Part shown: positions 1 to 64,000 of the stretch, one piece after another
Position numbering within the stretch: the first letter of the stretch is position 1
Layout: every line of letters begins with the position of its first letter
Assembly: GCF_900105315.1 (NCBI RefSeq)
Contig: NZ_LT629766.1
Location: 3,472,001-3,536,000, forward strand
Direction of reading: 5' to 3'
Length of the DNA stretch: 64,000 nt
DNA from: Brevibacterium siliguriense
GTDB taxonomy: Bacteria > Actinomycetota > Actinomycetes > Actinomycetales > Brevibacteriaceae
Made by a program: the position numbers and the translations under genes
The notes under the pieces: model-generated
Databases searched by the model: none
Seen by the model: the letters and a program-made list of their open reading frames with translations, nothing else
Told to the model about the DNA's origin: nothing

Positions 1-2
1 GG

Positions 3-1130
3 GGCAAGACCATGCCCAGCGAGCGACCGGGTCACCGGCTCATGGAGACGTGGCACCCCCTCGGCGTCGTCGGGGTCATCTCCGCATTCAATTTCCCCGT
101 GGCCGTGTACTCCTGGAACACGGCGTTGGCCTTGGTGGCCGGTGACGCTGTCGTGTGGAAGCCATCGGAGAACGCAGTGCTCGCAGCCCTCGGGGCACAG
201 TCCCTGCTTGCCCGGGCCGCCACCGAGGTGGGGGCACCGGGGAGCCTCGCACCCGTCCTCATCGGCGGTCGAGACATCGGCGATGCCATGGTCCGCGATG
301 ATCGGGTGGCCTTGGTCTCGGCGACGGGATCGGTGAGGATGGGCCGCGAGGTCGGACCCGTCGTGGCCGAGCGCTTCGGCAAGATCCTGCTCGAGCTCGG
401 CGGCAACAACGCCGCCATCGTCGCCCCGAGCGCCGATATCGATCTGGCATTGCGCGGTGTGGTCTTCGCGGCCGCCGGCACCGCCGGTCAGAGGTGCACA
501 ACCCTGCGGCGGCTCATCGTGCATGAGTCCATCGCCGATGAGTTCGTCGACAACGTCGTCGCTGCGTACAAGACGCTGAGCATCGGCTCGCCCACCGAGG
601 ACGGGGTGCTCGTGGGACCACTTATCAACTCGGGGTCGTTCGATGCTATGCAGGCCGCCCTCAAACAGGCCGAGGCGGAAGGAGGCGAAATCCTGTGCGG
701 AGGCAATCGGGTGCTCGCCGATGAACGTCCGGACGCTCACTATGTCGAGCCAGCCGTGGTGCGGATGCCCAGCCAGACCGCGGTGGTAAGGGAAGAAACG
801 TTCGCTCCGATCCTCTACGTCGTCACGTACTCCGATCTCGACGAGGCACTCGAGATCCACAATGGTGTGCCGCAGGGTCTTTCCTCGGCGATCTTCACAG
901 CTGAACTCGCCGAGTCCGAGAAGTTCCTGTCCCGCTCCGACTGCGGAATCGCCAACGTCAACATCGGAACCTCCGGAGCGGAGATCGGCGGCGCCTTCGG
1001 TGGCGAGAAGGAGACCGGCGGCGGACGGGAGTCGGGTTCGGATTCGTGGAAGGCCTATATGCGCCCGGCCACGAATACGATCAACTACTCCGACGAGCTG
1101 CCGCTGGCGCAGGGAGTCGAGTTCCTCTGA
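3..1130 (+). CDS. Aldehyde dehydrogenase, ALDH7-like (5' end cut by window)
   Basis: NAD(P)-dependent oxidation of an aldehyde to its acid. The reading frame is open from the first bases of the window (Gly-Lys-Thr precedes the first Met at 12), so this is the C-terminal ~375 residues of a ~500-residue enzyme. Visible are the cofactor-domain stretch ISAFNFP, the ELGGNN motif carrying the general-base Glu, and the catalytic Cys in GQRCTT. The HRLMETWHPLGVVGVIS stretch resembles ALDH7 enzymes that oxidise alpha-aminoadipate semialdehyde/piperideine-6-carboxylate in lysine breakdown (AmaB type); that substrate is inferred. The gene ends just before a long inverted repeat. Confidence 0.85.
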   Translation, partial: GKTMPSERPGHRLMETWHPLGVVGVISAFNFPVAVYSWNTALALVAGDAVVWKPSENAVLAALGAQSLLARAATEVGAPGSLAPVLIGGRDIGDAMVRDDRVALVSATGSVRMGREVGPVVAERFGKILLELGGNNAAIVAPSADIDLALRGVVFAAAGTAGQRCTTLRRLIVHESIADEFVDNVVAAYKTLSIGSPTEDGVLVGPLINSGSFDAMQAALKQAEAEGGEILCGGNRVLADERPDAHYVEPAVVRMPSQTAVVREETFAPILYVVTYSDLDEALEIHNGVPQGLSSAIFTAELAESEKFLSRSDCGIANVNIGTSGAEIGGAFGGEKETGGGRESGSDSWKAYMRPATNTINYSDELPLAQGVEFL

Positions 1131-1161
1131 GGAGCAGGGGTTCGGCAAGCGGGCGGAGGTC

Positions 1162-1229
1162 CTCAGTCAACGCGAAACTCGAAATAGTCGTCGCCAGTGA
1201 CGACTATTTCGAGTTTCGCGTTGACTGAG
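1162..1229. repeat. Perfect 31-bp inverted repeat
   Basis: Left arm 1162-1192 and right arm 1199-1229 are exact reverse complements around a 6-nt centre. The arms contain CGCGAAACTCGAAATAG and are more AT-rich than the surroundings. The element starts 32 nt after the aldehyde dehydrogenase stop, so it could act as a bidirectional terminator, but no T-run follows and the arms are much longer than a normal terminator stem. It could instead be a dispersed palindromic repeat; no second copy was noticed in this window. Confidence 0.85.
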
Positions 1230-1269
1230 CAAACCGGACGAGCGCGACGAAACAAAGTAGTCTGGTGGC

Positions 1270-1401
1270 ATGAGTGAGAATCCACTGTTGCCCGTTGCCT
1301 ACGATGTGATGTGGTCTGGCGTCGTCCTGCTGCTGCCGGTCGTCGGGCCGATCTGCTGGTTCGTCATCAAGTCGCAGTCAACGCATCGACAGCTGATGTG
1401 A
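1270..1401 (+). CDS. Small single-span membrane protein (43 aa)
   Basis: Unrecognised. An ATG at 1270 opens a 43-codon frame ending in TGA at 1401. The product has a short polar N-terminus (MSENPLLPVAYD), one hydrophobic segment of about 20 residues (VVLLLPVVGPICWFVI) and a short basic tail (KSQSTHRQLM), as expected for a one-pass inner-membrane micropeptide. The ribosome-binding site is weak (a GGTGGC-like stretch), so support rests on the hydrophobic pattern and the otherwise empty space. Bases 1402-1566 hold nothing recognisable. Confidence 0.4.
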   Translation: MSENPLLPVAYDVMWSGVVLLLPVVGPICWFVIKSQSTHRQLM

Positions 1402-1566
1402 GTTCCGTTGCGCTGCCCAGATAGTTCGGATTTCGAGCGTCTACCATCGGTCGACACCCGCTTTCTGCGTTTATGGGCACACCGGGCGACCGATGCTGCG
1501 GGACTTCGAACGATCAGACAGGTGCGTGCAAACGCCGAAACTGAGGAAGAACTGATCGGCGAACCG

Positions 1567-1598
1567 GTCGGCCGGAGATCACTAGCTCTCCGGCCGAC
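1567..1598 (-). terminator. Stem-loop downstream of the alcohol dehydrogenase operon
   Basis: GTCGGCCGGAGA (1567-1578) pairs perfectly with TCTCCGGCCGAC (1587-1598) around an 8-nt loop. It lies 13 nt after the alcohol dehydrogenase stop on the minus strand. No T-run follows, so it is a terminator-like hairpin rather than a textbook intrinsic terminator. Confidence 0.5.
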
Positions 1599-1610
1599 GG
1601 CGTCTCATGC

Positions 1611-2708
1611 TCAGAATTCGATGATCGGTTTGAGTGTCGCACCCGTCGCCGAATCGGCGAATGCTCGGTTGATATCGGAGAAGTCGTAGGTCTTGATGAG
1701 TTCGTCGAAGGGGAAGCTCCCCTCTTCGTGAAGCGCGATCAGACGAGGGATGAACTCCTGCGGAACGGCGTCGCCTTCACAGACCATGCTGATCGTCATT
1801 CCGCTGGTCAGTCGAGTGCCAACATCGATCGTCGCCTCGGTGCCCAGCTTCGCAGCTCCCACCAAGGCGCCGTGGCCCAATGTCTTCAAGGAGTCCGTCA
1901 TCTGCCGGAACACTGCCGGAATCCCCGTGGTGTCCAGCGCAAATTCGGCTCCCCCACCGGTGATCTCCCGAACAGCAGCCACCGGCTCAGTCGTCGTGGA
2001 ATTCACCGTGTGCGTGGCACCGAGGCTCGTGGCGAACTCCAGACGGCTGTCGAGCACATCGACCATGATCACCGTCGATGCTCCGGCCGCCCGGGCCGCC
2101 AGCAAAGCGGCCATCCCGACGGCGCCGCTTCCGAAGATAGCAACCGAGGATCCCGGAGTGGGTCGGAGGACGTTGAGCATTGCCCCGGAACCGGTCATGA
2201 TTCCACATCCCAGAGGCCCCAGCAGGGACAGCGGAGCATCCGCCGGCACCTTCACCACTCCGTGCGCGGCGACGTTCGCGTGGGAGGCGAACGAGGACTG
2301 TCCGAAGAAGTGGGAACTGATGGTCTCACTTCCATCCGACAGCGACGTCGACCCGTCCGGGCGGGTCCCCGCGAAGTTCCGGGCGAAGAAGTCGGCACAG
2401 TACATCGGGTGTCCTGACAGGCACATCGTGCACGCTCCGCAGAACGCCGGGCCCAGCACCACCTTGTCTCCGGGCTCGAGACCGATGACGTCCGACCCGA
2501 CCGTCTCGACCACGCCTGCACCTTCATGTCCGAGAACAGCCGGAAGCGGAACCGGATACCACTGATCTCTGACGATGGCATCCGTATGGCAGACGCCGGA
2601 GGCGACCATGCGCACGCGCACTTCGTTCGAATGTGGTTCGTCGATCTCCAGCTCACGGATCTCCAGGTCCGTGTCTGGTCCGACTGCCACTGCTGCTTGT
2701 ACCTTCAT
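1611..2708 (-). CDS. Zinc-dependent alcohol dehydrogenase, aryl/allyl-alcohol type
   Basis: Medium-chain dehydrogenase/reductase of 365 residues oxidising a primary alcohol to an aldehyde with NAD(P). Catalytic-zinc residues are in GVCHTD and GHEGAG; the structural zinc is bound by four cysteines in CGACTMCLSGHPMYC (about residues 90-105). A Rossmann motif (IFGSGAVGMAA) sits near residue 195. It resembles benzyl-alcohol and geraniol dehydrogenases, but the substrate is not settled by sequence. Its ATG overlaps the upstream CoA-ligase stop by 4 nt (ATGA), making it the third gene of a translationally coupled operon. Confidence 0.9.
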   Translation of the reverse strand: MKVQAAVAVGPDTDLEIRELEIDEPHSNEVRVRMVASGVCHTDAIVRDQWYPVPLPAVLGHEGAGVVETVGSDVIGLEPGDKVVLGPAFCGACTMCLSGHPMYCADFFARNFAGTRPDGSTSLSDGSETISSHFFGQSSFASHANVAAHGVVKVPADAPLSLLGPLGCGIMTGSGAMLNVLRPTPGSSVAIFGSGAVGMAALLAARAAGASTVIMVDVLDSRLEFATSLGATHTVNSTTTEPVAAVREITGGGAEFALDTTGIPAVFRQMTDSLKTLGHGALVGAAKLGTEATIDVGTRLTSGMTISMVCEGDAVPQEFIPRLIALHEEGSFPFDELIKTYDFSDINRAFADSATGATLKPIIEF

Positions 2709-4240
2709 TGCTGTTCATCTCCTACTATCGGATTGCCGAGTTCGCGTCGCATGATCTTGCCCGAGGATGTAGTCGGCAGGGACTGCCGGAAGTACACCCG
2801 TCGAGGCCTCTTATAGGCGGCCAATCGGTCGGCGCAGAATTTCAGGATGTCCTCCACCGTTGTCGTCGCCCCTTCCCGCAGGATGATGTGCGCAACTGCG
2901 ATCTCTCCTTTGACCTCATCGGGTTGCCGGCCCACGGCGACCAGTGCCACGTCTTCGTGTTCGGCAATGACCCGCTCGATTTCCGCGGGGTAGACGTTGT
3001 AGCCGCCCGTGAAAATCACATCCTTGAGCCGGTCGACGATGCGAACATGCCCAGTGTCGTCCAGTGTTGCGACGTCTCCGGTGTGAAGCCAGCCTTCGGA
3101 GTCGATGGTCTCGGTCGTGGCTTCGGGATTACCGAAGTAGCCGAGCATGACCAGCGGTCCACGAACGACGAGTTCCCCGGGCTCTCCGTTCGGCACTGTC
3201 GAGGCTGAGCCGTCCATGGGCACGATTGCCAGATCCATGGTCGGCAGAGACACGCCGATGGATCCCGGAGCTGACGGTGCACACGCCGAATGCGTTGTGC
3301 CCAGGCCCGAGACTTCGGTCATACCCCATAATTCGAGAAGCGGTGCGTGAGTCAGAGACTCCCATTTCTCGATCACGATCGGAGAGAACGTCTGTCCTCC
3401 CACGGTGGAGACTCTGAGACTGCGGAAGTCCGTGGATTCCACCTCGTGGCGGGCAAGCATCATCGCATACATAGCGGGCACACCTTCGACGACAGTGATT
3501 TTCTCCGCCTCGATCGTCTTCAGCACATCGACTGCATCGAAGCGCTCCTTGAGCACCACCGTGCCGCCAGCCAACAAAGTGCCGTTGACCGCGACATTGC
3601 CGTACACATGGGCCAGAGGCAGAGCGCTGAAGACGATGTCCGAAGCGACCTTGCCATGCATCGTGGCGGTATATGCGCAGTTGAGGAGTACACTCTGCAG
3701 GCTCTGCATCGCCCCCTTCGGATGACCTGTGGTACCCGAGGTGTAGCCGATACTGCCGAGTTCGGTCGGTCCCCTGTCGACCTCAGGGATCTCAAAATTC
3801 GAAGCCTCGTCGACCAGCCGATCCCAGTCTGCGTCCAAGGTCACCATGAATTCGAGACCCGTCTGGGACAGGTGCGATCGGATACGCTCGGCTTCGGCGG
3901 CTCCGATGAACAGGCCCACGGCCGCGCAGTCGCTGAGAACGAAGCTCAGCTCCGGCCCACTGAGCATCACATTGATCGGGTTGACCACGCCTCCGGCCTT
4001 GAGGATCCCGTGATACGTCGTCAGCCAGCGCATACTGTTCTGACCGAAGAGAGAGACCACTTGTCCGCGCTCGAGGCCAAGGTCGAGCAGCGCCGAAGCG
4101 ACTGCATTCGACTTTTCATCGAGTTCGCTATAGGTGAACGACCCTTCGTCTGTGATAAGGGCAATTGCCTCCGGAGTGGTCTGTGCAGCGTAGGGCAGCA
4201 ACTCCGCCAGACTCACTCGTGGGCGCGAGTGCACGGTCAT
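2705..4240 (-). CDS. AMP-forming acyl-CoA ligase
   Basis: ANL-superfamily ligase of 511 residues converting a carboxylic acid, ATP and CoA to acyl-CoA. The P-loop is GYTSGTTGHPKGA, the adenylate/hinge region LHTGDVATLDDTGHVRIVDRLKD, followed by FTGGYNVYPAEIE, and the C-terminal catalytic lysine is in TSSGKIMRREL. The start was placed at MTVHSRP (4240) because that ATG shares a base with the upstream dehydrogenase stop (TGATG); a longer in-frame extension would run through that gene. It sits between an aldehyde dehydrogenase and an alcohol dehydrogenase, so it probably activates the acid they produce. Confidence 0.92.
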   Translation of the reverse strand: MTVHSRPRVSLAELLPYAAQTTPEAIALITDEGSFTYSELDEKSNAVASALLDLGLERGQVVSLFGQNSMRWLTTYHGILKAGGVVNPINVMLSGPELSFVLSDCAAVGLFIGAAEAERIRSHLSQTGLEFMVTLDADWDRLVDEASNFEIPEVDRGPTELGSIGYTSGTTGHPKGAMQSLQSVLLNCAYTATMHGKVASDIVFSALPLAHVYGNVAVNGTLLAGGTVVLKERFDAVDVLKTIEAEKITVVEGVPAMYAMMLARHEVESTDFRSLRVSTVGGQTFSPIVIEKWESLTHAPLLELWGMTEVSGLGTTHSACAPSAPGSIGVSLPTMDLAIVPMDGSASTVPNGEPGELVVRGPLVMLGYFGNPEATTETIDSEGWLHTGDVATLDDTGHVRIVDRLKDVIFTGGYNVYPAEIERVIAEHEDVALVAVGRQPDEVKGEIAVAHIILREGATTTVEDILKFCADRLAAYKRPRRVYFRQSLPTTSSGKIMRRELGNPIVGDEQQ

Positions 4241-5682
4241 CAGCCCACCTTTTCGGCGGTCCGGTTGAGGGTGATGGTCTGGTGGTTGGTGTACTCCGCG
4301 AGTCCCGCCAGACCGTTCTCTGCACCGATGCCGGATTGCTTGTGTCCGCCGAAGACCTGGTGAGGCGAGTATTCGTGGACTTCGTTGAGCCATACGGTCC
4401 CTGCGTCTAGCTGTCGGCCGATCCGTTCGACGGCTTCGAGGTCATTGCCCCAGACTGTTGCGCCAAGCCCCCAGTCGGAGTGATTGGCCCGTCGGACAAC
4501 ATCGGCTTCGTCCCGCCAGGAGACGAGAGGAAGAATCGGACCGAAGGGCTCTTCGGCCATGATTCGCGAATCTTCCGGTGGATTGTCGACGAGGGTGACC
4601 GGGACGAACCAACCTTCAGCAGTCACGTCGATCTCTCCGCCCAGCGCAAAGGTGAATCCCTTGGCTCTGCAGTCATCGAAGTATTCAGTTACCTTCTCCA
4701 ACTGCGGCCGGTTCTGGATTGGACCCAGCTGAGACTCGGGGTCAGTTCCCGGGCCGACGACCACTGTGCGCGCATATTCGACAAGGCTGTCGCGAACGTC
4801 AGCATAGACGTCCTCATGGATGTAGATCCGCTTGGCAGCATTGCAGAACTGAGCGTTGTTCTGGAAAGCAGCCCAGAAGATCTGCGGTGCGACCGTGCTC
4901 GGGTCGACGTCAGGCAGGACGATCGCGGGATCGTTGCCGCCCAGCTCCAGTGTCACTCGTTTGAGAGTTTTCGCCGCTGATGCCATCACATGCTTGCCGG
5001 TCTCGGTGTTCCCTGTGAAGGCGATCTTGTCGATCTTCGGGTGGGCAGTCATCAGCTTGCCCAGGTCATCATCGCCGTTGAGGACGCTGAAGACTCCGGC
5101 CGGCACCAGATCCTGCACGATGTCGACGAGCGCCATATCACACAGAGGTGTGAAGGGAGAGGGCTTGACGATGATCGAGTTTCCGGTGACCAGCGCGGGG
5201 GCGATCTTCCAGACCGCCAGCAAGATCGGAAAATTCCAGGGAACGATCGCACCGACAACGCCCAGCGGGGTGTGCCGAGTAATGACCTTCCTGTCGGGCG
5301 TATCTTCGAGTACCTCTTCCGGAAGCTCCTGCTTGGCGATCTCACGGAACCACGCGATGCTGCCGTGGACCTCCCACTCGGCCATCGCTCGCGGTTTGCC
5401 CTGTTCCTTGGTGAGCAGAGCCATCATCTCGTCCGCGTGTTCTTCGAGACGATCCGCGATGGCCGAGACGATCGACTGTCGCTCTGCAAGCGGAGTCGAC
5501 GACCAGGCCGGAAACGCCGCCTGCGCAGCAGCGACGGCCTCATCGAGGTCGGCACCAGTGGCCACAGGAACCCGGGTGAACTCTTTCCCTGTGGCGGGAT
5601 CGAACACAGGGGCAGTTGACTCGGAGAGTCGTCTTTCGCCGTTGATGATATTGGCGTATTCGGTATTGAGTGCGCTTGGCAT
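4240..5682 (-). CDS. Aldehyde dehydrogenase family protein
   Basis: NAD(P)-dependent aldehyde dehydrogenase of 480 residues. The core has PLGVVGAIVPWNFP, the nucleotide loop FTGNTETGK, the general base in ELGGNDP, and the nucleophilic Cys in NNAQFCNAAKR (the usual GQxC Gly is Ala). FGPILPLV and KQSGIGAENG complete the family signature. A strong AGGAGG lies 6 nt before the ATG at 5682. First gene of the operon ALDH - CoA ligase - ADH, overlapping the ligase by one base. A palindrome at 5768-5786 in its upstream region is a candidate activator site. Confidence 0.93.
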   Translation of the reverse strand: MPSALNTEYANIINGERRLSESTAPVFDPATGKEFTRVPVATGADLDEAVAAAQAAFPAWSSTPLAERQSIVSAIADRLEEHADEMMALLTKEQGKPRAMAEWEVHGSIAWFREIAKQELPEEVLEDTPDRKVITRHTPLGVVGAIVPWNFPILLAVWKIAPALVTGNSIIVKPSPFTPLCDMALVDIVQDLVPAGVFSVLNGDDDLGKLMTAHPKIDKIAFTGNTETGKHVMASAAKTLKRVTLELGGNDPAIVLPDVDPSTVAPQIFWAAFQNNAQFCNAAKRIYIHEDVYADVRDSLVEYARTVVVGPGTDPESQLGPIQNRPQLEKVTEYFDDCRAKGFTFALGGEIDVTAEGWFVPVTLVDNPPEDSRIMAEEPFGPILPLVSWRDEADVVRRANHSDWGLGATVWGNDLEAVERIGRQLDAGTVWLNEVHEYSPHQVFGGHKQSGIGAENGLAGLAEYTNHQTITLNRTAEKVG

Positions 5683-5767
5683 TTCGGCCTCCTTGCTCGA
5701 TGGCGGGGCAGTCGGCCCCGCGTCTTCTCATTGCACTTCAACGCTATGGCGCACCTCCCACCATGAG

Positions 5768-5786
5768 GTGTTCGGATTGCGAACAC
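5768..5786. promoter_or_regulatory. Candidate activator site GTGTTCG-N5-CGAACAC
   Basis: A perfect palindrome with 7-bp arms and a 5-bp spacer lies between the AcoR-like regulator gene and the aldehyde dehydrogenase operon, about 86 nt upstream of the dehydrogenase start. Position and symmetry fit an upstream activating sequence for a Fis-type HTH dimer. That the adjacent regulator binds it is inferred. Confidence 0.55.
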
Positions 5787-5824
5787 TTCTTCACAGCGCC
5801 GGCGTACACAGGAGGACGAGCAGC

Positions 5825-7558
5825 TCAGCTCTCGATGCGATAACGACGCAAGCGCTTATAGAGGGTCGTCCGTCCGAGTCCCAGGTCTTCGGCCGCCTGT
5901 TTCCGATTGCCGTCGGTTGCCGCGAGTGCTTCGAGAATCGCCTTCCGTTCAATTTGCTCCAGCCTGGTGAGTCCGCTGACTTCGGGGTACCGATGGGTGA
6001 GGGGAATATCGGCTAGTGTGATGTCGCCGATGCTTCGACCGCGTGCGGCTGCATTGAGTACGGCGTTCAGCTCGACCAGATTGCCCGGCCAGTCCTGCCG
6101 GCTGAGCACCTCAAGTGCGCTGGGAACGACCCGAAGACTCTGCAGAGGCTCCCTGTGGTCCAGAGGCTGTCTACGATTGAGGTTCGAGATCTTCACGACG
6201 GCATCTTTGATGATGGCCCCGAACTGCAGCCGTTGATCGCGCAGTGCCGGGAGAGTCTCAGATCTCGTGACAGTTGCTCGCAGCGACCGCAGTTCCGGGT
6301 TGTCCTGTGCCGTCGTGTCGCACACGAGCACGACATGGCCGGAGAACTCATTGACCGTCTGTCGCACGAGTGTCGCGACTGCCGAGTTGAGAACGTCGAC
6401 ATTGTCGAAGACGAGGACACCGGTGGAACACCTCGCCAGCTCGATTATGGCAGATGGGTCCGTCGGCTCGGCCGCGAACTTCTCGGCGCAGTCGAGGTAG
6501 TCGAAAGCGGTATGCGTCAGCGAGTCGGTACTGTCCAGACCGGCCAGTTCTGCAGCTATGGACCTGGCTCTGGTCGTCTTCCCGGTTCCCGGTTCACCGC
6601 ACACCAGCACTCGAGTGACCGCTTCCGCAGTCTGCTCGGGCATCGGGGGCAGGATTGCGCCATCGAATCGTCTGGTCCGACTGGTGGATCGGTAGTGCGA
6701 AACGGCATCCGCATCGAGTTCGAGTTCGACGATCACTCCTCGGTCGCTGCCGGTGACAACGTCGATGCGAGCTCGAACCTCGGCACCCGACGCCAGAGTG
6801 AGCATCGTGGTACCGCTCTTTCCGGACTGTGGAGCCGCGGCGAACATTCGCACGAGTGCCATGTCTTCTTCGCACAACAGGTCCCTAGCCAGTGAGTTGC
6901 TCAATTCCAGATCATTACCGAATGCAGCGACAGCTGCGTGCGAACGGGCTGTTCGCGTCTGGAACTCAGAGAACACGAGCTGATCTGAAAGCCTTGACCC
7001 GCAGCGGAGCCGGTCGGCGATGCCCGTGACCGCACGCAGGAGGAACGGTTTGAGCAGATCGTTTTCATGCTCGACGGGACCTGTGATGTCGAGAACGCCT
7101 TCGATCCGTCCGGTGATGGGGTGGATCACGGGAGCCCCGAAACACGAGAACACCCGGAGTGCTTCAAGGAAGTGTTCGGTCCCCGAAACTGACACAGGTC
7201 GCCCGGTCTCGAAGGTCGTGGCCAGCGAATTCGTGCCGCTGACGCTCTCAACATACTGTGCGCCGGGGACTGCTTTCACCCGCTCGAGCGTCTGGGCCGG
7301 GGCTCGGCCACCGACACGTCGGTCGACGATGCGCGCGGAACGATCTGCCAGCAAAACTGAAAAGCGAGTGTCCAAAAGGTCGCTGGCCAGTGCGTCGAGG
7401 ACAGGGCCTGCGGCATGCCGCAGGCGGCTCTTAACGTCGATATCCGTGATGACCGGATCCTTGACTTCCATTCCGTGGTCCAAGCCGCTGAGCGCGACTC
7501 TCGTCCACGCCTGCTCGATCTCGGGACGCAGACCTGCGCCTTCGGCTGGTGTCGACAT
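5825..7558 (-). CDS. AcoR-type transcriptional regulator (GAF, degenerate AAA+, Fis HTH)
   Basis: A regulator of 577 residues. The N-terminal two-thirds carries a GAF-like sensor (VESVSGTNSLATTFETGRP about residues 125-145, then FGAPVIHPITGRIEGVLDITGP). Next comes an ATPase-like region with Walker A GEPGTGKTT near residue 335 and a weak Walker B (VLVFDNVD). The end is a Fis/HTH_8 domain (GNRKQAAEDLGLGRTTLYKRL). The sigma-54 contact motif GAFTGA is not present. The ATG at 7558 follows GGAGAGAAG. It precedes the alcohol/aldehyde operon on the same strand and is its probable activator. Confidence 0.85.
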   Translation of the reverse strand: MSTPAEGAGLRPEIEQAWTRVALSGLDHGMEVKDPVITDIDVKSRLRHAAGPVLDALASDLLDTRFSVLLADRSARIVDRRVGGRAPAQTLERVKAVPGAQYVESVSGTNSLATTFETGRPVSVSGTEHFLEALRVFSCFGAPVIHPITGRIEGVLDITGPVEHENDLLKPFLLRAVTGIADRLRCGSRLSDQLVFSEFQTRTARSHAAVAAFGNDLELSNSLARDLLCEEDMALVRMFAAAPQSGKSGTTMLTLASGAEVRARIDVVTGSDRGVIVELELDADAVSHYRSTSRTRRFDGAILPPMPEQTAEAVTRVLVCGEPGTGKTTRARSIAAELAGLDSTDSLTHTAFDYLDCAEKFAAEPTDPSAIIELARCSTGVLVFDNVDVLNSAVATLVRQTVNEFSGHVVLVCDTTAQDNPELRSLRATVTRSETLPALRDQRLQFGAIIKDAVVKISNLNRRQPLDHREPLQSLRVVPSALEVLSRQDWPGNLVELNAVLNAAARGRSIGDITLADIPLTHRYPEVSGLTRLEQIERKAILEALAATDGNRKQAAEDLGLGRTTLYKRLRRYRIES

Positions 7559-7906
7559 CACGCTTCTCTCCTTCGAGTGCGATCCGAGACGATCCAGGCA
7601 ACGTCGGTCCCGGACGTCCATGAGTTCGTGTCGGCTGCCGTCCGATATCCGACACAGCAGTCGAGGTTGGCCATATATCAGCCCGACGTCACTGCGTTCC
7701 GAATCAAACTGGACCGACCCGGCAGGCAGCTTCCCGGAGCAGACGCGGGGCTCTCGCAGCGAGCCCGCTTGTATGTCCGCTCCGTGGGCAGGTCACCCAA
7801 TTGGGAACTCTGTCAATTTGATCACTACCCTATCCTCGACTGCGGCGGACTCAAGAACAAACGACTAAAGTTGGTTTTGAGTCCGGACAAACCGAAGGAG
7901 ACCCCT
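7559..7906. other. Divergent intergenic region, regulator / map
   Basis: This 348-bp stretch separates the divergent regulator and methionine aminopeptidase genes and must hold both promoters. It is visibly less GC-rich toward 7800-7890. I could not assign convincing -35/-10 pairs, and no convincing gene or operator stands out. GAAGGAGACCCCT just before the GTG at 7907 is a clear ribosome-binding site. Confidence 0.5.
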
Positions 7907-8674
7907 GTGATTGAGCTGAAGACGCCCGTCGAGATCGACAAGATGGCGGTGACCGGCCGTTTCATTGCGAAGACCTTGGCTGAGCTGACCTCGATCGCAG
8001 AACCGGGCATGGACATCATGCACCTGGAGAAGACCGCCCGGAAGCTCATCGACGATGCCGGCGCGAAGTCCTGCTACTGGGACTACGCACCATCCTTCGG
8101 CTCCGGCCCATTCCGCAACGTCATCTGCCTGTCCGTCAACGACGGCGTCCTCCACGGCAGACCCCACAGCTATGTGCTGAAGGACGGCGACCTGCTCACC
8201 CTCGACTTCGCAGTGTCCATCGACGGCTGGGTTGCCGACGCCGCCCGCTCCACCATCGTCGGCAACGGCAGCGAAGAGGACCAGCGCCTCATCGACACCA
8301 CCTGGGCCGGCCTCGAAGCCGGAATCGGTGCCGCCCAAGCCGGCAACCGCCTCGGCGATATCTCGAAGGCCATCGGCGACGTCGCCGATTCCCACCGCAT
8401 CCCCGTCAACCTCGACTTCGGCGGACACGGCCTCGGCCACACGATGCACGAGGACCCGCACGTGCCCAACCGCGGCAAGGGCGGTCGTGGGCTCGTCCTC
8501 AAGCCCGGCCTGACCCTGGCAATCGAGCCGTGGTGGTCCTTCACGTCGAAGAAGCTCTCAGTCGACAAGGACGGCTGGACCCTGCGCCTGGCCGATGGTT
8601 CGAATGGTGCCCATTCGGAGAACACTATCGCCATCACCGAGGATGGTCCCCGAATCCTCACCATGCTCGACTGA
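7907..8674 (+). CDS. map: Type I methionine aminopeptidase
   Basis: Removes the initiator Met from nascent cytosolic proteins. The 255-residue protein shows the pita-bread fold landmarks: NVICLSVNDGVLHG; metal-ligand Asp residues in LLTLDFAVSIDGWVADAARS; the His in GGHGLGHTMHEDPHVPN; the Glu in LAIEPWW; and the last Glu in GAHSENTIAI. The start is GTG at 7907, six nt after GGAG; longer in-frame extension upstream lacks a ribosome-binding site. A hairpin with a short T-run follows at 8701. Confidence 0.95.
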   Translation: MIELKTPVEIDKMAVTGRFIAKTLAELTSIAEPGMDIMHLEKTARKLIDDAGAKSCYWDYAPSFGSGPFRNVICLSVNDGVLHGRPHSYVLKDGDLLTLDFAVSIDGWVADAARSTIVGNGSEEDQRLIDTTWAGLEAGIGAAQAGNRLGDISKAIGDVADSHRIPVNLDFGGHGLGHTMHEDPHVPNRGKGGRGLVLKPGLTLAIEPWWSFTSKKLSVDKDGWTLRLADGSNGAHSENTIAITEDGPRILTMLD

Positions 8675-8700
8675 TCGAGCTCCCGCACTCTGTGCGCGAG

Positions 8701-8735
8701 GGGCGCCCGACGAACTCATCGTCGGGCGTCCCTTT
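8701..8735 (+). terminator. Intrinsic terminator after map
   Basis: GGGCGCCCGACGA (8701-8713) pairs with TCGTCGGGCGTCCC (8719-8732) with one bulged base around a 5-nt loop, followed by TTT. It lies 27 nt after the map stop and before radA. Confidence 0.75.
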
Positions 8736-8792
8736 GCGTCTGCCGTCGCTCCTCCGGACTCCCATGTCAGTGGCCCGTGCCAGAATTGCGGT

Positions 8793-10160
8793 ATGTCTTT
8801 CACCTGCTCGGAATGCGGCTATTCGACGGTCAAATGGTTGGGGCGCTGTCCCGAATGCCAGGCCTGGGGCACTCTTGAGGAAAAGGGTGCGAACTCGTCG
8901 AAGGTGAAGACGAAGGTCAAGAAGTCCAGCGCGGCGAAGCCGATCAGCGAGATCGACTCGACGCTTGCGCAGGCGAGGTCGACGTTCGTCCCCGAGTTCG
9001 ATCGGGTGCTCGGCGGTGGAATCGTCCCCGGCGCCGTCGTCCTGCTCTCCGGAGAGCCCGGAGTCGGCAAGTCGACGCTGTTGCTCGACGTCGCCGCGAA
9101 GATCGCGATGTTCGGTGTCAAGGTCCTCTATGTCACCGGTGAGGAATCCGCCGGACAGGTTCGGCTGCGCGCCGAACGGATCAACGCCTTGGCAGACTCG
9201 CTGCTCCTTGCCGCCGAGACCGATCTGGGATCGGTGCTGGGAATGATCGAAGCCGAACAGCCGGAGCTGCTCGTCGTCGACTCGATCCAGACGCTGGCCT
9301 CCTCCGAGGTCGAAGGCATCCCCGGCGGAGTCACCCAGGTCCGCGAAGTCGCCTCCGCCCTCATCCGAGAGGCCAAGGCACGGTCTCTGCCGACCGTGCT
9401 CGTCGGCCACATCACGAAGGACGGCACTATCGCCGGTCCTCGCCTCCTCGAACACCTCGTCGATGTCGTGTGCACTTTCGAAGGTGAGAGGCATTCACGT
9501 CTGCGCATGCTGCGAGCGGTGAAGAACCGCTTCGGGCCCACCGATGATGTGGGCTGCTTCGATATGGAGGAGAACGGCATCAAGAGCCTCGAGGATCCAT
9601 CGGGCCTTTTCCTCTCCCGCAGCGGTGCGAACCCGCCCGGAACGTGCCTGACGGTGACGCAGGAGGGCAAGCGTCCGCTGCTCGTCGAAGTCCAATCGCT
9701 CATCACCGAATCCGCCGGCGGTCAGTCCCGCCGGTCCGTCTCCGGAGTCGACTCCTCCCGGGTGGCGATGATGCTGGCCGTGCTCAGCCAGAACGTCTCA
9801 CAGGCGAACCTCGCCAAGAGCGACGTCTTCACAGCCACGGTCGGTGGAGCGAAGCTCTCGGAGCCGGCCAGCGACCTGGCGATCTGCATGTCCCTGGCCT
9901 CGGCGCTGCTCGGCAAACCATTGGCTCGCCAACTCGTCGCGATCGGCGAGGTCAGTCTGTCCGGCGAGATCCGCAACGTCCCTAACCTCGGCCAACGCCT
10001 CAACGAAGCAAAGAGGCTTGGCATCACTCATGCCGTCGTGGCCAAAGGCGCGATGACCAATGTGGCGGCTCCGGAGAAGATGAAAGTCGAGGAGTGCGAA
10101 CACATCGCCGGGGCAGTCGAATCGATGCTGACGAAACAGGCTCTTCGGGAACAGAAGTGA
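8793..10160 (+). CDS. radA: DNA repair protein RadA
   Basis: RecA-related helicase/ATPase that processes recombination intermediates by branch migration. The 455-residue protein begins with a four-cysteine zinc finger (CSECGY...CPECQ). Walker A GEPGVGKST lies near residue 90, Walker B LLVVDSIQT near 165, the RadA-specific KNRFGPTDDVG near 247, and a Lon-like C-terminal domain follows (SLSGEIRNVPNLGQRLNEAKRLG). The ATG at 8793 begins the zinc finger directly. In mycobacteria disA follows radA; here a VOC protein does. Confidence 0.97.
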   Translation: MSFTCSECGYSTVKWLGRCPECQAWGTLEEKGANSSKVKTKVKKSSAAKPISEIDSTLAQARSTFVPEFDRVLGGGIVPGAVVLLSGEPGVGKSTLLLDVAAKIAMFGVKVLYVTGEESAGQVRLRAERINALADSLLLAAETDLGSVLGMIEAEQPELLVVDSIQTLASSEVEGIPGGVTQVREVASALIREAKARSLPTVLVGHITKDGTIAGPRLLEHLVDVVCTFEGERHSRLRMLRAVKNRFGPTDDVGCFDMEENGIKSLEDPSGLFLSRSGANPPGTCLTVTQEGKRPLLVEVQSLITESAGGQSRRSVSGVDSSRVAMMLAVLSQNVSQANLAKSDVFTATVGGAKLSEPASDLAICMSLASALLGKPLARQLVAIGEVSLSGEIRNVPNLGQRLNEAKRLGITHAVVAKGAMTNVAAPEKMKVEECEHIAGAVESMLTKQALREQK

Positions 10161-10203
10161 GAAAGTTCGGGACTTTCGCACGGTTTTGGAGCATCCTGGA
10201 GTC

Positions 10204-10596
10204 ATGACCACGACAGTTTTTCCAGCATTCCGGACCACCGATGCAGCAGCGACGATCGAACTGCTGGTCACGCTCGGATTCACCGAAAGACTGCTCGTGC
10301 GCAACGAGCAGGACCCTGCACTCGTCGACCATGCCGAATTCGCGCTCGGCGACACTGGCGGAATCATGTTCGGCTCGGTCCGCAACGACGGATCGGCTCT
10401 CGACTCGGTGGGCGGCAGCTCGATCTACGTCGTCGTCGACACCGAACGCGAAGTCGACCGGCTCTACCAGGAGATCGTCGACATGGGCCATGCGATCGTG
10501 CGACCGGTGGCGACTCAGGACTACGGCGGCCGCGAATTCGACTTCCGCGACCACGATGGAAACTCGTGGGGAGTCGGGTCCTACCGCGGCGCCTGA
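10204..10596 (+). CDS. VOC (glyoxalase/bleomycin-resistance fold) protein
   Basis: A 130-residue single-domain vicinal-oxygen-chelate protein. It starts TTVFPAFRTTDAAATIELLVTLGF, the usual beta-alpha opening, and ends FDFRDHDGNSWGVGSY, the usual metal-side strand. Such proteins act as glyoxalases, dioxygenases or drug binders; the sequence does not decide which. The ATG at 10204 is 43 nt after radA, so it may be cotranscribed. Its stop is 4 bp from the stop of the convergent membrane-protein gene. Confidence 0.75.
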   Translation: MTTTVFPAFRTTDAAATIELLVTLGFTERLLVRNEQDPALVDHAEFALGDTGGIMFGSVRNDGSALDSVGGSSIYVVVDTEREVDRLYQEIVDMGHAIVRPVATQDYGGREFDFRDHDGNSWGVGSYRGA

Positions 10597-10600
10597 CGAA

Positions 10601-11383
10601 TCAGTCCTGCGGCTCCTCTGACTTCTGCTCGTCCGAAGAATCCTTCTCGCCGGATTCCTCCCCCGAGTCCTTCTCCTCGTCGGCTTTCTTCTCCTCGGCC
10701 TTTTCGGCGGCGCTCTTCTCGAGCGTGAACTTCGTCGGTTCGCTCTTCTTGTCGTCGAGCTTTACGATGAGCTCATAGTCGCCGGGAGCGAAGTCGTCGT
10801 CTTCACGATTGCAGTTCGAGTCGACCTTGACCCGGTTCCACTTGAGCTTCGCGGTCTTCTCCGACTGGGGTGCGAACTCCGTGGAGGCCTCAGCGTTTTC
10901 GTCTTTTGAAGCCGCGCAGTATTCCGACGACCACACGACGTCACCGCCCTTCTCAACGATGAATTCCTGTTTGTCGGTGCCGACCTCGATGAGGCACGTG
11001 GCGTCATGTCGGTTCTCGATGACCATGCCGAATTCGGGCTCTTTCCCATCCTTCACGGATTTCGGATCGACCTTCGCCTTCAGCGACACCTTCTCCTCGG
11101 GGCACTTTCCGCTCGCCGCCTTCTTGTTCGGCACCGGTGCCGCTGTCGTCGTTTCCGCCGGGGTCGTCTCCTCGGCTGTGACCTTGTCCGATCCTTCGCT
11201 GCCACCGCCGATGGCCTTGACGATGCCGACGATTCCGAGGACCAGGAGTCCCACGACGACGAGGCTGAGCACACCGAGTGTGATGCGACGTCTGCGGTAC
11301 ACGTGAGCAGGCAGCTTCCCGCTAGACTGGCGAGGCTGCCCGGCAGCTCTGTTCGGCTGCGAATCACGATTGGAAGGAGTCAT
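10601..11383 (-). CDS. Membrane-anchored protein with acidic C-terminus (Rv3587c position)
   Basis: Function unknown. The 260-residue protein has a basic cytoplasmic N-terminus (YRRRRITLG), one membrane span (about residues 36-60), a Thr-rich linker, then an extracytoplasmic domain with Cys residues near CPEEK, TCLIEVG, SEYCAAS and SNCNRED, two likely disulfide pairs. The last ~50 residues are Lys/Glu/Ser low complexity. Size, topology and position beside a divergent mutY match M. tuberculosis Rv3587c; orthology is inferred from position. Its ATG is 24 bp from the mutY start, so their promoters overlap. Confidence 0.7.
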   Translation of the reverse strand: MTPSNRDSQPNRAAGQPRQSSGKLPAHVYRRRRITLGVLSLVVVGLLVLGIVGIVKAIGGGSEGSDKVTAEETTPAETTTAAPVPNKKAASGKCPEEKVSLKAKVDPKSVKDGKEPEFGMVIENRHDATCLIEVGTDKQEFIVEKGGDVVWSSEYCAASKDENAEASTEFAPQSEKTAKLKWNRVKVDSNCNREDDDFAPGDYELIVKLDDKKSEPTKFTLEKSAAEKAEEKKADEEKDSGEESGEKDSSDEQKSEEPQD

Positions 11384-11407
11384 CGCTTTGAGCCTAGGCC
11401 GAAGCGA

Positions 11408-12451
11408 ATGAGCATCCAAATGACACACCGAGCCGGTCCCGAATCGAATCCCTCCGAGTCTTCGACCACCTTCCCCCAGGTGGCCGAACCGGTGCTCCGA
11501 CGCGTTCAGGACACCATCATCGCCTGGTTCGAAGAGGCCGCCCGCGACCTACCCTGGAGGCATCCGGACACGAGCGCCTGGGCGATCCTCGTCAGTGAGA
11601 TCATGTCTCAGCAGACCCCCGTCTCCCGGGTGGAACCGCGGTGGCGTGCCTGGATGGATCAGTGGCCGACACCGGCCGATCTCGCTGCCGCACCGACTGC
11701 CGAAGTCCTCCACGCCTGGGACCGCTTGGGCTATCCGCGCCGGGCTCTTCGGCTGCAGGACGCCGCCGAAGTCATCGCCGCGGACCTGGACAACCAAGTT
11801 CCCGAGACGACCGAAGAACTTGAGCGCCTGCCGGGCATCGGGTCCTATACCGCCGCCGCGGTCTCCTCCTTCGCCTTCGGCCGAAAGGCGACCGTCCTCG
11901 ACACGAATGTGCGCCGGGTCCTCGTCCGTCTCTTCGCAGGCAGAGAACGCCCCACCACCTCACCGGGCCGGGAAGAGACCGCATGGGCTGCCAACCTCGT
12001 TCCCGACGTCAAGCATGTGGAGTGGAACGCCGGAGTCATGGAATTTGGGGCGCTTGTCTGCACGGCACGCAATCCCGACTGTCCCGCCTGCCCGCTCCAT
12101 GACATCTGCACGTGGAACCAGTTGGGAAGACCCGCCTCGGCGACGAAACCGAAGACTCAGAAGTGGGCAGGCACTGATCGACAGCTGCGCGGAGCGATCA
12201 TGGACGTCCTCAAGGCCGCACATGCCGCTGGGGACGACCGGCACGGCGTCAGCCTCGACGTCTTCACCACCTCGGTGACCGAGCTCGATCCCACGCTCAT
12301 CGACTCTCTGTCCGAATCGACGGCCGCTGCGGTGGCACGCGTGCGTGAACTCAGCGCCGACCGGGACAGGATCTCGCGACTCATGACGGACCTCGTCACC
12401 GATGGGCTGGCTCAGAAGATCGACGGCCGATTGGCACTGCCGAACCGCTGA
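11408..12451 (+). CDS. mutY: A/G-specific adenine glycosylase MutY
   Basis: Base-excision enzyme removing adenine opposite 8-oxoguanine. The HhH-GPD core shows SEIMSQQTPVSRV, the helix-hairpin-helix LPGIGSYTAAAVSSFAFG and the catalytic Asp in VLDTNVRRVL. A 4Fe-4S loop follows with spacing C-x6-C-x2-C-x5-C. About 347 residues; the C-terminal domain is short, as in actinobacterial MutY. An alternative ATG at 11420 would shorten it by four residues. Convergent with the downstream acetyltransferase, stops 20 bp apart. Confidence 0.95.
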   Translation: MSIQMTHRAGPESNPSESSTTFPQVAEPVLRRVQDTIIAWFEEAARDLPWRHPDTSAWAILVSEIMSQQTPVSRVEPRWRAWMDQWPTPADLAAAPTAEVLHAWDRLGYPRRALRLQDAAEVIAADLDNQVPETTEELERLPGIGSYTAAAVSSFAFGRKATVLDTNVRRVLVRLFAGRERPTTSPGREETAWAANLVPDVKHVEWNAGVMEFGALVCTARNPDCPACPLHDICTWNQLGRPASATKPKTQKWAGTDRQLRGAIMDVLKAAHAAGDDRHGVSLDVFTTSVTELDPTLIDSLSESTAAAVARVRELSADRDRISRLMTDLVTDGLAQKIDGRLALPNR

Positions 12452-12471
12452 CGCCCTGATAAGGATCTGTC

Positions 12472-13056
12472 TCAGAGATACTTGATCATCCGCGAGTTGC
12501 CCAGGGTATTCGGTTTGACCCGGGCCAGGTCGAGGAACTCTGCGACACCCTCATCGGTGGAGTGGAGCAGCTCGACGTAGACCTCAGGTGAGACGGGGAT
12601 GCCCTTGATCGGCTCGAAGCCCAGCGATCCGAAGAACCCGGTCTCGAAAGTCAGGCAGAACACCCGGTCGACGCCGATCTCCCGGGCATCGGCGACCAGC
12701 TGTCTGATGATCGCCTTACCCACTCCCCTGCCCCGATAGTCCGGTGAAGTGGCGACAGTGCGAGCCTCGGCGAGGTCCGCCCAGATGATGTGCAGGGCAC
12801 CGCAGCCGGCGAGGATCTCGGACCCATCGGGCTGAGGGTCGACGACCAGCCAGAACTCCTGCAGCGACTCGAAGTACGTCACCGTGTCCTTGGCGAGCAG
12901 GATGCGCTGCTCGGCCAGCGGTGCGACCAGTGCTTCGATGCCTTTGACATCGCCTGTCCTCGCCCGTCGCAGGTACAGACCTCCGGGGAGTTCGTGTTTG
13001 GAGTGGTGATCCTCGGAGATCAGTCCGTGATCGAAGTCGCCTGCATCAGAGCTCAT
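12472..13056 (-). CDS. argA: GNAT N-acetyltransferase, ArgA (N-acetylglutamate synthase) type
   Basis: Probably acetylates glutamate in the first step of arginine synthesis. The 194-residue protein has GNAT motif A (TVATSPDYRGRGVGKAIIRQL) and a C-terminal half, CLTFETGFFGSLGF through GVAEFLDLARVKPNTLGNSRM, that closely follows the mycobacterial ArgA Rv2747 pattern. The amino-acid kinase domain of classical ArgA is absent, as in that family. The start was taken at MSSDAGD (13056); the longer in-frame extension is Arg/Ser-rich and runs through the terminator of clpC. Confidence 0.8.
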   Translation of the reverse strand: MSSDAGDFDHGLISEDHHSKHELPGGLYLRRARTGDVKGIEALVAPLAEQRILLAKDTVTYFESLQEFWLVVDPQPDGSEILAGCGALHIIWADLAEARTVATSPDYRGRGVGKAIIRQLVADAREIGVDRVFCLTFETGFFGSLGFEPIKGIPVSPEVYVELLHSTDEGVAEFLDLARVKPNTLGNSRMIKYL

Positions 13057-13092
13057 ACAGCTATTCAACACCATCGCCGGAGCCGGATACGA

Positions 13093-13134
13093 AAGAGTCC
13101 GGGGAGCCGGCTGCTGCCGACTCCCCGGACTCTT
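13093..13134 (-). terminator. Stem-loop downstream of clpC
   Basis: AAGAGTCCGGGGAG (13093-13106) pairs perfectly with CTCCCCGGACTCTT (13121-13134) around a 14-nt loop, 28 nt after the clpC stop. The 14-bp GC-rich stem is followed on the minus strand only by a short TTT, so termination strength is uncertain. Confidence 0.7.
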
Positions 13135-13162
13135 CGCTGTCATCCGAGAAGGTGATGAACGT

Positions 13163-15706
<2,544 letters not shown>

Positions 15707-15867
15707 ATTCATCCTCCTCGGTCTTCTGATTCTTCTGAGCCTAACCACCACGAGCGCGGTTCTATTGCAGGTTTCGCCATGAGCCGAAACCGTTTGGCTG
15801 TGGGCGAAATTTCGTCGCCCACTAGACTCGTGGGTCACACGACGGAGCCATCAGAGAGGCTGCAGTC

Positions 15868-16261
15868 ATGCCCACCGATCAATCGACCATCCCAGAGCTG
15901 GCACGCGCTCATGGTCTCCACATCATCGCCGACTCCATCGTCGTCAACGAGCTCGGCCTCGATTTCCAGGTCGCCATCGCCGAGGCGGTCGACGGAGGTT
16001 CGTAGGTGCTTCGGATACCTCGGAGTTCGAGGTGGCACCGAACCTGCTCCGCCGGTGGACCGAGTGGCTCGACGACGACAGCTATCGGCCGGCGTTCACG
16101 ACGGTGACTCATAGCGAGGCGGTCGGGTCTGGCCCAGGTTCGCCGAGCACTGCGGCGAGCTCGATTCGACGTCACCCGTCGAATTGGGGCTCTTCGCTTT
16201 GCAGACGCGGGCGCCGGAATATGGGGCCGCGGCAAGATCGCAGCTGAGCCCGGACGACTGA
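15868..16261 (+). pseudogene. Decayed macrolide 2'-phosphotransferase (mph) remnant
   Basis: Translating all three plus frames gives pieces of one kinase in order. From ATG 15868: ELARAHGLHIIADSIVVNELGLDF, then an in-frame TAG at 16003 where Trp is expected before VLRIPR. In a second frame (about 16043-16111): RRWTEWLDDDSYRPAFTTVTH. In a third (about 16114-16261): RGGRVWPRFAEHCGE and ELGLFALQTRAPEYGAAA, then TGA. These match successive parts of Mph macrolide phosphotransferases of about 300 residues, but only 394 bp remain, with the central catalytic region deleted. Not functional. Bases 16262-16473 show nothing recognisable. Confidence 0.8.
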
Positions 16262-16473
16262 ACCACCATCATTATCGGCCCGATGCGCAGAAGACTTTCT
16301 TCGCGCACACTTCAGTCTCCCTTGATTCGTGACTCACTTCATCGAATCATTTGCCCGGATCATTGATCGATATGATCTTCAACTACTCAGCGCCTGACAA
16401 TTGTCTGTGATGTTTCATCACTGCTGTTCTGCACGATCGTTCGAAGACGGCATTTGATAATACCGGGACCACA

Positions 16474-16524
16474 TATAAAAGACCCGAGGGGCCAGCGACT
16501 CAAATCGCTGACCCCTCAGGTCTA
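16474..16524 (-). terminator. Intrinsic terminator of lsr2
   Basis: An imperfect 19-bp stem (16481-16499 with 16506-16524) pairs around a short loop; two positions form G-U pairs in the minus-strand RNA. The transcript then reads TCTTTTAT, a T-run on the minus strand. It lies 32 nt past the lsr2 stop. Confidence 0.85.
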
Positions 16525-16555
16525 TTCGGAAGATATCGGCTATCGAGTGAGCCTC

Positions 16556-16885
16556 TTACTTCTCCGCTGCTTCGTATGCTTCGACAATCTCCAGCGGGAT
16601 CCGTCCACGGTCACCGAGCTGGTAGCCGTTGTTCTGAGCCCACTCGCGGATCTTCGCCGTGTCCCTCTTGGGTCCCGACGAACCTGCGCGGCGACCGCGG
16701 CCGCCGGTGTTGGCTACACGACGTGCTTTGGCGATGAATGGGGCGAACGTTTCACGGAGCTTATCGGCATTCTCGGTTGAGAGCTCGAGTTCGTACGTTG
16801 CCTGGTCGAGGCTGAAACGAACGGTTTCCGCCGCTTCGCTTCCGTCGAAATCATCCGTGAGAACGAGGCGCATCTCCCTTGCCAT
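16556..16885 (-). CDS. lsr2: Lsr2 family nucleoid-associated protein
   Basis: H-NS-like xenogeneic silencer that bridges AT-rich DNA. The ~109-residue protein has the N-terminal oligomerisation domain (MRLVLTDDFDGSEAAETVRFSLD) and a C-terminal DNA-binding domain (IREWAQNNGYQLGDRGRIPLEIVEAYEAA) with the RGR minor-groove hook. A basic linker (RGRRAGSSGPKRD) separates them. ATG 16885 is chosen; an in-frame GTG at 16891 would add two residues. Its first codons overlap the upstream membrane-protein gene by 35 bp, and a strong terminator follows. Confidence 0.93.
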   Translation of the reverse strand: MAREMRLVLTDDFDGSEAAETVRFSLDQATYELELSTENADKLRETFAPFIAKARRVANTGGRGRRAGSSGPKRDTAKIREWAQNNGYQLGDRGRIPLEIVEAYEAAEK

Positions 16886-17096
16886 GTTCACTCTTTTCGT
16901 AATCAGAGGATTTTGTCGATGTCATCTTAACATCCGTTTCGGGATTATCGTCGACTTCGCTAACTTCAATCTCTGAATAGTATTTATCAACCCGTTCGCG
17001 TTCATTGCGATCTGCGCGGACGATATTCCGGAACACATACCAGAACAGCAATCCCACGCAGATCGACGGAAGCAGCGCTTTGAGGATATCCAACAT
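16851..17096 (-). CDS. Small membrane protein between lysS and lsr2 (81 aa)
   Basis: Unrecognised family. It has an N-terminal hydrophobic segment (LKALLPSICVGLLFWYVF) followed by a positive stretch (RNIVRADRNERERVDKYY) and an acidic, polar tail, so it is a one-pass protein with the bulk in the cytoplasm. The ATG at 17096 is 6 nt past the lysS stop, with GAGGGC upstream, and the 3' end overlaps lsr2. Base composition is less GC-rich than its neighbours. The tight fit between lysS and lsr2 supports it being real and translationally coupled. Confidence 0.65.
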   Translation of the reverse strand: MLDILKALLPSICVGLLFWYVFRNIVRADRNERERVDKYYSEIEVSEVDDNPETDVKMTSTKSSDYEKSEHGKGDAPRSHG

Positions 17097-17102
17097 CGTA
17101 AA

Positions 17103-18662
17103 TCAGCCCTCCTGAGCCGAGTCCTCCTGCGATGAAGACAAAGGCTTGGTGAATGGGAACAGAATGGTTTCGCGGATTCCCAGACCCGTCAATGCCATGA
17201 GCAGACGGTCGAGGCCCATTCCCATTCCGCCGGTCGGCGGCATTCCATGCTCCATCGCCATGAGGAAGTCCTCATCGAGGCCCATCGCCTCATCGTCGCC
17301 GCGAGCGGCGTCGGCAGCCTGAGCCTCGAAGCGCTGACGCTGGATGATCGGGTCGACGAGCTCCGAATATCCGGTGGCCAGCTCGAAGCCGCGCACGTAC
17401 AGGTCCCACTTCTCCACGACGCCCTTCTTCGTTCGGTGCTCACGCACCAGCGGCGAGGTGTCGACCGGGAAGTCGGTGACGAAGGTCGGAGCCCACAGCT
17501 TGTCCTGGTAGAAGTGCTCCCACAGCTCTTCGACATACTTTCCGTGCGAACGGAAGACACCACCCAGGTCGACGTTGTTGTCGGCGGCGATTTTGTCGAG
17601 GACGTCCAAACCGGTCCCCGGGGTCACCTCGACGCCGGACTCCTCGGACAGGGAGTCGTACATGCTCACGACCGGCCAGTCTCCGCCGAAGTCGTAGTCG
17701 GTGCCGTCGTCGAGGGTGACGACAAGTGATCCGGTGGCTTCCTGGGCCGCGTTCTGGATGAGGGTCTTCGTCAGATCGGCGATCGAATGATAGTCGCCGA
17801 AGGACTGGTAGGCCTCGAGCATCGCGAATTCCGGTGAGTGGGTGGAGTCCGCTCCCTCATTGCGAAAGTTGCGGTTGATCTCGAAGACGTTCTCGATTCC
17901 ACCGACGATCGCCCGCTTGAGGAACAGCTCCGGGGCGATGCGCAGGTACATGTCGATGTCGTAGGCGTTCATATGCGTCTTGAACGGGCGCGCCGAGGCA
18001 CCGCCGTGCATAGTCTGCAGCATCGGCGTCTCGATCTCGACGAAATCCTGGTCCGCGAAGGTCCTCCGCAGCGACGACATCACCTTCGAGCGGGTGAGCA
18101 TCGTCTCCCGAGCCTGTTCGCGGGTGATGAGGTCGAGGTAGCGCTGGCGGACGCGGGTGTCCTCGGCGAGTTCGGTGTGCAGGCCGGGCAGCGGGCGGAT
18201 GGCCTTCGACGCCATGGTCCAGGAGTCAGCGAGCACGGAGAGCTCACCGCGCTTGGACTTGATCACCCGTCCGTGCAGGAACAGGAAGTCGCCCAGGTCG
18301 ACATCGGTCTTGAAGTCATCCAGTCGTTCCTGGCCGACTTCGCGCAGCGAGAGCATGCCCTGCAGACGAGTGCCGTCACCGGCCTGCAGTGTGACGAAGC
18401 AGAGTTTGCCGGTGGTGCGGACGAAGACGACTCGGCCGATGACACCGACGATGTCGTCGGTCTCCTCCCCCACGTCGAGTCCGTCGTGGGCGGCATGGAC
18501 CTCGGCGAGGCTGTGGGTGCGGGGCACCGAGACCGGGTAGGCGTCGGTCCCGTCATCGAGGAGACGCTGGCGCTTGTCCTTTCGGATCCGGATCTGTTCC
18601 GGATCGAGGTGTTCGGGTGAAAGGTCTGCGTTCTCAGGTGTCTTCGAGTCGGTGTTCGCCAT
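17103..18662 (-). CDS. lysS: Lysyl-tRNA synthetase, class II
   Basis: Charges tRNA-Lys. The 519-residue enzyme has an N-terminal OB-fold anticodon domain (about residues 70-160, [21 protein letters not shown]) and a class II catalytic core. Motif 1 is near VEIETPMLQ, motif 2 is [20 protein letters not shown], and motif 3 is [15 protein letters not shown]. LysS characteristic sequences ASARPFKTH and [13 protein letters not shown] are present. It lies in the minus-strand run from hpt to lsr2. Confidence 0.97.
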
Positions 18663-18706
18663 GCTTCAAGGCTACCGTGGACGGGCCGTACGGGGGAATT
18701 CGGCGG

Positions 18707-19597
18707 TCAGTCCAGAGCGGTCAGGATCTGCTGTGCTTGGGCTTCTGTGATGCGTCCCATCGCCAGGGCCTTCGCAGCCGTCGATCGGGCGAGTGCGATG
18801 TAGCTGTTGCGCACGGACGGATTCGATCGGCTGAGGCTGAATTCGCTCAGTGCCGCCAGGTGGGCTTCGACGGTTCCGACGTCACCGCGGCTGATCGGTC
18901 CGGTCAGCGCCTTGGGTCCGTTCTGCATGGTGTTGGCGACGCTGGCGTCGACGAGGGCGTGGAGGACGGCCGACGGATCGGCCACCCCCGCCTCAGCGAG
19001 CAGCTCCATGGCTTCGGCGAGGATCGTGATCGAATGATTGGATGCGTGGGTGATGGCCGCGTGGTAGAGGGGACGGTCCGCCTCGGCGATGTCGATCGGT
19101 TCGGCACCGAGTTCGACGACGAGGGCCTCGCCCACCGGGCGGATCGGCGCCGGTGCCGTGACCGCGATCGTCGCCTGCCGCAGCCTGCTGAGATCGACCT
19201 CGGTTCCGGTGAACGTCAGGGACGGGTGCAGAGCGATGGGCAGAGCGCCGAGGCTGGTCCCGGCTTCGAGGACGTCCGTTCCGTACCGGCCAGAGCAGTG
19301 CATGAGGATCTGCCCGGCGTGGATGCGTCCGAGGTTCGCCAGTCCGGCCACCAATGGGGCGATCTCGTCATCGGGAACGGCGATGAGCACGAGTTCGGCG
19401 CGTTCTGTGATCTCGTCCGGGTCGAGGACGGGCACTCCGGGCAGCATCTCCTCGGCGCGTTCGAGGCTCGCCGTCGAGGTGGCGCTGACTCCGATGATCG
19501 CGTGTCCGGCCTGCCTCCAGGCGGCTCCGATACTGGCTCCGACACGGCCGCAGCCGATGATTCCGATGCCCAGCCTCGGTGCGTCGGCCTGGCTCAT
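18707..19597 (-). CDS. Rossmann-fold DUF2520 oxidoreductase-like protein
   Basis: A 296-residue protein with an N-terminal NAD(P)-binding motif (IGIIGCGRVGASIGAAW, about residues 10-26) and a C-terminal helical DUF2520 domain (HAAITHASNHSITILAEAMELL). The family resembles ketopantoate reductase/6-phosphogluconate dehydrogenase folds; no reaction is established. In many actinobacteria it stands directly before panC, but here lysS comes next. The ATG overlaps the upstream PH-domain stop by 4 nt. Confidence 0.85.
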   Translation of the reverse strand: MSQADAPRLGIGIIGCGRVGASIGAAWRQAGHAIIGVSATSTASLERAEEMLPGVPVLDPDEITERAELVLIAVPDDEIAPLVAGLANLGRIHAGQILMHCSGRYGTDVLEAGTSLGALPIALHPSLTFTGTEVDLSRLRQATIAVTAPAPIRPVGEALVVELGAEPIDIAEADRPLYHAAITHASNHSITILAEAMELLAEAGVADPSAVLHALVDASVANTMQNGPKALTGPISRGDVGTVEAHLAALSEFSLSRSNPSVRNSYIALARSTAAKALAMGRITEAQAQQILTALD

Positions 19598-21441
19598 CCT
19601 TCGTCCTCCTCAGGTGTCTGTGTCCGGTTGGTGTGGGCGCTCTTCGCCGCCGCGTCGAAGGTCTGGCGGGCGATGCGAGTACGTTCGGCATGTTCGGTGA
19701 AGAAGCGTTTGGCTCCGTCCGCGCTCTGGTGCTTCACGAGCGGGGTGATGGGTCCGGCGGTCGAATGCACGGCCACCGTGCCCAGGTTGAGCGTACGCAT
19801 CAGCGGTCCCTGATAATAGCGCAGGGACTGGACACGGACGTGCGGCACGAAGTCGACGCGGCGGTTGAGGGCTCCCAGGCGCAGCACGAGCATCGACTCG
19901 GTCAGCGCATAGGCGCGTCGCTTCCAGACGAGCGGATCGACCAGTCGCGACGATCGCGGCTGCGGGTGGAACAGCTCTTCGGCCGCGGCCGCATCCGGGT
20001 CGGCGGATTTCCTGTCGTACATCGCCGAGCGCACCAGGGTGTCGGCGCCGATGTCCTCGGGCAGCTGCGGGTCCGGCAGGGAGAGTCCGACCATGAGCAG
20101 GGCCTGGTCGATGTCGCCGACAGGCAGCAGCAGGTTCGATTCTGTCTTCCCGCCATCGCTGGCGATGTTGAATTGGGCCTCCCACCAGCCGGCCCACCGC
20201 CACAGCAGCGGCTGATGCAGGGCCACCGCCTGGATCCGGTCGAGCGGAATGACCTTGCGAGAGGTGGAGAAGAGTCCGTGGTTGACGGCGAGCCCGTTCT
20301 CGCCGAGGCGGACCACGAAGTTCGCGTTGTCGAGGTTCTTCCGGAGCGCGGAGAACGCCGCGAAGACGCCGGGCAGGACACCGACGAGGATCGGGATGAA
20401 TACCTCTTTGATTCCGAAGGCCAAGAGCACGATCGCCGTGATGATGACGACGATGACGACGGCTACGGACACCAGGGTCTCGGTCTTGAGCAGGGAGGAG
20501 ACGACGACCCGATGGACGGGCACCCGGATGATCTCTCCCTCGTCGCCCACCCGCGGTCTGAGATTGTACGGGGCAAGCAGATCGCCGAGGCTGGATTCGG
20601 CTTCACCGGAGGCTTCATCGGCGAGGGTGCCGAGCCGCTTGGTGAGCCGCACACCGAGGCTGTCCCCGCCTCGTTCGGGAACCGACAGATCGGTTCCGGT
20701 CTGCCCGCCGGTCCCCGAGGTGCCGCTGTCGGCCGGGCTGGCCTGCCCGTATGGCTCCGCCGCGAGATTTGCTGCCGCACTGTCGGCCGCCGCTCCGGAC
20801 CCGGTCGAACCGGACGGCGACGATCCGGTTCCGGGGACCCCGGGAGCCGCCTCGGTGCGGGTGTGTCCCTGCTTGCGGGAGCGGACGGCGGCCAGCAGTT
20901 CGTCGCGCAGCTCTTCGGCCCGCTTCTTCGACAGGTACTTCAGAGAGATGTTCGAGTCGGTGCCACCGGCGACGTCGAATACGAGTTCGGCCATTCCGAG
21001 CAAGCGCGGCAGCAGCTTCTGCTGCAGGTCGATGGACTGCACGCGGTCGAGTCGGGCCTTGCGCAGCTTCTTCGACAGCAGTCCGCGCCGATAGTAGATC
21101 GCCTCGGCGTCGACGCGGTAGCCCATGACTCGCCATGCCAGCCAGCTGAAGAGTGCGGTGAGCAGGAGGACGAGGACGATTCCGCCGACGACGGCGAGGA
21201 TCACCAGCGGATGAGCGCCCAGCCATTCGGCGAAGGTGAGGTTGACGGAGCGGCCGGAGGCGAGGTCTTCTACGGCGCTCTGGAAGAAGTTCTGCAGACC
21301 GTAGGCCGCAGCGATGAAGATACCGACGAGGACGCCGAGGCTCTCGAGAATCGGCGTCAGCGGATGGACGCGGTGCCAGACCTCCGGTGCGGCCGCCTCG
21401 GTGGTGGAGTTGTCGGGCGAGGGTTCGTCGCTCATGGTCAC
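19594..21441 (-). CDS. Membrane protein with repeated bacterial PH domains (YdbT-like)
   Basis: A 615-residue membrane protein. Hydrophobic segments near residues 30-50 and 78-100 precede a bPH2 module (YRVDAEAIYYRRGLLSKKLRKARLDRVQSIDLQQ). A Gly/Ser/Thr-rich linker and a second membrane pair (about residues 320-365) precede further bPH2 modules (VVRLGENGLAVNHGLFSTSRKVIPLDRIQAV; RVDFVPHVRVQSLRYYQGPL). Family role is uncertain, possibly envelope stress or lipid binding. A GTG start at 21441 gives a 4-nt overlap with the upstream gene; ATG 21435 is the alternative. Confidence 0.85.
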   Translation of the reverse strand: MTMSDEPSPDNSTTEAAAPEVWHRVHPLTPILESLGVLVGIFIAAAYGLQNFFQSAVEDLASGRSVNLTFAEWLGAHPLVILAVVGGIVLVLLLTALFSWLAWRVMGYRVDAEAIYYRRGLLSKKLRKARLDRVQSIDLQQKLLPRLLGMAELVFDVAGGTDSNISLKYLSKKRAEELRDELLAAVRSRKQGHTRTEAAPGVPGTGSSPSGSTGSGAAADSAAANLAAEPYGQASPADSGTSGTGGQTGTDLSVPERGGDSLGVRLTKRLGTLADEASGEAESSLGDLLAPYNLRPRVGDEGEIIRVPVHRVVVSSLLKTETLVSVAVVIVVIITAIVLLAFGIKEVFIPILVGVLPGVFAAFSALRKNLDNANFVVRLGENGLAVNHGLFSTSRKVIPLDRIQAVALHQPLLWRWAGWWEAQFNIASDGGKTESNLLLPVGDIDQALLMVGLSLPDPQLPEDIGADTLVRSAMYDRKSADPDAAAAEELFHPQPRSSRLVDPLVWKRRAYALTESMLVLRLGALNRRVDFVPHVRVQSLRYYQGPLMRTLNLGTVAVHSTAGPITPLVKHQSADGAKRFFTEHAERTRIARQTFDAAAKSAHTNRTQTPEEDEG

Positions 21442-21938
21442 AGTCCGGCGAGATTGGCCTGGCCGAGTCCGGCGAGACTGTCGCGCAGGCGGTCGGCTTC
21501 GGCACGTGGCAGACCGGGGATCGTCGCGTCGGTCGCGGCGGAGGCGGTGTGGAGTTTGACGGTGGCCAGGCCGAACATCCGGTCGATGGGGCCGGCATCG
21601 ACGTCGACGAACTGGAGTCGGCCGTAGGGTACGACGGTCGCGCGGTGGAACATGATGCCGCGGCGGACGAGCAGGTCGTCCTCACGTTCGGCATAGCCGA
21701 TGGCGCGAGCCTGGCGGAGGATGATGATTGTCGAGATGATGCCGTAGGCGAGGACGGCGATCCAGATCACGTGCAGCCAGGGCGCCTCGGAGGTGAAGAT
21801 GATCGCAAAGACCAGGGCTGCGATGAGCAGTGGAACGAGCAGCGTCAGTGAGGCCAGGACCTCCTTCAGCCCGTATTTCGGGCTGACGCGGTTGAAGGGC
21901 ACATCGGCTCCGATGGAGAAGGAGAGGTCGCGGTTCAT
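21438..21938 (-). CDS. PH domain-containing membrane protein (YdbS-like)
   Basis: A 166-residue partner of the larger PH-domain protein. Two membrane segments (about residues 28-50 and 54-74) are followed by a bPH2 domain: YAEREDDLLVRRGIMFHRATVVPYGRLQFVDVDAGPIDRMFGLATVKLHTAS. YdbS/YdbT-like pairs are commonly adjacent and thought to act together at the membrane. It overlaps DUF3180 upstream by 4 nt and the larger PH gene downstream by 4 nt. Confidence 0.88.
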   Translation of the reverse strand: MNRDLSFSIGADVPFNRVSPKYGLKEVLASLTLLVPLLIAALVFAIIFTSEAPWLHVIWIAVLAYGIISTIIILRQARAIGYAEREDDLLVRRGIMFHRATVVPYGRLQFVDVDAGPIDRMFGLATVKLHTASAATDATIPGLPRAEADRLRDSLAGLGQANLAGL

Positions 21939-22396
21939 GCTGTTTCAGCTCCCGGCGGGTCTTGGGGTGGGATCTCGCAGAATCCCTCGACGATCATGCC
22001 GACGATCATGAGCACGGCGGCAGAGACCATTGCGACAAGCATACCTGCGGCGATATCGTTGCGGATCCCCGGCGACGACAGGAAGTAGTACCCGGCGTTG
22101 CCGAGGTACCAGCCGGAGAGCCCGGATCCGGTCAGGGCACTGGCCTTGGCCATGATCGCGACCCTCGCTGCTTGGAGCGGGTCGATCTCCTTCGTCCTGT
22201 CCCCGTCGTTCCATTTCTTGATGGGCCAACCGAGCAGCAGAAGGATGGCGGAGAGGATGAGCATGCCGATGACGGCGAACCATGGCAGGCCGGGCAGCGA
22301 GAATCCTTGGCTTTCGAGCACAACGTCGACCACGATCGCGAGAACCGTGCCGATGACGGCCCAGACGGCGAGGGTGGAAGAGGAGGTTCTCTGCAT
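21935..22396 (-). CDS. DUF3180 membrane protein
   Basis: A 153-residue integral membrane protein with about four hydrophobic segments (LAVWAVIGTVLAIVVDVV; WFAVIGMLILSAILLLLGW; around GLSGWYLGNAGYYFLS; and AAGMLVAMVSAAVLMIVGMI). The conserved DUF3180 core DPLQAARVAIMAKASALTGSGLSGWYLG matches the actinobacterial family found after folK. Function unknown. The start was placed at MQRTSSS (22396), 28 nt after folBK; a longer extension would overlap folBK. Confidence 0.85.
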   Translation of the reverse strand: MQRTSSSTLAVWAVIGTVLAIVVDVVLESQGFSLPGLPWFAVIGMLILSAILLLLGWPIKKWNDGDRTKEIDPLQAARVAIMAKASALTGSGLSGWYLGNAGYYFLSSPGIRNDIAAGMLVAMVSAAVLMIVGMIVEGFCEIPPQDPPGAETA

Positions 22397-22424
22397 GCTT
22401 CCCAGTCTCTCAGATCGCGGGCGG

Positions 22425-23321
22425 TTATCCAGAGGTGATCCGGTCGATGTCCTGGTTGTCGAGTTCGGCCAGAACCGCGCTGATGGGGCGGCGTCCCTGT
22501 GGGGTGTCGATGAGTGTGTCTCCGACGAGTTCGGCCCAAGGCGCGAGGACGAAGGCGCGTTCGTGGGCACGTGGGTGCGGCAGGGTCAGTCGCTGGGTCT
22601 GGCTGCGCAGCTCTGCATCCTCGGCTCCGAAGCGGATGAGGTCGATGTCGAGGGTCCGCGGTCCCCATCGGAGTTCGCGCGTGCGTCCGCAGGCGACTTC
22701 GATTCCCTGTGCCACCGAGAGCAGTTCGAATGCCGGCAGCGTGGTGGTCACAAGCACTCCGAGGTTGAGGAAGTCGTCCTGTTCGACTCCGCCCCAGGGA
22801 GCGGTGCGGAAGAGTGAGGACCGGCCGGTGACGGTGATGTCCGGGTGCCGGTCGAGTGCGGCGACCGCTTGATCGAGGGTGTCCGCGGCATCGCCGAGGT
22901 TCGCCCCGAGGTTGAGATACGCTTCGGTCTCCCCGCTGGCCGCGGCGACACTGCGGCAGCGTTCGACGCGGATGCGCACATCGTCGAAGGTCCGTTGGAT
23001 CGGTGCCGAGGGTTTGTGGACGACGACTTCGACGTGTTCGCACAGGCTCAGGCAGTGGTCGGCGATGCGTTCGGCCAAGGTTTCGATGAGGTCGAAGGTG
23101 TTGTTCTCGACGATTCCGGCGACGGCTTCGGCGAGTTCACCGTAGTGGATCGTCTCGGCGAGGTCGTCGGTGGCTGCTGCGCGTTCGACCGAGGTGTGCA
23201 GGGTGACGTCGATGACGAAGTCCTGACCCTCACGCTTCTCGAAGTCGAAGACGCCGTGGTTGCCGCGCACCGTGAGTCCGCGCAGTTCGATGCGGTCGGG
23301 GGCCGCCTCGGTGCCGGTCAT
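22425..23321 (-). CDS. folBK: Fused dihydroneopterin aldolase / HPPK (FolB-FolK)
   Basis: Two consecutive folate steps in one 298-residue chain. Residues 1-125 form FolB (LTVRGNHGVFDFEKREGQDFVIDV, ending KPSAPI). Residues ~130-298 form 6-hydroxymethyl-dihydropterin pyrophosphokinase: YLNLGANLGDAADTL, RSSLFRTAPWGGVEQDDFLN, the metal/ATP motif GPRTLDIDLI, and LPHPRAHERAFVLAPW. In mycobacteria these are separate adjacent genes. Its start overlaps folP by 4 nt. Confidence 0.93.
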   Translation of the reverse strand: MTGTEAAPDRIELRGLTVRGNHGVFDFEKREGQDFVIDVTLHTSVERAAATDDLAETIHYGELAEAVAGIVENNTFDLIETLAERIADHCLSLCEHVEVVVHKPSAPIQRTFDDVRIRVERCRSVAAASGETEAYLNLGANLGDAADTLDQAVAALDRHPDITVTGRSSLFRTAPWGGVEQDDFLNLGVLVTTTLPAFELLSVAQGIEVACGRTRELRWGPRTLDIDLIRFGAEDAELRSQTQRLTLPHPRAHERAFVLAPWAELVGDTLIDTPQGRRPISAVLAELDNQDIDRITSG

Positions 23322-24193
23322 CGCCCGGCTCCCTCGGTGTCCGAATCAGCTGCGGGGTTCGCTTCGGCGGAGTGGTCCCTGACCGCGGCGATGACCTTGC
23401 AGGCGACCGCGGAGGTGGCCGGATCGTGGACGCGGACCGCCCAGGCACCGGCCTGTGCGGAGATCGCGGAGATCGTGGCCGTGGCCTGGTCCTTCGCCGC
23501 CTGTTCGGCTTGCTTCGGGTCGTCGGGGCTGAGCAGGGATGCGATGAAGCGCTTCCGGCTGGCCGCGACGAGGAGCCGGTGGTCGAGAGCGGAGAATTCG
23601 TCGAGGGCACCCAGCAGCTGCCAGTTGTGTTCGGCGTTCTTCGAGAATCCGAGACCGGGGTCGACGATGATGTTCGCAGGTTCGACGCCCACGGCGATCG
23701 CTTCGTCGATGCGGGTGCGCAGCTCGGCGATCACCTCGGCGACGACATCGTCGTAGTGGAAGGTCGCCGAGGCCTGATCGAGGTAGCCGCGCCAGTGCAT
23801 GAGCACGATGGGGGCTCCGGATTCGGCGGCGACGCTGAGCATGGTGGGATCCGACTGCCCGGCGGAGACGTCGTTGATGATGTGGGCCCCGACAGCCAGG
23901 GATTCCGCGGCGACGCGGGCACGCATCGTGTCGACACTGATGACGGCTCCGGCCGCGGCGAGCTCCCGGACAACCGGAATGACTCGGCGCAGTTCTTCGG
24001 CCTCGTCGACGCGGGCCGATCCCGGACGCGTCGACTCGCCGCCGACATCGATGATGTCGGCGCCATTGGCCATGAGTTCGAGTCCGTGGGCGACGGCCCG
24101 GTCGTGGTCGAACCACAGTCCGCCGTCGGAGAAGGAGTCCGGGGTGACGTTGAGGACACCCATGATCTGCGTCTTCACTGCTGAATCGTTCAT
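23318..24193 (-). CDS. folP: Dihydropteroate synthase
   Basis: Condenses p-aminobenzoate with hydroxymethyl-dihydropterin pyrophosphate; the sulfonamide target. The TIM-barrel signatures are all present: MGVLNVTPDSFSDGG, ADIIDVGGESTRPGS, ISVDTMRA, INDVSAG, DPGLGFSKNAEHN, and the pABA-loop-side SRKRFIASLL, with a final VRVHDPA. About 291 residues from ATG 24193; an in-frame GTG lies one codon upstream. No strong ribosome-binding site; 24 nt after folE. Confidence 0.95.
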   Translation of the reverse strand: MNDSAVKTQIMGVLNVTPDSFSDGGLWFDHDRAVAHGLELMANGADIIDVGGESTRPGSARVDEAEELRRVIPVVRELAAAGAVISVDTMRARVAAESLAVGAHIINDVSAGQSDPTMLSVAAESGAPIVLMHWRGYLDQASATFHYDDVVAEVIAELRTRIDEAIAVGVEPANIIVDPGLGFSKNAEHNWQLLGALDEFSALDHRLLVAASRKRFIASLLSPDDPKQAEQAAKDQATATISAISAQAGAWAVRVHDPATSAVACKVIAAVRDHSAEANPAADSDTEGAGR

Positions 24194-24217
24194 CACTGCG
24201 GGATCCGTGTTCTGGTC

Positions 24218-24840
24218 TCAGCGGCCGAGGATGAGACTCATCGCTTCTGCCCGGGAGGCGCTTTCGCGCAGCTGCCCGCGCACGGCCGAGGTGATCGTCG
24301 AGGCTCCGGGTTTGCGGACGCCGCGCATGGTCATGCACAGGTGTTCGGCTTCTACGACGACGATGACGCCCTGCGGGTCGAGATGGTCGACGAGCGCATC
24401 GGCGATCTGCGCGGTCAGGCGTTCCTGCACCTGCGGGCGACGAGCATAGATCTCGACGAGGCGGGCCAGTTTCGACAACCCTGTGATCTTGCCGTTCTTG
24501 CTCGGGATGTAGCCGATGTGGGCGACGCCGTGGAACGGCACGAGGTGGTGCTCGCAGGTGGAGTACAGGTCGATGTCGCGGACGAGGACGAGTTCCTCGT
24601 GGCTGATGTCGAAGGTGACGCCGAGGACTTCCGCCGGGTCGCGGTGGAGACCGGCGAAGATCTCCTCATAGGCCCTGGCCACTCGGTCCGGAGTCTCGAG
24701 CAGACCTTCCCGGTCGGGGTCTTCACCCACGGCGATGAGGATCTCACGCACCGCGGCGGCGATGCGGGCCTGGTCGACCTTGTTCTCGTGCCCTGAGGGA
24801 GCGGGGCCGAGACCGGCGGAGACCTCTTCGATATCGGCCA

Positions 24841-24841
<1 letters not shown>
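24218..24841 (-). CDS. folE: GTP cyclohydrolase I
   Basis: Converts GTP to 7,8-dihydroneopterin triphosphate, the first folate step. The 207-residue protein has the zinc-site residues in [13 protein letters not shown] and [11 protein letters not shown], the signature [22 protein letters not shown], and an N-terminal helical arm ([28 protein letters not shown]). Its ATG shares a base with the ftsH stop (TGATG), so folE, folP and folBK are coupled behind ftsH. Confidence 0.97.
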
Positions 24842-27027
<2,186 letters not shown>

Positions 27028-27207
27028 AAGTCCTCTCAGGAAAAAGATGTGGGCAACCGTTTCAGAGTACCGAGGCTGCCTGGGAACATCCCCCACAGCC
27101 TAGTACTTCGCACCCCTATAGCCCGAATGCGTGCAGAATCTATTCCGTCACAGGCCCCGGACCCGGACCGGGTTCGCCGTGGGCGTAAAAGAGTGGTGCA
27201 GGCAGGC

Positions 27208-27759
27208 TCAGCTGTAGACGTGCTGAGCCAGAGTCGCGACGAACGGCACGTTGCGGTACTTCTCCGCATAGTCCAGGCCGTAGCCGATGACGAATTCGTT
27301 GGGCACATCGAAGCCGACGTACTTGACGTCGATGTCGACCTTGACGGCTTCGGGCTTGCGCAGCATGGTGCAGATCTCGACGGTGGCCGCCCCGCGAGTG
27401 CGCAGGTTCTGGACCAGCCAGGACAGGGTGAGACCGGAGTCGATGATGTCTTCGACGATGAGGACGTGACGGTCGGTGAGGTCCGTGTCGAGGTCCTTGA
27501 GGATCCGCACGACGCCGGAGGACTTCGTGCCCGATCCGTAGGAGGACACAGCCATCCAGTCCATCGTCACCGGTGAGTGCAGGGCACGGGCGAGGTCGGC
27601 CATGACCATGACGGCGCCCTTGAGGACGCCGACGAGCAGGATGTCCTTGCCCTTGTAGTCTTCATCGATGGCGGCGGCCAGTTCAACGAGTCGTGCGGCT
27701 ATCTGCTCTTCCGAGACGAGTACTTTTTCGATGTCATTGCCGAGATCGTTGATGTCCAC
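27208..27759 (-). CDS. hpt: Hypoxanthine-guanine phosphoribosyltransferase
   Basis: Purine salvage: transfers phosphoribose from PRPP to hypoxanthine or guanine. The 183-residue enzyme has the PRPP-binding motif VLIVEDIIDSGLTL, the conserved VGVLKGAVMVMADL, and the flexible-loop VSSYGSG, ending with YVGFDVPNEFVIGYGLDYAEKYRN. The start is GTG at 27757-27759 with AGGAG about 10 nt upstream. tilS normally precedes hpt; here an MFS gene and a pseudogene intervene. Confidence 0.95.
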   Translation of the reverse strand: MDINDLGNDIEKVLVSEEQIAARLVELAAAIDEDYKGKDILLVGVLKGAVMVMADLARALHSPVTMDWMAVSSYGSGTKSSGVVRILKDLDTDLTDRHVLIVEDIIDSGLTLSWLVQNLRTRGAATVEICTMLRKPEAVKVDIDVKYVGFDVPNEFVIGYGLDYAEKYRNVPFVATLAQHVYS

Positions 27760-27806
27760 GAGTGTCGATTCTCCTCAGAAGCGGGTCCTTGAGATTCCAT
27801 TATGGG

Positions 27807-29078
27807 TCACTTTGCCTCACCGGTGCCACTGTGCCCGGAAGTCGGTGCCAGTTCGTCGTCGACAGTCCCCGGACCGGCCGACAGCCAGCCGGTGATCGCC
27901 ATGAGCGCGGAGATGATGACCATGAACCACAGCGGCACCTGCCAACCGCCGCTGATGCCGAGCAGTCCGCCCACGGCCAGCGGGCACAGTGCGGCGAGCA
28001 CATAGCCCGACGACTGGACGAAAGCTGAGGTCGAGGCCGTGACGGAGACCTCGCGAGTCCGAGAGGTGATCAGCGCCAGCGCGGCGGGGAAGGCGAATCC
28101 GCCGTAGCCGAGGAAGACCGCCCACAGCCAGGGGACGGTGGCCGGGCTGAGCAGCAGTCCCGTGTAGCCTGCGACGGCGCTGGCCCCGAAGGAGACGAGG
28201 AAGGCGCGCGGGGCGATGCCCCGCACGATGATCTGCGGGGCGAGGAATCCACCGGGCAGTCCGCCGAAGGTCACGATCGTGAGCATGATTCCGGCGAGGA
28301 AGGGGTCGAGTCCGGCGTCGCGGTAGATCTGGGGCAGCCACCCGAACTGAACATACGCGTTGGCCGATTGGAGACCGAAGAAGATCGCCATGTACCGCGC
28401 CTTGGGTGAGGTGAAGACCCCTCGCCGAGGCGGCGATTCGGACCGTTCGCCGCCGGGTTCCGTCGCCTGTCCGGACAGGACGGGCACGGACTTCAGGCTC
28501 CGCAGCACCGACCAGGTGATGAGCGCGGAGAAGGGCAGGATCATCCAGAAGCCGAGGCCGACGCGCCACCCGCCGAACTGTTCTGCCAAGGGCGCGGTGA
28601 ACAGCGAGGGCAGCATCGAACCGAGTCCCAGCGAAACGGTGAACGTCGTCGCACCCAGGGTGGGCCGGTGCGGGAACCGGGACTTGACGTAGACGGGCAG
28701 AATGACGTTGCCGATCGACATTCCGGCCAGGGCGAGGACCGTGAGCAGGGCGAAGGCCACCCATTCGGTGACGACCGCGCGCAGACCGACGCCTGCGACG
28801 ATGAAGGCGGCACTCATGGCCAGAGCGAAGAACAGACCGAGCCGCTTGAGCAGGGGTACGGCGATGATGCCGCAGATGGCGAACACGAGTCCCGGCAGGG
28901 CCGTGAGCAGACCGGTCTGCCATTCGGCCAGGGAGAATCCGTCTTTGACCTCGGAGAGCACGGGCCCCAGGGAGGAGGCGGCCGGGCGCAGTGAGGCGGC
29001 GATGAGGACGAGGCAGGCCAGGGCCAGAACGTCGAGGCCGCGGGAGCGTCGGAACCCCTGCTCGGGCGAAGTTGTCAT
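27807..29078 (-). CDS. MFS transporter, CynX/NimT family
   Basis: A 423-residue permease with about 12 hydrophobic segments. The opening LLTALPGLVFAICGI and the central WLPQIYRDAGLDPFLAGIMLTIVTFGGLPGGFLAPQ are typical of CynX/NimT (cyanate or 2-nitroimidazole) transporters. The true substrate is unknown. It interrupts the otherwise conserved tilS-hpt order and is divergent from an amidohydrolase pseudogene, with a GntR-type palindrome between them. It may be the surviving half of an uptake-plus-hydrolase module. Confidence 0.85.
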   Translation of the reverse strand: MTTSPEQGFRRSRGLDVLALACLVLIAASLRPAASSLGPVLSEVKDGFSLAEWQTGLLTALPGLVFAICGIIAVPLLKRLGLFFALAMSAAFIVAGVGLRAVVTEWVAFALLTVLALAGMSIGNVILPVYVKSRFPHRPTLGATTFTVSLGLGSMLPSLFTAPLAEQFGGWRVGLGFWMILPFSALITWSVLRSLKSVPVLSGQATEPGGERSESPPRRGVFTSPKARYMAIFFGLQSANAYVQFGWLPQIYRDAGLDPFLAGIMLTIVTFGGLPGGFLAPQIIVRGIAPRAFLVSFGASAVAGYTGLLLSPATVPWLWAVFLGYGGFAFPAALALITSRTREVSVTASTSAFVQSSGYVLAALCPLAVGGLLGISGGWQVPLWFMVIISALMAITGWLSAGPGTVDDELAPTSGHSGTGEAK

Positions 29079-29159
29079 AGCCTCATCCTTTCAGACAGCT
29101 GTGGTCGTCATGCATGCGGGCCGCAGCTCTTCCGGGCGCGCGATCGGGCACAATTGCCA

Positions 29160-29171
29160 ATGGTATACCAT
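29160..29171. promoter_or_regulatory. Candidate GntR-family operator ATGGTATACCAT
   Basis: A perfect 12-bp palindrome with the TGGTATACCA core typical of GntR-family regulators. It lies in the 115-bp gap between the divergent MFS gene (start 29078) and the amidohydrolase pseudogene (start 29194). No regulator gene is present nearby, so the site may be a relic or may respond to a distant regulator. Confidence 0.55.
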
Positions 29172-29193
29172 CCTACGGTCGCAGGCTGAGCCC

Positions 29194-30052
29194 ATGATCG
29201 GTGTGAAGAATGTGCGCCTGTTCCCGCGCACCCCCGATGCTCCCGCCGTCGACGTCAAGAGCACCGAGGGGCGGTTCTCTCGCATCTCCCCCGCCGAGGA
29301 TGCCGCCACGGGACCTCGACACCGAGGTCCGGGACATCGCCGACCGGGGTCGAGGTCATCGACGGTGCGGGACGGATCCCGCAGGCGGGAATCATCAGGG
29401 AACACGGTGTCCGCGAGCTGCTCGTTGCGGCCGAGGCATCGACATCCACCTTCCAAGAGGCGGGCACCGCGGGACTGTTCTCGCTCGAGGAGATCGCGGC
29501 CCGCACCAGAGCTGCGGGCATAGCCGGACAGGTCACGGTCTCCCATGTTTTCGCCCTCAATACGAACCTGGAACCCGAGGTCGTCCGGATCCTCGATGCC
29601 CTCGCCGAGGCGGGGGTGGCACTGACGACGGTCGCTCCGGCCAAGGGTGCGCCGCCGTAGGCGCTCATCCGTGAGCGCCGCTTGGCTCTGGGATTTGGCG
29701 AGGACGGGCAGAGGGATTATTGGAGCCCGTACGGTGACGGTGATCTGCTGCATCGGACCTGGCAGCTGGCGTTCACGAACGGCTTTCGTGCCGACGCGGA
29801 TATCGAAGGCTGACTCTACATCGCCTCCCGCGGAGGTGCTCAGGTCATGGCCGGGCCAGTCCCGATGGCGCGATGCCTGCCGACGATGCGAAGTTCGGTC
29901 TGGGTGTGGGTGCTCCCGCCGAATCTGTGCTCATCACAGCCGATACCGTCACTTCGGCGATCATGGACTGCCCGCAGGATCGGGACGTGTTCAAGGCGGG
30001 CCGACTCATCGTCTCCGGTGGCGAGCTGGCAGGCGGTGCTCGGCTGAGCTGA
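29194..30052 (+). pseudogene. Decayed amidohydrolase (cytosine-deaminase-like)
   Basis: Three plus-strand frames give consecutive pieces of one amidohydrolase. From ATG 29194: MIGVKNVRLFPRTPDAPAVDV. In a second frame: TGVEVIDGAGRIP, GQVTVSHVFALNTNLEPEVV and LAEAGVALTTVAP, then TAG at 29658, followed by LGFGEDGQRDYWSPYGDGDLL and WQLAFTNGFRAD, then TGA at 29811. In a third: AKFGLGVGAPAESVLITADTV, ending at 30052. The metal-site region after the first strand is deleted and only ~860 of an expected ~1,300 bp remain. The order matches cytosine-deaminase-type enzymes. Confidence 0.8.
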
Positions 30053-30055
30053 GGC

Positions 30056-31078
30056 TCAGCGAGCCTTCGCCGCGAGCTGGAACACAGCCTGGCCATTCGA
30101 GACGACGACTTCCGTGTCCCCAGGCAGGGACAGGCGGCCCCGCCTGCCGTCGCGGATGAGGGCGCAGAGTTCGGCGACCCGCACCGCACCGAGGTTCTGT
30201 CCGGGCACGCCGAGTGAGATCACCCAGTCGCGCACGACTCGGCTGAGCACGGCATCGTCGAGTGCTGTGAAGTCCTCAACCGGCACCGAGGCGGTCCCCC
30301 GGATGTGCTGACTGGCCGCCTCGGCGCGGGTATCGATGAAATCGGCGTCGGCCCGGCACAGGTCGGCGGTGCGGGCGAGGTTCGCGGTGATCGGCTGACC
30401 GAGTTCGGTTTCGAGTCCGGCCAGCAGCTGCCGGGCACGGACCCGGCTGAATGCGGTGTCGTCGTTCATCGGGTCGTGCCAGATCTCGATGCCCTGGGCC
30501 CTGCACGAGGCTTCGGTCTGGTCACGGTCGAGGCCGAGAAGGGGGCGCATGAGGTGTCCGGAGGTCGGGCTCATCCCGGCCAGGGACCGGGTGCCAGACC
30601 CGCGCATGAGGCCGAGCAGAACGGTCTCGGCTTGGTCGCTGCGGGTGTGGGCGGTGAGGATCCAGTCGGCTCCGGCCGCTGCCCGTGCGGTTTCGAGGAC
30701 GGCATAGCGGGCGGTGCGGGCGGCGGCTTCGAGCCCTTCGTCGCCGGCGTCGATGCGCACCGTCGCCACTTCGGCGGGCATACCCCATGATTCAGCGGTG
30801 GCGGCGACCCGGTCGGCCACCTCGGCGGTGACGGTTTGGAGTCCGTGGTCGACGGTGACGGCACGGGCACGGATCTCGCCGCGTCGGTGGAGGAATGCGG
30901 TCGCGTGGAGCAGCGCCATCGAATCCGCTCCCCCGGACACCGCGACGATGAGGCCTGGTTCTGAACGCCCTGCAGCCTTCAGTGCCGCCCGGACGGCGCC
31001 GCGGATGGCTCCGCTGGCTGGGTCGAGGGTCGGTCGCCTCGGCGAGGAGCCGGCAGACGAACGCTCAGCCGTGGACAC
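30056..31078 (-). CDS. tilS: tRNA(Ile)-lysidine synthase
   Basis: Modifies C34 of tRNA-Ile(CAU) to lysidine, essential for AUA decoding. The 340-residue protein has the N-type PP-loop VAVSGGADSMALLH, VTVDHGLQ and TAHTRSDQAETVLLGLMRGSGTRSLAGM, all TilS hallmarks. A GTG start at 31078 is chosen; it overlaps the upstream protease gene by 14 nt, and a longer frame would run antisense-like through that gene. Its stop lies 3 nt beyond the end of the convergent amidohydrolase pseudogene. Confidence 0.93.
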   Translation of the reverse strand: MSTAERSSAGSSPRRPTLDPASGAIRGAVRAALKAAGRSEPGLIVAVSGGADSMALLHATAFLHRRGEIRARAVTVDHGLQTVTAEVADRVAATAESWGMPAEVATVRIDAGDEGLEAAARTARYAVLETARAAAGADWILTAHTRSDQAETVLLGLMRGSGTRSLAGMSPTSGHLMRPLLGLDRDQTEASCRAQGIEIWHDPMNDDTAFSRVRARQLLAGLETELGQPITANLARTADLCRADADFIDTRAEAASQHIRGTASVPVEDFTALDDAVLSRVVRDWVISLGVPGQNLGAVRVAELCALIRDGRRGRLSLPGDTEVVVSNGQAVFQLAAKAR

Positions 31079-32081
31079 GGTCGAGCCAGAGCTGCGGTTC
31101 GTGGATCTCTGCTGTGCGCGGAAGGTTCGCAGGTTCAGCGTAGATGCGGGAGAAGCCCTTCTGTCCGACCTCACGGCGGACGGCGCGGACGAATTTCGCC
31201 CCGTCGCGATATTGCGCGAGCTTGAGGTCCATTCCGAGCAGACTGGTGAGGAACCCGCCTTGGCCGGCGTCACGGCGGGCCTCGAACCTGCGGCGCAGCT
31301 TGCGCACGCTCGGGATCACTCCGGCACCCACCTCGTCCATGACGACATCGGCGTGGCCTTCGAGCAGGGACAGGATCGCGGTGGCTTCATCGAGAGCACT
31401 GCGCATCTTCTCGTCACGGATGAGGTCGACGATGCTCGCCTCGCCCTTGACGATGCGGCCGAGGGTGACGAAGAGGTCGACGATTCCGCCGACTCCCGGC
31501 ATCGTCAGTCGGGTCGACACGGCACCGGAGAGCAGGGTGCGCATATGTTCGCGCAGCCAGGGCGCGGTCGCGAACTGCACTTGGTGGGTGGCTTCGTGGA
31601 GGGCCACCCACATGCGGAAGTCACGCGGATCGACGTCCATGGCCTTCTCGGCGATGAGCACGGCCGGGGCGACGAACATCAGCCGTCCCGTCTCCACGGC
31701 GAACGGGTCGAACTGGCCGAGCACACGGGTTGACAGCAGCGAGAGCACCCCGGCGACCTCGACGGCGCCGGCCTTCGCGGTGGCGGGGCCGACCGGGGCG
31801 GGCAGGGCCGCCTCGTCGAGCATTCCGTTGACGGACTGGGCATTGGCTTTGACCCAGCCGACCTGGTCGAGGACGAGCACTGAACCGGCGGCGAGCCGGC
31901 CGCGCACATCATCGGCGTGATCCGGCGGCAGCAGAAACGAGTCGAGCACGAGATCTTGAGCGGTCAGCGCATTGTCCTTCATCCCCTCGACGAGTTCATC
32001 GAGGACACCCGGTTCGGGGACCTTCGCTGCGGAGACGAGCTCACGGGCGGTGCGGGCGGCGAATCCCTCATCGATGATCAT
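31065..32081 (-). CDS. Zinc-dependent metalloprotease-like protein (DUF2342)
   Basis: A 338-residue member of the actinobacterial DUF2342/putative hydrolase family. It has an HExxH motif (MWVALHEATHQVQF) and a downstream Glu-rich helix (LSLLEGHADVVMDEVG) that could give the third zinc ligand. M. tuberculosis has the same gene (Rv3626c) between tilS and dacB. The ATG at 32081 overlaps the dacB stop by 4 nt, so it is coupled to dacB; tilS follows with a 14-nt overlap. Catalytic activity is inferred from the motif. Confidence 0.85.
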   Translation of the reverse strand: MIIDEGFAARTARELVSAAKVPEPGVLDELVEGMKDNALTAQDLVLDSFLLPPDHADDVRGRLAAGSVLVLDQVGWVKANAQSVNGMLDEAALPAPVGPATAKAGAVEVAGVLSLLSTRVLGQFDPFAVETGRLMFVAPAVLIAEKAMDVDPRDFRMWVALHEATHQVQFATAPWLREHMRTLLSGAVSTRLTMPGVGGIVDLFVTLGRIVKGEASIVDLIRDEKMRSALDEATAILSLLEGHADVVMDEVGAGVIPSVRKLRRRFEARRDAGQGGFLTSLLGMDLKLAQYRDGAKFVRAVRREVGQKGFSRIYAEPANLPRTAEIHEPQLWLDRVHG

Positions 32082-33571
32082 CTGCAGCCGCAATTCGCGA
32101 GTGCGGTGACGATATCGTCCACGGTCTTTCTGGCTTCCAAGATCTTGTCCTTATCCACGTCGTCGATCTGGATGGAGAATACGAGGTAGCGTCCCTCCGC
32201 GTCGAGCACTCCCCCGGCCAGGGAGGTCACGGTGGACAATGTTCCGGTCTTCGCATGCACCACCCCGGAGGCGTTCCTCTCATTGAGGAATCGGTCGTGC
32301 AGGGTGCCGGTCAGTCCCCCGACGGGGAAATAGCTGATGAGTCCGGCAAGGGAGTCATCGGCGACGACCGAAGCCTGCAGGACGGTCGTGAGATCGTGTG
32401 GGGCGATCCGGTTGTCATAGGACAGCCCGGAGGTGTCGACGAGGTGCGTGCGTCCGAGGTCGACGGATTCTCCGAGGGCGTCAAGCACCGCCGTGGGACC
32501 GTTCTCGAGGCTGCCGTCGCGGCCCTGGGCGATGGCGACCTCATTGCCGAGCATTTCAGCGACGACATTGTCGCTGTGCACGAGTGCGTATTCGACGATC
32601 TCGGAGATCGTCGCCGATTCCACGCTGGCGAGTTCCTTCGGGTCCGCGGATTCGGACGACTTCTCGGTTTCGGAGTCGGCGGCCGCCTCGGTGACGGTGA
32701 TCCCGGTCTTCTTCAGTTCCTTTTCGAAGATCGAGAACGCATCCTTGGCGGGGTGTTCGCTGCGGCCGCGCCATTCGGCCTTCTTCGACCCGACATAGGC
32801 GGTGTCGACCATGATCGGCTGGATCGGGGTGATCACGCCCTTGGCGATGTCGGACCGGGACCAGCCGGAGTCGAAGTCCTCGCCGACGTACCGGCTCGTG
32901 TCCAGGTTGAGGGCCACTGCGGTGATGTTCTGCTTCTTGAGCTCGGCCGCGGTGTCCTCAGCCAGGGTCCGCAGTCCCCCGTGCCCGTTGACCGAACCTG
33001 GATCGGAATCGCCGGCCGACAGGAGCACATCGCCTCCACCGGTGAGGGTCAGTGTGTTCGAGTCCGCGTCGAAGTCCGTCGTCGTCTCCAGCCGCGTCTC
33101 CCCGCCGATCGCGGACAGGGCGGCGGCTGCGGTGAGCACCTTCGTCACGGAGGCGGGAGTGCGCGGTTTCGTCTCGTCCTTCGCGTAGAGGACATCATCG
33201 CTGAGCCCGTCGCGGACCTCGAGGCCGAAGCCCTTGACCTTCGAGTCCTTGAGCACGGCGTCGATCGTCTTCGGGATCTGTGTGGGCACGGGAGCGGAAT
33301 CATCCACCGCCGAGGCAGGGGCGGGCACCTGCTGGGCGTGGGCCTGCGGGGTGGGCACGGTCTGGACCTTGACCTGGGGTTCTGTGGTGAGCACCCCCGG
33401 CAGGCCGGGCACGAGATCAAAGGCGTCGACGGCGGCATAGGCACCGAGCGCGAGGACGATGACACCGGCGGTGATCGCACCGCCCTTCTTCAGCGGCGAT
33501 TCGGCCTTCCTGCGGTCGCGGCGCGAGGAGCCGGAGTCCGACGGGTTCTGCGGCGCATCGGTATCGTTCAA
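32078..33571 (-). CDS. dacB: D-alanyl-D-alanine carboxypeptidase/endopeptidase (PBP4, S13)
   Basis: Penicillin-binding protein trimming peptidoglycan peptides. The 497-residue protein has one N-terminal membrane segment (about residues 30-52) and a Pro/Gln-rich spacer. The three active-site motifs are SVTK (near 141), SDN in VHSDNVVAEML, and KTG in HAKTGTLSTVTS. The start is an unusual TTG at 33571: no in-frame ATG or GTG precedes the membrane segment, and GAGAG is 7 nt upstream. Divergent from ppa. In M. tuberculosis the equivalent is Rv3627c. Confidence 0.9.
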   Translation of the reverse strand: MNDTDAPQNPSDSGSSRRDRRKAESPLKKGGAITAGVIVLALGAYAAVDAFDLVPGLPGVLTTEPQVKVQTVPTPQAHAQQVPAPASAVDDSAPVPTQIPKTIDAVLKDSKVKGFGLEVRDGLSDDVLYAKDETKPRTPASVTKVLTAAAALSAIGGETRLETTTDFDADSNTLTLTGGGDVLLSAGDSDPGSVNGHGGLRTLAEDTAAELKKQNITAVALNLDTSRYVGEDFDSGWSRSDIAKGVITPIQPIMVDTAYVGSKKAEWRGRSEHPAKDAFSIFEKELKKTGITVTEAAADSETEKSSESADPKELASVESATISEIVEYALVHSDNVVAEMLGNEVAIAQGRDGSLENGPTAVLDALGESVDLGRTHLVDTSGLSYDNRIAPHDLTTVLQASVVADDSLAGLISYFPVGGLTGTLHDRFLNERNASGVVHAKTGTLSTVTSLAGGVLDAEGRYLVFSIQIDDVDKDKILEARKTVDDIVTALANCGCR

Positions 33572-33679
33572 ACGCAGGCTCTCATTCCTCGACGACCGTG
33601 GGGTGGCCGCCGTCGGTGGGCAGTGACGGGGACTTGTACCATCTATTCTAGTGATGCACCCCTAACGTGAAGGAGCACT

Positions 33680-34168
33680 ATGGAACTGTTGGCCACAATC
33701 GAGATCCCGCAGGGGTCCCGCAACAAGTACGAAGTCGATCATGAGACCGGTCGGGTCAAGCTCGATCGCTACCTCTACACGTCGATGCAGTACCCCGCCG
33801 ACTACGGCTATATCGAGGATACCCTCGGAAACGACGGCGACCCTCTCGATGTGCTCGTGCTGCTGCCCGAGCCGCTGTTCCCCGGTGTGCTCATCGACAT
33901 CCGCCCCATCGGCATGTTCCAGATGGAGGACGAGGCCGGAGGCGATGACAAGGTCCTCGCCGTTCCCGCCGGAGACCCTCGCTGGGACTCCTACACTGAC
34001 ATCTCGGATGTGGACCAGTTCATGCTCGACTCGATCGAGCACTTCTTCAACCGGTACAAGGACCTCGAGCCCGGCAAGTACGTCAAGGGTTCGAGCTGGG
34101 CCGGTCGCGAAGCCGCCGAGGCGGAGATCAACGCCTCCATCGAACGGTTCAAGGCCGAGGGCCACTGA
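33680..34168 (+). CDS. ppa: Inorganic pyrophosphatase, family I
   Basis: Hydrolyses pyrophosphate and so pulls biosynthetic reactions forward. The 162-residue protein has the family I metal-site signature [13 protein letters not shown], with [22 protein letters not shown] and [20 protein letters not shown] lies 6 nt before the ATG. The upstream TATTCT near 33643 may be its -10. Divergent from dacB across 108 bp. A GC-rich hairpin follows at 34212. Confidence 0.97.
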
Positions 34169-34211
34169 GCCTTCGCCTCTCACCGTGCTGAGAACTCAGC
34201 GCTGGTCCGCG

Positions 34212-34239
34212 ACCGCCCGGATGATGACATCCGGGCGGT
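34212..34239 (+). terminator. Terminator hairpin after ppa
   Basis: ACCGCCCGGATG (34212-34223) pairs perfectly with CATCCGGGCGGT (34228-34239) around a 4-nt loop, followed by a T-rich stretch (TTCGCTTT). It lies 44 nt after the ppa stop. Confidence 0.8.
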
Positions 34240-34266
34240 TTCGCTTTGGCCCCGGCCGGGCCCAGC

Positions 34267-34301
34267 GTGATGATCATCACGATTTCTTAGGTGAACCTAA
34301 G
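34267..34301. promoter_or_regulatory. Two adjacent palindromes upstream of the glyoxalase-like gene
   Basis: GTGATGATCATCAC (34267-34280) is a perfect 14-bp palindrome. Six bases on, CTTAGGTGAACCTAAG (34286-34301) has 7-bp arms around a 2-bp centre. The TTAGGT/ACCTAA half-sites recall DtxR/IdeR iron boxes, but the spacing is shorter than the 19-bp consensus, so iron control is only a suggestion. Both lie within 70 nt upstream of the start at 34337, where a promoter is expected. Confidence 0.4.
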
Positions 34302-34336
34302 GGGCAGGGCGAGCCAGGTTATGCGATTGTCGAGTC

Positions 34337-34978
34337 ATGAAACTCGATCATGTGTCATACGCCAGTGAACCTGACGGCTATCGTGCGACCGCCGAGCGGA
34401 TCGCGGAGAAGCTCGGAGTGGCTCCCTACGATGGCGGTGTGCATCCTCGATTCGGCACCAGAAACCTCATCTTCCCCCTAGCGAACGGCCATTACCTCGA
34501 AGTCGTGGAAGCCTTGGAGCACCCGGCCGCTCTCTCGACACCCTTCGGCCAGGCGGTCCGGGCTCGTTCCGAGCTCGGCGGCGGCTGGATGGGCTGGTGC
34601 GTTTCGGTCGAAGATCTCACTGCCGTCGAGACCCGCCTCGAACGCAAGGCCGTCGATGGAAACCGCACGCCGGAGTCCGGTTTGGAACTCAGGTGGCTGC
34701 AGATCGGCGTCAAGGGGCTCATCGCCGATCCCCAGCTGCCGTTCTTCATCAAATGGTCCGCCGACTCCTCGCAGCACCCCTCGACGTACAAGACGAATGA
34801 GGACGTCGCAATCGACACTCTGCAGATCGCCGGGGACCGCGACCGTCTGCGCGATTGGCTGGGCACTCAGGATGCCAAGCCGATCTCGGAGATCAACATC
34901 GACTGGTCCGCGCCCCACGGGACGCCGGGCATCATGTCGGTGAGCTTCGAGACGAAGAGCGGACCCGTCATCATCTGA
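34337..34978 (+). CDS. Glyoxalase-like domain protein (VOC)
   Basis: A 213-residue protein beginning KLDHVSYASEPD, the standard VOC/Glyoxalase_3 first strand, with a His that is a common metal ligand. The first module ends near HYLEVVEALEHPAAL and a second half follows (LRWLQIGVKGLIADPQLPFFIKW). It matches stand-alone actinobacterial glyoxalase-like proteins of unknown substrate. A strong bidirectional hairpin follows at 35009. Confidence 0.75.
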   Translation: MKLDHVSYASEPDGYRATAERIAEKLGVAPYDGGVHPRFGTRNLIFPLANGHYLEVVEALEHPAALSTPFGQAVRARSELGGGWMGWCVSVEDLTAVETRLERKAVDGNRTPESGLELRWLQIGVKGLIADPQLPFFIKWSADSSQHPSTYKTNEDVAIDTLQIAGDRDRLRDWLGTQDAKPISEINIDWSAPHGTPGIMSVSFETKSGPVII

Positions 34979-35008
34979 GACCCGCAGCGCCCGCTCTGTG
35001 CGGGGTCG

Positions 35009-35044
35009 AAGGAGGCCAGAGGCAGTGTTGCCTCTGGCCTCCTT
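35009..35044. terminator. Bidirectional terminator between glyoxalase-like gene and phoX
   Basis: AAGGAGGCCAGAGGCA (35009-35024) and TGCCTCTGGCCTCCTT (35029-35044) are perfect 16-bp arms around a 4-nt loop. The ends AA/TT can serve transcription from both sides. Located 30 nt after the glyoxalase-like gene stop and 97 nt past the phoX stop. Confidence 0.85.
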
Positions 35045-35141
35045 CAGTTGCGCCGGCCGACTTCGGAGCCGTGCTGAGTTTCGGTCAGGAAACCAGCACG
35101 GATCGTCCTGAACTCGTCTTCAGAGCCGGCCGCGGCCGATC

Positions 35142-37250
35142 TCAGCTTCTGCCGTGGCCCTTGCCTCCGCCGTTTCCGTGGCCCTTGCCGTTTCCGTGGC
35201 CGTGGCCTTTGTCCTTGCCTCCGCCTTTGCCCTGGCCCTTGATGACCTGGACGACGGTCGGGCGCGGCAACGCGGCCACTCCCTTGTTGACATCGGTGGA
35301 GTCGACGTAGTCGGGGAACTGCGAATGCTGGTCCGCGTATGATCCGTCTTCGCCGGGGTGCTGGACGGCGACGAAGGCCGAGCGGTACTCGTCGTGGATG
35401 AGCGGTCCGCAGACCTCGGCTTCACGCGGCACGGACAGGAACTGTTCGACCCGCCCTCGCTGTTCGCCTTCGATCGTGACCTTGAACAGTCCGTCGCAGT
35501 AGCCGATGCCGTCGGGGGCGCCGTCGGTGGAGATCCACAGATTGCCGGCCGTATCGAAGGCGACGTTGTCCGGGCAGGAGATCGGTGAGACCTGGTCGGC
35601 CGGGAATCCGGAGAAGTACGTGGCGTCGCCCTGCTTCGGGTCGCCGCAGACCAGCAGCAGAGTCCAATCGAAGTCCGTTCCGGTGTGGTCGCCGGAGCGT
35701 TCGGTGATCTCGACGACATGGCCGTCGCGGTTCTCCGTGCGCGGATTGGCTTCGTCGGCTCCGGCCTTGCCGGAGGTTCCGCGGTCGGAGTTGTTCGTGC
35801 AGGCGACGTAGATGCGTCCGTTGACTGGATTGGGTTCGACGTCCTCGCAGCGGTCCATCTTCGTCGGTCCGACTTTGTCCGCGGCCAGACGGGTGTTGAC
35901 GAGGACCTCGTCGACGGAGAATCCGGACACCTGCGACTTGCCGTCCTTGACCAGCGGCAGCCACTGTCCGCTGCCGTCGAATTCTCCGTCCGAGGGCACA
36001 TCACCGCTGCCGTCGATCTCGGACTTCGGGGAGTTGCCGGTGAACTTCGCGACGAAGAGGTCGCCTTCGGTCAGCAGCTTCTTGTTGTGCTCGCGGTCGC
36101 CTTCGACGAACGTGTCCTTCGAGACGAACTTGTAGAGGTAGTCGAACTTCTCGTCGTCACCCATATAGGCGACGGCGTGACCGGAGTCGGAGATCGTGAC
36201 GTTGGCGCCCTCGTGCTTGAACCGGCCCATGTTCGTGTGCTTGACGGGGGTCGATTCCGGATCCCACGGGTCGACCTCGACGATCCAGCCGAAGCGGTTC
36301 GCCTCATTGGCGTATCCGGGCTTGTTCGTGTCGAAGCGGTCGACATCGTTCTCCCAGCCGTTGGCCGAGTCTTCGCTGTCGAGTCCGTAGCGCTTGTCGG
36401 CTGCCGAGGTGCCCTGTGCCTTGAAGTAGGAGTTGAAGTTCTCCTCACCGGAGACGACGGTGCCCCACGGAGTGAGACCGCCGGAGCAGTTGCCCAGTGT
36501 GCCCTGTGCCTTGTCGCCCTGCGGGTAGTCCTTCGTCCGCAGCAGGTCGGAGCCGGCGGCAGGTCCGGTGAACTCGTATTCGGTGTCGATGAGGAAGCGA
36601 CGGTTCTTCTTCCCGTTGACGTCGACCGACCACGGGGAGTTCTTGTGGCGGCGTTCGAGTTCGACGACGGTGAGCCCGTGAGCCTGACGGCTGATGGCGC
36701 GTTTGTCGGCCGCGGCCATCGACTCCGGGTACATGATCTCGTCGTTCGTGTACTCCTGGTTGGCGAACAGCACTGCCCGATTCTCGTCGACCTCGTCGAC
36801 CTGGATGGAAAGGAAGTCGTTGTTGTACCCGAATTGGCGTCGCTGCGCTTCGGGGCTCTGGTTCTCCGGATCGAACTTCGGGGAGTCGGGGAACAGCGGA
36901 TCGCCCCAGCGGACGATAGGGTGCCAGGAGTAGCCCTTCGGCACGATGAACCTGTCGACCTCGTGGTGGATGGGATCGATGGCGGAGAACTTCAAAGTGC
37001 CGTGTCCGGCCGCCGCGGCACTGCTGGCCGTCGGGCTGGGAGCGGTGGTGACTGCGAGCGCCAGAGCTCCCGCGGCTGAGGCTCCAAGGACGGCACGGCG
37101 GCTGAGCTTAGCGTCGACGATGTCGCGGAAGTAGCCGTTCGACGAGGTGTTGCAGGTGGCCTTGAGGCATGCGTTGTCGCACTTGAGTGCGCAGGTCACG
37201 GCGCTGCGCTTACCGCGCACATGATCGGCCATCGGCAGGAACGTTCTCAT
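35142..37250 (-). CDS. phoX: PhoX family phosphatase, Tat-exported
   Basis: Extracytoplasmic calcium/iron-dependent alkaline phosphatase family (DUF839) releasing phosphate from esters. The 702-residue protein has the Cys-rich leader common in actinobacterial PhoX (CALKCDNAC), a twin-arginine motif SRRAVLGAS near residue 51 and a hydrophobic stretch (AAGALALAV). Family core sequences include GNCSGGLTPWGTVVSGEENFNSYF and GWIVEVDPWDP. The C-terminal ~30 residues are Gly/Lys/His low complexity. ATG 37250 follows GGAGAGAATCG. A PHO-box-like direct repeat lies 120 nt upstream. Confidence 0.92.
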   Translation of the reverse strand: MRTFLPMADHVRGKRSAVTCALKCDNACLKATCNTSSNGYFRDIVDAKLSRRAVLGASAAGALALAVTTAPSPTASSAAAAGHGTLKFSAIDPIHHEVDRFIVPKGYSWHPIVRWGDPLFPDSPKFDPENQSPEAQRRQFGYNNDFLSIQVDEVDENRAVLFANQEYTNDEIMYPESMAAADKRAISRQAHGLTVVELERRHKNSPWSVDVNGKKNRRFLIDTEYEFTGPAAGSDLLRTKDYPQGDKAQGTLGNCSGGLTPWGTVVSGEENFNSYFKAQGTSAADKRYGLDSEDSANGWENDVDRFDTNKPGYANEANRFGWIVEVDPWDPESTPVKHTNMGRFKHEGANVTISDSGHAVAYMGDDEKFDYLYKFVSKDTFVEGDREHNKKLLTEGDLFVAKFTGNSPKSEIDGSGDVPSDGEFDGSGQWLPLVKDGKSQVSGFSVDEVLVNTRLAADKVGPTKMDRCEDVEPNPVNGRIYVACTNNSDRGTSGKAGADEANPRTENRDGHVVEITERSGDHTGTDFDWTLLLVCGDPKQGDATYFSGFPADQVSPISCPDNVAFDTAGNLWISTDGAPDGIGYCDGLFKVTIEGEQRGRVEQFLSVPREAEVCGPLIHDEYRSAFVAVQHPGEDGSYADQHSQFPDYVDSTDVNKGVAALPRPTVVQVIKGQGKGGGKDKGHGHGNGKGHGNGGGKGHGRS

Positions 37251-37369
37251 CGATTCTCTCCTCAGTATCGTGTCGTTTTCTCCCTCCGCCGCCCACGATC
37301 CACAGGGGTCGGAGCCGGGAGGGTTCACCCGATCGAGACTGTCACCGCCAAGCGGCCCTGGAACTACCC

Positions 37370-37391
37370 GTCGGTGAACTGTCGGTGAACC
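37370..37391 (-). promoter_or_regulatory. PHO-box-like direct repeat (PhoP site) upstream of phoX
   Basis: On the minus strand the sequence reads GGTTCACCGAC followed at once by AGTTCACCGAC: two 11-nt direct repeats with a shared GTTCACC core. Streptomyces PhoP boxes consist of such 11-nt GTTCACC-type repeats. It is 120-141 nt upstream of the phoX start. Another GTTCACC-like stretch occurs at 37321-37330. Phosphate control is inferred from this match and from the gene product. Confidence 0.7.
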
Positions 37392-37463
37392 CAGAAGGTC
37401 GAATGAGTGTCCCGTCCGCTGATCCCGACCCTGCCCCCGGAGCTCAGCGAAGGGCTCCTGCGG

Positions 37464-38225
37464 TCACCCGAAGTCGACGAGGGCGAGCACTCCCGGGGCG
37501 AGGAATCCGACGGCGTCGATGATGATATGCGCCCACACCAGCGGCATGAGTCTGCCCTTGCGCAGGAAGTGCCAGCCGAAGATGATGCCCATGGCGACGT
37601 TGCCGATGAACGGGCCGATGCCTTGGTAGAGGTGGTAGCTGGCACGGAAGAGCGCCAGGGAGATGATGATCGGCCAGAGTCCGAAGCCCAGCTGCCGCAG
37701 TCGCAGCGCCCCGAATCCGAAGATGATCACCTCTTCGACGATTCCGTTCTTCGCGGCCGAGAGCAGCAGCACGGGGATCGTCCACCAATGATCGCCGAGG
37801 TTGGACGGCTGGATCTCCGCCGTGATCCCCAGCACCCTGCCGCCCGCGTACACACCGAGGGTGCCGATGCCGATGATGAGGAAGATGAGGACGCCGTGGC
37901 CGAGGTCGCCCCGTCGGTGCCCGTCGACTCCGAGTCGGATCGGCAGCGGCTGGGCTGGTCGGTCTCGACTGAGCAGGTAGATCGCGAGGGCGACGGGGAC
38001 GAGGGTGAAGCCGATGTCGAGAAGCTGGTAGATGAGGTCGAAGCCCGGCCGGGGCGAGATCGAGGTGTTGAGTTTCGCCTGGGCATCGCTGATCGGTCCG
38101 CGGGTGGCGATGTCGGCCAGGCGCACGATCGCGTAGACGGCTGACTGACCCAGCGACAGGGCCGCAATGAGACCGAGCTCGAACCACAGGCGCTTTCTCT
38201 CCTGTGGTTCGAGCTCGGTCGTCAT
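37464..38225 (-). CDS. CPBP family intramembrane glutamic endopeptidase
   Basis: A 253-residue membrane protein with about seven hydrophobic segments. The CPBP/Abi signatures are visible: paired Glu in GIVEEVIIFGFGALRLRQ (about residue 160), FRASYHLYQG, and HIIIDAVG near the end. Family members process CAAX-like or other membrane substrates, or protect against bacteriocins; the substrate is unknown. Codons 3-18 encode a perfect 20-bp hairpin (38171-38220) in the mRNA just after the start, which could limit translation. Confidence 0.85.
   Translation of the reverse strand: MTTELEPQERKRLWFELGLIAALSLGQSAVYAIVRLADIATRGPISDAQAKLNTSISPRPGFDLIYQLLDIGFTLVPVALAIYLLSRDRPAQPLPIRLGVDGHRRGDLGHGVLIFLIIGIGTLGVYAGGRVLGITAEIQPSNLGDHWWTIPVLLLSAAKNGIVEEVIIFGFGALRLRQLGFGLWPIIISLALFRASYHLYQGIGPFIGNVAMGIIFGWHFLRKGRLMPLVWAHIIIDAVGFLAPGVLALVDFG
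38171..38220 (-). repeat. 20-bp perfect inverted repeat inside the CPBP gene start
   Basis: Arms 38171-38190 and 38201-38220 are exact reverse complements with a 10-nt loop. In the mRNA the stem begins at codon 3, and an AGGAGAG stretch lies at the loop edge. Such a long perfect stem is rarely found in coding sequence and could act as a translation or transcription attenuator. Confidence 0.8.
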
Positions 38226-38249
38226 GAACTCAACTCTAGCCGGGACGGC

Positions 38250-41200
38250 TCAGTGTTTGGGTTCACCGTTCCCGTCGTCGCGGCGCGGATTCTGACTGCG
38301 CAGGGTGAAATCCGTTTCCGCCGCATCACCTCTATCCGCGTCGGCGTCCCGTCCGTCGTTGACGGTCAGTCCGTCATCGACGCGGTCGGCCGGGGCTGCT
38401 TCATCCCACGCCGAGGCGGTCCTGCCCGAGTCCGCGGATGTCGAGTCCGCAGTCGGTGCGGCTGCCTCGGTGGACGCCTCCCCCTCTGTCTGTGTCCGGA
38501 GGTCACCGGCACCGGCGCCCGCCCCGGCGGGAACCGTGGCGGTCTCCCGCTGGCTCGACCGGGCTTCGGCTGCGTCGAGGACCTCTCCGCGGGCCATGTT
38601 CTTCACGTGCTTCTTCTCGGCCCGGCGTTCCTTCACTCCCTCGAGCAGCAGGTAGAGCACGGGCACGAGGATGAGCGTGAGCAGCGTCGAACTGACCAGG
38701 CCGCCGATGACGACGATCGCCAGTGGCTTCGAGATGAACACTCCCCCGCCGGTCAGGCCCAGAGCCATCGGCAGCAGCGCGAAGATCGTGGCGGCCGCGG
38801 TCATGAGGATCGGACGATAACGCAGCCGGGCGCCGTGGACGATGGATGTGCGCAGATCGACCCCGCGGACGCGGAAGTGGTTGATGAGGTCGATGAGCAC
38901 GATCGCGTTCGTGACCACGATGCCGATGAGCATGAGCAGACCGATCATCGACGTCAGCCCCAGCGGAGTGTCGGTGATGAGCGAGAGCGCAACCGAACCG
39001 GTGGCCGCGAACGGAATCGAGACCAACAGGATCAGCGGCTGCAGCAGCGACTTGAACGTGGCGACCATGATGACGAACACGATGAGGATCGCGGCGAGCA
39101 TCGCCAGTCCCAACTGCGAGAACGCTTCGTTCTGCTCCTGGGTGGCACCGCCGGTGTCCACGGACACGGTGTCGGGCAGGTCCACCTCGTCGAGGGCGGA
39201 CTGCACCTCGGTCGATACCGCTCCGAGGTCATCACCTTCCGGAGTCACGGACACGGTGGTCGAACGCTGCGAATCCGTGTGGCGGATCGTCGGAGCGGTC
39301 TTGACTTCCTTGACGTCGGCGACGTCATCGAGTTCGATGAATCGCGGCTCCGCAGTCACGGGAGCGCCCGCGTTCGGATCGCCTCCAGCGGCTCCACCGG
39401 CGGCTCCGGCTCCTCCAGCGCCCCCGCCAGCACCACCGGCTCCCCCGGCGTCGCCCGAACCACCGGGGCCCCCTCCGGCACCACCGGCTACTCCGGCGTC
39501 ACCTGAACCGCCGGCGCCGCCTGCCGCACCTGCACCGGCTCCGCCGGCAGGTGCCGTCTGTTCCGGCTTGCCCGGGATCTTGAGTTCGCGCAGCTTCTCC
39601 ACGGTGTCGGCGTTGCGGTCAAAGAGGAGCACCGAATGCGAGACATCGTCGATGACGACCTCACCGATCTGCTGACCATGCATGGCCCGCTGCACATACT
39701 GGCCGATGGACGCCTCGGTGAGATTCTCCTCAGCGGCCTTCTCGTGATCGACCTTGACCTCGATCACGGGCTGGACAGCAGCGATATCGCTGGTCACCGA
39801 CTGCGCCGTGGACACGCCTTCGAGCTTGTCGCTGACCTTGTTCGTCGCGTCCTCGAGTTCTTGCGCGTCGGTTGCCGTGAGCGTGACGTCGATCGTCTGC
39901 GCGCCGGGAGTCGAGCTCTGGCTCGCCACTTCGACGTCACCTGCACCATCGAGGTCGTCGAACTGCTTCTGCAGATCTGCGGAGATCGACTGCGCCGAGA
40001 CTCCGGACTTCGTATTGACGATATACGTGCCCGTCAGGGACGAATCATCGGTGAAGCCGAACGTCGTGCCGCCCAGCGACAGTTGATAGTTGTCGATGTC
40101 GGAGGCATCGGCGAGGATGTCCTCGACCTTCTTCGCCTGCTCGGATGCTTCGTCGAGGTCCGTGCCCGGGGCGAAGGTCTGCGAGATCTGCAGGGAATCC
40201 TGCCCGGTGTCGCCGAAGAGTTCGGTCTTCAGCTGAGGAATCATCGCTCCCGTGCCTGCGAGGACGAGCACGGCCACGAGGATCATGACGATCGGGTGCT
40301 TCGTCGAGAACCCGATGACCGGCATATAGGTCTTCTGCAGACGCGTCACCGGCGAATGCATTCCGGCGAGTTCGTCGACTTCCTCCGTACCGTCTTCGGA
40401 TTCGCCGTAGCGCGGACTGCCCACGGCGATACCGGTCGGTACGGACTGTCGGGTGGACTCGCCGCTGTCGCGGAGCCCGATGTCCTCGGCTTCGGCACCG
40501 GCGGCGACGAGGTCGCGCTTCTTGTCGGCCTTCTTCGCCACCTTCTTCTCTGCCCGCCACTGCGCCTGCATCGACTTACGGCTGCGTCGGATCTCCGCCT
40601 TCTCCGCGCGGGTGAGCTTGACCTTCGCTTCCCGCTGACGCAGGAACCAGTAGGCGAGGACGGGCACGATCGTCAGCGCCACGAACAGGGACGAGAGCAG
40701 GGCGATCGTCGCGGTCAGGGCGAAGGGCCGGAACATCTCGCCGGTCTGCCCGGTCACGAACGCCAGCGGCAGGAACACGGCCACCGTGGTCAGGGTCGAC
40801 GCGGTGATGGCCCCGGCCACCTCAGAGACGGCTGCGAGGATGTTGGAGAATTTGTCGCCGCCGGAGGCATGGCGTCGCCGGATCGCTTCGATGACGACGA
40901 TGGAGTCGTCGACGACACGGCCGACGGAGATCGTCAACGCACCGAGGGTGAGCATGTTGAGGGTCTCTCCGCCCATCCACAGACCGATCATGGCGATGAG
41001 GAGGGAGAGCGGGATGGAGATAGCGGTGATGATCGTCGCCCGCACCGACAGCAGGAAGACGAGGATGACGAGGACTGCGAAGATCAGGCCGAGACCACCC
41101 TCGTTGAGCAGGTCGTGGATGGACTGCTCGATGAACGGCGCCTGGTCGAACGCGGAGACGAACTCCGCGTTGTCGCCCATCATCTTCTCGAGTTCGGGCA

Positions 41201-42101
41201 GCTTGTCGGCCACCGCGTGTGAGACGTCGACGGTGTTCGCGTCGGATTCCTTCATCACCGACACGGACAGCGAAGGCTGCCCGTTGGTGCGCGAGATCGA
41301 TTCGACCGGCTCGTCGACGAGTTTCACGTCGGCGACGTCGGAGACCTTGATCGGTCCGTCCTTGCCGGAGATTACGAGGCCCTTGATCGCATCGATCGAG
41401 CGGATGCGCGTGCCGACCTCGACCGGGGCGGTGCCGTCGGTGCCCTTGAGTTCACCCGCCGAGGTGGGGACGCCGTTGGACTGGAGGATTCCGGCCACCT
41501 CGTCGAGGTTGGCTCCTTCGTCCTCGAGGTCGTCACGTCGAATGCTGATCTCGACCTGCTTGGTCTTCGCTCCGGCGATCTGCACCTGGGAGACGCCGTC
41601 GACTTTCTTCAGCTCCGGAACGACTAAGTCTTCGAGATTCGCGGCCAACTGCTCTTCATCGGCATCGGAGGTCACGGACAGGGCGAGCACCGGAATGTCG
41701 TCGGTGCCCATCATCATGACGTTCGGTTCGACTCCGTCGGGCAGGCTCGGCTGGACTTGGGAGACGGCGCGCTGCAGGGCTTTGACGACGTCATCGGAGT
41801 CGTCACCGTACTTCGTGCTCACGGTGATCTGCGAACTGCCCGCCGAGGATGTCGAGGTCATGTCCTCGACTTCGGGCAGTGCGGTCAGCGCACCTTCGAG
41901 GGGGTCGGTGACCTCGGATTCGACGGCCTCCGGGGTGGCACCCTCATAGGAGGCGGTGACCGTAGCCTGCGGGTTGTCGAGGGATGGGAAGAGCTCTTGT
42001 TTGAGGGCACCGGCGCCGATGACGCCGAAGATGATGGCGACGACGGAGATGAGCGCGATGAGCGCCCGGTTCTGCAGACTCAGCCGGGTCAGGAAACTCA
42101 C
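38250..42101 (-). CDS. RND-family efflux permease (HAE1/SwrC-like) with long insertions
   Basis: A proton-driven multidrug or lipid exporter of 1,283 residues. TM1 (LIALISVVAIIFGVIGAGALKQELFPSLDNP) and the TM4 proton-relay motif GRVVDDSIVVIEA are typical; TM10-12 include FVIMVATFKSLLQPLILLVSIP. Three additions enlarge it: a ~100-residue charged cytoplasmic linker (RAEKAEIRRSRK onward, about 495-600), a Gly/Ala repeat insert (about 845-915), and an acidic C-terminal tail of ~110 residues. The start is GTG at 42101, chosen by alignment of MSFLTRLSLQNRALIA; no clear ribosome-binding site. No periplasmic adaptor gene is adjacent. Confidence 0.9.
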   Translation of the reverse strand: MSFLTRLSLQNRALIALISVVAIIFGVIGAGALKQELFPSLDNPQATVTASYEGATPEAVESEVTDPLEGALTALPEVEDMTSTSSAGSSQITVSTKYGDDSDDVVKALQRAVSQVQPSLPDGVEPNVMMMGTDDIPVLALSVTSDADEEQLAANLEDLVVPELKKVDGVSQVQIAGAKTKQVEISIRRDDLEDEGANLDEVAGILQSNGVPTSAGELKGTDGTAPVEVGTRIRSIDAIKGLVISGKDGPIKVSDVADVKLVDEPVESISRTNGQPSLSVSVMKESDANTVDVSHAVADKLPELEKMMGDNAEFVSAFDQAPFIEQSIHDLLNEGGLGLIFAVLVILVFLLSVRATIITAISIPLSLLIAMIGLWMGGETLNMLTLGALTISVGRVVDDSIVVIEAIRRRHASGGDKFSNILAAVSEVAGAITASTLTTVAVFLPLAFVTGQTGEMFRPFALTATIALLSSLFVALTIVPVLAYWFLRQREAKVKLTRAEKAEIRRSRKSMQAQWRAEKKVAKKADKKRDLVAAGAEAEDIGLRDSGESTRQSVPTGIAVGSPRYGESEDGTEEVDELAGMHSPVTRLQKTYMPVIGFSTKHPIVMILVAVLVLAGTGAMIPQLKTELFGDTGQDSLQISQTFAPGTDLDEASEQAKKVEDILADASDIDNYQLSLGGTTFGFTDDSSLTGTYIVNTKSGVSAQSISADLQKQFDDLDGAGDVEVASQSSTPGAQTIDVTLTATDAQELEDATNKVSDKLEGVSTAQSVTSDIAAVQPVIEVKVDHEKAAEENLTEASIGQYVQRAMHGQQIGEVVIDDVSHSVLLFDRNADTVEKLRELKIPGKPEQTAPAGGAGAGAAGGAGGSGDAGVAGGAGGGPGGSGDAGGAGGAGGGAGGAGAAGGAAGGDPNAGAPVTAEPRFIELDDVADVKEVKTAPTIRHTDSQRSTTVSVTPEGDDLGAVSTEVQSALDEVDLPDTVSVDTGGATQEQNEAFSQLGLAMLAAILIVFVIMVATFKSLLQPLILLVSIPFAATGSVALSLITDTPLGLTSMIGLLMLIGIVVTNAIVLIDLINHFRVRGVDLRTSIVHGARLRYRPILMTAAATIFALLPMALGLTGGGVFISKPLAIVVIGGLVSSTLLTLILVPVLYLLLEGVKERRAEKKHVKNMARGEVLDAAEARSSQRETATVPAGAGAGAGDLRTQTEGEASTEAAAPTADSTSADSGRTASAWDEAAPADRVDDGLTVNDGRDADADRGDAAETDFTLRSQNPRRDDGNGEPKH
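39430..39525 (-). repeat. Two 48-bp tandem units within the RND gene
   Basis: Units 39430-39477 and 39478-39525 are near-identical and encode GGSGDAGVAGGAGGGP and GGSGDAGGAGGAGGGA-type repeats within a Gly/Ala-rich insert of the second extracytoplasmic domain. They are prone to slippage, so copy number may vary between strains. Confidence 0.75.
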
Positions 42102-42242
42102 GGAGGGGACTTTCTTTGTCGTAAGGCAGGGCGACGACGCAGAACGCCGACAGGGCCATCCTAGTGAGTGTCCGCTGAGCCGCCCATGAGGAAAACCTGA
42201 CTTCTCGGAATCAGCAGCCGTCTGCGGGCAGCCGCTGCTGCG

Positions 42243-43496
42243 TCATTGTGCCGAGGCTGGCTGTCGGGGTCGGGTCTCGCGGCCGAAGAACCACAGACCG
42301 GCGGCGATGACGCCGAGGAGACCGGTGAGCAGGAACGCCCACGAGTAGTCGAAGTGGTCGACGACGGCCCCGGCGATGATCGGGCCGAGGATGGCTCCTC
42401 CGTCGAGGGCCATCTGGTAGCGGGCGAGCACTCGGCCGCCCTTGCGGTCGCGGCCGATGACATCTGCGACGGTGGCCTGCTGAGCGGGGTTGGCCAGGCC
42501 GGAGCCGGCTCCGGCGATGATGGAGAACGCGAAGAACAGCCAGATCGAGTCGATGAAAGCCAGCGCCGCGGTGGTCACGCCGAGGACGAACAGGCCCCAT
42601 TGGATGAAGGGTTTGCGTCCGACGGTGTCTGCGAAGCGTCCCACGACCGTGACTGCCGAGGCGTTTCCGATGGCGAACATGGTCAGTGCCAGTCCGGCCA
42701 CGGCGGTATCGGCTCTGAGGACCTGGATAGCGAAGAGCGGGTAGATCGCCACGCGGATGCCCATCGCCGACCAGCCTTGGACGAAGGCGGAGATGAGTGC
42801 CGATCGGTAGGCGGAATCCTTCCAGGCTTCCCGGAATGACATGACCTCCTGCTGTTCTTTGTCCTTCTCCGCTTCCAGGCGGGCGCGCCCGGATTTCGTC
42901 GAGGAGCCGAAGGAGGCGGTGGAGGCGAGGAAGACGCGGACGACGACAGCGGCGATGAGCAGACCGACGGCGTAGATGATGAACGGGATGCGCATCCCCC
43001 AGCCGGCCATCGCGCCGCCGAGGACGGGTCCGGCGATATTGCCGACGAGGAACGCGGTCGCATACGTCGACGACGCCTTGGCGCGGGCGTCGATCGGGGC
43101 GAGTCGGACGATGAGCGCCATCGCGGAGACGCTGAACATCGTCGAGCCGATGCCGCCGAGGCCGCGGAAGATCAGCAGCTGCCAGTAGTTCTGGGCGAAG
43201 GCGACGGCCGCGGTGGAGGCGGCGACGATGAGGAGGCCGGTGATGTAGATGCGGCGTTCGCCGAAGGCATCAACGAGGCGGCCCGAGGAGGGTGAGAACA
43301 CGAACCGGAAGAACGCGAACGAGGAGACGACGATGGTTGCGGCGGTGACGCCGAAGTCGAAGCTCGCTGCGAACTGCGGAAGGACGGGGGCGATGATTCC
43401 GTAGCCCAGCGCCACGATGAAAGCCGCCGCCACGAGGACATAGATCTCCTTGGGAAGGCGGCGTGTTTCCGGAGTCTCGGTGTCGGGTGTGCTCAC
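42243..43496 (-). CDS. MFS efflux transporter
   Basis: A 417-residue permease with about 12 hydrophobic segments. Motif A-like SGRLVDAFGERRIYITGL follows TM2 and FADTVGRKPFIQWG is its counterpart in the second half; GNIAGPVLGGAMAGWG is a motif C-like stretch of drug/H+ antiporters. A charged central loop (TKSGRARLEAEKDKEQQ) joins the halves. GTG start at 43496 overlaps the nitroreductase stop by 4 nt, so it closes the maoC-citE-def-msrA-nitroreductase run. Substrate unknown. Confidence 0.85.
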   Translation of the reverse strand: MSTPDTETPETRRLPKEIYVLVAAAFIVALGYGIIAPVLPQFAASFDFGVTAATIVVSSFAFFRFVFSPSSGRLVDAFGERRIYITGLLIVAASTAAVAFAQNYWQLLIFRGLGGIGSTMFSVSAMALIVRLAPIDARAKASSTYATAFLVGNIAGPVLGGAMAGWGMRIPFIIYAVGLLIAAVVVRVFLASTASFGSSTKSGRARLEAEKDKEQQEVMSFREAWKDSAYRSALISAFVQGWSAMGIRVAIYPLFAIQVLRADTAVAGLALTMFAIGNASAVTVVGRFADTVGRKPFIQWGLFVLGVTTAALAFIDSIWLFFAFSIIAGAGSGLANPAQQATVADVIGRDRKGGRVLARYQMALDGGAILGPIIAGAVVDHFDYSWAFLLTGLLGVIAAGLWFFGRETRPRQPASAQ

Positions 43497-44359
43497 AGGG
43501 TATCGAGGAACTGTTCGGGTTTCGGCAGGGGGCGGGTGCTCGTAGTCAGGCGCTGTCGGTAGCGTTCTGGAACGGCTCCGATGTAGAACCAGCCCATGAG
43601 CAGTTCGTGATCGCCAAGTCGGTGGAGGCGGCGAACCGGATCGGTGTTCGTCAGGGTTCCCGACCGCCACATCACTCCCCAACCGGCTTGCCAGAGGGCG
43701 AGTTCGAGGAGGTGTCCGGCGCCGGCGGCGGTGGCGTGCTGCTCCCATTCGGGAACTTTGTCGTGCTTGACCGGTGAGGACACGAGGGCGAGCAGGAGTT
43801 CGGCTCGCAGCGGCTTCGTATTGGTCTCGCCCGGCTTGCGAACCACTCCGGCGGCTTCGTCGAGGGCCTCGCCGAGGCGGAGCCGGTCGTCTCCTCGGAT
43901 GATGAGGAAACGCCAGGGGCGCAGAGACTTGTGGTCGGCAACCGAGGAGATCGACCGGATGATCTCGAGCAGGTCGGAGTCGTTCGGGGTCTCCGGGTCG
44001 ACCTTCGAGATCGACCGTCGCATGCTCAGGACGTGGAGAACGGGATCGGCGACGATGTCGATCGATGACGGCACTGAGAAGTCGGGTCCGCGACGGGTGG
44101 ACGTCACAGTTGCGGTGCCGGCCCTCGCCGAGGCGGCGGCATCCTCGGCGGGGTCAGCGTTCTGCTCGCTCTGCGCCGAGCGGGCGGTCTGGGCGTCCTG
44201 CGCAGCGAGGTTCTTCGCCCACGGACCGGTGTTGCCCTCGAGGAAGTGGGCACGCACGCAGTCTCTGGTCACTTCGCAGGCGTCGCCGGTCGCGTCATCG
44301 GACCGTTTGCGGTGCTTGTGTTTGGACTTCTTGCACTTGTCCTTCTTGTGACTGCCCAT
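43493..44359 (-). CDS. Nitroreductase-family protein with Lys/His/Cys-rich N-terminus
   Basis: A 288-residue protein. Residues ~95-288 form a flavin nitroreductase domain: MRRSISKVDPETPNDSDLLEIIRSISSVADHKSLRPWRFLIIRG, with the C-terminal LALWQAGWGVMWRSG. The first ~45 residues are unusual: HKKDKCKKSKHKHRKR followed by three more Cys-containing stretches (DACEVTRDCVRAHF). This could bind metal, nucleic acid or the membrane surface; the role is unknown. The ATG at 44359 shares a base with the msrA stop. It is followed by an MFS transporter with a 4-nt overlap. Confidence 0.8.
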   Translation of the reverse strand: MGSHKKDKCKKSKHKHRKRSDDATGDACEVTRDCVRAHFLEGNTGPWAKNLAAQDAQTARSAQSEQNADPAEDAAASARAGTATVTSTRRGPDFSVPSSIDIVADPVLHVLSMRRSISKVDPETPNDSDLLEIIRSISSVADHKSLRPWRFLIIRGDDRLRLGEALDEAAGVVRKPGETNTKPLRAELLLALVSSPVKHDKVPEWEQHATAAGAGHLLELALWQAGWGVMWRSGTLTNTDPVRRLHRLGDHELLMGWFYIGAVPERYRQRLTTSTRPLPKPEQFLDTL

Positions 44360-44889
44360 CAGTTCACCCATTCGGCGAAAGCGGTGCGTGCCTTGCTGAG
44401 TTTCGGGTCGATGATGACACGGCAGTAGCCGTTGTCCGGGTTCGCGGTATAGAAGTCCTGGTGGACCGCCTCGGCGGGATAGAACGTGCCGAGGGGTTCG
44501 AGGGTGGTGACGATCGGATCGTCGAAAAGGGTCTGTGCGGATTCGATGGCCTCGGCGAAATGCGTCTTCTCGGTTTCGTCACGGTAGAACATCGCCGACC
44601 GGTACTGGGTGCCGACGTCGTAGCCCTGGCGATTGAGGCTCGTGGGGTCGTGGCCGGTGAAGAACAGGCCGAGGATGACTTCTTCGGGAACGATGTCGGC
44701 GTCGAAGGTCACCTGCAGGGCTTCGGCGTGGCCGGTCGTTCCTGAGCAGACCTCGCGGTAGCCGGGGTTGTCGGTGTGTCCGCCGGTGTAGCCGGAGATC
44801 ACCTCGCTCACGCCGGTGGTCCGTTGGTAGACGGCGTCGAGACACCAGAAGCAGCCGGCGCCGAGGGTGAGGGTACGAAGATCGCTCAT
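44359..44889 (-). CDS. msrA: Peptide-methionine (S)-S-oxide reductase MsrA
   Basis: Repairs S-methionine sulfoxide in proteins. The 176-residue protein has the catalytic GCFWC motif near residue 12, followed by GVSEVISGYTGGHTDNPGYREVCSGTTGHAEALQVTFD and the C-terminal YCRVIIDPKLSK. It sits between def and the nitroreductase gene, sharing the TGATG junction with the latter, so the three are probably cotranscribed. The combination suggests oxidative or electrophile stress repair. Confidence 0.97.
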   Translation of the reverse strand: MSDLRTLTLGAGCFWCLDAVYQRTTGVSEVISGYTGGHTDNPGYREVCSGTTGHAEALQVTFDADIVPEEVILGLFFTGHDPTSLNRQGYDVGTQYRSAMFYRDETEKTHFAEAIESAQTLFDDPIVTTLEPLGTFYPAEAVHQDFYTANPDNGYCRVIIDPKLSKARTAFAEWVN

Positions 44890-44937
44890 GTCTCGTATAA
44901 CGATGATGCGTGCAGGTTATTCCCGGCAGGTCACGCC

Positions 44938-45603
44938 TCACATCACCAGTCCAGACGGCAGTGAGAAGCCGAGTTCGGCGGCCGCCTTCTGCGTCGAGGG
45001 CTGGTGCCAGAACTTCGCGACCGATTCGTTCGTCGCCAGGGACCGCATCTCGGCCTTGTCGAGGAAGAGGATCCCGGACAGATGGTCGGTCTCGTGGGCG
45101 ACGATGCGCGCTGACCACCCGGAGACCTCCTCGGCTATGGGGTTGCCCTGCAGGTCGTTGCCGGTCAGGGCGATTTCGCGGGGGCGTGCGACGACGGCCT
45201 GATACCCGGGGATCGACAGACATCCCTCATAGAAGGCGACGTCGTCTGCGCCGGCGCGTTCGTAACCGGCGTTGAGGACGACCCGCAGCGGCATCGGCTC
45301 CCGCTGCCGGACCTTCGCGACTTCGGGATCGCGGGCACCGGGATCCTCGGCAACGAACATCGACAGTCCGATGCCCACCTGTGGAGCGGCGAGGCCGACT
45401 CCGGGGGCTGCGAGCATGGTTGACCGCATGACCTCAGCGAGCTTCTCGAGCTCGGCGTCGTCGACCTGCCCGTCGAAGGGGCGGGTGTCGGTGCGCAGGA
45501 CCGGGTCCCCGGCCTCGACGATGGGCGCGGTCCCATCCCCCGCCTCGGCGGCGTTGAGGACGGAGCGGATCTGGTCGGCGATCAGCGCATCGGCTGTGTG
45601 CAC
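44938..45603 (-). CDS. def: Peptide deformylase
   Basis: Removes the N-formyl group from nascent proteins. The 221-residue protein has all three metal/active-site motifs: GVGLAAPQVG, EGCLS (ligand Cys), and HETDH (two ligand His and the catalytic Glu; the usual middle Tyr is Thr). The N-terminal ~35 residues extend beyond the shortest deformylases. GTG start at 45603, 12 nt after the upstream lyase stop, with GAGGA about 9-10 nt before it. Confidence 0.95.
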   Translation of the reverse strand: MHTADALIADQIRSVLNAAEAGDGTAPIVEAGDPVLRTDTRPFDGQVDDAELEKLAEVMRSTMLAAPGVGLAAPQVGIGLSMFVAEDPGARDPEVAKVRQREPMPLRVVLNAGYERAGADDVAFYEGCLSIPGYQAVVARPREIALTGNDLQGNPIAEEVSGWSARIVAHETDHLSGILFLDKAEMRSLATNESVAKFWHQPSTQKAAAELGFSLPSGLVM

Positions 45604-45615
45604 GGGAGGGTTTCC

Positions 45616-46431
45616 TCAGCTTGCGCGGGCGACGATGAGTTCGGCGTGCTTGAGCAGCGGTGCGTCGATCATCTTGCCTTCGAAGGAGAACGCTCCCTTC
45701 TCCGTCTTCGCCAGGTCGAGCACGGACTCAGCCCACTTCAACTGTTCGTCGCTGGGGCGGAAGGCATCGCGGACGACGGGAACATGATTCGGATGGATGG
45801 AGACCTTGCCGGAGAATCCCGACTGCACGGCGTCCTCGGCTTCGGCCGCGAGGCCTTCGAGGTTCGGGATGTCCGCCCAGATCGAGTCGAGGGCGAATCT
45901 GCGGTGGGACCGGGCCGCGAGCAGGGTCTGGCTGCGCACGTGTTTGGCCACGTCCCGGTAGTCACCGTCGTCCTTCCGTGAAGAGCCTCCGCCGAGGTCG
46001 GCGATGAGATCCTCTGATCCCCACATCAGCGCATATACGTTCGGGGCGGCGGCGATCTCAGCGACGTTGACGGCCCCGAGTGCGGTTTCGATGAGTGCGA
46101 TGACCTGGAATCCGGACAGGATCGACAGGTCCGCCGCGAGCTCTGTTTTCGGCAGCATCACGGCCGTGTACTCGGTGCGCGCGAGCATCTTCAGGTCCTC
46201 GCCGAGGTGGCCCGAATCGTGGGAGTTCACCCGCACGACCGTGCGGGTGGGGTCGAGGGGGAAGTCGACTATGGACTCGCGTGCGGCGGCTTTGTCGGCT
46301 TCGTTGACGGCGTCCTCGAGGTCGAGGATGACGATATCGGAGCGCTCGGCCGCCTTCGTGTAGCGGTCGGGGCGGTCGCCGGGGACGAAGAGCCAGGCAG
46401 GTTTGAACTCGAGTGCCATGGGGGTGCTCAC
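45616..46431 (-). CDS. HpcH/HpaI aldolase, CitE-like acyl-CoA lyase
   Basis: A 271-residue TIM-barrel lyase. Signatures are LFVPGDRPDRYTKAA (CoA-side Arg), ILDLEDAV (Mg ligand), VIALIETALGAVNV and MWGSEDLIADLGG. It resembles mycobacterial Rv2498c, a citramalyl-CoA-type lyase linked with leucine and itaconate breakdown; there the neighbours are maoC and the accA1/accD1/fadE genes. Here it overlaps maoC by 4 nt with a GTG start at 46431 (ATG 46419 is the alternative) and the carboxylase genes lie 5-10 kb away. Confidence 0.85.
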   Translation of the reverse strand: MSTPMALEFKPAWLFVPGDRPDRYTKAAERSDIVILDLEDAVNEADKAAARESIVDFPLDPTRTVVRVNSHDSGHLGEDLKMLARTEYTAVMLPKTELAADLSILSGFQVIALIETALGAVNVAEIAAAPNVYALMWGSEDLIADLGGGSSRKDDGDYRDVAKHVRSQTLLAARSHRRFALDSIWADIPNLEGLAAEAEDAVQSGFSGKVSIHPNHVPVVRDAFRPSDEQLKWAESVLDLAKTEKGAFSFEGKMIDAPLLKHAELIVARAS

Positions 46432-46958
46432 TTTCCGGTGTCGGTCTCGTCGGCGGGGCCCGCTGCGGGTTTCGCGGCTGCGGATTCGTGGCTGGAGTCG
46501 AACATCATCGCCTGCCGCACGGCCTTGGCCACGAGCTTGCCGTCCTGGTTGTAGCCGCGGTGTTCGAAGGTGACGATGCCCTGACCGGGACGAGACTTCG
46601 AATTGCGCTTGTCGAGGATCGTCGTCTCCGCGTAGAGGGTGTCGCCGTGGAACATCGGTGCCGGGAAGCTGACCTCGGAGAAGCCGAGGTTTCCGACCGT
46701 CGTCCCCTGCGTCAGCTGGGACACGGACAGTCCGATGAGGGTGGCCAGCGTGAACATCGAGTTCACGAGACGCTCACCGAAGGGTTCGGTGGCCGACCAC
46801 GCGGCGTCGAGGTGCAGGGCCTGGGTGTTCATGGTCACGGCCGTGAACAGGGTGTTGTCCGCCTCTGTCACGGTGCGGCCCGGTGCGTGCTTATAGGTGG
46901 CGCCGACTTCCATCTCGTTCAGCCACAGACCTCGTTGTGCAATGACTTTGTCGCTCAT
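46428..46958 (-). CDS. MaoC-family acyl-CoA hydratase
   Basis: A 176-residue hot-dog-fold hydratase. The catalytic region is TVTEADNTLFTAVTMNTQALHLDAAW; family core VNSMFTLATLIGLSVSQLTQGTTVGNLGFSEVSFPAPMFHGDTLYAET follows. It matches the MaoC partner of CitE in mycobacteria (Rv2499c), probably hydrating a methyl-branched enoyl-CoA such as mesaconyl-CoA; the substrate is inferred. ATG 46958 has GAGGAG 8 nt upstream. First gene of the six-gene minus-strand run to 42243. Confidence 0.85.
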   Translation of the reverse strand: MSDKVIAQRGLWLNEMEVGATYKHAPGRTVTEADNTLFTAVTMNTQALHLDAAWSATEPFGERLVNSMFTLATLIGLSVSQLTQGTTVGNLGFSEVSFPAPMFHGDTLYAETTILDKRNSKSRPGQGIVTFEHRGYNQDGKLVAKAVRQAMMFDSSHESAAAKPAAGPADETDTGK

Positions 46959-47042
46959 AAAACGCTCCTCATTCGTCGTATTTTGAGTTTATCGCCATTC
47001 ACCGGATCCCTGCGACCCGGGGTCGATAGGATTGAGCACACC

Positions 47043-47702
47043 ATGGCCGTCACACGATCCCTCTTCGTCGTCACCCACCCCGAGGCTCGGCATCATCTCG
47101 AGGCGCGGGTCGGCGGGTGGCACGATTCCGAGCTCACCGTCCGCGGCGAACTCCATGCCGGCCTCATCGCCGCCGAGCTTCGCTCACGGATCCCGTCGAC
47201 CGCCTCGGCGCAGGTGTTCACCTCCGATCTCAGGCGAACTCGCACAACCGCTGGAGTGATCGCCGATCTGCTCTGCAGCCGCGCAATCGAGCTCAGGGGC
47301 CTGCGCGAGAAGTCGTACGGAGTCGCCGAGGGGCGGGCGCAGTCCTGGTTGGACGAGCGCTACGCCTTCCCGCCCGTGCCCGAGGATGCCTTCGACCATG
47401 CGGCGCGGCTCGATCATTTCGAAGGCATCGACGGATCGGAGACGCGGCGTGAGGCCGGTGCTCGGATCTACGCCGCAGTCGACGAGATCCTTAGGCAGCA
47501 GGCCTCGCACCAGGTGGTCGTCACGCACGGCTTCGCCCACACGTTCGTCATCGCCCGGTGGCTCGAGCTGCCTCTCGAGGCGATGGGTCGGGCGACGTTC
47601 GCCGCGCGTTCCGGGTGCATCACCGAACTGACCGAGGACGATCTGTTCGGCAATCGGACCCTGCATTCACTGGCGGCGGTGGACCACCTCGGCGACTCCT
47701 GA
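47043..47702 (+). CDS. Histidine phosphatase superfamily protein with altered RHG motif
   Basis: A 219-residue phosphoglycerate-mutase-fold protein. The N-terminal catalytic motif reads VVTHPEARHHLEARVGGWHDSELTVRGELHA: the usual Arg-His-Gly is Thr-His-Pro, keeping only the nucleophilic His. The second His is intact in VVVTHGFAHTFVIARWLELP, and SDLRRTRTTAGVIAD is the usual SxLxRT phosphate-site stretch. It is either a variant phosphatase or a binding protein. Convergent with the SRPBCC gene. Confidence 0.8.
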   Translation: MAVTRSLFVVTHPEARHHLEARVGGWHDSELTVRGELHAGLIAAELRSRIPSTASAQVFTSDLRRTRTTAGVIADLLCSRAIELRGLREKSYGVAEGRAQSWLDERYAFPPVPEDAFDHAARLDHFEGIDGSETRREAGARIYAAVDEILRQQASHQVVVTHGFAHTFVIARWLELPLEAMGRATFAARSGCITELTEDDLFGNRTLHSLAAVDHLGDS

Positions 47703-47727
47703 GGTGGCCCACCGTGCTGTGCACCGG

Positions 47728-48222
47728 TCAGGAGCCGAGCTCGGTATCGAGTTCATTGAAGGCCGATGACCATCCGTCGTACGCGCTCTCGTCCGAACCC
47801 GAGTCGTTGGGCAGGCCGACGAGGGTGAAGGTCATCCGAGTGCGGTCGGCGTCGAGCTCTTCGAGTTCCACGCTCACACGCGGCGCATCGTCAACCGAGC
47901 CCGGGCTCCCCCAGGTGAAGTCGAGGCGGCCGGGTTCGTCGATGTGGAGGTACTTCCCGGCGGCCGGGAACTCCTGCCCCGTATCAGGAATGCGCATCGT
48001 GTAGGTGTATTCGCCGCCGACCCGCAGGTCGACGGAGACGGATTCGCGTGAGGTCACCAGCGTTTCGGGGTGGAACCAGCGGGCCATGACATCCGGGTTC
48101 GTCCAGGCCTCCCAGACGCGGGCGCGTGGTGCGGCGAATTCACGGACGATGGTGAACCCAGGCTCCCCCGCCTGTGCGCTGATGGGATCGGTGGCTGTGC
48201 GGTCAGTGTTCTCGGCGTTCAT
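47728..48222 (-). CDS. SRPBCC (AHSA1) domain protein
   Basis: A 164-residue START-like protein. The AHSA1 core is visible: TIVREFAAPRARVWEAWTNPDVMARWFHPETLV, then DLRVGGEYTYTMRIPD and RLDFTWGSPG. Proteins of this type bind hydrophobic ligands; many are coupled with an ArsR-family regulator, as here, where arsR lies 89 nt upstream on the same strand. ATG 48222 follows AGGAGGAGAACAGCG. Ligand unknown. Confidence 0.85.
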   Translation of the reverse strand: MNAENTDRTATDPISAQAGEPGFTIVREFAAPRARVWEAWTNPDVMARWFHPETLVTSRESVSVDLRVGGEYTYTMRIPDTGQEFPAAGKYLHIDEPGRLDFTWGSPGSVDDAPRVSVELEELDADRTRMTFTLVGLPNDSGSDESAYDGWSSAFNELDTELGS

Positions 48223-48310
48223 CGCTGTTCTCCTCCTTGAGTCGTGCATGAGGCTGAGTCATGCGTGATGAGTGCGTCGTTCGATTCGTCGTCGATGTCG
48301 AGTCCGCAGA

Positions 48311-48661
48311 TCATTCCACGGTCGACGGGTCGGTCGTCGCAGGGTCGGTGGGCACCTCCTCGGCGAGGATGCGATCGAGGTTGTCGAAGCGCTGCTGCCA
48401 TTCGTCGTATGCCGACTGCAGCCAGCCGGCCGCCTCGGTGAGCGCATCGACGTTGAGTGCGACGATGCGCTGCTGCGCGGATTTCGACCGCGTGATGAGC
48501 CCCGCTGTCTCAAGCACCTTGAGGTGCTGAGAGACCGCGGACCGGCTGATCGGCAGCGGCTCCGCGAGCTCACCCGCGCTCTTGTCTCCCGAACGCAGCC
48601 GATCGATGATCGCCCGACGAGTCGGGTCGGCCAGCGCCGCGAAGACGAGATCCATACTCAT
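48311..48661 (-). CDS. ArsR-family winged-helix repressor
   Basis: A 116-residue regulator. The opening MDLVFAALADPTRRAIIDRLRSGDKSAGELAEPLPISRSAVSQHLKVLETAGLI is a classic ArsR helix-turn-helix, of the class paired with AHSA1 proteins. No Cys metal-sensing motif is present, so a small-molecule or protein-ligand signal is likelier than a metal. AAGGGG stands before ATG 48661. An AT-rich palindrome CTTAATTAAG lies 12 nt upstream and may be its own operator. Confidence 0.9.
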   Translation of the reverse strand: MSMDLVFAALADPTRRAIIDRLRSGDKSAGELAEPLPISRSAVSQHLKVLETAGLITRSKSAQQRIVALNVDALTEAAGWLQSAYDEWQQRFDNLDRILAEEVPTDPATTDPSTVE

Positions 48662-48672
48662 TTAAGCATCCC

Positions 48673-48682
48673 CTTAATTAAG
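48673..48682. promoter_or_regulatory. AT-rich palindrome CTTAATTAAG, candidate ArsR operator
   Basis: A perfect 10-bp palindrome in an AT-rich patch between the divergent arsR (start 48661) and HAD (start 48820) genes. TTTAAG lies just before it at 48661-48666, giving a second half-site. Autoregulation by the adjacent ArsR protein is inferred. Confidence 0.45.
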
Positions 48683-48819
48683 TGATTACTACAATCCCAC
48701 TTCTGAGGTGCTCCGTCAACTGGTACGGCATCATCGGATCGGAATTCTCAACACACTTGCTCCCAACCCGACTAGGCTGGAAGCAGCCACTTCGGCCCAC
48801 CCCGAGCTCGAGGAGAGAC

Positions 48820-49641
48820 ATGGATCGCGATTCGATCGACTGCTGGCTGACCGATATGGACGGCGTCCTGGTCAAGGAGAACAGTCCTCTGCCGGGGGCC
48901 GCAGAGCTGCTCGCCCAGTGGCGTCAGGCAGACATCCCCTACCTGGTGCTGACGAACAACTCCATCTACACCGCTCGTGACCTCTCTGCTCGGCTGCGCT
49001 CGAACGGACTCGATGTCCCCGAGTCGAACATCTGGACCTCGGCGATGGCCACCGCGGACTTCCTGTCCAATCAGGTCGAGCACGGCACGGCCTATGTCGT
49101 CGGCGAGGCGGGGCTGACCACCGCGATCCACGAGGCCGGGTTCGTCATGACCGAGCACGATCCGGACTTCGTGGTCGTCGGTGAGACACATTCCTATTCG
49201 TTCGAGGCGATCACGAAGGCGATCCGCCTCATCGATGCCGGCTCCCGCTTCATCGTCACGAACCCGGATGCCACCGGCCCGAGCCCCGAGGGTGTCCTGC
49301 CGGCCACCGGCGCCATCGCCGCACTCATCTCGAAGGCGACGAACCGCGAGCCCTATGTCGTGGGCAAACCGAACCCGATGATGTTCCGCTCGGCCCTGAA
49401 CCGGATCGGCGCACACTCGATGAGCACCGCGATGATCGGCGACCGCATGGACACCGACATCATCGCCGGAATGGAAGCAGGCATGCACACGGTCCTCGTG
49501 CTGTCGGGAATCTCCACCGCCGAGGATGTCCGCCGTTTCCCGTTCCGCCCCAACGAGATCGTCAACGGAGTCCACGAGCTGCTCGAAGTACCGCTGGAGA
49601 ACCGCGGCGAACTCGGCCCCGACCCCACCGGCTCCGCCTGA
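48820..49641 (+). CDS. HAD-superfamily class IIA hydrolase (NagD-like)
   Basis: A 273-residue phosphatase. HAD motifs are WLTDMDGVLV (nucleophile Asp), VLTNNS, VVGKPNPMMF (Lys) and MIGDRMDTDI (GDxxxTD). The order and cap position fit the IIA/NagD group acting on sugar phosphates or nucleotides; the natural substrate is unknown. ATG 48820 follows GAGGAGAGAC. Convergent with the cardiolipin synthase gene, stops 19 bp apart. Confidence 0.9.
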   Translation: MDRDSIDCWLTDMDGVLVKENSPLPGAAELLAQWRQADIPYLVLTNNSIYTARDLSARLRSNGLDVPESNIWTSAMATADFLSNQVEHGTAYVVGEAGLTTAIHEAGFVMTEHDPDFVVVGETHSYSFEAITKAIRLIDAGSRFIVTNPDATGPSPEGVLPATGAIAALISKATNREPYVVGKPNPMMFRSALNRIGAHSMSTAMIGDRMDTDIIAGMEAGMHTVLVLSGISTAEDVRRFPFRPNEIVNGVHELLEVPLENRGELGPDPTGSA

Positions 49642-49660
49642 GGCACACACCGCTTCGCCC

Positions 49661-51133
49661 TCACTGCAGCGAAGATGTCAGGCGCATGACGGACTCCATG
49701 TAGCGACGGGGCCATGGCCGCTTCTCCCATTCCTCCAGGGTGAGTTCGCGGCTGACGTCCTGGTAGTCGGCGACGACGTCGATAATGTCATCGACCAAGT
49801 CCCCGCCGGTGGTCAGCAGGCTGATCTCGTAGTTGAGGCCGAAGGAGCGCATGTCCATATTCGATGAACCCATCACGGCATAGAGGTCGTCGACAATGAA
49901 GCACTTCGTGTGCAGGACAGCGGGCTTCGGGTACAGGAAGATCCGCACCCCGGCTTCGAGCAGCGACCGGTAGTAGGACGACTGCGCCCGGTCGACCATA
50001 TACTGGTCGGCCTGTTCACTGACGTAGAGCTCGACATCGACTCCGCGCCGAGCCGCGGTCTCCACTGCGGCCAGCAGCGACTCGTCCGGCACGAAGTAGG
50101 GGCTGACGATGGCCAGTCGCTTCTGCGCCAGGTACATCATCGAGGTGAAGACCTTGAGGTTCGGCGAAGTCGTATACCCGGGCCCGGAGGGAACCAGCTG
50201 CATCGCACTCGTCGCCCCACCGACCTCGGGCTCATTGCCGTCGCGTTCGTAGGGGCGGATGCCCAGTGCCTGCCCCGATTCGGAGTACCAGTCAGTGGAG
50301 AAAGCCGCTTCGATTCCGGCGACGATGGGTCCAGAGAGTTCGACCATGATGTCATGCCAGTTCCGGCCGATCTGTGAGTTCTTCCTGTTGAGGTAGCTCG
50401 AATCGATCATGTTCTGCGAACCCATCATCGCTCGTCTGCCATCGATGACGAGCAGCTTGCGATGGTTGCGCAGGTCGATGCGACGGGCTTTGCCTCGCCA
50501 CGGAATGAACGGCAGCATCAGTCGCCAGTCGATTCCCGCGGCGCTCAGCCGCTTGCCCAGCCGATGGAATCCCGGGTATTTCCGCGACCCGATATGGTCG
50601 AAGAGGACTCGGACTTCGACTCCGCGCTCCGCCGCCCGTTCCAAGGCCCTGAAGAAGACATCCGTCGTCGAATCCCACGCCATGATGTAGATTTCGACGT
50701 GAACATAATCGGAGGCGTCGTCGACGAGCTCGGCCATCCGTTCGATCGAGGCTTCGTAGTCCGATATCACCCCATGGCTGTCACCGGTGACCATCGGCAG
50801 CGCGGTCAGTGCGCGTCCCAGCTGAGCGACCGATACGAATTCCGGCGCGGCGACCAGCGACGGCGGCACGTCCGGCAGGTCATCGGCACCTTCATGCATG
50901 AGTTCGTTGGCTTCGGCCTGGATCCGGGCGCGTCGCTGATTGATATAGGGGCTGCCGAGCAGCAGAAACGCGGGAATGCCGACGATCGGCACGAACAGGA
51001 TGAGCAGCAGCCACGCCGATGACGATGACGGGCGACGGTTCTCCGGCACCACACCGACCGCGATGATCTTCACGATGTATTCGATGACGATCCAGGTCGT
51101 CGTCGCCACCGATGCCACCATGCTGAGGTCCAT
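49661..51133 (-). CDS. cls: Cardiolipin synthase (phospholipase D family)
   Basis: Condenses phosphatidylglycerol to cardiolipin at the inner membrane. The 490-residue protein begins with two membrane segments (PLDc_N, about residues 10-28 and 38-60). It has two HKD catalytic motifs: NHRKLLVIDGRRAMMGSQN near residue 225 and LHTKCFIVDDLYAVMGSSN near 405 (HxK(x)4D). FDHIGSRKYPGF is a typical cls stretch. ATG 51133. No obvious operon partner. Confidence 0.92.
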   Translation of the reverse strand: MDLSMVASVATTTWIVIEYIVKIIAVGVVPENRRPSSSSAWLLLILFVPIVGIPAFLLLGSPYINQRRARIQAEANELMHEGADDLPDVPPSLVAAPEFVSVAQLGRALTALPMVTGDSHGVISDYEASIERMAELVDDASDYVHVEIYIMAWDSTTDVFFRALERAAERGVEVRVLFDHIGSRKYPGFHRLGKRLSAAGIDWRLMLPFIPWRGKARRIDLRNHRKLLVIDGRRAMMGSQNMIDSSYLNRKNSQIGRNWHDIMVELSGPIVAGIEAAFSTDWYSESGQALGIRPYERDGNEPEVGGATSAMQLVPSGPGYTTSPNLKVFTSMMYLAQKRLAIVSPYFVPDESLLAAVETAARRGVDVELYVSEQADQYMVDRAQSSYYRSLLEAGVRIFLYPKPAVLHTKCFIVDDLYAVMGSSNMDMRSFGLNYEISLLTTGGDLVDDIIDVVADYQDVSRELTLEEWEKRPWPRRYMESVMRLTSSLQ

Positions 51134-51191
51134 CTGCTCCCACTTCCCTTCGGCCGCTGTCTCACCTCACGGTGATATCGCTCCAGAATAT

Positions 51192-51250
51192 CGCCCGCCG
51201 AGGCGGCCCTGCACGTCCGTACGAAGTTGCGGCGGCCGCCTCGGCGGGCG
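51192..51250. terminator. 17-bp GC inverted repeat between cls and acyl-CoA dehydrogenase
   Basis: CGCCCGCCGAGGCGGCC (51192-51208) and GGCCGCCTCGGCGGGCG (51234-51250) are perfect 17-bp arms around a 25-nt loop. It sits 75 nt after the acyl-CoA dehydrogenase stop. No T-run follows, so its terminator role is probable rather than shown. Confidence 0.55.
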
Positions 51251-51324
51251 GTGATGGCGGATGAGTTCGGGCAGGTGACCGGCCGAGAGTCGCCGCCTGA
51301 GCGTGAGTCAGAGGGTGAACCGGA

Positions 51325-52497
51325 TCAGAGCCCGAGTTCGCGAGCGATGAGCATGAGCTGGACCTCGGTGGTGCCCTCGCCGACCTCGAGGATCTTCGAA
51401 TCGCGGTAGTGGCGAGCGACAAGGTATTCATTCATGAACCCGTACCCGCCGTGGATCTGGGTGGCGTCACGCGCGTTGTCCATCGCGGCTTCACCGGCGA
51501 TCATCTTCGCGATCGCGGCTTCTTTCTTGAAAGGCAGTCCGGCGAGCATCCGTGAGGCGGCGAGGTAGTACGCCGAGCGCGCGGCGACGACCCGAGCTTC
51601 CATGCGGGCGATCTTGAAGGAGATGCCCTGGAAGTCGGCGATCGGTTTGCCGAAGGCCCGACGTTCCTTCGCGTACTTCACGGATTCGTCGACGCAGCCC
51701 TGAGCGGCGCCCACGGACAGGGCGCCCACGGCGATGCGGCCTTCGTCGAGGATGCGCAGGAAGTTCGCGTATCCGCGGCCGCGCTCGCCGAGGAGGTTCT
51801 CTTCGGGCACCTGCACATTGTCGAAGGTCAGCGGGTGTGTATCCGAGGAGTTCCAGCCGACCTTGTCATAGGCCGGTTCGGCGGTGAAGCCGGGGGTGCC
51901 GCTGGGAATCATGATCGTCGAGATCTCGGGAACCTCGCGGCCGGACTTCGAGGTCCGGGTCCCGGTCACGGCGGTGGCGGTAACGAGTCGGGTAATGTCG
52001 GTGCCCGAGTTCGTGATGAAGCACTTGCCGCCGTTGATCGTCCACGTGCCGTTTTCCAGCGTGGCCTTGGTCCGGGTACCTCCGGCATCGGATCCGGCTT
52101 CGGGTTCGGTCAGGCCGAAGGCGGCTAGGCCCGAGGCGTCGGTGAGCTTCGGCAGCCATTCCTTCTTCTGTTCCTCGGTGCCGAAGCGATAGATCGGCAT
52201 CGCACCGAGCGAGACCCCGGCCTCCAGCGTGATGGCCAGGGACTGGTTGACTCTGGCGAGTTCCTCGATGGCCAGGCACAGGGCGAAGTAGTCGCCGCCC
52301 ATTCCGCCGTACTCTTCGTCGAAGGGCAGACCGAACAGGCCCATTTCGCCCATCTTCGCAACGAGATCGTAGGGGAACTCGTGCTTGGCATCGAGTTCGG
52401 CCGAGACGGGCGCGACCTCTTCGTCGGCGAACTTCGCGACACCCTGGCGCAGGTCTTCATATTCTTCAGGCAGCATGCCCGGAACAAAGGTTTCCAT
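51325..52497 (-). CDS. Acyl-CoA dehydrogenase (isovaleryl/citronellyl-CoA type)
   Basis: FAD enzyme introducing the alpha-beta double bond, 390 residues. Family signatures GLTEPEAGSDAGGTRT and FITNSGTD (FAD/substrate loop), RGYANFLRILDEGRIAVGALSVGAAQG, and the C-terminal QIHGGYGFMNEYLVARHYRDSKILEVGEGTTEVQ are present. As in M. tuberculosis fadE19, it lies right after carboxylase alpha and beta genes, so isovaleryl-CoA in leucine breakdown is the likely substrate. Start ATG 52497 with GGGAGGAAACC just upstream. Confidence 0.9.
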   Translation of the reverse strand: METFVPGMLPEEYEDLRQGVAKFADEEVAPVSAELDAKHEFPYDLVAKMGEMGLFGLPFDEEYGGMGGDYFALCLAIEELARVNQSLAITLEAGVSLGAMPIYRFGTEEQKKEWLPKLTDASGLAAFGLTEPEAGSDAGGTRTKATLENGTWTINGGKCFITNSGTDITRLVTATAVTGTRTSKSGREVPEISTIMIPSGTPGFTAEPAYDKVGWNSSDTHPLTFDNVQVPEENLLGERGRGYANFLRILDEGRIAVGALSVGAAQGCVDESVKYAKERRAFGKPIADFQGISFKIARMEARVVAARSAYYLAASRMLAGLPFKKEAAIAKMIAGEAAMDNARDATQIHGGYGFMNEYLVARHYRDSKILEVGEGTTEVQLMLIARELGL

Positions 52498-52537
52498 GGT
52501 TTCCTCCCCGCTTGTGGCGTGGTTGTGGTGTGAGTGG

Positions 52538-54565
52538 CTAGTCGGCGGCTTCTGCGCTGGCTTCTTCGTCCACGACGGTGGCGAGCACCTCATCGAGTCC
52601 GACCTGAGCGCCCTCGACGACTGCGACGGTGACGATTCCGGCAGCGGGCGCGGTGAGCACGTGTTCCATCTTCATCGCCTCGACGACGACGAGAGGGTCC
52701 CCCTGCTCCACTGCATCCCCGGTCTCGACCTTGATGTCGACGACGGAACCGGGCATCGGGGCGAGCACCTCCGCGCCTTCGAGTCCCGGAGTCAGAGACG
52801 CGTCGGCCAGGGGGCGAGTGAAGACGTGGATGCCTTCGTGTGTGCTCACCCAGATGCTGCGGTCACCGGCGTCGGAGAAGATCCGGGCGCTGTGCTGGAC
52901 TCCGTCGAGGGTGACGTGCCACAGTCCGTCGGCGTCGATGTCGACGGCTCCCGCTCGGTTCTCGACCTCGTTCGTCTGTCCGCCGACGGCCAGGGTGACT
53001 GTGGGACGGAAGTCCGGACGCGAGGTGCGCCAGGCACTCGGTCCGGCCCACGCCGAGGCGGTCGACCGATTCGCTGGGAGCTCAGCAGCCGCGACCGGCC
53101 CGGTCAGGCTTGTGCCTGCCGCGCCCCCGGTGACCGTGACGGCTGCCGCCGCCAGCTGCGCGTGCAGCTCACTGGCGGGGTGCGCCAGCTGCTCATCATC
53201 GAGGTTGTCGATGATCGAGGTGTCGAGATCACCGGACACGACTTCGGGCAGGGCCAGCAGGGTCCGCAGGAAGTCGATGTTCGTCACGATTCCCGGCACC
53301 GCCGAGGCGGCGAGCGCGGAGTCGAGGCGGGCGATCGCCTGGGCACGGTCATCGGCACTGACGATGAGCTTCGCGATCATCGGGTCGTAGTCCGAGGCGA
53401 TGGTCTGCCCTGCTTCGAGTCCGGCGTCGACACGGATGCCCTCCCCCTCGGGGAAGACGACGTCGAGGGCCCGACCGCCGGTGGGCAGGAATCCGCGCGA
53501 GGGATCCTCGGCGTAGATGCGAGCCTCGATCGAATGCCCGGTCATCGTGATGTCGTCCTGGGTCAGCGGCAGCGGTGCACCGGTGCCGACGAGCAGCTGG
53601 AGTTCGACGAGGTCGACTCCGGTGACCTCCTCGGTGACGGGGTGCTCGACCTGCAGGCGGGTGTTCATCTCCATGAAGAAGAACTCGTCCGGACGGTCGG
53701 CGCCGACGATGAATTCGACGGTGCCGGCTCCGACATAGCCGACCGACTTCGCGGTCTCGCAGGCCGCTTGACCGATGCGAACGCGGGTCGCCTCGTCGAG
53801 CAGTGCCGACGGGGCCTCCTCGATGACCTTCTGGTGGCGACGCTGCAGGGAGCATTCGCGTTCGCCGAGGTGGATGACGTTACCGTGCGAGTCGGCCATG
53901 ATCTGGACCTCGATATGACGCGGGGTCGCGACGAGGCGTTCGAGGAACAGGGTGTCGTCGCCGAACGAGCTCGCGGCTTCACGACGGGCGGTCTTCAGCG
54001 CCTCGGCGAACTTGTCGGCTTCGAAGACAGCGTGCATGCCCTTGCCTCCGCCGCCGGCTGAGGGCTTGATGAGCACGGGGAAGCCGATATCTGTCGCGGC
54101 CTCGATGAGGGCTTCGTCGCTCATGGCTGCGTCCTTCGTGCCGGGCACGAGCGGGACTCCGCGGGAGGACACTGCCTGCTTCGCGGTGATCTTGTCGCCC
54201 ATCGTCCGGATCGCGTCTGCTCCCGGGCCGAGGAAGACGATTCCGGCATCGACACAGGCGGCGGAGAATTCGGCGTTCTCCGACAGGAACCCGTAGCCGG
54301 GGTGTATGGCCTCGGCGCCGGTCGCCTGTGCTGCGGCGATGACCTTGTCGATGCGCAGGTAGGACTCGGATGCGGCGGCCGGACCCAGGTGGACTGCGGT
54401 GTCTGCGGCCCTGACATGGGCCGCGTGGGCATCGGCATCGGAGTAGACGGCGACGGTGCGGATGCCCAGTCGGCGGCAGGTGCGGATGACGCGCAGGGCG
54501 ATCTCGCCGCGGTTGGCGATGAGGACGGTTGTGAACAAGGTGGAAGTCGTCATGGAGGGGCTCAC
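52538..54565 (-). CDS. accA1: Acyl-CoA carboxylase biotin-bearing alpha subunit (methylcrotonyl-CoA type)
   Basis: Carries and carboxylates biotin, 675 residues. The biotin carboxylase core has [20 protein letters not shown], the ATP-grasp [29 protein letters not shown] and RIYAEDP. A variable middle domain is followed by a biotinyl domain with the biotinylated Lys in VVEAMKMEH near the C-terminus. Partner is the frameshifted beta gene just upstream; GTG start 54565 overlaps it by 4 nt (ATG 54553 is possible). Methylcrotonyl-CoA specificity is inferred from the accD1-accA1-fadE order. Confidence 0.93.
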
Positions 54566-56174
54566 ATTCTGAAGACGCCGTAGCCGCTGGCATTCAGCGG
54601 GCGTTCCATCGGTCCGAAGCGGGCGAGTTCGAGGGCCAGGGAGAGCACCTGGCGGGTGTCTGCGGGTTCGATGATGCCGTCATCCCACAGCCGCGCCGTC
54701 GAGTAGTACGGGTTGCCCTGAGCTTCGTACTGGTCGCGGATGGGCTGTTTGAACTCATCTTCAGCTTCAGCGCTCCAGTCTTCGCCTCGAGCCTCGAGCT
54801 GATCGCGCCTGACGGTGGAGAGCACGCTGGCGGCCTGCTCACCGCCCATCACGGAGATGCGGGCATTGGGCCACATCCACAAAAACCGCGGGGAGTACGC
54901 GCGGCCGCACATCGAGTAGTTTCCGGCACCGAAGGAGCCCCGATGACGACGGTGAACTTCGGGACGCGCGCGGTGGCGACGGCGTTGACCATCTTCGCTC
55001 CATGTTTGGCGATGCCGCCGGCTTCGTAGTCACGGCCGACCATGAAGCCGGATATGTTCTGCAGGAAAACCAGTGGCACGTTGCGCTGGTCGCAGAGCTC
55101 GATGAAATGGGCGCCCTTCTGCGCGGATTCGCCGAAGAGGATGCCGTTGTTGGCGACGATTCCAACGGGGTGTCCGTCGAGGTGAGCGAATCCGGTGACG
55201 AGGCTCGTGCCGTATTCGGCCTTGAACTCGTGGAACTCGGAACCGTCGACGAGGCGGGCGATGACCTCGCGGACGTCGTAAGGGGTACGCGAATCGACGG
55301 GTACGACGGAGGTCAGCTCGTCCGGAGAATATGCGGGCGGACGGGACTCGATGACCTCCCAGTTCGGAGTGTTCTTCGGTCCGAGTGTGGAGACGATGTC
55401 GCGCATGATCTCCAGTGCGTGGGGGTCATTGGCGGCGAGGTGGTCGGTGACGCCGGAGACGCGGGAATGCAGCGCTCCGCCGCCGAGCTCTTCGGCGGTG
55501 ACTTCTTCTCCTGTCGCGGCTTTGACCAGGGGTGGTCCGCCGAGGAAGATCGTGCCCTGTTCGGAGACGATGATCGATTCATCGGCCATGGCCGGGACAT
55601 AGGCGCCGCCGGCAGTGCACGAGCCGAGGACGGCTGCCAGCTGCGGAATTCCTGCCGCGGAGAGCGTGGCCTGGTTGTAGAAGATCCGCCCGAAGTGCTC
55701 ACGGTCGGGGAACACGTCGTCCTGATTCGGCAGGTTCGCGCCGCCGGAGTCGACGAGGTAGATGCACGGGAGATTGTTCTCTTTTGCGACTTCCTGAGCC
55801 CGCAGGTGCTTCTTCACGGTCACCGGGTAGTAGGTGCCGCCCTTGACGGTGGCGTCATTGGCCACGATCACGCATTCGCGACCATTGACTCGACCGATGC
55901 CGGTGATGATTCCGGCTCCGGGGCTGGCGTCGTCGTACATGCCGTTGGCGGCCAGCGGGGAGAGTTCGAGGAAGGGAGTTCCGGGGTCGAGGAGATGCTC
56001 GACACGGTCACGGGGCAGAAGCTTTCCGCGGTCGACATGGCGCTGCCTCGACTTCTCGGACCCGCCGCGGGACGTCGCCGCGATACGTTCCCGGAGTTCA
56101 GCGATGAGTTCGGCGTGGGCGTCGGCGTTGACCTGCCCCGTTGCCGGACTGACCGCAGTTCCCACTGCTCTCAT
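54562..56174 (-). pseudogene. accD1: Acyl-CoA carboxylase beta subunit (accD1-like) with one-base frameshift
   Basis: Carboxyltransferase subunit. From ATG 56174 the frame reads normally ([67 protein letters not shown]) up to FTVVIG near 54945, then goes out of frame. The expected [32 protein letters not shown] continues in the next frame from about 54936 to the stop at 54562. One G missing from the run at 54938-54941 explains it. This is either a real inactivation or a homopolymer sequencing error; the rest is intact and conserved (about 537 residues if restored). Confidence 0.9.
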
Positions 56175-56186
56175 TCCATCCTCATT

Positions 56187-56208
56187 TCAGTTAATAACTC
56201 TTAACTGA
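56187..56208. promoter_or_regulatory. Operator palindrome TCAGTTAA-N6-TTAACTGA
   Basis: Perfect 8-bp arms with a 6-bp centre lie between the divergent carboxylase operon (start 56174) and the TetR gene. It is 13 nt upstream of the carboxylase start, just before the ribosome-binding site, so binding would block both directions. Control by the adjacent TetR protein is inferred. Confidence 0.65.
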
Positions 56209-56308
56209 CTGCTATGATACTGCTCACAGGCAAAACTGACAACGCATGAGTTCGACCGCACCGAGAGGTTCCGCGGCAGCGGGAATGGGACTCAGGGAGG
56301 GAAGCCGC

Positions 56309-56941
56309 ATGTCGAGTCCGGACGCGGCCAAACCGACGGCGCGCGCAGCCGCGAAGGCAGCCAGACGCGAGCAGCTGCTCGCGGTCGCGAAGACGCTCTA
56401 TGCTCGGCACGGCTTCCACGGAGTGCGCCTCGATGACCTGGGCAAAGGTGCGGGAATCTCGGCGCCGGCGGTCTATCGGCACTTCTCGTCGAAGGAGGCC
56501 GTTCTCGAAGAACTCCTCGTCGGCATCTCCGCCTATCTTCAGTCCGGGGGCGAGGAGATCGTCTCCGCCGCCTGGGACACCGCCTCGGGGATCTCCCCCG
56601 CCGAGGCGGCCCGGACCCTTCGTCGTCTCATCGACTTCCATGTCGACTTCGCCATGGGCGAGCCCGAGCTCATCCGCATCCAGGATCGTGACCTCGAGGC
56701 GCTGCCGGACGAATCGCGACGAACCGTACGCCGTCTGCAGCGGGCCTATGTCAGCAGGTGGGCAGAGGTCGTCGAAGCTGCCCATCCGACGTGGACGCTG
56801 GAGACGGCCACGGTGCGCGTGCACGCGGCGTTCGGAATGATGAATTCGACCCCGCACCAGGCTCGCCGCTCCAGCGCCGAGGTGGTCGGGGTCGAATTGC
56901 GCGCCGCAGCGGCCGCGGCGCTGGGGCTCGACTCAACCTGA
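56309..56941 (+). CDS. TetR-family regulator of the leucine/acyl-CoA carboxylase operon
   Basis: A 210-residue repressor. The HTH is at about residues 25-70: LLAVAKTLYARHGFHGVRLDDLGKGAGISAPAVYRHFSSKEAVLEELL. The C-terminal ligand domain is helical (RRLIDFHVDFAMGEPELIRIQDRDLEALPDESRR), a pattern common in acyl-CoA-responsive TetR proteins near accD1. ATG 56309 follows AGGGAGGGAAGCCGC; an earlier ATG at 56246 lacks a ribosome-binding site. Divergent from the carboxylase genes. Confidence 0.88.
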   Translation: MSSPDAAKPTARAAAKAARREQLLAVAKTLYARHGFHGVRLDDLGKGAGISAPAVYRHFSSKEAVLEELLVGISAYLQSGGEEIVSAAWDTASGISPAEAARTLRRLIDFHVDFAMGEPELIRIQDRDLEALPDESRRTVRRLQRAYVSRWAEVVEAAHPTWTLETATVRVHAAFGMMNSTPHQARRSSAEVVGVELRAAAAAALGLDST

Positions 56942-57001
56942 CCGGATCGGCCAAGCCCCGCCTCGGCAATCTTTCGATTACAGCGGACCGTCGTCCGATG
57001 A

Positions 57002-57922
57002 TCAGGGGACGATGACGAGTTTGCCGCGCACGTGGCCGGTGGCGCTGTCCCTGAAGGCTTGCGGCACGTCGTCGAGGCCAAAGGTGCCGGCGACGTCGAC
57101 GGTGAGTTTGCCCTCGTCGACGAGGAGGCCGAGCCTGGCAGTCTCGGAGCCGTCGGGGCGCACCCAGACGTAGCGTCCGTCGTGTTCGGCGACGCTGGGA
57201 TCGGCCACGGAGGCGTGCGACCCGTCCTCGGCGAGCACTGCCAGGGTGTCGTCGCGCACTCCGCCGACGAAGTCCGCGACTGCGTCGACCTTCCCGCCAG
57301 CGGCCTCGCGGACACGCTCGACCAGACCATCGCCGTAGGTCACGGGTTCGGCGCCGAGCCCACGCAGGTACTCGTGGTTGGCCTCAGAGGCAGTGCCGAT
57401 GACTCGGGCGCCGGCGGCTCGGGCAATCTGCACGGCGAAGCTGCCGACTCCCCCGGATGCCCCGTGGATGAGCACGGTCCTGCCTTCCAAGTCGCCGAGG
57501 GATTCGAGGGTGCGCAGAGCGGTGCCGCCGGCCAATGGCAGACCGCCTGCCTGTTCCCAGCTGAGGCTCTTCGGCTTCGGAGCTACCGCATGGACCGGGA
57601 CTGCGACCTTCTCGGCGAAGGTTCCGCCGCCCAGTACATCCTTGCGGGCATAGGCGACGACCTCATCGCCGATGGAGAATTCCGGGGTGTCGAAGCCGAG
57701 TCCGACGACAACACCCGCGACATCCCAGCCCGGGATGACGGGGAACTGCGTGGGCATGATCGGGTCGAGGTGACCGCCGACGAGCTTCCAGTCGACCGGG
57801 TTGACTCCGGCGGCCCTGACCTCGATGAGCACGGAGGCCGGCGGCACCTTGGGGTCGGGCAGCTCCCGGACCGTGATGTCGTCGAAGTTCTCGGTGTAGG
57901 CGTCGTAGACGGCGGCGCGCAT
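57002..57922 (-). CDS. NADP-dependent quinone oxidoreductase (MDR, zinc-free)
   Basis: A 306-residue quinone-reductase-type MDR enzyme. AAGVNPVDWKLVGG, FPVIPGWDVAGVV, and the Rossmann stretch GRTVLIHGASGGVGSFAVQIARAAGARVIGTAS are diagnostic; no zinc-binding Cys cluster is present. It probably reduces quinones or enones with NADPH. ATG 57922. A nested palindrome covers 57927-57993 immediately upstream, suggesting tight repression. Convergent with the TetR gene. Confidence 0.9.
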   Translation of the reverse strand: MRAAVYDAYTENFDDITVRELPDPKVPPASVLIEVRAAGVNPVDWKLVGGHLDPIMPTQFPVIPGWDVAGVVVGLGFDTPEFSIGDEVVAYARKDVLGGGTFAEKVAVPVHAVAPKPKSLSWEQAGGLPLAGGTALRTLESLGDLEGRTVLIHGASGGVGSFAVQIARAAGARVIGTASEANHEYLRGLGAEPVTYGDGLVERVREAAGGKVDAVADFVGGVRDDTLAVLAEDGSHASVADPSVAEHDGRYVWVRPDGSETARLGLLVDEGKLTVDVAGTFGLDDVPQAFRDSATGHVRGKLVIVP

Positions 57923-57926
57923 AGCA

Positions 57927-57993
57927 ATGGCCTTCCGGTAGATGTCAGTGACACTGTGTTTCTCAGTGTGACTGGACAACACCGGAAGGCCAT
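57927..57993. promoter_or_regulatory. 67-bp nested palindrome upstream of the quinone oxidoreductase
   Basis: Outer arms ATGGCCTTCCGGT (57927-57939) and ACCGGAAGGCCAT (57981-57993) are perfect 13-mers. Inside, AGTGACACTG (57947-57956) and CAGTGTGACT (57964-57973) form a 10-bp arm pair with one mismatch. The inner CAGTGT-type site looks like a TetR/MarR operator; the outer arms include the ribosome-binding region and could fold in the mRNA. Confidence 0.6.
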
Positions 57994-58014
57994 GTGGCTA
58001 TTCCAGGTGCCGGG

Positions 58015-58040
58015 CCTGCCTCGGCGATGGTCGAGGCAGG
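58015..58040 (-). terminator. Hairpin after fadB
   Basis: CCTGCCTCG (58015-58023) pairs with CGAGGCAGG (58032-58040) around an 8-nt loop, 20 nt past the fadB stop. No clear T-run. It probably ends the fadA-fadB transcript and lies before the oxidoreductase operator region. Confidence 0.5.
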
Positions 58041-58059
58041 GGCCTAGCCGGCCTGCGAA

Positions 58060-60237
58060 TTACTCGTAGGTCTCCCCGGTCTTCGCACGCTCGACCAGCG
58101 AGGCCGGCGGGGTGAAGTGCTCGCCGTATTTCGCGGCCAGATCATTCGCCCGATCGACGAAACCTGCCAGTCCGCCTTCGTACTGGTTGACGTACTGGAG
58201 GACGCCGCCGGTCCAGGCGGGGAATCCGATGCCGAATATCGAACCGATGTTCGCATCCGGCACCGAGGTGAGCACCCCCTCGTCGAGGCACTTGATCGTC
58301 TCGATCGCCTCGGCGAAGAGCATCCGTTCCTGCAGATCGGCGAAGGGCTGATCATTCGACCCGGACTCGTACTTCTCACGCACACCCTGCCACAGAGTGG
58401 TGCGCTTGCCGTTCTCGTCGTAGTCGTAGAAGCCGGCGCCGTCCTTGCGGCCGGTCCGCCCCTGCTCGACCATCCAGTCGAAGACCGCTTCCGAGGGGTG
58501 GGTGACCCAGGTGCCGCCTGCGGCCTCGACGGCGTCGCGAGTCTCCTTATTGATCTTCTGCGACAGGGTCAGCGTCAGTTCGTCGAGCAGCTGCAGGGCG
58601 CCGGTGGGGTATCCGGCCTGCAGTGCTGCCTGTTCCACGCTGGCCGGCTCCACGCCTTCACCGACGGCGGCGACCGCCTCGGCGATGAAGGTTCCGATGA
58701 CCCGGGAGGTGAAGAATCCGCGCGAGTCGTTGACGACGATCGGGGTCTTCCGGATCTGCTGCACGAGGTCGAAAGTGCGGGCGAGGACCTCGTCGGAGGT
58801 GTTCTCACCACAGATGATCTCGACCAACGGCATCTTGTCGGCCGGTGAGAAGAAGTGGACGCCGATGAAGTCCTTGTCGCGGGTGACCCCCTTGGCCAGG
58901 TCCGTGATCGGCAGAGTCGAGGTGTTCGAACCGAGGACCGCATCGGGTTCGACGATGTCCTGGATCTCCTGGAACACCTTCTGCTTGAGGTCGACGGATT
59001 CGAAGACCGCCTCGATGACGAAGTCGACTCCGGCGAAGTCCTCGGCCGAGGCGCTCGGGGTGATCCGATCGAGAACGGCCTGCGATTTCGCCTCGGTGGT
59101 CTTGCCCTTGGCCACGGCCGATTCCTCACGCTTGGCGGCGTAGGCCTTGCCCTTCTCCGCATTGGCGAGCTCGACGTCCTTGAGCACGACGTCGATGCCG
59201 GATTTCGCGGCGCTGTAGGCGATCGCGGCGCCCATCATTCCGGCACCGATCACGCCGAGCTTCTTCACCAGGCGCGGTTCGAAGCCCTCGGGGCGCGAGC
59301 CGCCGGAGTTGATGTGGCCGAGGTCGAAGAAGAACGCTTTGATCATGTTCTTCGCCACCGGAGTATGAGTGACATTGACGAAGTAGCGGGATTCGACCGT
59401 CAGCGCGGTGTCGATGTCGACCAGTGCACCTTCGACTGCAGCGGCGACCACGGCTCGGGGAGCCGGCATCGGTGCACCTTTGCCCTGCTTGCGCAGCAGG
59501 GACGGCAGTGCGGGAAGCATGGCGCCGATCTTCGGCGAGGACGGCGAGCCCCCGGGGATCTTGAAGCCCTTGACGTCCCACGGCTGCACAGCCTCAGGGT
59601 TGGCCTTGATCCAGGCCTTGGCCTTGGACTCGAGTTCGGCCGCAGGAGCGAGTTCGTCGATGAGGCCGAGCGCCTGGGCATCGGCGGCCTTGAACTTCGT
59701 CGACGGAAGTATGGCCTTCTGCAGAGCAGTCTGGATGCCGAGAATGCGCACCGACCGGGCGACTCCACCCCCTCCGGGCAGCAGGCCGAGGGAGACTTCG
59801 GGGAAGCCGAAGCGGGCGCTGGGATTGTCATCGGCGGCGATCCGGTGATGAGCGGCCAGGGCGAGCTCGAGTCCGCCGCCGAGCGCCGCACCTCCGAGCG
59901 CGGCGACGACCGGCTTGCCGAAGGTCTCGAGGCGGCGCAGCACCTTCTTGAGGTGTTCGACCGCTTCGAACTCCTCTGCCGCATTGGACGGGTCCGCCTC
60001 GCGCAGCTTGTTGAGGTTGCCCCCGGCGAAGAAGGTCTTCTTCGGGGAGGTGAGGACGACACCGGTGATGTCATCGACGTTGGCTTCCAGCCATTCCACG
60101 GTCGCCTCGAGGGCCTCCGAGAAATAGTCGTTCATGGTGTTGACCTTGGCGCCGGGCTCGTCGATGACGACGGTGACGATGCCATCGGCGTCGGTTGTGC
60201 GCTGGTAGTCGGCAGCAGTGGTTTCAGTGTTCGTCAT
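58060..60237 (-). CDS. fadB: Multifunctional fatty-acid oxidation alpha subunit (hydratase/3-hydroxyacyl-CoA dehydrogenase)
   Basis: A 725-residue beta-oxidation enzyme. The N-terminal crotonase has [21 protein letters not shown] and [20 protein letters not shown]. The dehydrogenase part has the NAD motif [18 protein letters not shown] near residue 335, the catalytic-His stretch [16 protein letters not shown], and C-terminal domains with [18 protein letters not shown]. It follows the thiolase gene by 1 nt, so the two subunits are coupled. GTG/ATG choice is unambiguous: ATG 60237. Confidence 0.95.
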
Positions 60238-60238
60238 G

Positions 60239-61447
60239 TCAGACCCTTTCGATGATCGTCGCGATGCCCATGCCTGCGCCGATGCACAGGGTGACGAGTC
60301 CACGCTTGAGGTCGCGGCGCTCGAGTTCGTCGAGGACAGTGCCCAGAATCATGGCGCCGGTGGCTCCCAGCGGGTGACCCATGGCGATGGCTCCGCCGTT
60401 GACGTTGACCTTCTCATGAGGGATGTCGAGATCCTTCATCCACTTGAGCACGACGGCGGCGAATGCCTCATTGAGTTCGAACAGATCGATGTCATCGACT
60501 GTCAGTCCCGCTTTGTCGAGGGCCTTCTGCGTCGCCGGGGTCGGACCGGTGAGCATGATGGTGGGTTCGGACCCGGTGACTGCGGTGGAGACGATCCGGG
60601 CGCGGGGCTTCATCCCCATCTTCTGACCGACTTCCTCGTCGCCGAGGATGACCAGCGAAGCTCCGTCGACGATTCCGGAGGAGTTCGCGGCGGTGTGGAC
60701 GTGGTCGATGGCTTCGATCCAGTGGTACTTCTGCAGAGCCACCTCGTCGAATCCGGTCTGAGCGGCGAGCTTGGCGAAAGCCGGGGGCAGCTGCGAAAGC
60801 GATTCGACGGTCGAGCCGGGACGCATGTGCTCGTCACGGTCGAGCACGGTGATGCCGTTGATGTCCTTGACCGGGATGATCGAGTTCTCGAAGAGGCTGT
60901 TCTCCCAGGCCGCGGCGGCCCGCTTCTGCGATTCGGCGGCGAAGGCGTCCACGTCTGTGCGAGTGAAGCCCTCTGTGGTGGCGATGAGGTCGGCACCGAT
61001 TCCCTGCGGGACGAAGTAGGTGTCGTAGTTCGTTGTCGGGTCCTGCGCCCACGCTCCGCCGTCGGATCCCAACGGCACACGTGACATCGACTCGACGCCT
61101 CCGGCGAGAACGAGGTTCTCAAATCCGGAGCCGACCTTCTGGGCGGCGAGGTTGACGGCTTCGAGCCCAGAGGCGCAGAACCGGTTGACCTGGACGCCGG
61201 CGACGGACTCGTCGAGTCCTGCGACGATGGCGGCGACGCGGGCGATATCCGACCCCTGCTCGCCGACCGGCGATACGACGCCGAGCACGATGTCGTCGAT
61301 GGCCTTGTCGTCGAGATCGGGGTTGCGCTCGCGGAGGGCGTCGATGAGCCCGGTCACGAGATCGATGGGTTTGACGCTGTGCAACGCGCCGCCGCGGTTC
61401 TTGCCGCGTGGGGTGCGCACCGCGTCGTAGATGAACGCTTCGCTCAT
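60239..61447 (-). CDS. fadA: Acetyl-CoA C-acyltransferase (thiolase)
   Basis: Cleaves 3-ketoacyl-CoA with CoA in the last beta-oxidation step. The 402-residue enzyme has the nucleophilic Cys in [11 protein letters not shown] near residue 91, NEAFA, the His in [15 protein letters not shown], and the second Cys in [14 protein letters not shown] 61447 follows GAGGAATTC. It leads the fadA-fadB operon. A near-palindrome TGATCGATCGTTCA lies 41 nt upstream. Confidence 0.95.
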
Positions 61448-61487
61448 GAATTCCTCACAGACTGGATGGAAGATCGACCCTGAGATC

Positions 61488-61501
61488 TGATCGATCGTTC
61501 A
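61488..61501. promoter_or_regulatory. Near-palindrome TGATCGATCGTTCA upstream of fadA
   Basis: A 14-bp near-palindrome with one mismatched pair lies 41-54 nt upstream of the fadA start. Such sites are common for TetR-type fatty-acid regulators in actinobacteria; no regulator gene is adjacent. Confidence 0.4.
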
Positions 61502-61630
61502 GTAACATTCGCACGTCCCATTGTGCCCCGGTTTCGGGTGACGAGCAACACTCGCTGATCTCGCTCGGAGCATGGTGCGACCGCCGATCGGAGAGGCGCG
61601 GATTGAGACGACAGTCTCCTCCGATCTCTC

Positions 61631-61646
61631 GAACTGATAACAGTTC
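61631..61646. promoter_or_regulatory. Palindrome GAACTG-N4-CAGTTC upstream of the secreted Lys-rich protein
   Basis: Perfect 6-bp arms with a 4-bp centre lie 87-102 nt before the start at 61733, in an AT-richer patch. A candidate operator or promoter element; the regulator is unknown. Confidence 0.4.
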
Positions 61647-61732
61647 TCCGGCCGAGTCGTTTCGGCGGCTCCGGAATACAGCAGGTGTGGTTAAGATGGC
61701 TCGACTCATCATTTCTGACCCCCTGGAGAATC

Positions 61733-62137
61733 ATGTCCTTGACCACCCCTGCCCGCACGAAGATGGGCTCGAAGCTGATGGCGCTGACCCTTGCGGCCGG
61801 CCTGCTCGCCGGCCCCATCGCCGTCGACGCGGCACCCGCCGAAGCTGCGACGAAGAAATGCGCAGTGAAGATGTCGAACTCGAAGCCCCGCCAGTACTCG
61901 AACACCTGGGTCAACGTCTCGAAGGTCGGGTCGAAGGCCAAGGTTGAGACCATCGCTCACTACAAGACAACGAAGACGAAGAAGAAGGCCACCGCATCGA
62001 AGAAGGGCAGGGCCTCTCTGAAGTACTACATCTCAGGGGCGACACCGGGCAAGAAGGTTTCCGTGACCGTCACCGCAAAGAAGGGCAAGACAACGTGGAA
62101 GTGCTCGACGTCGTTCAAGCCGGTGAAGAAGCGCTGA
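61733..62137 (+). CDS. Small secreted Lys/Thr-rich protein
   Basis: A 134-residue exported protein of unknown function. The N-terminus is a Sec signal peptide (MSLTTPARTKMGSKL basic region, LMALTLAAGLLAGPIAV hydrophobic, likely cleavage after an Ala-rich stretch ending APAEAA). The mature part is strongly basic (TTKTKKKATASKKG, VTAKKGKTTWKC) with two Cys, one near the N-terminus and one near the C-terminus, likely a disulfide. Its beta-rich pattern suggests an Ig-like fold. ATG 61733 follows GGAGAATC. Confidence 0.75.
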   Translation: MSLTTPARTKMGSKLMALTLAAGLLAGPIAVDAAPAEAATKKCAVKMSNSKPRQYSNTWVNVSKVGSKAKVETIAHYKTTKTKKKATASKKGRASLKYYISGATPGKKVSVTVTAKKGKTTWKCSTSFKPVKKR

Positions 62138-62182
62138 GCGTCTGAGGGTCTCGCGTCCTCGGCGCAGACTCGACCACGAAAA

Positions 62183-62220
62183 AGCCCCTCTGATCATCAT
62201 TTCTGCTGATCAGAGGGGCT
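62183..62220 (-). terminator. Intrinsic terminator after tRNA-Thr
   Basis: AGCCCCTCTGATCA (62183-62196) pairs perfectly with TGATCAGAGGGGCT (62207-62220). The minus-strand transcript then has a run of T (GGGGCTTTTTCG), so it terminates the tRNA. It lies 8 nt from the tRNA 3' end and may also stop the plus-strand gene before it. Confidence 0.9.
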
Positions 62221-62227
62221 GTTGCCG

Positions 62228-62300
62228 AGCCGCCTGCGGGAATCGAACCCGCGACCTATTCATTACGAGTGAATCGCTCTGCCGACTGAGCTAAGGCGGC
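62228..62300 (-). tRNA. tRNA-Thr (anticodon CGT)
   Basis: The minus strand folds as a 73-nt cloverleaf: acceptor GCCGCCT/AGGCGGC, D-loop TAGCTCAGTCGGCAGAGC, anticodon stem ATTCA/TGAAT with loop CTCGTAA giving anticodon CGT, and T-arm CGCGGGTTCGATTCCCGC. No CCA is encoded. It reads ACG codons. An intrinsic terminator follows directly. Confidence 0.95.
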
Positions 62301-62510
62301 AACCGAACCAACTTTAGCCAACTTCTCTGCCAGCGGTCAAAACGAAGATCGCCCTCCTCGGCGGTTCCGACAGAGAGCTTCGTCACCCCCTCGCCGATAG
62401 GCGAAAGTCGAGCACCGGGCCCGCCTTCGAATGGGTGCCACCGGGCCTGGTCTCGACACCCGTTAACCTTGAAAGGACAGTTGGTGCACAAATACGCGGG
62501 AGAGACATCC

Positions 62511-63629
62511 ATGGCAGAGTTCGACTCCGACGACTTCATGAGCGATTTCCAGGCGCTCATCGAATGCGAGTCGTTCTCCAACGACCTCTCTTCGCTGGCC
62601 CGCAGCGCCCGACTCGTCTCGCGCATCGGCACCGGAATGCTCGGCGCAGCGCCTCAGATCATCGAGACCGACGGTCACCCGCATGTGCTCTGGCGATTCG
62701 GCACCGGCCCGCGCAAGGTCGTGCTCATCGGCCACCACGACACCGTCTGGCCCACTGGCACCCTCGCCGACTTCCCGTACTCGGTCAATGACGGAGTGGT
62801 CCGCGGACCAGGCGCCGATGATATGAAGGGCGGGCTGCTCATCGCCATCTATGCGCTGTCGATGGTCCGCGCCGAACTCGGCAGCCTCGACGGCGTCAGC
62901 CTCCTCATCACCGCCGATGAAGAACTCGGCTCACCAGGCTCACGGCAGATCATCGAAGACGAAGCGCGCGAAGCGAAGGCTGCTCTCGTCTTCGAAAGCG
63001 GCGCCTCAGACGGTGCCGTCAAGATCGCCCGCAAGGGGGTGGCGATCTACCAACTCGAAGTCACCGGTCTGGCATCGCATGCCGGAGTCGAACCGGAAAA
63101 GGGCATCAACGCCACCATCGAGGTGGCCAACCAGGTCATCGAGATAGCTGCACTGCACAAACCTTCCGTCGGCACCTCCGTCGTCCCGACCGTGATGACC
63201 AGCGGATCGACCACGAACACCGTTCCGGCCAAAGCTGTCGTCGGCATCGACTCCAGAGCAGCCTCGGCGAATGAACAGGTACGCATCGATGAGGCTCTGC
63301 GGGCCCTGACGCCCACAGTCGCCGGGGCGAAGATCGAACTCAAAGGCGGAATCAACCGCGCTCCGCTCGAAGAGGACATGGCGATGGGCCTCTATGCCCG
63401 AGCTCAACGGCTGGCCGGTCGGCTCGGACATCCCCCGCTGCGGTCGGTCGCCGTCGGCGGAGGATCTGACGGCAACTTCACCGCCGGAGTCGGCACCCCG
63501 ACCCTGGACGGTCTGGGCACAGTCGGCGGAGGATCCCACGCTCGCACCGAACATGCCCTGCAGATCTGGATACCCCGCCGCATCGAACTCACCGCCGCAC
63601 TCGTCACAGAGCTCCTCGGCGAAGTCTGA
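62511..63629 (+). CDS. M20 family metallopeptidase (carboxypeptidase G2-like)
   Basis: A 372-residue dizinc exopeptidase/deacylase. Metal-site residues are GHHDTVWP (His), GPGADDMKGG (bridging Asp) and ITADEELGSPGS (catalytic Glu and ligand Glu), with a dimerisation domain around GLASHAGVEPEKGINATIE and the final His in GGGSHARTEH. The pattern is closest to carboxypeptidase G2-type glutamate hydrolases. ATG 62511 follows GGAGAGACATCC; an in-frame TTG at 62469 is less likely. Confidence 0.9.
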   Translation: MAEFDSDDFMSDFQALIECESFSNDLSSLARSARLVSRIGTGMLGAAPQIIETDGHPHVLWRFGTGPRKVVLIGHHDTVWPTGTLADFPYSVNDGVVRGPGADDMKGGLLIAIYALSMVRAELGSLDGVSLLITADEELGSPGSRQIIEDEAREAKAALVFESGASDGAVKIARKGVAIYQLEVTGLASHAGVEPEKGINATIEVANQVIEIAALHKPSVGTSVVPTVMTSGSTTNTVPAKAVVGIDSRAASANEQVRIDEALRALTPTVAGAKIELKGGINRAPLEEDMAMGLYARAQRLAGRLGHPPLRSVAVGGGSDGNFTAGVGTPTLDGLGTVGGGSHARTEHALQIWIPRRIELTAALVTELLGEV

Positions 63630-63663
63630 GGGACCGACCCCCGGCAGTTCGGACGTCTGGCGC

Positions 63664-64000
63664 TCAGATCGCGCCGGTGCGGTCTTCCTGCAGCCACGGA
63701 TTCGACAGCAGCACGAACGCCGCTTCGACGATGAGAACCGGCGACATGTTCGTCTGCAGACGCTGCCGGGCTTCGGTGATGGCGTCGATGCGCAGCAACG
63801 TGGTGTCGGGACCGTCTCGGTTCGCCTGTTCGGCAATGAGGTCGACTTCGCCTGCATTGATCCACCCGTCTCGGATCCCCAGCTGGTACATGAGGATGTC
63901 GCGGTAGAGGCTCATGAGTTCGAGGAAGATCCGGTCGAGCTCATCGTTGCGCGCCCGCACCGAACGGCGTTTCTGCTCTTCTTCAAGCTTCCTGATCTGT
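63664..64000 (-). CDS. holB: DNA polymerase III delta' subunit, C-terminal part (cut by window)
   Basis: The open frame runs off the window end; the visible ~112 residues end at 63664. The helical pattern (LDRIFLELMSLYRDILMYQLGI, then LLRIDAITEARQRLQTNMSPVLIVEAAFVLL) matches the C-terminal collar domain of clamp-loader delta' in actinobacteria. The identity is probable, not certain, because the AAA+ core is outside the window. Convergent with the M20 peptidase gene, stops 34 bp apart. Confidence 0.7.
   Translation of the reverse strand, partial: QIRKLEEEQKRRSVRARNDELDRIFLELMSLYRDILMYQLGIRDGWINAGEVDLIAEQANRDGPDTTLLRIDAITEARQRLQTNMSPVLIVEAAFVLLSNPWLQEDRTGAI

Follow-up and report, generated by a model that had tools for sequence, protein, structure and literature searches.

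Can the first codons of a bacterial gene carry, besides the start of a protein, an RNA structure that is maintained in its own right, and if so, what would such a structure do there? The question is raised by a gene of Brevibacterium siliguriense (genome of 4.02 Mb, one contig) that lies in the window, i.e., the whole stretch of 64,000 nucleotides that was analyzed, and in which a long inverted repeat begins with the sixth nucleotide of the reading frame.

Structure and position of the hairpin

The gene encodes a CPBP/Rce1-type membrane protein that matches PF02517 (E 3.3e-12), scores below the cut-off in NCBIfam and is 96% identical to a relative from B. epidermidis. It is present in all 57 genus genomes searched. 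The features discussed below are the following.

38250-42101, minus strand: upstream RND-type permease gene; RND models match, below their curated cut-offs
37464-38225, minus strand: gene of the CPBP/Rce1-type (PF02517) membrane protein (253 aa), with the hairpin in its first codons
38233-38238, minus strand: TAGAGT, located 7 nt before the ATG and presumed to be the -10 element of a leaderless promoter
38222-38225, minus strand: AUGA of the gene start; in the predicted fold it pairs, at the hairpin base, with nt 56-59 (38167-38170)
38201-38220, minus strand: arm 1 (5' arm in the mRNA), encoding T-E-L-E-P-Q; inner part conserved in 32 of 32 genomes
38191-38200, minus strand: loop of 10 nt, purine-rich, encoding E-R-K-R with flanking bases
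38171-38190, minus strand: arm 2 (3' arm), encoding L-W-F-E-L-G; its bulk is also found in six hairpin-less relatives
38161-38170, minus strand: the 10 nt 3' of the stem, UCAUUGCGGC, with 3 U and without a U-tract

The sequence-only reading of this DNA had pointed out a perfect hairpin of 20 bases in the first codons, and the two arms (38171-38190 and 38201-38220) are indeed 100% complementary over 20 bp, 10 nt apart. The stem covers nt 6-55 of the open reading frame on the minus strand (arms at nt 6-25 and nt 36-55), and its first base is the last base of codon 2 (ATG at 38225, minus strand), not part of codon 3 as first proposed. The number of U in the 10 nt 3' of the stem is 2-4 in all 32 hairpin-bearing genomes and 3 in 26 of them. 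Neither a canonical U-tract terminator nor a sigma-70 consensus promoter was reported at the hairpin site, and Rfam gave no match at gathering score in window positions 36000-40000, i.e., no known riboswitch or RNA family.

The hairpin is not due to chance. At the composition of the window, an independent-base estimate puts the expected number of perfect stems with 20 bp or more and a loop of 3-14 at about 3e-6 per 64 kb, and among 5000 synonymous recodings of the same 25 residues, one reached 19 bp and none 20 bp. With gene starts taken from a rough caller, no other of 671 sampled genes has so long a perfect stem within its first 75 nt (the runner-up has 14 bp), and the first 60 nt of the gene fold at -45.2 kcal/mol, the lowest value of 654 genes (mean -15.1, sd 5.2). 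The strong mRNA fold beside the start codon that had been anticipated is predicted by folding as well.

Conservation and selection on pairing

A hairpin with the inner 17-bp core occurs in 32 of 32 close relatives (own genome counted; 81-100% protein identity). Core mismatches are limited to one each in L017, L113 and L021. The three basal pairs are not conserved, being unpaired in 8-10 of 27 distinct sequences. The 20-bp stem is therefore perfect here, but conservation is confined to its inner 17 bp. Within the core, A-to-G changes in arm 1 predominate and lead to G-U pairs. Double changes that keep the pairing also occur: CTC/GAG is replaced by TTC/GAA in L023, and GAA/TTC by GCA/TGC in L029 and L030, where two amino acids are altered, one per arm.

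The pairing, consensus-fold and null analyses used 30 of the 32 genomes, L112 and L113 being left out. Across 15 core pairs in these 30 genomes, a single cell out of 450 is unpaired. For a codon-matched null, every stem codon was swapped for a column with an identical consensus codon, drawn from the RND-type, CPBP and downstream genes in these 30 genomes (pool of 940 columns, restricted to columns in which 26 or more of the 30 genomes agree in the amino acid). This null gives a mean of 36.6 unpaired cells per 450 (sd 12.0) and a minimum of 4 in 20,000 draws; as no pool column has CCA as consensus, the observed CCA column was retained, and the null is therefore favored. Third-position changes in nine stem codons amount to 9 versus 18.6 by amino-acid matching (P 0.006), with the restriction that synonymous change is as scarce in a 15-codon window from codon 206 of the same gene. 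The covariation score lies above that of column shuffles (2 of 500 shuffles reach the observed value), and the percentage of paired cells shows no excess over them (57 of 500 do so); this last result and the equally low 15-codon window speak against selection. Selection on RNA had been suggested from the sequence, with conservation and compensatory substitutions in relatives as the proposed check. The core kept in every one of the 32 genomes, the double changes in L023 and L029/L030, the fewer synonymous changes and the codon-matched null all agree with it, and an RNA hairpin under selection inside the gene start is well supported and, in our judgment, very likely. Codons 2-19 of the CPBP gene thus probably have a dual job, as they also encode an RNA hairpin that is kept by selection on pairing.

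The strand on which the structure acts can be addressed with the same cells. Read as mRNA, 1 of 450 cells is unpaired, versus 12 when the other strand is read, which favors sense RNA. By itself, the surplus of sense over antisense pairing does not reach significance against the null (P 0.21), because codon preference alone favors A-to-G there, and the other-strand reading with its 12 unpaired cells is also better paired than the null (P 0.0003). The latter result, together with the near-perfect inverted repeat close to a promoter-like motif, would suit a DNA palindrome acting as a protein-binding dyad, or an antisense RNA, as the functional unit. We regard this as highly improbable, since the 11 G-U cells are mismatches in DNA and L024 folds at -40.2 kcal/mol in the sense orientation versus -27.0 kcal/mol in antisense. 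A spacer of 10 nt between arms of 17 bp is moreover unusual for a protein dyad.

Distribution and origin

Related genes that lack any hairpin and are expressed unchanged had been named as the observation that would speak against a role. Of the 57 genus genomes, 25 indeed lack this hairpin, but their gene starts are built differently as well. A covariance model with strict filters matches the CPBP locus only: 32 genomes score at least 98 bits, whereas among the hairpin-less genomes 8 score 29-58 bits at the same gene start and 17 are without match. In the six nearest hairpin-less relatives (L114-L119), most of arm 2 is present (LWFEL or one change) and arm 1 is absent; therefore, arm 1 seems to be fitted to, or copied from, arm 2. 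The resemblance between arm 2 and the T-arm of tRNAs (GGTTCGA) was dropped as a lead because arm 2 is the older LWFEL coding sequence. In a tree built without the first 21 codons, the hairpin-less casei group stands beside the hairpin genome L017 (88/93, branch not starred), and one reading of this tree is hairpin loss in the casei group. A single gain of the hairpin is possible.

A mobile or repeated palindrome was considered and rejected, as the own genome contains a single copy of the paired pattern. A search with one arm at up to 3 mismatches gave 19 + 33 matches by strand (both arms included), compared with 23 + 16 for a reversed control. The G006 assembly holds three hairpin copies, two of them on separate contigs of 8.5 and 13.8 kb. 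With one copy per genome in all other cases and an arm 2 that consists of older coding sequence, the inserted palindrome that had been offered as an option is not supported.

Arm 1 may have originated by template switching, a mechanism that is described for RNA genes (PMC8794818). Taken further, mutational bias could account for the whole pattern: a template switch would have made arm 1 as an inverted copy of arm 2, and later switches would keep the arms matched. The presence of arm 2 but not arm 1 in six hairpin-less relatives would fit, as would the two double changes, one of which comes with two protein changes. Nevertheless, this explanation is improbable. G-U pairs persist uncorrected in 11 of 450 cells, another clade has a different hairpin at the same position, and template switching may explain where the hairpin came from without explaining why it was retained.

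The junction with the upstream gene and the type of start

The stop codon of the RND-type gene lies 24 nt before the CPBP ATG and 29 nt before the stem, and the distance from stop to ATG is 24-25 nt in 29 of 30 genomes (35 in the remaining one). Within this gap, a promoter-like motif is found 7 nt before the ATG in all 32 hairpin genomes, either as TACAGT (n = 20) or as TAGAGT (n = 12). Among the 654 sampled genes of this genome, the distance of TANNNT to the called start has a clear maximum: 39 genes carry the motif at 6 nt and 13 at 7 nt, compared with 0-5 genes at each of the other spacings from 0 to 29 nt, as would be expected if these genes are leaderless. The CPBP start shows both hallmarks of this type, a -10-like TANNNT 6-7 nt upstream and no Shine-Dalgarno site, with a weak GGGA or AGGA near the ATG in some hairpin-bearing members. 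It hence looks leaderless, the 5' end being predicted from these motifs; a literature search for mapped transcript starts in Brevibacterium found no relevant report.

Outside the hairpin group, no TA(G/C)AGT-type motif is present at in-frame candidate starts near the junction in the 24 genus genomes checked (24 of 25, as L138 is without RND match), where the contrast of 32 versus 24 concerns related genomes and not that many independent events. The casei group has purine-rich, Shine-Dalgarno-like sites (GAGG / GGAGG) and GTG starts, and in several other outside-group genomes the candidate CPBP starts overlap the RND stop.

A second Brevibacterium clade (L125, L127, L128, L129, L137 and L138) carries a different hairpin at the same RND-CPBP junction. 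In five distinct sequences (L128, the same as L127 in that stretch, was left out), 4 of its 18 consensus pairs are changed on both sides somewhere and several are broken. Its z-scores range from -2.6 to -4.2, compared with -2.7 for another fold in the hairpin-less casei member L114. This second hairpin is moderately supported. It keeps a constant distance to CPBP, and its distance to the RND stop varies (14-59 nt); the true start codon is uncertain there.

Comparable hairpins in the same genome

In the window and 40 further stretches of 20 kb (864 kb in total; 736 genes by a rough codon-usage caller), 82 hairpins pass the same rule, the CPBP hairpin included. The majority, 63 of 82, are intergenic and lie 0-90 nt past a stop codon (median 27 nt), where only 3.6% of 20,000 random positions fall. 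The others comprise 12 further intergenic hairpins, 4 near a gene start and 3 near a gene end. None of the 82 is internal to a gene, versus 67% of random positions. Their tails are poor in U: 5 of 86 tails have at least 5 T in 8 nt, and the mean is 2.7 U in 10 nt (86 tails) versus 3 for the CPBP hairpin. Based on their position and on the literature, these hairpins are presumably terminators. Mycobacterial terminators have been described as U-less and located within 50 bp of the stop codon (PMC12288462), and those of Streptomyces as the longest and most stable, U-poor, with 3-4 U (PMC12207403). U-less termination is disputed, and an in-vitro study cited in PMC5335608 found the U-tract necessary.

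Two other palindromes were noted in passing. A perfect 31-bp hairpin without U-tract occupies window positions 1162-1229, about 30 nt past a called gene end. The own genome also contains a dispersed palindromic repeat that forms 25-29-bp hairpins with the shared sequence ctacc(c/t)gacggcggc(c/t)cagc..., mostly beside gene 3' ends; copies are located at the following positions.

L152:3050-3111, dispersed palindrome
L152:11771-11826, dispersed palindrome
L159:4163-4220, dispersed palindrome
L158:15660-15715, dispersed palindrome
L167:124-179, dispersed palindrome

Hairpins were also encountered at the starts of other genes. A cdsA-like gene of the own genome (98.6 bits, below the model cut-off), which overlaps the end of frr, has a 12-bp hairpin at nt 37-64 (L161:15457-15484; C1 1915457-1915484). 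In 30 genomes fetched out of 56 with the gene, 348 of 360 cells are paired, with pair-keeping double changes in L208 and L218. The aat gene has a hairpin from the G of its ATG on (L185:4011-4063, minus strand; C1 2604011-2604063) of -38.1 kcal/mol, followed by TTTTG in the own genome. Its outer 8 bp are invariant in 30 of 30 genomes fetched out of 57, which alone is no proof of structure. These two cases suggest that start-embedded hairpins may form a class that can be searched for. By contrast, aroA was set aside as a weak candidate, as its first 66 nt range from -15.8 to -38.1 kcal/mol in 30 genomes and the stem is lost in some. In another family of the order (G060, L150), a 23-bp stem with one mismatch and unrelated sequence spans -39 to +13 of the aligned start of the CPBP homologue, and in a distant relative (L080) a strong stem overlaps the aligned start.

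Possible roles of the hairpin

The hairpin is placed where this genome puts its presumed terminators, and therefore these codons probably combine coding with a transcription stop or brake. It has the features of a U-poor terminator: a stem of 20 bp, 3 U in the next 10 nt and a position 29 nt past the RND stop. On balance, we lean towards a U-poor terminator or attenuator of the actinobacterial kind that serves the upstream RND-type gene. A polymerase that has passed the RND gene would go on to transcribe the stem; since the terminating ribosome halts before reaching it, the stem could fold, and many transcripts would end at this point. The CPBP gene would be served mainly by its own leaderless promoter, TA(G/C)AGT at 7 nt before the ATG. 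As transcription from this promoter likewise runs through the hairpin, only read-through would contribute to CPBP output. Attenuation, as brought up in the sequence-only reading, thus still leads, but the upstream RND-type gene and the habit of this genome to place hairpins behind stop codons had been missed. A location inside a coding region need not be prohibitive, as for an E. coli terminator 30 bp after the AUG, translation is reported to cost only about 10% of its efficiency (PMC4824070). Besides the dispute over U-less termination, other points count against a terminator. The presumed CPBP promoter is upstream of the hairpin, and a strong terminator would therefore silence CPBP too; furthermore, the hairpin of the second clade keeps its distance to CPBP and not that to the RND stop, as far as its start can be placed from sequence.

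The same second-clade observation would fit a hairpin that acts on the CPBP mRNA itself, as the 5'-terminal stem of a leaderless transcript. Such a stem could hide the AUG and keep the translation rate low, provide a cut site for RNase III or shield the 5' end from decay. The lowest 5' folding energy of 654 genes agrees with this, and so does the coincidence of the hairpin with a leaderless-type start. In addition, the predicted consensus fold joins AUGA to nt 56-59 in all 30 rows, a pairing that is probably uninformative because codons 19-20 are old protein sequence. Yet the 51 other genes with TANNNT at 6-7 nt fold ordinarily (mean -14.4 kcal/mol for all 52, next lowest -27.4), and the start hairpins of aat and the cdsA-like gene occur at starts that are not of the CPBP leaderless type. 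With a stem of about -45 kcal/mol over the AUG, almost no translation would be expected, yet the protein has been conserved; and hairpins of similar quality in this genome gather behind stop codons. We consider an action on the CPBP mRNA the main rival reading, but a distinctly weaker contender than termination of RND transcripts.

A more speculative, rather doubtful idea is that of a translation-gated insulator, in which it is solely the starting point of the RNA that decides whether the same codons serve as terminator or as gene start. In read-through RNA from the RND gene, an internal AUG without Shine-Dalgarno site would be ignored and the hairpin would stop RNA polymerase. On RNA that begins at the leaderless AUG, a 70S ribosome would take arm 1 before arm 2 emerges, and transcription would continue. 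If this is true, start-embedded hairpins, those of the cdsA-like gene and aat too, would make up a general layer of regulation in Brevibacterium.

One normally looks for terminators between genes, whereas here a terminator-type hairpin is found in the first codons of the next gene and has been kept across 32 species-level genomes, once along with two amino-acid changes. Should it terminate transcription, transcription units would be separated inside coding sequence, with a leaderless start and a transcription stop sharing the same bases. It would also bear on the dispute whether U-less hairpins end transcription in actinobacteria. Among the titles and abstract openings of the open-licence literature, no report was found that describes a conserved hairpin of the terminator type within the first codons of a leaderless gene.

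Comparison with known systems

The nearest known systems are the U-less, 'I-shaped' terminators of mycobacteria and the U-poor terminators of Streptomyces, which are likewise described as long stable hairpins with few U, at most 50 bp past the stop codon (PMC12288462, PMC5335608, PMC12207403). Compared with these descriptions, the CPBP hairpin, for which termination is proposed by analogy, overlaps the initial codons of the following gene and has been conserved along with protein changes, and a presumed leaderless promoter lies between stop codon and hairpin. A single example, T-tsaD in the alr-groEL1 operon of M. tuberculosis, is also a U-less hairpin after an operon gene and is thought to split sub-operons (PMC5335608). 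It is described there as downstream of tsaD, whereas the CPBP hairpin is inside the first codons of the following gene. Attenuators and terminators in early coding sequence share with it that, according to PMC4824070, a terminator placed within 100 bp of the beginning of a coding region can be active although the region is translated. That system, as presented, is an engineered phage terminator with a U-tract in E. coli, while the CPBP hairpin is natural and U-poor. Finally, the CPBP hairpin recalls those produced by template switching (PMC8794818), in that one arm looks inversely copied from an older one and that double changes keep the pairing. In that account such hairpins are described for RNA genes, whereas the CPBP hairpin is part of a protein-coding sequence.
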